IMG/VR virus record: IMGVR_UViG_3300034152_000551
Location: 1 to 20,013 of that record
Length of the DNA: 20,013 nucleotides
From: a virus
Strand: one strand, 5' to 3'
The notes under the pieces were generated by a model, which made no database searches, was not told the DNA's origin, and saw only the letters and a list, made by a program, of their open reading frames with translations. Shown here piece after piece: positions 1-20,013 of the stretch; position 1 is the first letter of the stretch; each line of letters starts with the position of its first letter. Position numbers and translations under genes: made by a program.

Positions 1-48
1 GTCGCAGAAGTCGTGAAACGGCACTAACTTACAGGGTGGGGCGTTCAT
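1..48 (-). CDS. 5' end of a leftward gene (partial, unknown)
   Basis: Read on the minus strand, a strong Shine-Dalgarno AAAGGAGG (60-53) is followed by two adjacent ATG codons (51-49 and 48-46). The second gives the better 4-nt spacing. The frame is open to the window edge for 16 codons, beginning MNAPPCKLVPFHDFCD. A sigma70-like promoter lies upstream on the same strand (116-87). Too little protein is visible to name a function. The position, divergent from the packaging and virion genes, suggests it opens the other transcription arm of the phage, perhaps early or replication genes; that is inference. Confidence 0.6.
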   Translation of the reverse strand, partial: MNAPPCKLVPFHDFCD

Positions 49-86
49 CATACCTCCTTTTATTTCGGTTGGAGAACACCTTTCGC

Positions 87-116
87 ACAATACATCCCTC
101 CTCCCCAATTTGTCAA
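87..116 (-). promoter_or_regulatory. sigma70-like promoter for the leftward gene
   Basis: On the minus strand TTGACA (116-111) is a perfect -35 box, followed after 18 nt by TATTGT (92-87), which matches the -10 consensus at four of six bases. Transcription would start near 80, giving a leader of about 30 nt with the ribosome site at 60-53. Confidence 0.5.
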
Positions 117-136
117 TTTGCCGTAGCCGTCCGGGG

Positions 137-218
137 GAAGGGGAGGGGAGTTGTATTCTATATATATATATTATCACTATAAAACATAGAAAAATATAGA
201 AGCCTCCCCCTCCCCTTC
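137..218. repeat. long inverted repeat with TA-rich centre in the divergent region
   Basis: The left arm GAAGGGGAGGGG (137-148) is perfectly complementary to CCCCTCCCCTTC (207-218). Inside it a second pair, TTCTATAT (156-163) and ATATAGAA (194-201), extends the stem past a small internal loop. The centre is almost pure A/T, including a (TA)n run at 159-170. It lies between the two divergent promoters. It could be a bidirectional terminator-like hairpin, a cruciform or protein-binding site, or part of an origin; the sequence does not decide between these. Confidence 0.6.
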
Positions 219-294
219 ACTCTCCTGATGCCTGTGTAGACTCTCGGTCTCACCACAGAACATGCACCGATTATTTTGTCTAAATATTAGATGT

Positions 295-322
295 TTGACA
301 ATTCGCTGAGAGAGGATATATT
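295..322 (+). promoter_or_regulatory. sigma70-like promoter of the rightward operon
   Basis: A perfect -35 box TTGACA (295-300) and a good -10 box TATATT (317-322) are 16 nt apart. The predicted start near 329 lies just before the ribosome site GGGAGG (331-336) and the ATG at 342. This argues against an upstream start at 291, because that reading would place the promoter inside the coding region. Confidence 0.7.
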
Positions 323-341
323 GTGCCAGGGGGAGGTTTTA

Positions 342-704
342 ATGACGAAAAACGATATTATTTCCCTCCTGGACCAGCCCGTCGTCGGGATCGATACCGC
401 CCGCCAGATCTACGAGGGCGCCGCCGGGGTGTATGCCCTGATGGACGACGACGAGAACGTCCTCTATGTCGGCCAGTCCGGCAACTTCGCCCAGAGGCTG
501 GCCAGGCACGTGACGGACAAGAAGAAGAAAGGCGTAACGAAATGTTGTTTGGCGGGCGTCCCGGACGCTGGTATGAGACTGATTCAAGAGACAATCTGGA
601 TCGCGTTGCTTCGCCCGCCTCTCAACACCGCAGTCATGCTCCGCATCCACTCAGGAAAGCTGACAGAGATTCGCTATCGCCGCCGAAAAACAAAGAGCGC
701 GTGA
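342..704 (+). CDS. GIY-YIG family endonuclease
   Basis: This 120-residue protein carries a compact GIY-YIG nuclease domain. The first motif is GVYAL, the second is VLYVGQS, followed by the NFAQRLARH helix with the usual Arg and His, and a late Glu in QETIWIALLRPPLN matches the metal-binding Glu and the conserved Asn of the family. Such phage enzymes are usually free-standing homing or DNA-processing nucleases that make single- or double-strand breaks. The ATG at 342 is chosen over 291 because GGGAGG sits 5 nt upstream and a promoter lies between the two. The stop codon at 702-704 lies inside the following tRNA gene. No DNA-binding domain other than a basic C-terminal tail (RYRRRKTKS) is seen, so the target is unknown. 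Confidence 0.85.
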   Translation: MTKNDIISLLDQPVVGIDTARQIYEGAAGVYALMDDDENVLYVGQSGNFAQRLARHVTDKKKKGVTKCCLAGVPDAGMRLIQETIWIALLRPPLNTAVMLRIHSGKLTEIRYRRRKTKSA

Positions 705-769
705 TCTAATGGTTAGGATGATGGGGTCTCAACCCGTCTGTCGGAGTTCAAATCTCCGCGCGCTCACCA
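695..769 (+). tRNA. tRNA-Glu (anticodon CUC), CCA encoded
   Basis: A full cloverleaf can be folded. The acceptor stem GAGCGCG (695-701)/CGCGCTC (759-765) has 7 perfect pairs. The D stem is 704-707/716-719 with GG in the loop. The anticodon stem ATGGG (721-725)/CCCGT (733-737) has the loop GTCTCAA and anticodon CTC at 728-730. The T stem CGGAG (742-746)/CTCCG (754-758) has the loop TTCAAAT. The discriminator is A766 and CCA is encoded at 767-769. The anticodon reads GAG, a common Glu codon in the virion genes. The first 10 bases overlap the 3' end of the GIY-YIG gene, and the terminase small-subunit ribosome site follows within about 10 nt. Confidence 0.92.
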
Positions 770-785
770 TATCTCAGGAGACCAC

Positions 786-1466
786 ATGGCACGAAGACGA
801 CCGCGACCGCCCCGCTCGCGTAAGCCATACAAGGGAAACCGGACCCTGCTCAGAGTCCTGAAGAAGGGGCTTGACGTCACGCGCCGGGATCTTGCGCGCT
901 TTAAGCCGGATACTAAGGATTTGGTCATCGTGATGGCCCACCTCCGAGGATATTGCGACCCGTGCGGGGTCGAATCGTATGCGCGTAATCTGCTCGATGA
1001 TGAGGCGGATGACCCGATCCTGACCGAAGCAGACGTGCAGCGCCGGATGGAGGATCCGGTGCGTATGGCTTGGATCAGCGGCAAGCTGATGGAGAACCAG
1101 GAGATGCTCTGTGGCTACATGTGGGCCTCCGTCTTTCAGCGTGCCGTCCGTGGCAATGACCAGGCCGCCAAGCTCTGGGCACAGCGTTTTGATCCGGCCT
1201 TTCGTCCCACTAATAGGACAGAGACTGTCACCGCCAGCCTGGACGTCAGTATTGTGGACGACCATACCAGGCAGTCCATGCTCGAGCGTGAGCTGCGGCG
1301 CCTCTTTGGCACCCCGGCCGCTGCCGAAGCCAAGGTCATCGACGTGACCCCCCTGGAGAAGCATGAACCCAAAACTGCGCGAGACCCTGAGCAGCCTGAC
1401 GCCCGAGCAGGTGGCGGAGCTTCCACCCGACATTCAGGTGCAGGTCCTCAAGCTCCTGCAAGCTGA
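786..1466 (+). CDS. probable terminase small subunit
   Basis: This 226-residue protein precedes the large terminase and has the features expected of a DNA-recognition subunit. The N-terminus is very basic (RRRPRPPRSRKPYKG), the middle is helical, and the segment FQRAVRGNDQAAKLWAQRFDP resembles the end of the DNA-binding or oligomerisation part of many small terminases, where a GN-x-A-x-K-x-W pattern is common. It would bind the packaging site and load the large subunit. The start at 786 has CAGGAG 5-10 nt upstream, just after the tRNA. The last 35 codons (Gly/Ala/Pro-rich tail) are read in a different frame over the first 104 nt of the large subunit gene. The assignment rests on position and general character, so it is probable, not certain. 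Confidence 0.65.
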   Translation: MARRRPRPPRSRKPYKGNRTLLRVLKKGLDVTRRDLARFKPDTKDLVIVMAHLRGYCDPCGVESYARNLLDDEADDPILTEADVQRRMEDPVRMAWISGKLMENQEMLCGYMWASVFQRAVRGNDQAAKLWAQRFDPAFRPTNRTETVTASLDVSIVDDHTRQSMLERELRRLFGTPAAAEAKVIDVTPLEKHEPKTARDPEQPDARAGGGASTRHSGAGPQAPAS

Positions 1467-2958
1467 GAAGCAGCTGCGCCAGGAGTTCCCGCTCGCGCAC
1501 AACAAGCCTCATACCGTGCAGGAGAAGTTCCACACCAGCTCGGCGCGCGTGCGGCTGGTGACCGGCTCGAACCGCGTGGGTAAGTCTCACATGGGCGCGG
1601 CTGAGGCATATTCTCACAGCCTTGGGTATTATCCGTGGCTGGTTCCCGGGCTGAAGCTCAAGCGGTCTGGTGGCAGGGTTACTCTCCCCATGCGGGACGA
1701 GGTCCCCTCTTCAGCCTGGGTCCGGAACGACCAGGGTACGCCCATTGACGTACCCAACAAAGGTATCATCGTTACCGGGCTCGGTCTGCGTCAGGGAATT
1801 GGTGGGGTGGTGTGGCCAAAGTTCGTGGACTTCGCCCCGCGAGAGATGCCAATCAAGACTTGGAAAGGGCCCTGGGGCCTGCCCATGCGCGCAGAGTTTC
1901 CGAATGGCTCGATCATCACGTTTGCTTCTAAGGAGCAGGACGTCTTCACATTTGAAGGCGTTGACTTGGATTTTGCCTGGATCGACGAGCCCGTCCCGCT
2001 CCGGATCTGGAACGGCTTGTGGCGCGGACTGACCGACCGCAAGGGCCGGGCCTGGCTGACTATGACGCCACTCGGGGCCGACGCCCGCTGGGTCCACTAC
2101 GATCTGGTCATGGGCGAACGCGACGACGTCTTCGTGATCAGCGGCCATATCGACGACAATCCGTATCTGGACCCCGAGGCGCGCGAGGCCTTCAAGAACA
2201 ACGGGAGCTGGACAGAGCAGGAGCGGGCGGCGCGGGTCGAGGGGAAGTTCGAGTTCCACTCCGACCAGGTGCATGCGCTCTTCAACCGCGAGTTCCATGT
2301 CGTGGAGCCCTTCGCGATCCCGTCGGACTGGCTCCGCGGGCTGACGATCGACCCGCACACGCGGCGGCCGTGGTTCATTGCGTGGTGGGCGATGAGTCCG
2401 ATGAACGAGGTCTTCTTCTACAGGGAGTGGCCCCCGCAGGACTTCCACCGTGTGCGGACGTCGACGATGACGACGCCTGACTACGTGAACCTGATTAAGG
2501 CGATGGAGGGCAAGGAGCACATCATGTTCCGGTTCCTCGATCCCAATTTTGGCCGGGCTCCGGCGGTGCGGGTCGGCAATGAGATCAAGACGCTCGAGGA
2601 TGAGCTGCGCGAGTACGGCCTCGAGTTCTTCACCGATATTAACGACAAGCTCGAGTACGGGCACGCGGTCGTGAATGACGCCCTGCGCTGGGATCAGTCA
2701 CGGGCCTGGGCTCCGGATAATCGTCCCGGGGTTTACTTCTTTCAAAACTGTAAGAACCTGATCATGTCGATGGAGTCGTTTTGCTACATGCCGTACAAGA
2801 GCGACACCCGGCTACATGAGCTGGTGAGTGAAGAGTTCAAGGACGGCGCGGACGTTGTGCGCTACACGCTCGTCGCTCCCAAGGTAGTCCCATCAGATTC
2901 TGATTCGTATGTGTCAGAAGACGATTGGGAGTCATACAACGACCCAGATTGGACCTGA
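1363..2958 (+). CDS. terL: terminase large subunit (packaging ATPase and nuclease)
   Basis: This 531-residue motor protein pumps DNA into the prohead and cuts the concatemer. The ATPase part shows Walker A GSNRVGKS (residues 68-75), Walker B DFAWIDEP (about 203-210, catalytic Glu 209) and a coupling motif TMTPLG (about 233-238). The RNase H-like nuclease part shows acidic residues in the expected order: Asp330 in LTIDPHTRRPW, Asp393 in FRFLDPNFG, and Asp494 in EEFKDGADVV. Length is normal for the family. The ATG at 1363 has GGAG at 1355-1358; a later start would approach or remove the Walker A region, so the 104-nt overlap with the small subunit appears real. It is followed after 15 nt by small membrane-protein genes rather than by the portal, which is unusual. 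Confidence 0.95.
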   Translation: MNPKLRETLSSLTPEQVAELPPDIQVQVLKLLQAEKQLRQEFPLAHNKPHTVQEKFHTSSARVRLVTGSNRVGKSHMGAAEAYSHSLGYYPWLVPGLKLKRSGGRVTLPMRDEVPSSAWVRNDQGTPIDVPNKGIIVTGLGLRQGIGGVVWPKFVDFAPREMPIKTWKGPWGLPMRAEFPNGSIITFASKEQDVFTFEGVDLDFAWIDEPVPLRIWNGLWRGLTDRKGRAWLTMTPLGADARWVHYDLVMGERDDVFVISGHIDDNPYLDPEAREAFKNNGSWTEQERAARVEGKFEFHSDQVHALFNREFHVVEPFAIPSDWLRGLTIDPHTRRPWFIAWWAMSPMNEVFFYREWPPQDFHRVRTSTMTTPDYVNLIKAMEGKEHIMFRFLDPNFGRAPAVRVGNEIKTLEDELREYGLEFFTDINDKLEYGHAVVNDALRWDQSRAWAPDNRPGVYFFQNCKNLIMSMESFCYMPYKSDTRLHELVSEEFKDGADVVRYTLVAPKVVPSDSDSYVSEDDWESYNDPDWT

Positions 2959-2973
2959 ACGAAAGGGGAAAAC

Positions 2974-3225
2974 GTGAGGTACCTGATTTACTGCGTGCCG
3001 TTCCTGGCTGGGTGCTCGTTCCTCGAGTCGGTAGCCGAGGAGGCAGAGGCGGTGGTCGAAGTGGCAGAGCCCGAGATTGCGGAGCGAGGCCCTGAGATCA
3101 TTGAGAAGGTGGGCGAGGCTGCGGGTGGCGACCCGGTGGCCATCGTCGGGGCGGCGGGTGCAGTGGCTGCGGCTATCACAGCCATTGTGGTGCGCTACAT
3201 CAAGAGGAAGAAGGCTGGCAAGTGA
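2974..3225 (+). CDS. small predicted lipoprotein with C-terminal membrane segment
   Basis: This 83-residue protein starts at GTG 2974 with AAGGGGAA upstream. The N-terminus is a short hydrophobic signal ending in a lipobox LAGC, with Cys14 as the predicted lipidated residue. The middle is acidic and rich in Ala, Val and Glu. The C-terminus has a hydrophobic segment (about residues 53-75) ending in the basic tail RYIKRKKAGK. A lipoprotein signal plus a transmembrane helix in such a small phage protein recalls lysis proteins (spanin or holin-like) or an envelope protein, but no family is recognised. Its stop overlaps the next start (GTGA). Membrane location is well supported; function is open. 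Confidence 0.7.
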   Translation: MRYLIYCVPFLAGCSFLESVAEEAEAVVEVAEPEIAERGPEIIEKVGEAAGGDPVAIVGAAGAVAAAITAIVVRYIKRKKAGK

Positions 3226-3569
3226 GTGTCCCGAAGAACTATCTCGACCTATTGCGAACGGTAGGTCGGCCTATCGGTGGTGAGATCGTTGCCGGCGAAA
3301 CGGCGAATCTTGCGGACAACGTCTGGACGGCGATCAATCTCAGCAACATTTTAGAGTTAAAGCTTGATGCCGTTGGCGAGATCGTTCTCGTCTCGACTGA
3401 CACGGGCGTTGGTAATCATTTCAAATTGGACCCAGCCAATCCGCCATTGTGTCTGACGTCGCTGCTCGGCCCGTCTGTTACGTTGTATGCGCAATCTAAC
3501 ACCGGAGAGTCTGGTGGCGTGCTCCAGTATTTCGGCCTGCGAAACGTCGCCGGCGGATTGGCAACATGA
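3222..3569 (+). CDS. small beta-rich protein, possibly virion-associated
   Basis: This 115-residue protein has a GTG start at 3222 overlapping the previous stop, preceded by the AAGAGGAAGAAGG purine run. After a short N-terminal helix (YLDLLRTVGRP) the rest is an alternating hydrophobic pattern with many Thr, Gly, Val and Asn (VWTAINLSN, GEIVLVSTDTG, SVTLYAQSN, GVLQYFGL), which suggests a single beta-sandwich. Small proteins with this pattern are common among phage virion accessory or decoration proteins. No family or catalytic motif is recognised, and the virion role is inference from fold character and neighbours. Confidence 0.65.
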   Translation: MSVPKNYLDLLRTVGRPIGGEIVAGETANLADNVWTAINLSNILELKLDAVGEIVLVSTDTGVGNHFKLDPANPPLCLTSLLGPSVTLYAQSNTGESGGVLQYFGLRNVAGGLAT

Positions 3570-3582
3570 TGCGGAGGAAGAA

Positions 3583-3825
3583 GTGAAGAAGCTACTTGCT
3601 GCCGTTCTGTGTCTCGTTCTCGTGGGCGGGTTGGGCCTGGTTATCTTGGACCAATGCGTTCTCGGCTTCATGATTCAGGGCAAGATCGGTTTGCGGCTGC
3701 CGGGTGGGGACATCATCGTTCTGAGCCCCTCAATCGGTACGAAGCGGGTCACGCCCAGGCCGCCGGCGCCCGAACCGGCTCCGTTGCCGCCGGGGATTCA
3801 GCGACTTCCTTCGACAAAAACTTGA
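3583..3825 (+). CDS. small membrane-anchored or exported protein with Pro-rich tail
   Basis: Starting at GTG 3583, which has a strong GGAGGAAG (3573-3580), the protein is 80 residues. An upstream ATG at 3487 in the same frame is less likely because it overlaps the preceding gene and lacks such a site. The N-terminus KKLLAAVLCLVLVGGLGLVI is a signal anchor, or signal peptide, directly after two lysines. A short polar region follows (GKIGLRLPGGDIIVLSP), and the tail is very rich in proline (RPPAPEPAPLPPG). A single N-terminal membrane helix with a Pro-rich periplasmic tail fits a lysis accessory or envelope protein. No family is recognised. Confidence 0.65.
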   Translation: MKKLLAAVLCLVLVGGLGLVILDQCVLGFMIQGKIGLRLPGGDIIVLSPSIGTKRVTPRPPAPEPAPLPPGIQRLPSTKT

Positions 3826-3843
3826 TTGCGGGGGCGGCAGGAT

Positions 3844-4077
3844 ATGGCGAATTCAAAGGACCTTGCGGACAAAATTGCTGAGGCGATCTCGAACCACGCC
3901 AATCTCGGGCAGATCTTCGCCCGGCTGGCGGGGTTCAACACTTCGTTCACGCTCGTCCGCAACGTGAACAACTTCATCACGGAGATCCACCTACTCGTGA
4001 GCGGGGTCTCCATGAGCAGGACGCTGGCCCGCGACGGCAGCGACTACCTGGCAGGGGCATCAGTCTGGACACTATGA
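3844..4077 (+). CDS. small hypothetical protein
   Basis: This 77-residue protein starts at ATG 3844, preceded by a G-rich stretch (3828-3837) that may act as the ribosome site. A TTG at 3826 in the same frame is a weaker choice. The first part looks helical (KDLADKIAEAISNHANLGQIFARLAGF) and the rest mixed, with no signal peptide or known motif. Its stop (4075-4077) is one base from the next ATG, so it is translated together with the adhesin-like gene downstream. No function can be given. Confidence 0.6.
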   Translation: MANSKDLADKIAEAISNHANLGQIFARLAGFNTSFTLVRNVNNFITEIHLLVSGVSMSRTLARDGSDYLAGASVWTL

Positions 4078-4078
4078 C

Positions 4079-5260
4079 ATGGCTTGGTGGAACGACGACT
4101 GGCACTTCAAGGTGCCGCTACACCATTGGCTGGCCACCAACACGTCGGGCGACTCGGCTGTTCACGGTATATTCGTGCAGCTCACGGCCCAAGACGTCCC
4201 TGGGGCGTTCGAGTCTGGTGATTCCGGCCTAATGGATGTGCGGTTCGTTCACGGCAGTGACCAGACTGAGCTGCCGGCCTACCGGGTTTACTTCGACGAC
4301 TCGGACCTGACGGGCCGGGGGGCCTGCTGGTTCGTATGCAACCCGTTTCCGTATTCTGACTTCGAGGACTCAAATTACTCGCAGCACCTGTGGGCGTACT
4401 ACGGTAATACAGGCGCGTCAGACATTTCGACCGCCGACGCATTCAAAGATGCTGGCTACATCTCGGTCTGGTTCTTCGACGAGGCCGGGCCGACAGCTAC
4501 TGACCTGATTGGTAATACCCATCTCTATGCTGCTGGGGAGACGCTGAACGCCTACGCCACACAGATGAGCCATCCGATCGGCCTCATGTGCTGGGAAATG
4601 TCTGGGGCCTCGGAGTACCTCTGGGCCCCCGAGTCTACGGCGTCGGCGCTAAAAGAGCCACACATATACGGGATGGCGCTGTCCTTCAACCGAATCTGGG
4701 GCTCGCGCCGGGCCTGTTGGGTGTCTAAGCCCGCGGCGGCCTGGCCATGGCAGTACGGTGGTTGGGGTATGGGCTGTAGACCTGACAATGCAACGTACCA
4801 CGAGCCACCTCACTTCTGGTTCGAGCAAAACGGCTTCAACTCTAACTACTCGCCGATGTTGGTAGACACATGGCACCATGCGCTCGGCCGCAAAGGTATG
4901 GCCCAGGGTGGCAGTCATTGGTATCAGCGTAATGATATTGTGGACCCACTCCGCGAACTCGGCTTCAACGCTGGCCCTCAGGGCACTTCGGATTCACTCG
5001 GTCTGTACTTCGGTAAGATCTACGACACGACGAATTGGAATCACCTGCTTACCGGTCGCTTTGCCTGGGCCGGGGTTTACGGTGGCTCACAGGGTCTTAT
5101 CAACATTGGCTGGCGGAACGCCGCCTATCTGACGATGCAGTCATTGAACAATAACTTGTTCACAGTCGGTGACGCATCAGGCAATTCAGGCTACGGGATC
5201 GGCGGCGTGACGCTGCGCCCCGACATGAATGACCTGATTGAGGTGGTGATCTTTGGCTAA
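4079..5260 (+). CDS. DUF2341-LamG-like carbohydrate-binding protein, probable virion adhesin
   Basis: This 393-residue protein opens with WWNDDWHFKVPL and continues with MDVRFVHGSDQTELPAYRVYF and LWAYYGNTGASDISTADAF, the characteristic lines of a DUF2341 domain (about residues 3-125), where WW-x-x-x-W, D-[IV]-R-F and YYGN are typical. The rest (about 130-390) looks like a concanavalin or LamG-type jelly roll: VDTWHHALGRK, HWYQRNDIVDPL and DSLGLYFGKI match its conserved strands. Together these usually form surface glycan-binding proteins. There is no signal peptide, which fits a virion part rather than a secreted one. The position between terminase and portal is unusual for an adhesin. The ribosome site is weak, so coupling to the upstream gene is likely. 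Confidence 0.75.
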   Translation: MAWWNDDWHFKVPLHHWLATNTSGDSAVHGIFVQLTAQDVPGAFESGDSGLMDVRFVHGSDQTELPAYRVYFDDSDLTGRGACWFVCNPFPYSDFEDSNYSQHLWAYYGNTGASDISTADAFKDAGYISVWFFDEAGPTATDLIGNTHLYAAGETLNAYATQMSHPIGLMCWEMSGASEYLWAPESTASALKEPHIYGMALSFNRIWGSRRACWVSKPAAAWPWQYGGWGMGCRPDNATYHEPPHFWFEQNGFNSNYSPMLVDTWHHALGRKGMAQGGSHWYQRNDIVDPLRELGFNAGPQGTSDSLGLYFGKIYDTTNWNHLLTGRFAWAGVYGGSQGLINIGWRNAAYLTMQSLNNNLFTVGDASGNSGYGIGGVTLRPDMNDLIEVVIFG

Positions 5261-5465
5261 TGACAATCTGACTCGATTGAAGAACGCGGAGAGCGCGGCT
5301 CTCGCTGACATCAACTTTGTTTGTGGGGGCCCGCTTCACCTCGAGTACCTGGACGCCCTAAACCGGGCAATCGCCGCTGGTGGCACGAACGACCAGAAGA
5401 ACCAGCAGGTCCAGGACCTTGCAGAGATGCTGTTTGTTAATCTCGAACTCGGAGGCCCGGTATGA
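5253..5465 (+). CDS. small hypothetical protein
   Basis: This 70-residue protein has a TTG start at 5253 with AGGTGG upstream (5241-5246), and it overlaps the end of the adhesin-like gene by 8 nt and the next start by 4 nt. The sequence is mostly helical (LTRLKNAESAALADI, HLEYLDALNRAIAAGG, QQVQDLAEMLFVNLEL) without membrane segments. It could be a small chaperone or structural accessory for the adjacent adhesin, but nothing in the sequence names it. Confidence 0.6.
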   Translation: MANDNLTRLKNAESAALADINFVCGGPLHLEYLDALNRAIAAGGTNDQKNQQVQDLAEMLFVNLELGGPV

Positions 5466-6208
5466 CGGAACCCTTCAACAAGATCGCCGCGCAGCTGCCG
5501 ACGCTGGGCGTGATCCTGAAGGTCCACCAGCGCACTGCTTCGCTCAACAAAGTCCTTGAGCAGCTGGCTACTTGGCCCGGCCGCCTGGTCAGCCGCATGC
5601 GCGTCGTCGTTCTGGAGGACAAGCTCGTCGCGCCAGCCGTGGACGATATCGTCATGGGCAGCGACATAGTGGACCAGGTGATCCGCCTGGACTACCAGGT
5701 CGTCGGGCCCGAGGGTGAGAAGTTCATGCAGGCCAGCAACGTCGGCCTGGCGGCAATAGAGTCCTTCAACCCGAACTGGATCTGGTACGCCGACGACGAC
5801 CGCTGGTTCGAGCCCGGCTACGAGAACGATGTGGCCGGCGCCCTGCTCAATCCTGATGTCGATGTCTGGAACATCCGGTCCATGTTTTTCTGGGAGGACC
5901 GGGGGATCCGCGAGGACTTCTTCAAGCATAACGCGCCGCTGCTCTGGCGCTGGCGGCCGGGCGCGCGGCTGGACCCGGCGCGGATGCTGGAGTGTCCGCC
6001 GGTCATATACGAAGCAGCAAAGGCCACTGGCCGCATGGGACAGCTTAGCTATAGACTACTTGACGTGGGGTACATTTCCTCCAAGGAGCGGCAGCGTGTG
6101 TTTGACGCTTACGCGCAAGCCGGGAAGATAGACTCGCTAACGACGTCGCTGCTGGACGAGAGTGTTCAGCTGCGCGCGTATGAGCATGGCGACCAGTGGA
6201 GACCGTGA
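5462..6208 (+). CDS. GT-A fold glycosyltransferase (family 2-like)
   Basis: This 248-residue protein has the shape of a short GT-A enzyme. The first strand and helix are LGVILKVHQRTASLNKVLEQL, the second strand is RMRVVVLEDK, and WIWYADDDRWFEPGYEND carries the D-x-D-like metal and nucleotide-sugar site (about residues 108-120). Hydrophobic and aromatic segments follow (DVWNIRSMFFWEDRG). It probably transfers a sugar from a nucleotide donor; acceptor and donor are unknown. ATG 5462 overlaps the previous stop (ATGA) with GGAGG at 5451-5455. Its own stop overlaps the portal ATG at 6208. Translational coupling to the portal suggests it is made with virion proteins and may act on one of them. Confidence 0.75.
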   Translation: MTEPFNKIAAQLPTLGVILKVHQRTASLNKVLEQLATWPGRLVSRMRVVVLEDKLVAPAVDDIVMGSDIVDQVIRLDYQVVGPEGEKFMQASNVGLAAIESFNPNWIWYADDDRWFEPGYENDVAGALLNPDVDVWNIRSMFFWEDRGIREDFFKHNAPLLWRWRPGARLDPARMLECPPVIYEAAKATGRMGQLSYRLLDVGYISSKERQRVFDAYAQAGKIDSLTTSLLDESVQLRAYEHGDQWRP

Positions 6209-8187
6209 TGCCGGCATCCAATCCTCTACACATCAATCTCTTCCAGGGGCTCAACGTAGATCCTGGCGCGATTGACGTGCTCAAGAAGAAGATCGACGAG
6301 GCGGACGAAGCTCGCCAGGAGTGGCTGCTTCGCACCGAGAAACTGACTCGCCAGCGGTTCGGCATCAAGGGCAACAAGAAGCGTACCGTGCCGTTCCCCG
6401 GGGCCAGCGACCTTCGCATCCCGACGCAGGACAAAGCGGTCCGGCGGTGGAAGCCGAAGATCGTCTCCCTGGTCTATGATGCCGACCCCGTGGCGTACTT
6501 CAAGGCCCAGGAGCCCAGTGACGTCGAGAGCGCCCGTGTGACGGAGCAGTTCTACGACTGGCTCTTCAAGATTGAGATGAGCGAAGCACTCTACGAGATC
6601 AATCTACTGGCTGATCTGATCGCCCACCGCGGGCTGGCCTACCTTCAGATCTCGTGGGACTACGCCACTGAGGACGAGACGCGGATGCTGTATCCGCGCC
6701 AGCTGTGGCCGGACGGCGTCCAGGACCTGGAGGACATTGAGCTTCTCCAGGACATCATCCATGAGTTCGACGTGTCCCCTGAAGAGCTGGACCCCGGGAT
6801 TATCGACGCGGTCCGCGGCGGCGCCGAGGGTATTGCGCTGTTTTTCCGGGCCGTCACGCGGAACCGACCGCGGATCACGGCGCGGGATCCCGCCCAGGTG
6901 ATCATGCCCCCGCGGGTGACGGACGTGGAGGCCTCGCCGTTCGTGTGTGTGCAGCACCAGTTCGACGAGGGGTTGCTCGACTGTTACGCCCGGGACGGTA
7001 TTTTCGACCCGGACGCGGTCGCGCTGATCAAGAGCAAGATACAGGGCACCGAGATGGGCGCCAATCTGGCCAGCTCTGGGCACGATATGCGGCAGCTTGA
7101 GCTGCGTTCACTGGACAAGAAGGAAGGAATCGAGGAGGGCAAGGAAGACCAAAAGCGCGTAGTGATGTGGGAGATCTTCACTTGGTCGGCAGCGCCGGAA
7201 CGCCGGCGGATCAAGTTGTGGGTTCACCCGAAGTCGAACACGGTTGCGGCAGCGATGCCGTATCCGTTCCCGTTCCATTCGTGGCCGCTGGTACTGTTCC
7301 AGCACGAGATCACGTACAGGCGACTGTACGCCTCACGTGGACTCACCAGGATGCTCTCACCGCTGGCTCGAGAGGTCGATCGGCTTCACAACGCGCGACT
7401 TGACGCGATCTCGATCCAGCTGGCTCCAGCGTTCAAGTACAGAGCCCCGGCCGGTGCGGCTCCGCGGACGTTCCGCTTCATGCCTGGGAAGATCTTCCCG
7501 GTCTCCCAGATGACCGATCTCGAGCCGCTCGTGTTCCCGACCAACAACCTACAGGCGTTTACGGCCGAGGAATACCAGACCAGGGCGCTCGTGGAGGATT
7601 ACGCTGGGCTTGCGGACACTGCCGTCATGAATCCCCTGAGGGCCCAGGAGCGCCGGACTGCCACGGAAATCGACTTCATCACAAACCAGATGCAGGGGGC
7701 CTTCGCACTGGACGCCAAGATTTTCCAGATGTCCATGCAGAAGGTTCACCAGATGGTCTGGGAGCTATGGTACGAGTTCGGCCCTGAGCAGGTATTCTTC
7801 CGGGTGGCCAACGAGGAGATGCCGCGGCCGTTCCTCAAGTCGGAGGTCTCGCGGCGCTACGACATTGTCCCGGCTGGTACCCCGGCGAACACCAATCGCC
7901 TGCTCGAACTCAACAAGGCGCGAGAGGCCATGCAGATCTTCATGCAGGACCAGTCGGGCCTGATTGACCGTGCGGAGCTATACCGCTACTACCTGGATCT
8001 ACTGGACTTCAACCTGGCCAAGCGGGTCCTGAACTCGCCGGAGAAGGCCTGGGAGATCCAGACCATGATGCAAGCCGCGGCCATGCTACAGCAGGGTAAC
8101 CTTGGTGATCTGATGATGTTTTCCAACGCGGCCAAGGCTGCTCAGGTACAAGGGAACGTGGTTCCCGGCAGCCCGCCGCTTGCGTAA
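6208..8187 (+). CDS. portal protein
   Basis: This 659-residue protein would form the dodecameric DNA channel at the capsid vertex. Supporting features are its size, its place between terminase and scaffold/capsid, an N-terminal region VPFPGASDLRIPTQD seen in head-tail connector proteins, and a segment around residues 482-489 (RRTATEID) followed by a long helical stretch, where a T-A-[TS]-E motif is typical of podovirus connectors. The tail is Gln/Ala-rich and helical, as in the portal barrel. ATG 6208 is preferred over GTG 6196 because GGAGA (6198-6202) is well spaced and it overlaps the upstream stop. No frameshift or missing part is seen. Confidence 0.85.
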   Translation: MPASNPLHINLFQGLNVDPGAIDVLKKKIDEADEARQEWLLRTEKLTRQRFGIKGNKKRTVPFPGASDLRIPTQDKAVRRWKPKIVSLVYDADPVAYFKAQEPSDVESARVTEQFYDWLFKIEMSEALYEINLLADLIAHRGLAYLQISWDYATEDETRMLYPRQLWPDGVQDLEDIELLQDIIHEFDVSPEELDPGIIDAVRGGAEGIALFFRAVTRNRPRITARDPAQVIMPPRVTDVEASPFVCVQHQFDEGLLDCYARDGIFDPDAVALIKSKIQGTEMGANLASSGHDMRQLELRSLDKKEGIEEGKEDQKRVVMWEIFTWSAAPERRRIKLWVHPKSNTVAAAMPYPFPFHSWPLVLFQHEITYRRLYASRGLTRMLSPLAREVDRLHNARLDAISIQLAPAFKYRAPAGAAPRTFRFMPGKIFPVSQMTDLEPLVFPTNNLQAFTAEEYQTRALVEDYAGLADTAVMNPLRAQERRTATEIDFITNQMQGAFALDAKIFQMSMQKVHQMVWELWYEFGPEQVFFRVANEEMPRPFLKSEVSRRYDIVPAGTPANTNRLLELNKAREAMQIFMQDQSGLIDRAELYRYYLDLLDFNLAKRVLNSPEKAWEIQTMMQAAAMLQQGNLGDLMMFSNAAKAAQVQGNVVPGSPPLA

Positions 8188-8195
8188 GGAGGCTT

Positions 8196-8543
8196 ATGCA
8201 GTACAGGCACGGAACACCGCTGGAACGTGAACTCCTCAGCCTGGAGCCGGAGAAACGAGCCGCCCGTCTCCAAGAAGTGTGGAAGGAGTTCCAAGGAACC
8301 CGAGCGTTCGATCTTCTGACCATCACTCTGCGCGACACAGAGTGGGAGGCTCTTCAGAGGATCCGGACCAATCCATTGAAGGAAGCTAAAGTCGCAGCTG
8401 TCATGATGCACGTGGTCAACCGTATCCGCCAACAGTTCGAGGCTCTGGGTCGCGGGGGTGAGGAGAATCCCTCGTCCGTCGAATGGCAAGACGACGTGGA
8501 GTTCTGGGACCTCGATGTGAACACAGGAGAAACGAATGCCTGA
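8196..8543 (+). CDS. small hypothetical protein between portal and scaffold
   Basis: This 115-residue protein has a very strong ribosome site AAGGAGG (8186-8192) before ATG 8196. It is helical and charged (ERELLSLEPEKRAARLQEVWKEFQ), with an acidic, Trp-rich C-terminus (SVEWQDDVEFWDLDVNTGE). The end overlaps the scaffold gene by 8 nt. Genes at this position in phages are often small internal or assembly proteins, but the family is not recognised, so the function is unknown. Confidence 0.75.
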   Translation: MQYRHGTPLERELLSLEPEKRAARLQEVWKEFQGTRAFDLLTITLRDTEWEALQRIRTNPLKEAKVAAVMMHVVNRIRQQFEALGRGGEENPSSVEWQDDVEFWDLDVNTGETNA

Positions 8544-9528
8544 TGACTACCCGAAAAAGGTAGATGACCAGTTCCCGGATATCCAGCCGGGTCCTCGGTC
8601 GCTGCAACCCACGGACGAGGCCGGACAGAACGTCAACGCCGTGTCACACTTTTCTGACTATGGTGAGGGCGCAACGGCCAAGCCCATTCCGGCTCACGAA
8701 GAGGCACGGATCCGCGAGGAACAGCTCCAGGCCCAGCAGGCCCAGGGGACCGCGGATCCGACAGTCCAGCCTCAGGATGACCGCGGCGGTGGGATCGCGG
8801 CGATGGAGAAGCGGATCAATCGGCTCTACGGGCAGTGGAAGACTGCCGAGGAGGGCAAGTCCGCCATGGAAGAGCGGTACGCCGCGCTTGAGCAGAAGTA
8901 CGAGGCCCTCGAAGCCCGTTTCTCTCAGGCCGCGCGTCCGCCGGTAGCCGGTACTCCGGCTCTGCCTCCGCAGAGTCAGGTCGGTTACCCCGGCTTCCAG
9001 GGCTACGGCCAGCCCCCCAACGCAGCTCCGGTGCCTCCAGCGGCTCCGCCGGCCGGCCCCAACAACGAGGTGATGAGTGCCATCCAAGCTCTCAACGAGC
9101 GGCTCGACCGCCGTGATCAGATGGAGGCCCTCGGCGCCCAGCAGGAGCAGGCGTATGCGGCGGCTGTCGCTGAGTTCCCCGAGCTGAAGGATCAGAACAG
9201 CGCTCTGGCTCATGCCGCAAGGCAGGTCTTCCAGCGCGACCCCAACTTCAGGCTGGATCCCCAGGGACCCTACAGGGCCGTTATCATGGCCCGCGGCCTC
9301 ATGGCTGATCGTGTCGCCAACGAGGCCGGACTGGAAACCGCACGCCGGGCGGCGGCAACGCCCCAGGCGACTGCGGTGGGCACTGAAGGAACCACATTAG
9401 CCCAAATCAAGTCGAAGTACGACGCAGTACTCGAGCGCATGCAGAGAGGGATCGGCAACTCGCACGAGAACTGGAAGGAGGCCCAGGGCCTCAAGCGCGA
9501 GTACCTCGCGAGAGGAGGGCGTCTGTAA
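8536..9528 (+). CDS. scaffold-like capsid assembly protein
   Basis: This 330-residue protein directly precedes the major capsid gene, the usual scaffold position. The N-terminus is polar and disordered. Residues about 85-135 form a heptad-like coiled coil (EKRINRLYGQWKTAEEGK, ERYAALEQKYEALEARF). Then comes a Pro/Ala/Gly linker (about 135-175), a second helical segment (SAIQALNERLDRRDQMEAL) and a C-terminal basic helical end. Such a mix of coiled coil and flexible linker fits scaffolds that fill the prohead and leave on packaging. No protease motif was seen. ATG 8536 has AGGAGA at 8525-8530. Identification is by position and composition. Confidence 0.7.
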   Translation: MPDDYPKKVDDQFPDIQPGPRSLQPTDEAGQNVNAVSHFSDYGEGATAKPIPAHEEARIREEQLQAQQAQGTADPTVQPQDDRGGGIAAMEKRINRLYGQWKTAEEGKSAMEERYAALEQKYEALEARFSQAARPPVAGTPALPPQSQVGYPGFQGYGQPPNAAPVPPAAPPAGPNNEVMSAIQALNERLDRRDQMEALGAQQEQAYAAAVAEFPELKDQNSALAHAARQVFQRDPNFRLDPQGPYRAVIMARGLMADRVANEAGLETARRAAATPQATAVGTEGTTLAQIKSKYDAVLERMQRGIGNSHENWKEAQGLKREYLARGGRL

Positions 9529-9548
9529 CTACCACGTTCGGCGGTAGT
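9528..9548 (+). promoter_or_regulatory. small hairpin before the capsid gene
   Basis: ACTACC (9528-9533) pairs perfectly with GGTAGT (9543-9548) around a 9-nt loop, just after the scaffold stop codon and 9 nt before the capsid ribosome site. No T run follows, so it is not a classical terminator; it could be an mRNA processing or stability element. A chance hairpin of this size is possible. Confidence 0.35.
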
Positions 9549-9567
9549 ACAGTGACAGGAGTAGCCA

Positions 9568-11107
9568 ATGGCGTACACTTCATGGCAGGAGTTCACGTCC
9601 GGCGGTCGGCCGCAGGGCGGAACCATCGTTAGATCCTTGACCACTATGATTGCGAAGTCGTAGTGAATCGCGCCTGTTCGGGGGAACGTAGCGCATGGAC
9701 TTCGAGAAAGAAATAGCCGCTGCCCAGTTGGCCAGTTTGGTGGATACCGACGGCTGTATTTCCTTCTGGCGTCGTACGCATCCTTATGGAGTATACATAG
9801 GGCCGCGCGTGACATTTGTCAATACAGACCGTCGTCTTGTAGAACACTTTGCCAAATTGTGCGACCGACTCGGCGTAAAACATTCGCCGGTACTGTACAA
9901 GGCCCCCAAAAATCCGGAGCGGCACAAACCAAAACTTGTCTTAAATGTCTCCAAGCGGCGGGAATTGAAGATATTTTTTGGTTTTGTGTTGCGTTACCTG
10001 GTCGGAAAGAGAAAGCAAGGGGCTTTTTTGAGTGCCATCTGTACGGCCAAGTGCCACAACAAACGGGGACAGCCCCCGTGGGTTGCTGTGTATGCTGATC
10101 GCATCAACGCACTCAACCGGCGCGGTCCGAAGACGCTACCAATCGCGAGCACGTCGGGTGGAACGACGTGTGTACAGACTGTACGGCGCGGATCTCGGCT
10201 ACAAGCGAGATCAAGAGACAGTCGAACTGCCTAAGCAACGGAGGATCTTCAGGATTACATTGCGAACGTCGCCCCGAAGGACGTTCCACTACTCGCCGGC
10301 CTTCGGCAGGTGCGGGTGGACACGGCCTACGTCGAGTGGCTCGAGGATGTTCTTCCCGGTCGGGGCCACAACGCCACGATCGAAGGCATCGCATACACCG
10401 AGTACGGAGTCTCGATGCCGATCCGGCGCTTCACGCATGTCCAGACGTTCTACAACAGTGGGGCGGTTTCGGACATCGAGCGCCAGGTCGAGCACGCGGG
10501 CTTCGAGGACGCGCTCTCCTACGCGGAGCAGAAGGCGTTCCTCGCCATGCGGAACGACATCGAGCACGCGCTCCATCGTGGCTCGGCGGCCACGGGTGCC
10601 ACGTCTGCGGCTCGCCAGTTCGCTGGCCTGCTCAACGTGATCACGACCAACGCGACGAATGGGTCCGGCCTGACGCTGACCGAGAGTGTGTTCAACGACA
10701 TGCTCGAGACAGTCTGGCAGTCCGGTGAGGTCTCGCCATCCGAGATCTTCGTGAACTCGCGTCTCAAGCGAACCATCTCCGGGTACACGACCAACGTCAC
10801 CCGGAACATCGACGCGGCTGACAAGCGTCAGGTCCTCGCGACCGACATGTACGATTCCGACTTCGGAACGCTGCGTGTCTACCTGTCGCGCGACCAGCTG
10901 CGTTCCGCTACCGTGACGGCTAAGGGCAACTCGATCGCCGCGATCGACCCGACCTACTTCGTCACGGGCTGGCTCCAGACGGCCCGGCGGGAGATCCTGC
11001 CGCGCGACGGTCTCCGCGACCGCTTCCAGATGAGTGCGTCCACGACCCTCATCGCGAAGACGGAAAAGGCGGGCGCCGTCATAAAGGACTGCGTGGCCAA
11101 CATCTGA
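9568..11107 (+). CDS. major capsid protein, DUF5309/SU10-like, split by a group I intron
   Basis: Exon 1 starts at ATG 9568 with AGGAG at 9557-9561 and reads MAYTSWQEFTSGGRPQGG plus a few residues, then hits a stop at 9661-9663 inside the intron. Exon 2 opens near 10235 and reads TEDLQDYIANVAPKDVPLLAG, then YVEWLEDVLPGRGHN, RRFTHVQTFYNSGAVSDIE and LAMRNDIEHALHRGSAA, and ends at 11107. This order (a D-L-x-D-Y-I start, W-x-E-D, the long R-N-D-I-E-x-A-L helix) matches the DUF5309/SU10-type capsid family. The joined protein would have about 313-320 residues. The product forms the icosahedral shell. A GTG at 10310 could only give a truncated protein. The exact splice junction is not settled. Position right after the scaffold supports the call. 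Confidence 0.85.
9670..9694 (+). promoter_or_regulatory. hairpin abutting the endonuclease start codon
   Basis: GCGC (9670-9673) and GCGC (9691-9694) enclose GTTC (9676-9679)/GAAC (9684-9687) with a GGGG loop. The only Shine-Dalgarno-like bases for the endonuclease (GGGGGAA, 9680-9686) lie in this structure, and the ATG follows at once. It could limit translation of the endonuclease, as is known for phage T4 intron endonucleases; for this gene it is inference. Confidence 0.45.
9695..10234 (+). CDS. LAGLIDADG homing endonuclease encoded in the intron
   Basis: This 179-residue protein has one LAGLIDADG motif near the N-terminus (LASLVDTDG, residues 12-20, with Asp19 in the catalytic position), followed by CISFWRR and VTFVNTDRRLVEHFAKLCDRLG, the typical beta strands and helix of the family. 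With a single motif it should act as a homodimer, cut the intronless capsid allele and spread the intron. The region from about residue 135 on is Arg-rich and lacks family character. It is read through the ribozyme core (Q to P7), and the stop TAA (10232-10234) lies just before exon 2 in the same frame as the capsid. It differs from neighbouring genes in being AT-richer, consistent with transfer. Confidence 0.88.
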   Translation: MDFEKEIAAAQLASLVDTDGCISFWRRTHPYGVYIGPRVTFVNTDRRLVEHFAKLCDRLGVKHSPVLYKAPKNPERHKPKLVLNVSKRRELKIFFGFVLRYLVGKRKQGAFLSAICTAKCHNKRGQPPWVAVYADRINALNRRGPKTLPIASTSGGTTCVQTVRRGSRLQARSRDSRTA

Positions 11108-11118
11108 GCGTAGGACGA

Positions 11119-11150
11119 CGGGGGAGCGGGAGTAGCGTCCCGTTCCCCCG
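11119..11150 (+). terminator. strong hairpin after the capsid gene
   Basis: A 13-pair stem (11119-11131 with 11138-11150, one G-T pair) closes on a 6-nt loop 11 nt after the capsid stop. It is very GC-rich, but no T run follows, so it may be a weak or factor-assisted terminator, or a 3' stability element protecting the abundant capsid mRNA while allowing some read-through to the modification genes. Confidence 0.6.
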
Positions 11151-11180
11151 CCTGTCCGTTACTAAGGAATTAGAGATCAA

Positions 11181-11555
11181 ATGGCACGGCAAGTACAGTT
11201 CGGATCAAGAGAGGAAAAACGCCGCTTCCTCGAAGAAGTCTGTTCTGCCTTCGAGAAGGTCTGCCCCGACATGATAACCTTTATCACTCAGGTCATCGAC
11301 GACAACCGGAAGAAGCTCCGGGCGCCGGATGCCTTCAGTGCGTCGGGGCGTGTGCGTTTCAAGACGTCACTGCCATTCCACTTTCAAATGTTTGTGGAAC
11401 AGCAGGCGCGTAAACGTGGTTTGGTTGGCCCGAAGGACAAGCCCTTCCTGGCCGAGCACGACAACATGCAGCTTCTCTTCCAGATCTGGCCGGACATTGA
11501 GGTTGGCAAGGGAACGAAGAAGTTCATGGTAGACATAAAGAAGAAGGAGAACTGA
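11181..11555 (+). CDS. hypothetical protein upstream of the modification genes
   Basis: This 124-residue protein is charged, soluble and mixed helix/strand, with no signal peptide and no motif I recognise. The N-terminal half is helical (REEKRRFLEEVCSAFEKVC, FITQVIDDNRKKLR). The second half has LPFHFQMFVEQQARKRGL and ends in a lysine-rich tail (GTKKFMVDIKKKEN). AAGGA lies upstream at 11164-11168, a little far from ATG 11181. Its stop is 4 nt from the next start, so it is likely co-expressed with the glycosyltransferase and radical SAM genes. It could be a partner or a virion part; there is no direct evidence. Confidence 0.75.
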   Translation: MARQVQFGSREEKRRFLEEVCSAFEKVCPDMITFITQVIDDNRKKLRAPDAFSASGRVRFKTSLPFHFQMFVEQQARKRGLVGPKDKPFLAEHDNMQLLFQIWPDIEVGKGTKKFMVDIKKKEN

Positions 11556-11559
11556 GAGT

Positions 11560-14124
11560 ATGTCGAAGAGAGCACGGAACAAGAAGAAGTCTCCCCGCCA
11601 GGAGCAGATTGAGAAAATCAAGATCGAGACGCCGATCAGCGTCTGTATCATTATGAAGAACTGCGCCAAGCAGACCCTCAACCTGCTCAAGAGTCTGCGG
11701 CCCATCCTGGTTCACCCCATGGATGAGGTCGTGATTGTGGACACCGGCTCGACCGATGGTACGCCGAAGAAGGTGATGACCAAGGGCGTCCGGCACGTCC
11801 CGAGCCTCCGGGTTATTGAGCGCCCGGACCTGAACAGTACGGAGCTGGTCGCGAAGCTGAAGGTCTGGAAGCCGGCGCTCTTTCAGAAGTTCGGCGGATC
11901 CAAGACCTTCAAGAAGGGAATCATCCGCTCGTTTGCGGAGGCCCGGCAGATCAGCTTCGACGCAGCCCGGAACGACGTCTGCATGTGGCTGGATACCGAC
12001 GATGTCATCACGGGCACCGACGGCTTCCGCGCTCTCGTGCAGCGGTACCTGTCGGCTGGACCTGAGAACAATGCTTTCTTCATGCCGTACAACTACGCAC
12101 AGGATCCTGAGGACCTGGCTTGCACCACCGTCCTGTGGCGCGAGCGCGTGATCGACCGGCGTAAGTATCGCTGGGCCGGCCGCTGTCACGAGGTCCTGAT
12201 CCCGCGCGTCGAGGGGTACATGGGTAACCCCGGTCTGTGCGGCGAGAGGGACATTACGATCCACCACGTCCACGGTATGCGGCATGCCCACGAGATTTCG
12301 GATCTGCGGAACTACGCGATCCTCCGGGATGAGTTCGAGCGCTGTAAGGCGTCCGGTGAGTGGATCGATCCGCGGACTCTGTTCTATCTGGGCAACGCCT
12401 GCCGGGGTCTGGGGGAATACGAGGAGGCAATCCGGCTGTACGACGAGTTCGAGCCCCTGAGTGGGAACCCGGACGACCGTGTGCTGGCGTGCCTCTACCG
12501 GGCCAACATCTATCAGGAGCTAAAGCGCCCGTGGCGCTCCCTGCACCTGCTGAACCAGGCCGAGATGATCAACCCCGAGGACCCGCGGCCGAGCCTGGGG
12601 AAGGCGCAGTGCTACTTCATCATAAAGAAGTACAAGCTGGCCATCCACCACGCACAGCGGGCGATCGAAATGGGTAGGGAATTCAAGAGCTTCAACTCTA
12701 TGAACCCTGTCCAGGTCGACTATCTGCCGTGGCACCTGACGGCCATCGCGGCGAAGGAACTGAATGACGTACAAACGGCTCTTCAGGCGGCGGAGCAGTT
12801 GGTGCGGTGCCGGCCGGACGTCCGAATGTCCCAGGGCACCCGCGCGGCCCTTCAGGATTGGGCCAATCGGAAGAACCGAGCAGAGTCAATCAAGGGCGTG
12901 ATCTCTCTGCTGAACTCGAAGATCCACCAGCGGAACGCCCTAATCAACATGGAGGGACTCGACAATTTGGAGGAGTTCGGCCTGGCCAAGCCGGAAGTGA
13001 CGGTCTCTGACTCGAAGCAGAAGAAGCCCACGGTCGCCATGTTCTGTGGTGGCAGCTGGGAGGACTGGGGCCCGAAGTCGCCGGACGGGATCGGCGGCTC
13101 TGAGCAGATGGTCCGGGACCTCGTGCCCGAGCTGGCCAAACTGGGCCTCGACATCACGGTCTATGCACCCGTGCCGAAGGAGGAGCGCAGAGTCCACAAG
13201 GGCGTCACGTGGCGCCACCACCTCGAGTTCAACGACAGTCTGCCCCGGGACTACCTGGTCGGATGGCGGCACGCGCAGATCCTCCAGTTCCCGGTGCCGG
13301 CCAAGAAGCGGTACCTTTGGTTACACGACATCGGCGGCAATCAGATCTGGAAGGACCCGGCGATCAAGGCGCTCTGCTCGAAGGCGATCTTCCTGAGCCC
13401 GTGGCACAGGGAGTTCAACAGCGAGTGCCCTGACTCGAAGTGCTTCGTCTCCAGAAACTCAATCGACGTGCCCCTGATCGAGCGCGTTGAGAAGGACGAG
13501 AAGCTGCCCCCCCGGAACCCGCTGCGCTTCGTCTACAGCAGCTCCCCCGACCGCCAGCTGCACTACGTCCTCGCGGCGTGGGAGCGGGCGATGGAGAGGG
13601 GGATCCTGCCGGAAGAGGCCGAGCTGGTGATCATGTACGGGTTCAACGCCGTCTACATGGGGATGGCGGACCGGGCCCCGTACATCAATGTCTTCGGCAA
13701 GGAGCGAAGCAGGATGGACTACATGGAGGACCTCCTGTCCTGGATCGACCGGCTGCCGAACGTGGTATACGGCGGGCGAATGCCGAAGGCTGCGGTTCTG
13801 GGCTCCTTCTTGTCGTCAGGCGCCATGCTCTACACGCCCGACTTCACCGAGACGTTCTGCATCTCGGCGGCCGAGGCTCAGGCGTGCGGGTGTGTGCCGC
13901 TGACCAACGACTGTGCGGCGCTGGCCACGACGAACCGCTACGGGGTGCAGGTGCCTCGGACCGGTAATGCGGACGGCGCGTACCATCTTCTGTGCGACTA
14001 CCTCGCCAACCACGAAAAAGAGTGGAGGGATGGAGCGAGACAGGTCATGGAGAAGAATGCTCGCGAGGTCTTTTCGACAGAGGCGCTCGCGAAGGAGTGG
14101 AAGGAGGCGCTATTCGATGAGTAA
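11560..14124 (+). CDS. double glycosyltransferase: GT2, TPR and GT4 (GT-B) domains fused
   Basis: At 854 residues this is the largest protein in the window. Residues about 25-250 form a GT2 (GT-A) domain with VDTGSTDGT (60-68), the D-x-D site LDTDD (144-148) and WAGRCHEVL (about 205-213), the His-Glu pattern of GT2 enzymes that carry TPR repeats. Residues about 273-425 contain TPR-like helices (LFYLGNACRGLGEYEEAIRL, CLYRANIYQELKRPWRSL). Residues about 488-850 form a GT-B enzyme of the GT4 type, with GIGGSEQMVRDLV near its start and an E-x7-E pair, E764 and E772, in ETFCISAAEAQACGC. Two different sugars could be added in sequence. GT2-TPR enzymes such as SunS glycosylate peptides, but other acceptors are known. 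AAGGAGA precedes ATG 11560. The gene overlaps the radical SAM gene by 8 nt. Confidence 0.88.
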   Translation: MSKRARNKKKSPRQEQIEKIKIETPISVCIIMKNCAKQTLNLLKSLRPILVHPMDEVVIVDTGSTDGTPKKVMTKGVRHVPSLRVIERPDLNSTELVAKLKVWKPALFQKFGGSKTFKKGIIRSFAEARQISFDAARNDVCMWLDTDDVITGTDGFRALVQRYLSAGPENNAFFMPYNYAQDPEDLACTTVLWRERVIDRRKYRWAGRCHEVLIPRVEGYMGNPGLCGERDITIHHVHGMRHAHEISDLRNYAILRDEFERCKASGEWIDPRTLFYLGNACRGLGEYEEAIRLYDEFEPLSGNPDDRVLACLYRANIYQELKRPWRSLHLLNQAEMINPEDPRPSLGKAQCYFIIKKYKLAIHHAQRAIEMGREFKSFNSMNPVQVDYLPWHLTAIAAKELNDVQTALQAAEQLVRCRPDVRMSQGTRAALQDWANRKNRAESIKGVISLLNSKIHQRNALINMEGLDNLEEFGLAKPEVTVSDSKQKKPTVAMFCGGSWEDWGPKSPDGIGGSEQMVRDLVPELAKLGLDITVYAPVPKEERRVHKGVTWRHHLEFNDSLPRDYLVGWRHAQILQFPVPAKKRYLWLHDIGGNQIWKDPAIKALCSKAIFLSPWHREFNSECPDSKCFVSRNSIDVPLIERVEKDEKLPPRNPLRFVYSSSPDRQLHYVLAAWERAMERGILPEEAELVIMYGFNAVYMGMADRAPYINVFGKERSRMDYMEDLLSWIDRLPNVVYGGRMPKAAVLGSFLSSGAMLYTPDFTETFCISAAEAQACGCVPLTNDCAALATTNRYGVQVPRTGNADGAYHLLCDYLANHEKEWRDGARQVMEKNAREVFSTEALAKEWKEALFDE

Positions 14125-15169
14125 GCGAGCGGCGTACTCCGGATGGAAGCTGGCGTGGCTGCCGCACCATCTTCAGAGGCTGCGCGCGGATAGGCTCTGC
14201 TCGCCCGCGCACGTGCAGCTACACCTGACTGGTGCGTGCCAGATGTCCTGCAAGTGGTGTACTTACAACGGGGCCGTGCCACGACTGTCGCGGCCCAACA
14301 AGAAGATCCTCAGGGACGACGCGGTGAAGTTCCTCCTCGACTTCTTCACAACGGGGGGCCGGGCGGTCGAGTTCACCGGTGGGGGCGAGCCGACGTGCCA
14401 TCCTCACCACCTCGAGATTATCCGCTTTGCCATGAGCCTGGGACTCGACATCGCGTTAATTACTAACGGGCTCGTGCCCAAGCCGGCGGAGCTGATCCGC
14501 CTGATCCCGGACTTCAAGTGGCTGCGGGTGTCCCTGGATGCCTCGACGCCGGAAGAGTTCAAGGCGCGCAAGGGAGTCGACGGATTCGACAAGGTAACGG
14601 CGTTCATCTCCCTGGCGGCCCGGACTGCCAAGCGGAACGGCAACTGCCACGTTGGTGTCTCGTATCTTATTGACGAAAACACCACGACAGAGGAAATTCG
14701 CCGGGCGGTTGAGCTGTGTAGGGGGCTTGGAGCCCACTCACTCCGGTTCGCTCCTATCTATAAGGAGAGCGCGCCGACCAAGATCGCCCGGGCAACGCAG
14801 GAGGAACTCGAGGCGCTGACGGTCGAGGACTTCCTGGTCATCAACATGACGGAGCAGAGACTCGAGGACATTGAGGCCGCGAAGAAGCACCCGTGCCGAA
14901 CCTGCGGCTACATGTACACCAGCCTCGTCGTGGGCTGTGACTCAAAGGTCTACCCGTGCTGCTTCCAGGTCTACTCGGAGGAGCATAAGATCGCGGACCT
15001 GACCCAGGAGCGGTTCAAGGACTGGTGGTTCAGTGACCGGCGGAAGAAGCTCGTCGACAGCTGGCGGCGCAATGTGCGCTGCGACGGTGTGGCGTGCTGG
15101 CACCGCGAGAAGAACGATCTGTTCTACAAACTGGTAGAGGAGCCTCCAGATGACCTCTTCTTCATCTGA
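14117..15169 (+). CDS. radical SAM protein with SPASM-like C-terminal domain
   Basis: This 350-residue enzyme has the radical SAM signature C-x3-C-x2-C (Cys41, Cys45, Cys48 in CQMSCKWC) and the SAM-binding GGGEPTCHP (88-96). A second set of cysteines follows: Cys260, Cys263, Cys274, Cys281/282 in VYPCC, Cys322 and Cys327. This is the pattern of a SPASM domain that binds auxiliary iron-sulfur clusters and is common in peptide-modifying and some sugar-modifying enzymes. It would cleave SAM and make a radical on an unknown substrate. The ATG at 14117 has AAGGAGG at 14101-14107. An in-frame extension upstream to 13913 is a shadow over the glycosyltransferase. The 8-nt overlap suggests joint production with that enzyme. 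Confidence 0.9.
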   Translation: MSKRAAYSGWKLAWLPHHLQRLRADRLCSPAHVQLHLTGACQMSCKWCTYNGAVPRLSRPNKKILRDDAVKFLLDFFTTGGRAVEFTGGGEPTCHPHHLEIIRFAMSLGLDIALITNGLVPKPAELIRLIPDFKWLRVSLDASTPEEFKARKGVDGFDKVTAFISLAARTAKRNGNCHVGVSYLIDENTTTEEIRRAVELCRGLGAHSLRFAPIYKESAPTKIARATQEELEALTVEDFLVINMTEQRLEDIEAAKKHPCRTCGYMYTSLVVGCDSKVYPCCFQVYSEEHKIADLTQERFKDWWFSDRRKKLVDSWRRNVRCDGVACWHREKNDLFYKLVEEPPDDLFFI

Positions 15170-15208
15170 GCGTCCGACCGACAACAGTTCTTCGTGAGGT
15201 GAGTTTTA

Positions 15209-15278
15209 GGGGGTCTCGGAGCGGAGGCGGCGGCCGAGCCGAGCGTAAGTGGTTTCCGTGCGCCAGCCCCCTCTTTTT
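15209..15278 (+). terminator. possible GC-rich stem followed by a T run in the 119-nt gap
   Basis: The gap 15170-15288 between the radical SAM and adaptor genes holds GGGGG (15209-15213), which could pair with CCCCC (15267-15271), followed by TCTTTTT (15272-15278). Between them CTCGG and CCGAG copies allow inner stems. The T run touches the adaptor ribosome site GGAG. It looks like a weak terminator or attenuator, but the outer stem is short and the loop large. I see no convincing promoter here. Confidence 0.3.
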
Positions 15279-15288
15279 GGAGATAGCC

Positions 15289-16245
15289 ATGGCGCTTGGC
15301 AGAACGTTCAAAGAACTACAGAACGAAGTGGGCCGGTACGTGGGACGTCCGGGTTCCAACTACCTCGAGAAGCTGAAGGACTGGATCAACGACGGAGTCC
15401 AGGACTACACCCGCCAGCTTGCTTCGCCCTGGACCAGGCGCCGCCGCCGCTTCCTGTCCAATGGCGAGCAGGGCTTTGGCTGTCCCCAGGACGTGGACAT
15501 GCCGGTGTGGATTCTGAACGTGACGGACAAAGTACCGGTCGACCCTGGGATCCAGTGGGACCGGGTCTATCCCGAATCAATGTCTGGCAAGATCCAGGGC
15601 GTGCCGTGGGAGTGGCAGCCTGACGGGGTCTACCCGGTCATCGAGCAGCCCGGCGGCGGCGTCTACCTGACGGCCGAGACCAGGACCGGCGTCGAGGACA
15701 ACGTCTTTGTGACGGGTGAGATCCAGGACACCGGAAGCTCGGGCATGTCGTCCGAGTACCTGCGCACGCAGGACACCGTGTACTGTACCGAAGCATCGAT
15801 CCTCACCCTGGCGACCCCGTTCGTGACGATCACCGGGATCAGCCGGGACACCAACAGCGACGAGCCGTGCATCATTCGCCGGGCAGATACGGGCAAGGCC
15901 ATCGCGATCATCGAGCGGGGCGAGCGGGTCCCGCAGTACACCTGGGTTCGGTTCATGTACAAGCCGCCGGCCGGGAACATCTTCGAGATGAGCTACGTCC
16001 CCCGGGTGCCGCGGCTAATCCAGGACCAGGATCCGATCCCCGGATTCGTGGACCCGAGCTTCGTCAAGTGGTACGCCGCTGAGGTGGCGTGCCGCGACAT
16101 GGGCATGGCCTCCAAGGCGCAGTATGCGGCCCGGAAGGCGGAGGAGGCGATCCTCGAGGAGCGGCAGAAGCAGCTCAACTTTGGCGACAACATGTGGCAG
16201 GCGATGCCCTACGACGATGAGTGGAACCTGGAGGGAGTGGACTAA
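15289..16245 (+). CDS. probable head-tail adaptor protein
   Basis: The ATG at 15289 has GGAG at 15279-15282 and gives 318 residues; the upstream in-frame start at 15199 covers Gly/Arg-rich non-coding sequence and is rejected. The N-terminus (ALGRTFKELQNEVGRY, LEKLKDWINDGVQDYTRQL) has the pattern of adaptor proteins that bind the portal: a helix, a variable turn, then a W-I-N-[DE] helix. The middle is beta-rich (VWILNVTDKV, GVYLTAETRTG, FVTITGISRD), perhaps an inserted domain. The C-terminus returns to helices (FVKWYAAEVACRDMGMA, ARKAEEAILEERQKQL). Its stop overlaps the next ATG (TAATG). The role follows from motif resemblance and gene order. Confidence 0.65.
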   Translation: MALGRTFKELQNEVGRYVGRPGSNYLEKLKDWINDGVQDYTRQLASPWTRRRRRFLSNGEQGFGCPQDVDMPVWILNVTDKVPVDPGIQWDRVYPESMSGKIQGVPWEWQPDGVYPVIEQPGGGVYLTAETRTGVEDNVFVTGEIQDTGSSGMSSEYLRTQDTVYCTEASILTLATPFVTITGISRDTNSDEPCIIRRADTGKAIAIIERGERVPQYTWVRFMYKPPAGNIFEMSYVPRVPRLIQDQDPIPGFVDPSFVKWYAAEVACRDMGMASKAQYAARKAEEAILEERQKQLNFGDNMWQAMPYDDEWNLEGVD

Positions 16246-17900
16246 TGCCGCAGTACCAGCGAATCACCGACTTCTCGGGCGGCCAGAACGAGAGGGACGA
16301 CCTCTCGGCGGTCGAGCCGAACGTCGGCGAGCTGGTCCAGAATGCCTTCATGGACAGGCAGGGCCGGCTCGACACTCGCTGGGGTGTGGATCCGTTCGGC
16401 GGGGGCGGGGCCACTCCTGGCGGTCTCGGTGTGTTTGATCCTCCGGGCGTCGACAAGCGCCTGATTGGGATTTGGCCGCCTTACATCTACCATTCGACAG
16501 CCAATGAGTCCTGGAACCAGGCGGCCAGTGGGGCCTCGCTGGTCAACGGACTCCATAAGGTCGTGACCGGACACGATGCCGACAGCAAGTGGTTTAGCTT
16601 CGTACACAGCGTCGAGGGCTACGAGGCCACCGGCGATTCGTACCCCGCCTCGGGCCTGACCTGGTTCAGCCCCGAGGAGGGCTCCTACTCGCAGATGGCA
16701 GAGTTCCGGCCCAACGTCCTGACCTTCTGGCAGGGGCGTATGTGGGCGGCCGACTCGACCGCGACCAACTACGAGGGCGACCACCTGTTCTGGTCGAAGA
16801 TCCTCGACGCGACGACCTGGTCGCTCCCCGGGCAGAACATCCGGGTCGACCCGGCACAGGGCGGCCGGATCACGGCGCTGATCCCGGCTCGTGGCAACAC
16901 GCCCCAAATGTACGTCTTCAAGGACAACGCCATCTACCTGTTTGAGGTGGTGTGGGGCACCGACGGCTACGTGCCGCTGACGGCAAACGACCTTGACACG
17001 ACGAAGGCCATCGTGCGGCCAATCTCGAAGGACGTGGGGTGTGTTGCCCCTGCTTCGGCCCTGTGGGTGCCCAGCTCTCGCGGCGCCGACATCTGGTTCC
17101 TGGCGGCGGACGGCTTCCGCTCCCTCAAGCGAACCCAGGATGACGTGGCGAGCGGTGCTGCTGGGCCCCCGCTGTCGGAGACGATTCCGACGACGGTGGG
17201 CCGGATCAACTACAGCTACGCGCGACGGACGTGGGCGACGGCCTTCGAGAACTACGTGCTCTTTGCCGTGCCGCTGGATGGGGCGAAGCACCCCACCCAC
17301 ATGGTGGTGAAGAACGTCCTGGCCCCTGACGATAAGGGCTGGGGCCTCTGGGATCTTCAGGCGGCAGCACTGGCGACTGTGGATCTGCCCAACCGGCGGC
17401 TCTTCATGCAGTGCTCGACCAGCTACTCAGCGGCTCTGGCGGCCGGTGACACCCTGGCAGCTCACGTCTACGAGCTGTCGGACTCCGTCGACATCCAGAA
17501 CCCGGGCGAGGCCTGGATCGAGAAGAAGTACGACACGCGCGAGTTCGACCTCGAGGCGCCGCTGCGGAGGAAGCGGGCCCTGTGGTGCGAGGTTCAGTAC
17601 AACACGAATAGCGACACCGGCGCGACGGTGACGATCGACTACCGATTAGACTCCACGGCGACGTGGCAGAACCTCGGCTACTTCTACGCCGAGCCGTCGC
17701 CGGAATACCCGACAATCCCGGCACTACTGCCGCTGACGTTTGACACGGAGTCGCCGATTCACTCGAAGAACCTTGACATGGACCAGCTCAATGCGGCCTA
17801 CCGCGTGCAGCTTCGACTGTACGATACGGGGCCGGGCAAGGCTGTGTACCGCAAGGTCGAGATTGTGGGCAACGTACTACCGAAGGAGTGGAGCGAATGA
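16245..17900 (+). CDS. virion protein, probable stopper or tail hub (gp10-like)
   Basis: This 551-residue protein starts at ATG 16245 with GGAGGGAG at 16230-16237. The opening YQRITDFSGGQNERDDL, then NVGELVQNAFMDRQGRLDTRWGV, is the standard start of phage proteins that follow the adaptor, where F-x-G-G, a conserved N-A and G-x-L-x-x-R-x-G recur. The remainder is rich in Trp and beta strands in repeated blades (YVFKDNAIYLFEVVWG, ADIWFLAADGFRSLKR, RTWATAFENYVLFAVPLD), consistent with a beta-propeller like that of P22 gp10 that plugs the portal after packaging. It overlaps the next gene by 4 nt. The precise role is inferred. Confidence 0.65.
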   Translation: MPQYQRITDFSGGQNERDDLSAVEPNVGELVQNAFMDRQGRLDTRWGVDPFGGGGATPGGLGVFDPPGVDKRLIGIWPPYIYHSTANESWNQAASGASLVNGLHKVVTGHDADSKWFSFVHSVEGYEATGDSYPASGLTWFSPEEGSYSQMAEFRPNVLTFWQGRMWAADSTATNYEGDHLFWSKILDATTWSLPGQNIRVDPAQGGRITALIPARGNTPQMYVFKDNAIYLFEVVWGTDGYVPLTANDLDTTKAIVRPISKDVGCVAPASALWVPSSRGADIWFLAADGFRSLKRTQDDVASGAAGPPLSETIPTTVGRINYSYARRTWATAFENYVLFAVPLDGAKHPTHMVVKNVLAPDDKGWGLWDLQAAALATVDLPNRRLFMQCSTSYSAALAAGDTLAAHVYELSDSVDIQNPGEAWIEKKYDTREFDLEAPLRRKRALWCEVQYNTNSDTGATVTIDYRLDSTATWQNLGYFYAEPSPEYPTIPALLPLTFDTESPIHSKNLDMDQLNAAYRVQLRLYDTGPGKAVYRKVEIVGNVLPKEWSE

Positions 17901-18676
17901 GCGGGAACATCCTTCCGTCGGTGGTTGGGTCCGGTGACACCCTGACGCAGAACTACTTTCACTCTCTGATCGACGGAACTGACGTGAAGGGAATCGGCTC
18001 CGGGGCGTGGGCCGGTGGGGACTACCGTCTCATCCAGCCCGAGGGCGCTACTCTGCCGACCGAGCCCGCACTCTTTGCGCGGTCGAACAGCGTCAGTCCG
18101 GAACTGGCAATCTGGTCGGATACTGGGCCCACCTGGTCCCGCCTCGGCCCCAACCTAATAGGGCCGGTACAGGTCAAGCAAAATCTGAAGCGTATGATCC
18201 CGCAGGGCGGGCCGTTCTTCATCTCCGACGTGAGCCAGGACCTCTCGGACGGCAATGTCGGCACCGGCAGCAACGACTATTTCCCGGTGAAGTTTCTGCC
18301 CGAGGTGGGCAACCAGTGGGGTGGCTGGCCCGATGGCCATGGGGGTCCCTACGTCAACCTCGAAGCGACCTGCGAGACTGGGAACCCGTCAGCCTGGCGA
18401 CATCAGACGATGCAGACCTATGGGTGGTGTGACGTTTACGTCAAGTGCTCCGGGGCCACGGCCGCGCCTGGCGACCCGATCATTCTGTCTGGCACCAACG
18501 ATTACTTCTGGGCCGTACCGATGAGCTGCTCCAGCTTTGGCGCATCGGGCGGCATGTCCGGCGTTCTGTGCGGGCACCTGGCCGACTATGCTCTGGACGG
18601 CCACGACGGGCTGGCACGTTGCTTCTTCACGGGCGCCAAGATCTGGCGGGTCATTGACGACGCGGAGCATCCGTAA
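17897..18676 (+). CDS. beta-rich virion protein, appendage-like (first of three)
   Basis: This 259-residue protein starts at ATG 17897, overlapping the previous stop (ATGA) with AAGGAG 9 nt upstream. It is Gly/Ser/Pro-rich with many aromatic strands. PELAIWSDTGPTWSRLGPN resembles the short G-x-[LI]-W-[FY]-[ND]-x collar seen in many tail fibre or spike proteins. The C-terminal part (GWCDVYVKCSG, GDPIILSGTNDYFW, ARCFFTGAKIW) looks like a small beta barrel. No depolymerase motif is seen. Its place after the stopper-like gene suggests an appendage or capsid-surface protein. Confidence 0.6.
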   Translation: MSGNILPSVVGSGDTLTQNYFHSLIDGTDVKGIGSGAWAGGDYRLIQPEGATLPTEPALFARSNSVSPELAIWSDTGPTWSRLGPNLIGPVQVKQNLKRMIPQGGPFFISDVSQDLSDGNVGTGSNDYFPVKFLPEVGNQWGGWPDGHGGPYVNLEATCETGNPSAWRHQTMQTYGWCDVYVKCSGATAAPGDPIILSGTNDYFWAVPMSCSSFGASGGMSGVLCGHLADYALDGHDGLARCFFTGAKIWRVIDDAEHP

Positions 18677-19416
18677 TGGGACAGAAGGGAACGCCGGGAT
18701 ACGACTTCGGCGCAAATGAGCTGCTGACCGCGAAGAAGCTGCGTCGGTGGCTGGAGGAAGCAAATTGGGAGAACCTCTCGTATTCCGTTGCGCCGCCTGG
18801 TATGATCGCCTGTTTCAATCAGACGGCTGCCGCGCCCGAGAGCTTCGGCAACATCTGGTTCAACCTGCACAACGGACTCACCAAGGTCTACACGCAGCAC
18901 GGCTGGGTACCGGTCTTCGATCCTTTCACGTGGTGGACGAACCGCCTGAACCAGGGTGGGAGCCGCGACTACCTGGGTCCAAACATCATGGAGATCACGG
19001 CCAACGGGGTCGACATCTCCGACGGCAGCGCTACCAACGCCTCAAGTTTCACCATCGGAAACATGGTGATCAACGAGGGCTACCGAATCCAGCTCTTTGT
19101 TCGTGGTGAGCCGCTGGTTATGTGTCTCCGGCAGGAAAGCGCGGGCACTCTATCCCACCCGCTCTGTGTGGGCGCCGGTATCGCCCAGCTCCTGCGCCAC
19201 GCCAGCACTTCGCAGGCAAATAAGCAGCAGCCGGTGGCTGCCGCTAACGTGAACGCGGGTCAGGGTTGTGGAGTAACGACGGCCACAGACCGGCCGACGT
19301 GGGCAGTAGGAGTCTGGATGGACGCAACGCTCCATTCCGGCGCCTCCAACATGGGCCTGGTCTGGACGCTGGACGGACCACTTCCGTCCGCCTTCCGAGC
19401 TGTGACGGGGTATTGA
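18676..19416 (+). CDS. beta-rich virion protein, appendage-like (second of three)
   Basis: This 246-residue protein starts within the previous stop (TAATG). The N-terminus has a helix (NELLTAKKLRRWLEEANWEN), then FGNIWFNLHNGLTKVYTQHG, a clear example of the collar pattern in which a Trp-Phe/Tyr-Asn/Asp strand is followed by a Lys-Val-Tyr strand and WVPV. The distal part (GYRIQLFVRGEPLVMCLRQ, GVWMDATLHSGASNMGLVW) is an all-beta domain similar in layout to the flanking genes. It probably belongs to a tail fibre or spike assembly. No enzyme motif is seen. Confidence 0.62.
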   Translation: MGQKGTPGYDFGANELLTAKKLRRWLEEANWENLSYSVAPPGMIACFNQTAAAPESFGNIWFNLHNGLTKVYTQHGWVPVFDPFTWWTNRLNQGGSRDYLGPNIMEITANGVDISDGSATNASSFTIGNMVINEGYRIQLFVRGEPLVMCLRQESAGTLSHPLCVGAGIAQLLRHASTSQANKQQPVAAANVNAGQGCGVTTATDRPTWAVGVWMDATLHSGASNMGLVWTLDGPLPSAFRAVTGY

Positions 19417-19417
19417 G

Positions 19418-20013
19418 ATGGCAGGTATTATTCGCTCGACCGACATCCCGGCCAGCGGTCCGAACCGTCAGGATCTGTACAACGCGATCAGCCTGGCACA
19501 GCTGACGAACATCGCCCTGACTGACCTGAGCACCGACGCGGTTCTGGGCACGATTAGGTCTGGCTCGCTTCCGCCGAGCGGGATGACACATGGGCAGCTG
19601 TGGTTCGATCTGAGCTGGCACAGCCTTCGGCAGTTTGACTCGACGACGAGCCTGAACTGTATGCTGGGGCCGGACATGTTCCAGATTCCAGCGCGGGCAG
19701 CGTGTCCAATCATGCAGCACCACGCTGTCCAGATCGATTTCGCTGAGACCTACACGCTCGAGGGCGGGACCCCGGGCCTGAACACGATCCCCGCCGTGCG
19801 CTGTTGCACCGACGGCCAGACGTTCTGTGAGGCGATTGGTTTCTCGGATGATACTGTCGTCTCTGGCGGCTACGTGGCGGTCAACGTCCGAGGCTTTATG
19901 CAGGGATGGGTCCTGGGCGGAGACGGCATGGCGATCCGCGACGTCGTCGTCGGCGCCTCTGGCTACAGCGGTGCCGTCGTGGGCAAGTCTGTCCAAGACA
20001 CCGACCTGTTTGA
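19418..20013 (+). CDS. beta-rich virion protein, appendage-like (third of three, partial)
   Basis: The ATG at 19418 follows the previous stop by one base and the frame stays open to the window edge for 198 codons, so the C-terminus is missing. MAGIIRSTDIPASGPNRQDLYNAI opens a helical start, then MTHGQLWFDLSWHSLRQFD repeats the collar pattern of the upstream gene. The distal part (AIGFSDDTVVSGGYVAVNVRG, WVLGGDGMAIRDVVVGASG) is an all-beta domain with a layout close to its neighbour. It is probably a paralogous or co-assembling appendage protein. The ribosome site is weak, which suggests coupling. Confidence 0.65.
   Translation, partial: MAGIIRSTDIPASGPNRQDLYNAISLAQLTNIALTDLSTDAVLGTIRSGSLPPSGMTHGQLWFDLSWHSLRQFDSTTSLNCMLGPDMFQIPARAACPIMQHHAVQIDFAETYTLEGGTPGLNTIPAVRCCTDGQTFCEAIGFSDDTVVSGGYVAVNVRGFMQGWVLGGDGMAIRDVVVGASGYSGAVVGKSVQDTDLF

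Follow-up and report, generated by a model that had tools for sequence, protein, structure and literature searches.

Organization of the locus

The window analysed here (the whole 20,013-nt stretch of DNA) derives from an uncultured podovirus, in which the genes for a glycosyltransferase (GT) and a radical SAM enzyme (rSAM) are located between the capsid gene and the tail-adaptor gene (Table 1). Matches to SU10_MCP, SU10_portal and SU10_adaptor (PF17236, PF23899 and PF24175, all over the Pfam cut-off) follow one another in the order that characterizes an SU10-type podovirus structural module. The coordinates and the 8-nt overlap of the two genes given in the original prediction are exact, as is their placement, the flanking genes belonging to SU10_MCP (E 3e-46) and SU10_adaptor (E 2e-7). 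The overlap suggests that GT and rSAM may be translationally coupled.

The mechanically called capsid ORF starts at 10310, and the similarity with its relatives sets in at about 10241. An insert of roughly 600 bp probably separates the two capsid exons; an Rfam search of this insert for an intron found none at a threshold of E 0.1. The 124-aa protein encoded downstream is reached by iterated profile at E 1.5e-6, before inclusion, in a set of 163 sequences. It had been proposed as a conserved neighbour of the GT/rSAM pair, but because its gene is also present in phages whose GT lies elsewhere, it belongs to the core structural module and is not specific to the cassette. It could nevertheless serve as a modification substrate. 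For a 248-aa gene upstream of the portal, a GT-A assignment was not confirmed when checked.

Table 1. Features of the capsid-adaptor region of the window
Feature	Position	Strand	Basis
Probable N-terminal exon of major capsid protein (MAYTSWQEFTSGGRPQGGTIV)	9568..9630	+	Comparison with L225 major capsid protein MALLTWQEFTAAARPQGGSI
Major capsid protein, C-terminal exon (SU10_MCP)	10241..11107	+	PF17236, E 2.8e-46
Conserved small head/neck protein, 124 aa	11181..11555	+	Iterated profile
GT2-TPR-GT4 fusion glycosyltransferase, 854 aa	11560..14124	+	Pfam, AlphaFold, profile matches
8-nt overlap ATGAGTAA, GT stop / rSAM start	14117..14124	+	Sequence
Radical SAM enzyme, 350 aa, start ATG 14117	14117..15169	+	Pfam, AlphaFold, invariant Cys
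SU10-type adaptor, downstream cassette boundary	15289..16245	+	PF24175, E 1.7e-7

The fusion glycosyltransferase

Pfam and AlphaFold fold matches agree that GT2, TPR and GT4 regions are combined in one 854-residue protein, as had been predicted. A GT-A/GT2 domain (residues about 25-240) is followed by TPR repeats (about 243-465), a linker and a GT-B/GT4 domain (489-854). Glycos_transf_2 (residues 27-71, E 2e-8) and TPR_1/TPR_2 are over the Pfam cut-off and the GT4 matches are sub-threshold. In the AlphaFold model (pLDDT 86) the N-terminal half resembles SunS/ThuS (Foldseek E 3e-13) and the C-terminal half adopts a GT-B/GT4 fold (Z 31 to 6kih). Among PDB entries, the profile of the GT2 part is matched best by GmaR (6.5e-36), SunS (1.6e-29) and ThuS (1e-22).

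Among 21 relatives, W143-x-D145-x-D147-D148 and H210-E211 of the GT2 half are invariant, and so are the GGSE motif and the first glutamate of EX7E in the GT4 half. EX7E reads E764-X7-E772 in the window; its second glutamate is a lysine in most relatives, and the GT4 half may therefore be altered in some of them. The protein displays both the GmaR/SunS-type architecture, in which a GT-A/GT2 domain with a DXD-type metal motif precedes TPR-like helices, and the GT-B fold with EX7E of the retaining GT4 glycosyltransferases. Its fold and profile matches support assignment of the GT2-TPR half to the polypeptide glycosyltransferase type, with GmaR, SunS and ThuS as the nearest solved structures. Enzymes with GT2-TPR and GT4 folds have lipids, polysaccharides and small molecules among their substrates as well. 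No segment of GT or rSAM reaches the hydrophobicity of a membrane anchor (maximum 19-residue means of 1.07 and 1.46, respectively).

The radical SAM enzyme

The rSAM matches Radical_SAM (PF04055, E 2e-12) and SPASM (PF13186, E 8e-7, residues 263-322), both over the Pfam cut-off. It combines a partial TIM barrel (Z up to 24.5 against solved radical SAM structures) with the CX3CX2C motif and the GGE-type SAM-binding motif of the radical SAM superfamily, represented by C41, C45 and C48 and by GGGEP, all invariant in 25 relatives. The auxiliary cysteines 263, 281, 322 and 327 are invariant in the same 25, bacterial sequences included. A SPASM domain is defined by seven cysteines (CX9-15GX4C-gap-CX2CX5CX3C-gap-C) that bind two auxiliary clusters, and a twitch domain by about four, after the SAM barrel, for a single cluster. 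Past C322 the window protein shows CX4C only and the motif for the second SPASM cluster is missing. Of the cysteines originally predicted, the C-x3-C-x2-C stands, and the full SPASM-like set gives way to a single four-cysteine site; by this pattern the enzyme is of the twitch type, with one predicted auxiliary cluster.

The AlphaFold model (pLDDT 85) matches SkfB, DesII, SuiB and BlsE at Z 23-24.5 (DesII 24.1, BlsE 23.2), viperins at about 18 and BtrN at 17.5. The fold fits peptide maturases (SkfB, SuiB) and sugar enzymes (DesII, BlsE) equally and, because these top scores are tied, Foldseek and VIA-align do not separate a peptide from a sugar substrate. The best PDB sequence match of the family is BlsE (E 1.5e-19), a sugar-nucleoside decarboxylase, and bacterial relatives sit with E1-type TPP enzymes, epimerases, DegT and C-methyltransferases.

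The two enzymes might have separate activities, the GT glycosylating a virion protein and the rSAM introducing a cross-link, epimerisation or thioether at the amino-acid side chains of such a protein, its target not being a sugar. The SkfB and SuiB matches (Z 23-24.5) are in line with this, and so are NCBIfam matches that include peptide maturases, all of them far below cut-off. This scheme is nevertheless improbable: the rSAM has no RRE-like N-terminal domain, with only about 30 residues in front of the barrel (modelled helices at 3-23, first barrel strand at 32-35), sugar genes accompany its bacterial relatives, and its phage relatives adjoin GT genes in at least eight representatives.

A phage-made peptide had also been considered in the original prediction; it would be a glycocin-like RiPP, glycosylated by the GT2-TPR half in the manner of SunS and matured by the rSAM. 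In its favour, SunS, itself prophage-derived, and ThuS rank among the solved structures closest to the GT2 half. The RRE and adjacent precursor that mark maturases of the SuiB/SkfB type are absent here. The gaps at 11108-11180 and 15171-15288 hold no coding-strand precursor ORF of at least 20 aa, save the adaptor and a frame inside it, and none of the window ORFs was recognised as a leader peptidase or transporter; the 124-aa gene belongs to the conserved head/neck set. This reading is rejected for the barrel without RRE and the gaps without precursor, and has next to no probability left.

Phage GTs can glucosylate DNA, and viperins appear among the structural matches of the rSAM as well as among its below-cut-off NCBIfam matches, so that the GT might act on modified bases or a viperin-like rSAM on nucleotides. 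Such a role is very unlikely given the location of the genes in a virion operon, the TPR-GT architecture and a viperin NCBIfam match of 55 bits against a cut-off of 180; viperins, moreover, are not known to have an auxiliary cysteine cluster.

Distribution of the cassette

Scans of IMG/VR for close relatives, run with one protein at a time, found nothing, and the GT and rSAM relatives were reached via alignments. In a FastTree phylogeny the window rSAM falls into an all-viral clade of 17 representatives, whose support is moderate (0.75-0.85) and within which its placement is uncertain. The rSAM of this clade usually adjoins a glycosyltransferase. The rSAM gene overlaps or abuts a GT gene in the window and in L058, L059, L060, L066, L070, L113 and L135. 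Pfam GT2 is over cut-off in 20 of 26 virus records with an rSAM relative, compared with 0 of 14 control SU10-type records. Related cassettes are located in virion operons of SU10-like, HK97-type and P22-coat phages: they lie between HK97 head genes and tail genes in L063 and L065, and in the L077 group (48 contigs) they are flanked by a P22-type coat gene on one side and tail-like genes on the other. The arrangement is beyond chance because it recurs in many phage records. As far as found, the occurrence of GT and rSAM pairs in operons for particle building, across several unrelated phages, has no earlier description; the literature on radical SAM enzymes with glycosyltransferases in phage virion operons yielded only general auxiliary-gene reports.

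What recurs is a GT with an rSAM in a virion operon. A fixed pair of fusion GT and rSAM in SU10-like phages is rejected, since among 47 records, collected for the most part via GT relatives, Radical_SAM occurs in only 5, and in none of these 5 with an SU10 capsid gene. The closest capsid relatives (L225, L219-L221) have no rSAM, which makes it dispensable; the fusion GT is a lineage gene and the rSAM the variable part.

In 26 of 33 SU10-type records, a related GT or TPR-GT gene follows the capsid gene at a distance of at most 1.8 kb (25 of the GT2-TPR type and one TPR-GT variant, L130). In 2 others the GT is 5.7-6.0 kb downstream of the capsid gene, and in 5 it is upstream of the portal; these 5, away from the capsid gene, are a point against the virion glycosylation proposed below. 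In a capsid-seeded scan, relatives of at least 41% identity carry the GT downstream of the capsid gene in 11 of 11 cases (L028, L218-L227), and no such gene was seen in 39 distant capsid relatives (L228-L266), some of them short contigs. Relatives with the full GT2-TPR-GT4 fusion are all uncultured. The accessory genes behind the GT are themselves glycan genes: GT2, GT4, methyltransferases and UDP-sugar dehydrogenase- or epimerase-like ORFs.

Remodelling of the host surface (LPS, capsule, teichoic acid) for superinfection exclusion or progeny release, with the rSAM making an unusual nucleotide sugar, would also explain part of these data. The bacterial rSAM relatives occur in polysaccharide-type clusters, the L003 cassette includes a NodB-like deacetylase, and published surveys of marine phages assign comparable GT and radical SAM genes to the O-antigen or to surface change (PMC7029224; PMC7150976). 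However, several unrelated phages have the cassette far inside the head-neck operon, its window version lacks a membrane anchor, flippase or undecaprenyl-linked enzyme, and polypeptide glycosyltransferases are the nearest relatives of the GT2-TPR half. Surface-conversion genes, moreover, are usually early or lysogenic. On balance, this role appears rather unlikely.

Proposed mechanism

Gene content, active-site residues, folds, the conserved location next to the capsid gene and the repeated occurrence of GT with rSAM in virion operons argue for a cassette by which a virion protein receives a modified glycan in the cytoplasm, the rSAM altering the sugar or the glycan; a probability of roughly one in two is given to this reading. 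It retains the modification cassette in a virion operon of the original prediction, in line with a GT2-TPR half nearest to polypeptide GTs, and leaves out the phage-made peptide, since the bacterial rSAM relatives occur with sugar genes and not with peptides.

Both genes would be expressed late, as a cassette with the virion operon. The TPR superhelix of the large GT would recognise a polypeptide, most likely the major capsid protein or a different abundant protein of the head or neck, which would be modified directly. The GT2 domain would attach the first sugar, as GmaR does on flagellin and SunS on sublancin, and the fused GT4 domain would add a second, with host nucleotide sugars of the cytoplasm as the source of both. 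The translationally coupled rSAM would carry out radical chemistry on the nucleotide sugar or the attached glycan, such as a dehydrogenation, deoxygenation, epimerisation or C-C bond formation. Elsewhere in the group, phages carry other GTs, methyltransferases or epimerase-like genes in this accessory position.

A wider proposal, held tentatively, is that unrelated phages independently carry coupled GT and rSAM genes in head-tail operons and build a radical-modified sugar onto the particle. If true, a phage-specific radical SAM subfamily would be dedicated to particle decoration, and this would be, as far as found in the literature, the first radical SAM chemistry on or for a virion. The particles of common environmental phage lineages would wear glycans made by dedicated operon-embedded enzymes, which would bear on their contact with surfaces, proteases or immune factors. 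It would also bear on how the many glycosyltransferase and radical SAM genes of marine viromes are read, whose current interpretation is host-surface or DNA modification.

Comparison with known systems

Glycosylation of phage virions as such is already known, and the window cassette would be a variant form of it. The precedent is found in mycobacteriophages, in which phage-encoded glycosyltransferases decorate virion proteins (Freeman et al. 2023, Cell Host Microbe 31:1216, as cited in PMC11256854 and PMC10955285). The texts consulted mention no GT2-TPR-GT4 fusion or radical SAM partner, and the GTs of mycobacteriophage Maravista are annotated near the 3' end of the genome, whereas the window GT lies beside the capsid gene.

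GmaR of Listeria (GT2 and TPR; PMC9638930) and FlmG of Caulobacter (TPR and GT-B; PMC7591256) have both been shown to glycosylate flagellins. They are cytoplasmic TPR-GT enzymes that act on a polymeric structural protein, and the GT domain of GmaR is the best GT profile match of the GT2 half of the window protein. However, each has one GT domain and no radical SAM partner, whereas the window protein arranges GT2 and GT4 around the TPR. The glycocin S-glycosyltransferases SunS and ThuS share the GT2 fold and the helical TPR-like region, but their acceptor is a bacteriocin peptide and they have no GT4 half; no precursor gene, in turn, was seen in the two gaps near the window cassette.

Radical SAM sugar chemistry is represented by BlsE (cytosylglucuronate decarboxylase), DesII (sugar deaminase) and BtrN (a twitch-type aminoglycoside enzyme), whose identity to the window rSAM is 13-19%, so that substrates are not transferable by homology. 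Finally, phage SU10 (Kuravirus) arranges capsid, small protein and adaptor as gp9-gp10-gp11 (PMC9509320). The window has the same gene order, on which the comparison is based, and its capsid protein and adaptor match the SU10 families; unlike SU10, whose numbering leaves no room for modification genes between gp10 and gp11, it carries the GT and rSAM genes at this position.

The fusion protein and its setting

In this 20,013-bp record of an uncultured virus, gene order and gene families mark a phage whose head and neck are of the SU10 type. Phage SU10 numbers its capsid (gp9), possible minor capsid protein (gp10) and adaptor (gp11) without a break (PMC9509320), so that the glycosyltransferase (GT) and radical SAM (rSAM) genes of the window occupy the position of the gp10-gp11 gap. 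The GC content of the GT gene is 0.618, and its GC content and GC3 agree with those of the adjacent structural genes.

Features of the window operon and domains of the GT protein
Feature	Position	Remarks
137-aa ORF	291-704	upstream of tRNA-Glu gene; GIY-YIG endonuclease-like by eye
tRNA-Glu gene	695-769	
Terminase	1363-2958	
248-aa gene	5462-6208	directly upstream of portal
Portal	6196-8187	PF23899
Scaffold-like gene	8536-9528	
Major capsid protein	after scaffold-like gene	PF17236; split gene
LAGLIDADG ORF	9695-10234	in capsid-gene insert
124-aa gene	11181-11555	between capsid and GT genes
GT gene	11560-14124 (+)	between 124-aa gene and adaptor
GT2 domain	residues 25-240	invariant W-x-D-x-D-D and HE
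TPR helical array	residues 243-465	
GT-B/GT4 domain	residues 489-854	
rSAM gene	14117-15169 (+)	after GT gene, before adaptor
Adaptor	about 15289-16245	PF24175
Nozzle/stabilisation-like gene	16221-17900	after adaptor

A profile built from 21 relatives of the GT protein finds its best known-structure GT2 matches in GmaR (E 6.5e-36), SunS (1.6e-29) and ThuS (1e-22), all of them polypeptide glycosyltransferases. GmaR acts on flagellin, a self-assembling structural protein (PMC9638930), and FlmG of Caulobacter, which also contains TPRs, modifies flagellin likewise (PMC7591256).

Three podovirus records from Manatee Spring contain full-length GT homologues (98% coverage, 26-29% identity), each directly after a small ORF that follows the capsid gene. 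An IMG/VR scan added 51 GT loci, and SU10_MCP scored over cut-off in 23 of 47 records tested. For 33 SU10-type records in which capsid and GT genes are both present (L005 and L223 excluded as duplicate contigs; a few, L027, L029 and L030, near-identical), the distance downstream from capsid gene to GT gene is 0.26-1.73 kb in 26 and 5.7-6.0 kb in two; in the other five the GT gene is upstream of the portal. The 26 include SU10-like L130, a variant without the full fusion: its slot behind the capsid gene (7128-8474) holds a 448-aa protein of TPRs and a C-terminal GT-like domain, a layout resembling FlmG. In a capsid-seeded scan the GT gene lay downstream of the capsid gene in all 11 near relatives (41-56% identity) and was seen in none of 39 distant ones, some on short contigs; the fusion is therefore a lineage-typical gene. 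In four records (L004, 3472-7791; L022, L024 and L031) it is split into GT2-TPR-GT4N and GT4C pieces, between which L004 carries a GroEL-like gene and small ORFs.

The ORFs 3' of the fusion vary by phage, and comprise further GTs, methyltransferases, UDP-sugar dehydrogenase-like, epimerase-like or LicD-like genes, or none, several being assigned by eye from sequence without a profile. 

The radical SAM enzyme

CX3CX2C, GGGEP and four auxiliary cysteines are invariant in 25 relatives of the enzyme; the pattern fits one putative auxiliary cluster of the twitch type and not a seven-cysteine SPASM set, so that the SPASM-like cysteine set of the original prediction was only partly borne out. The structural model (pLDDT 85, pTM 0.88) matches SkfB, DesII, SuiB and BlsE at tied Z scores of 23-24.5, so that the fold leaves the substrate undecided; by sequence profile the top solved relative is BlsE (1.5e-19). 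Side-chain modification by this enzyme is considered unlikely. There is no RRE domain at the N-terminus, and a RiPP system is hardly to be expected.

Relatives were kept from IMG/VR (80 of 217) and from a genome scan (80 of 292). A FastTree phylogeny of 88 representatives places the window enzyme in a clade of 17, each of them from a virus contig, with support of 0.75 (untrimmed) or 0.85 (trimmed), and every kept bacterial relative lies outside it. Many of the latter adjoin E1-type TPP enzymes, epimerases, DegT aminotransferases and C-methyltransferases, neighbourhoods that are sugar-biosynthesis clusters; these labels come from profiles seeded from few sequences, with the E1 pair Pfam-confirmed in one example. 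Virus contig L113 has a second radical SAM ORF (11723-13147), in which CX3CX2C (CNAKCPWC) runs on into what looks like the beginning of an intein (AVAGTMIAVENGFKPIEDIRVGD); an intein may thus interrupt the motif at its third cysteine.

Pairing in virion operons

Pfam GT2 exceeds its cut-off in 20 of 26 virus records with an rSAM relative versus 0 of 14 control SU10-type records without one, a descriptive contrast between homology-chosen, not fully independent records. Overlapping or abutting rSAM and GT genes are seen in the window and in L058, L059, L060, L066, L070, L113 and L135; in L135 tail terminator and major tail protein come after the rSAM-GT2 pair. L063 reads terminase, portal, head protease, HK97 major head protein, a sialyltransferase-family gene (phrog_4603), two ORFs, rSAM, GT2 and tape measure; L065 reads HK97 portal, capsid and gp6-type connector, then GT-like genes with rSAM. 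SU10-like L091 and L130 have rSAM flanked by GT genes on one side and by adaptor/stabilisation genes on the other. The L077 group (48 contigs, rSAM identity at least 80%) has a lambda-type portal, P22-type coat, small ORF, GT2 gene, heptosyltransferase-like ORF, E1-beta, rSAM, E1-alpha and tail-like genes, its rSAM belonging to an E1-associated branch outside the window clade. The theme has thus come together repeatedly where head genes meet tail genes.

The order E1-beta, radical SAM, E1-alpha is common to the small L077 phages and the L006 megaphage (735-kb record), each time near a heptosyltransferase-like ORF and glycan genes, and bacterial sugar clusters hold similar modules.

Neighbouring genes

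The 124-aa gene had been named as an example of a neighbour whose conservation should be recorded. A profile seeded with small ORFs from further SU10-type phages matches its product at E 1.5e-6 before inclusion (moderate evidence from a small database) and also takes in L004, L022, L024 and L031, where the GT gene lies elsewhere. The gene belongs to the head/neck core and lies outside the cassette.

The capsid gene comes in two parts, the N-terminal one (MAYTSWQEFTSGGRPQGGTIV) at 9568 and the remainder from about 10241 (EDLQDYIANV...). Because of in-frame stops, the insert of about 600 bp points to a putative intron rather than an intein; Rfam found no known intron family in it. Another LAGLIDADG-like ORF adjoins the capsid gene of near relative L218 (10048-10620), which suggests that this gene is a recurrent homing-element target in the group.

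The 248-aa gene is kept in near relatives L225 and L218, with counterparts in L219 and L220 recognised from their position and from alignment. It has a DDD motif invariant in near relatives and appears GT-A-like by eye; Pfam, PDB profile and hhalign gave no confirmation of GT-A identity.

Proposed mechanism and comparison with known systems

What the sequence supports is that one protein carries two GT active-site motifs, that the rSAM motif is intact, and that the genes overlap and lie within the virion operon. On the preferred reading, the TPR array would bind a virion polypeptide, GT2 would attach a first sugar, GT4 would add a second and the rSAM enzyme would alter the sugar; for this mechanism as a whole the odds are about even (roughly 0.5). 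A cassette directed at the host surface is a possible but less likely reading, and modification of DNA or nucleotides is very improbable.

Within the searchable, partial literature, to which any claim of novelty is confined, neither a GT2-TPR-GT4 fusion next to an SU10-type capsid gene nor a radical SAM enzyme within the glycan cassette of a virion operon was found described. That phage GTs glycosylate virions is already known (Freeman et al. 2023, as cited in PMC11256854, PMC10955285).
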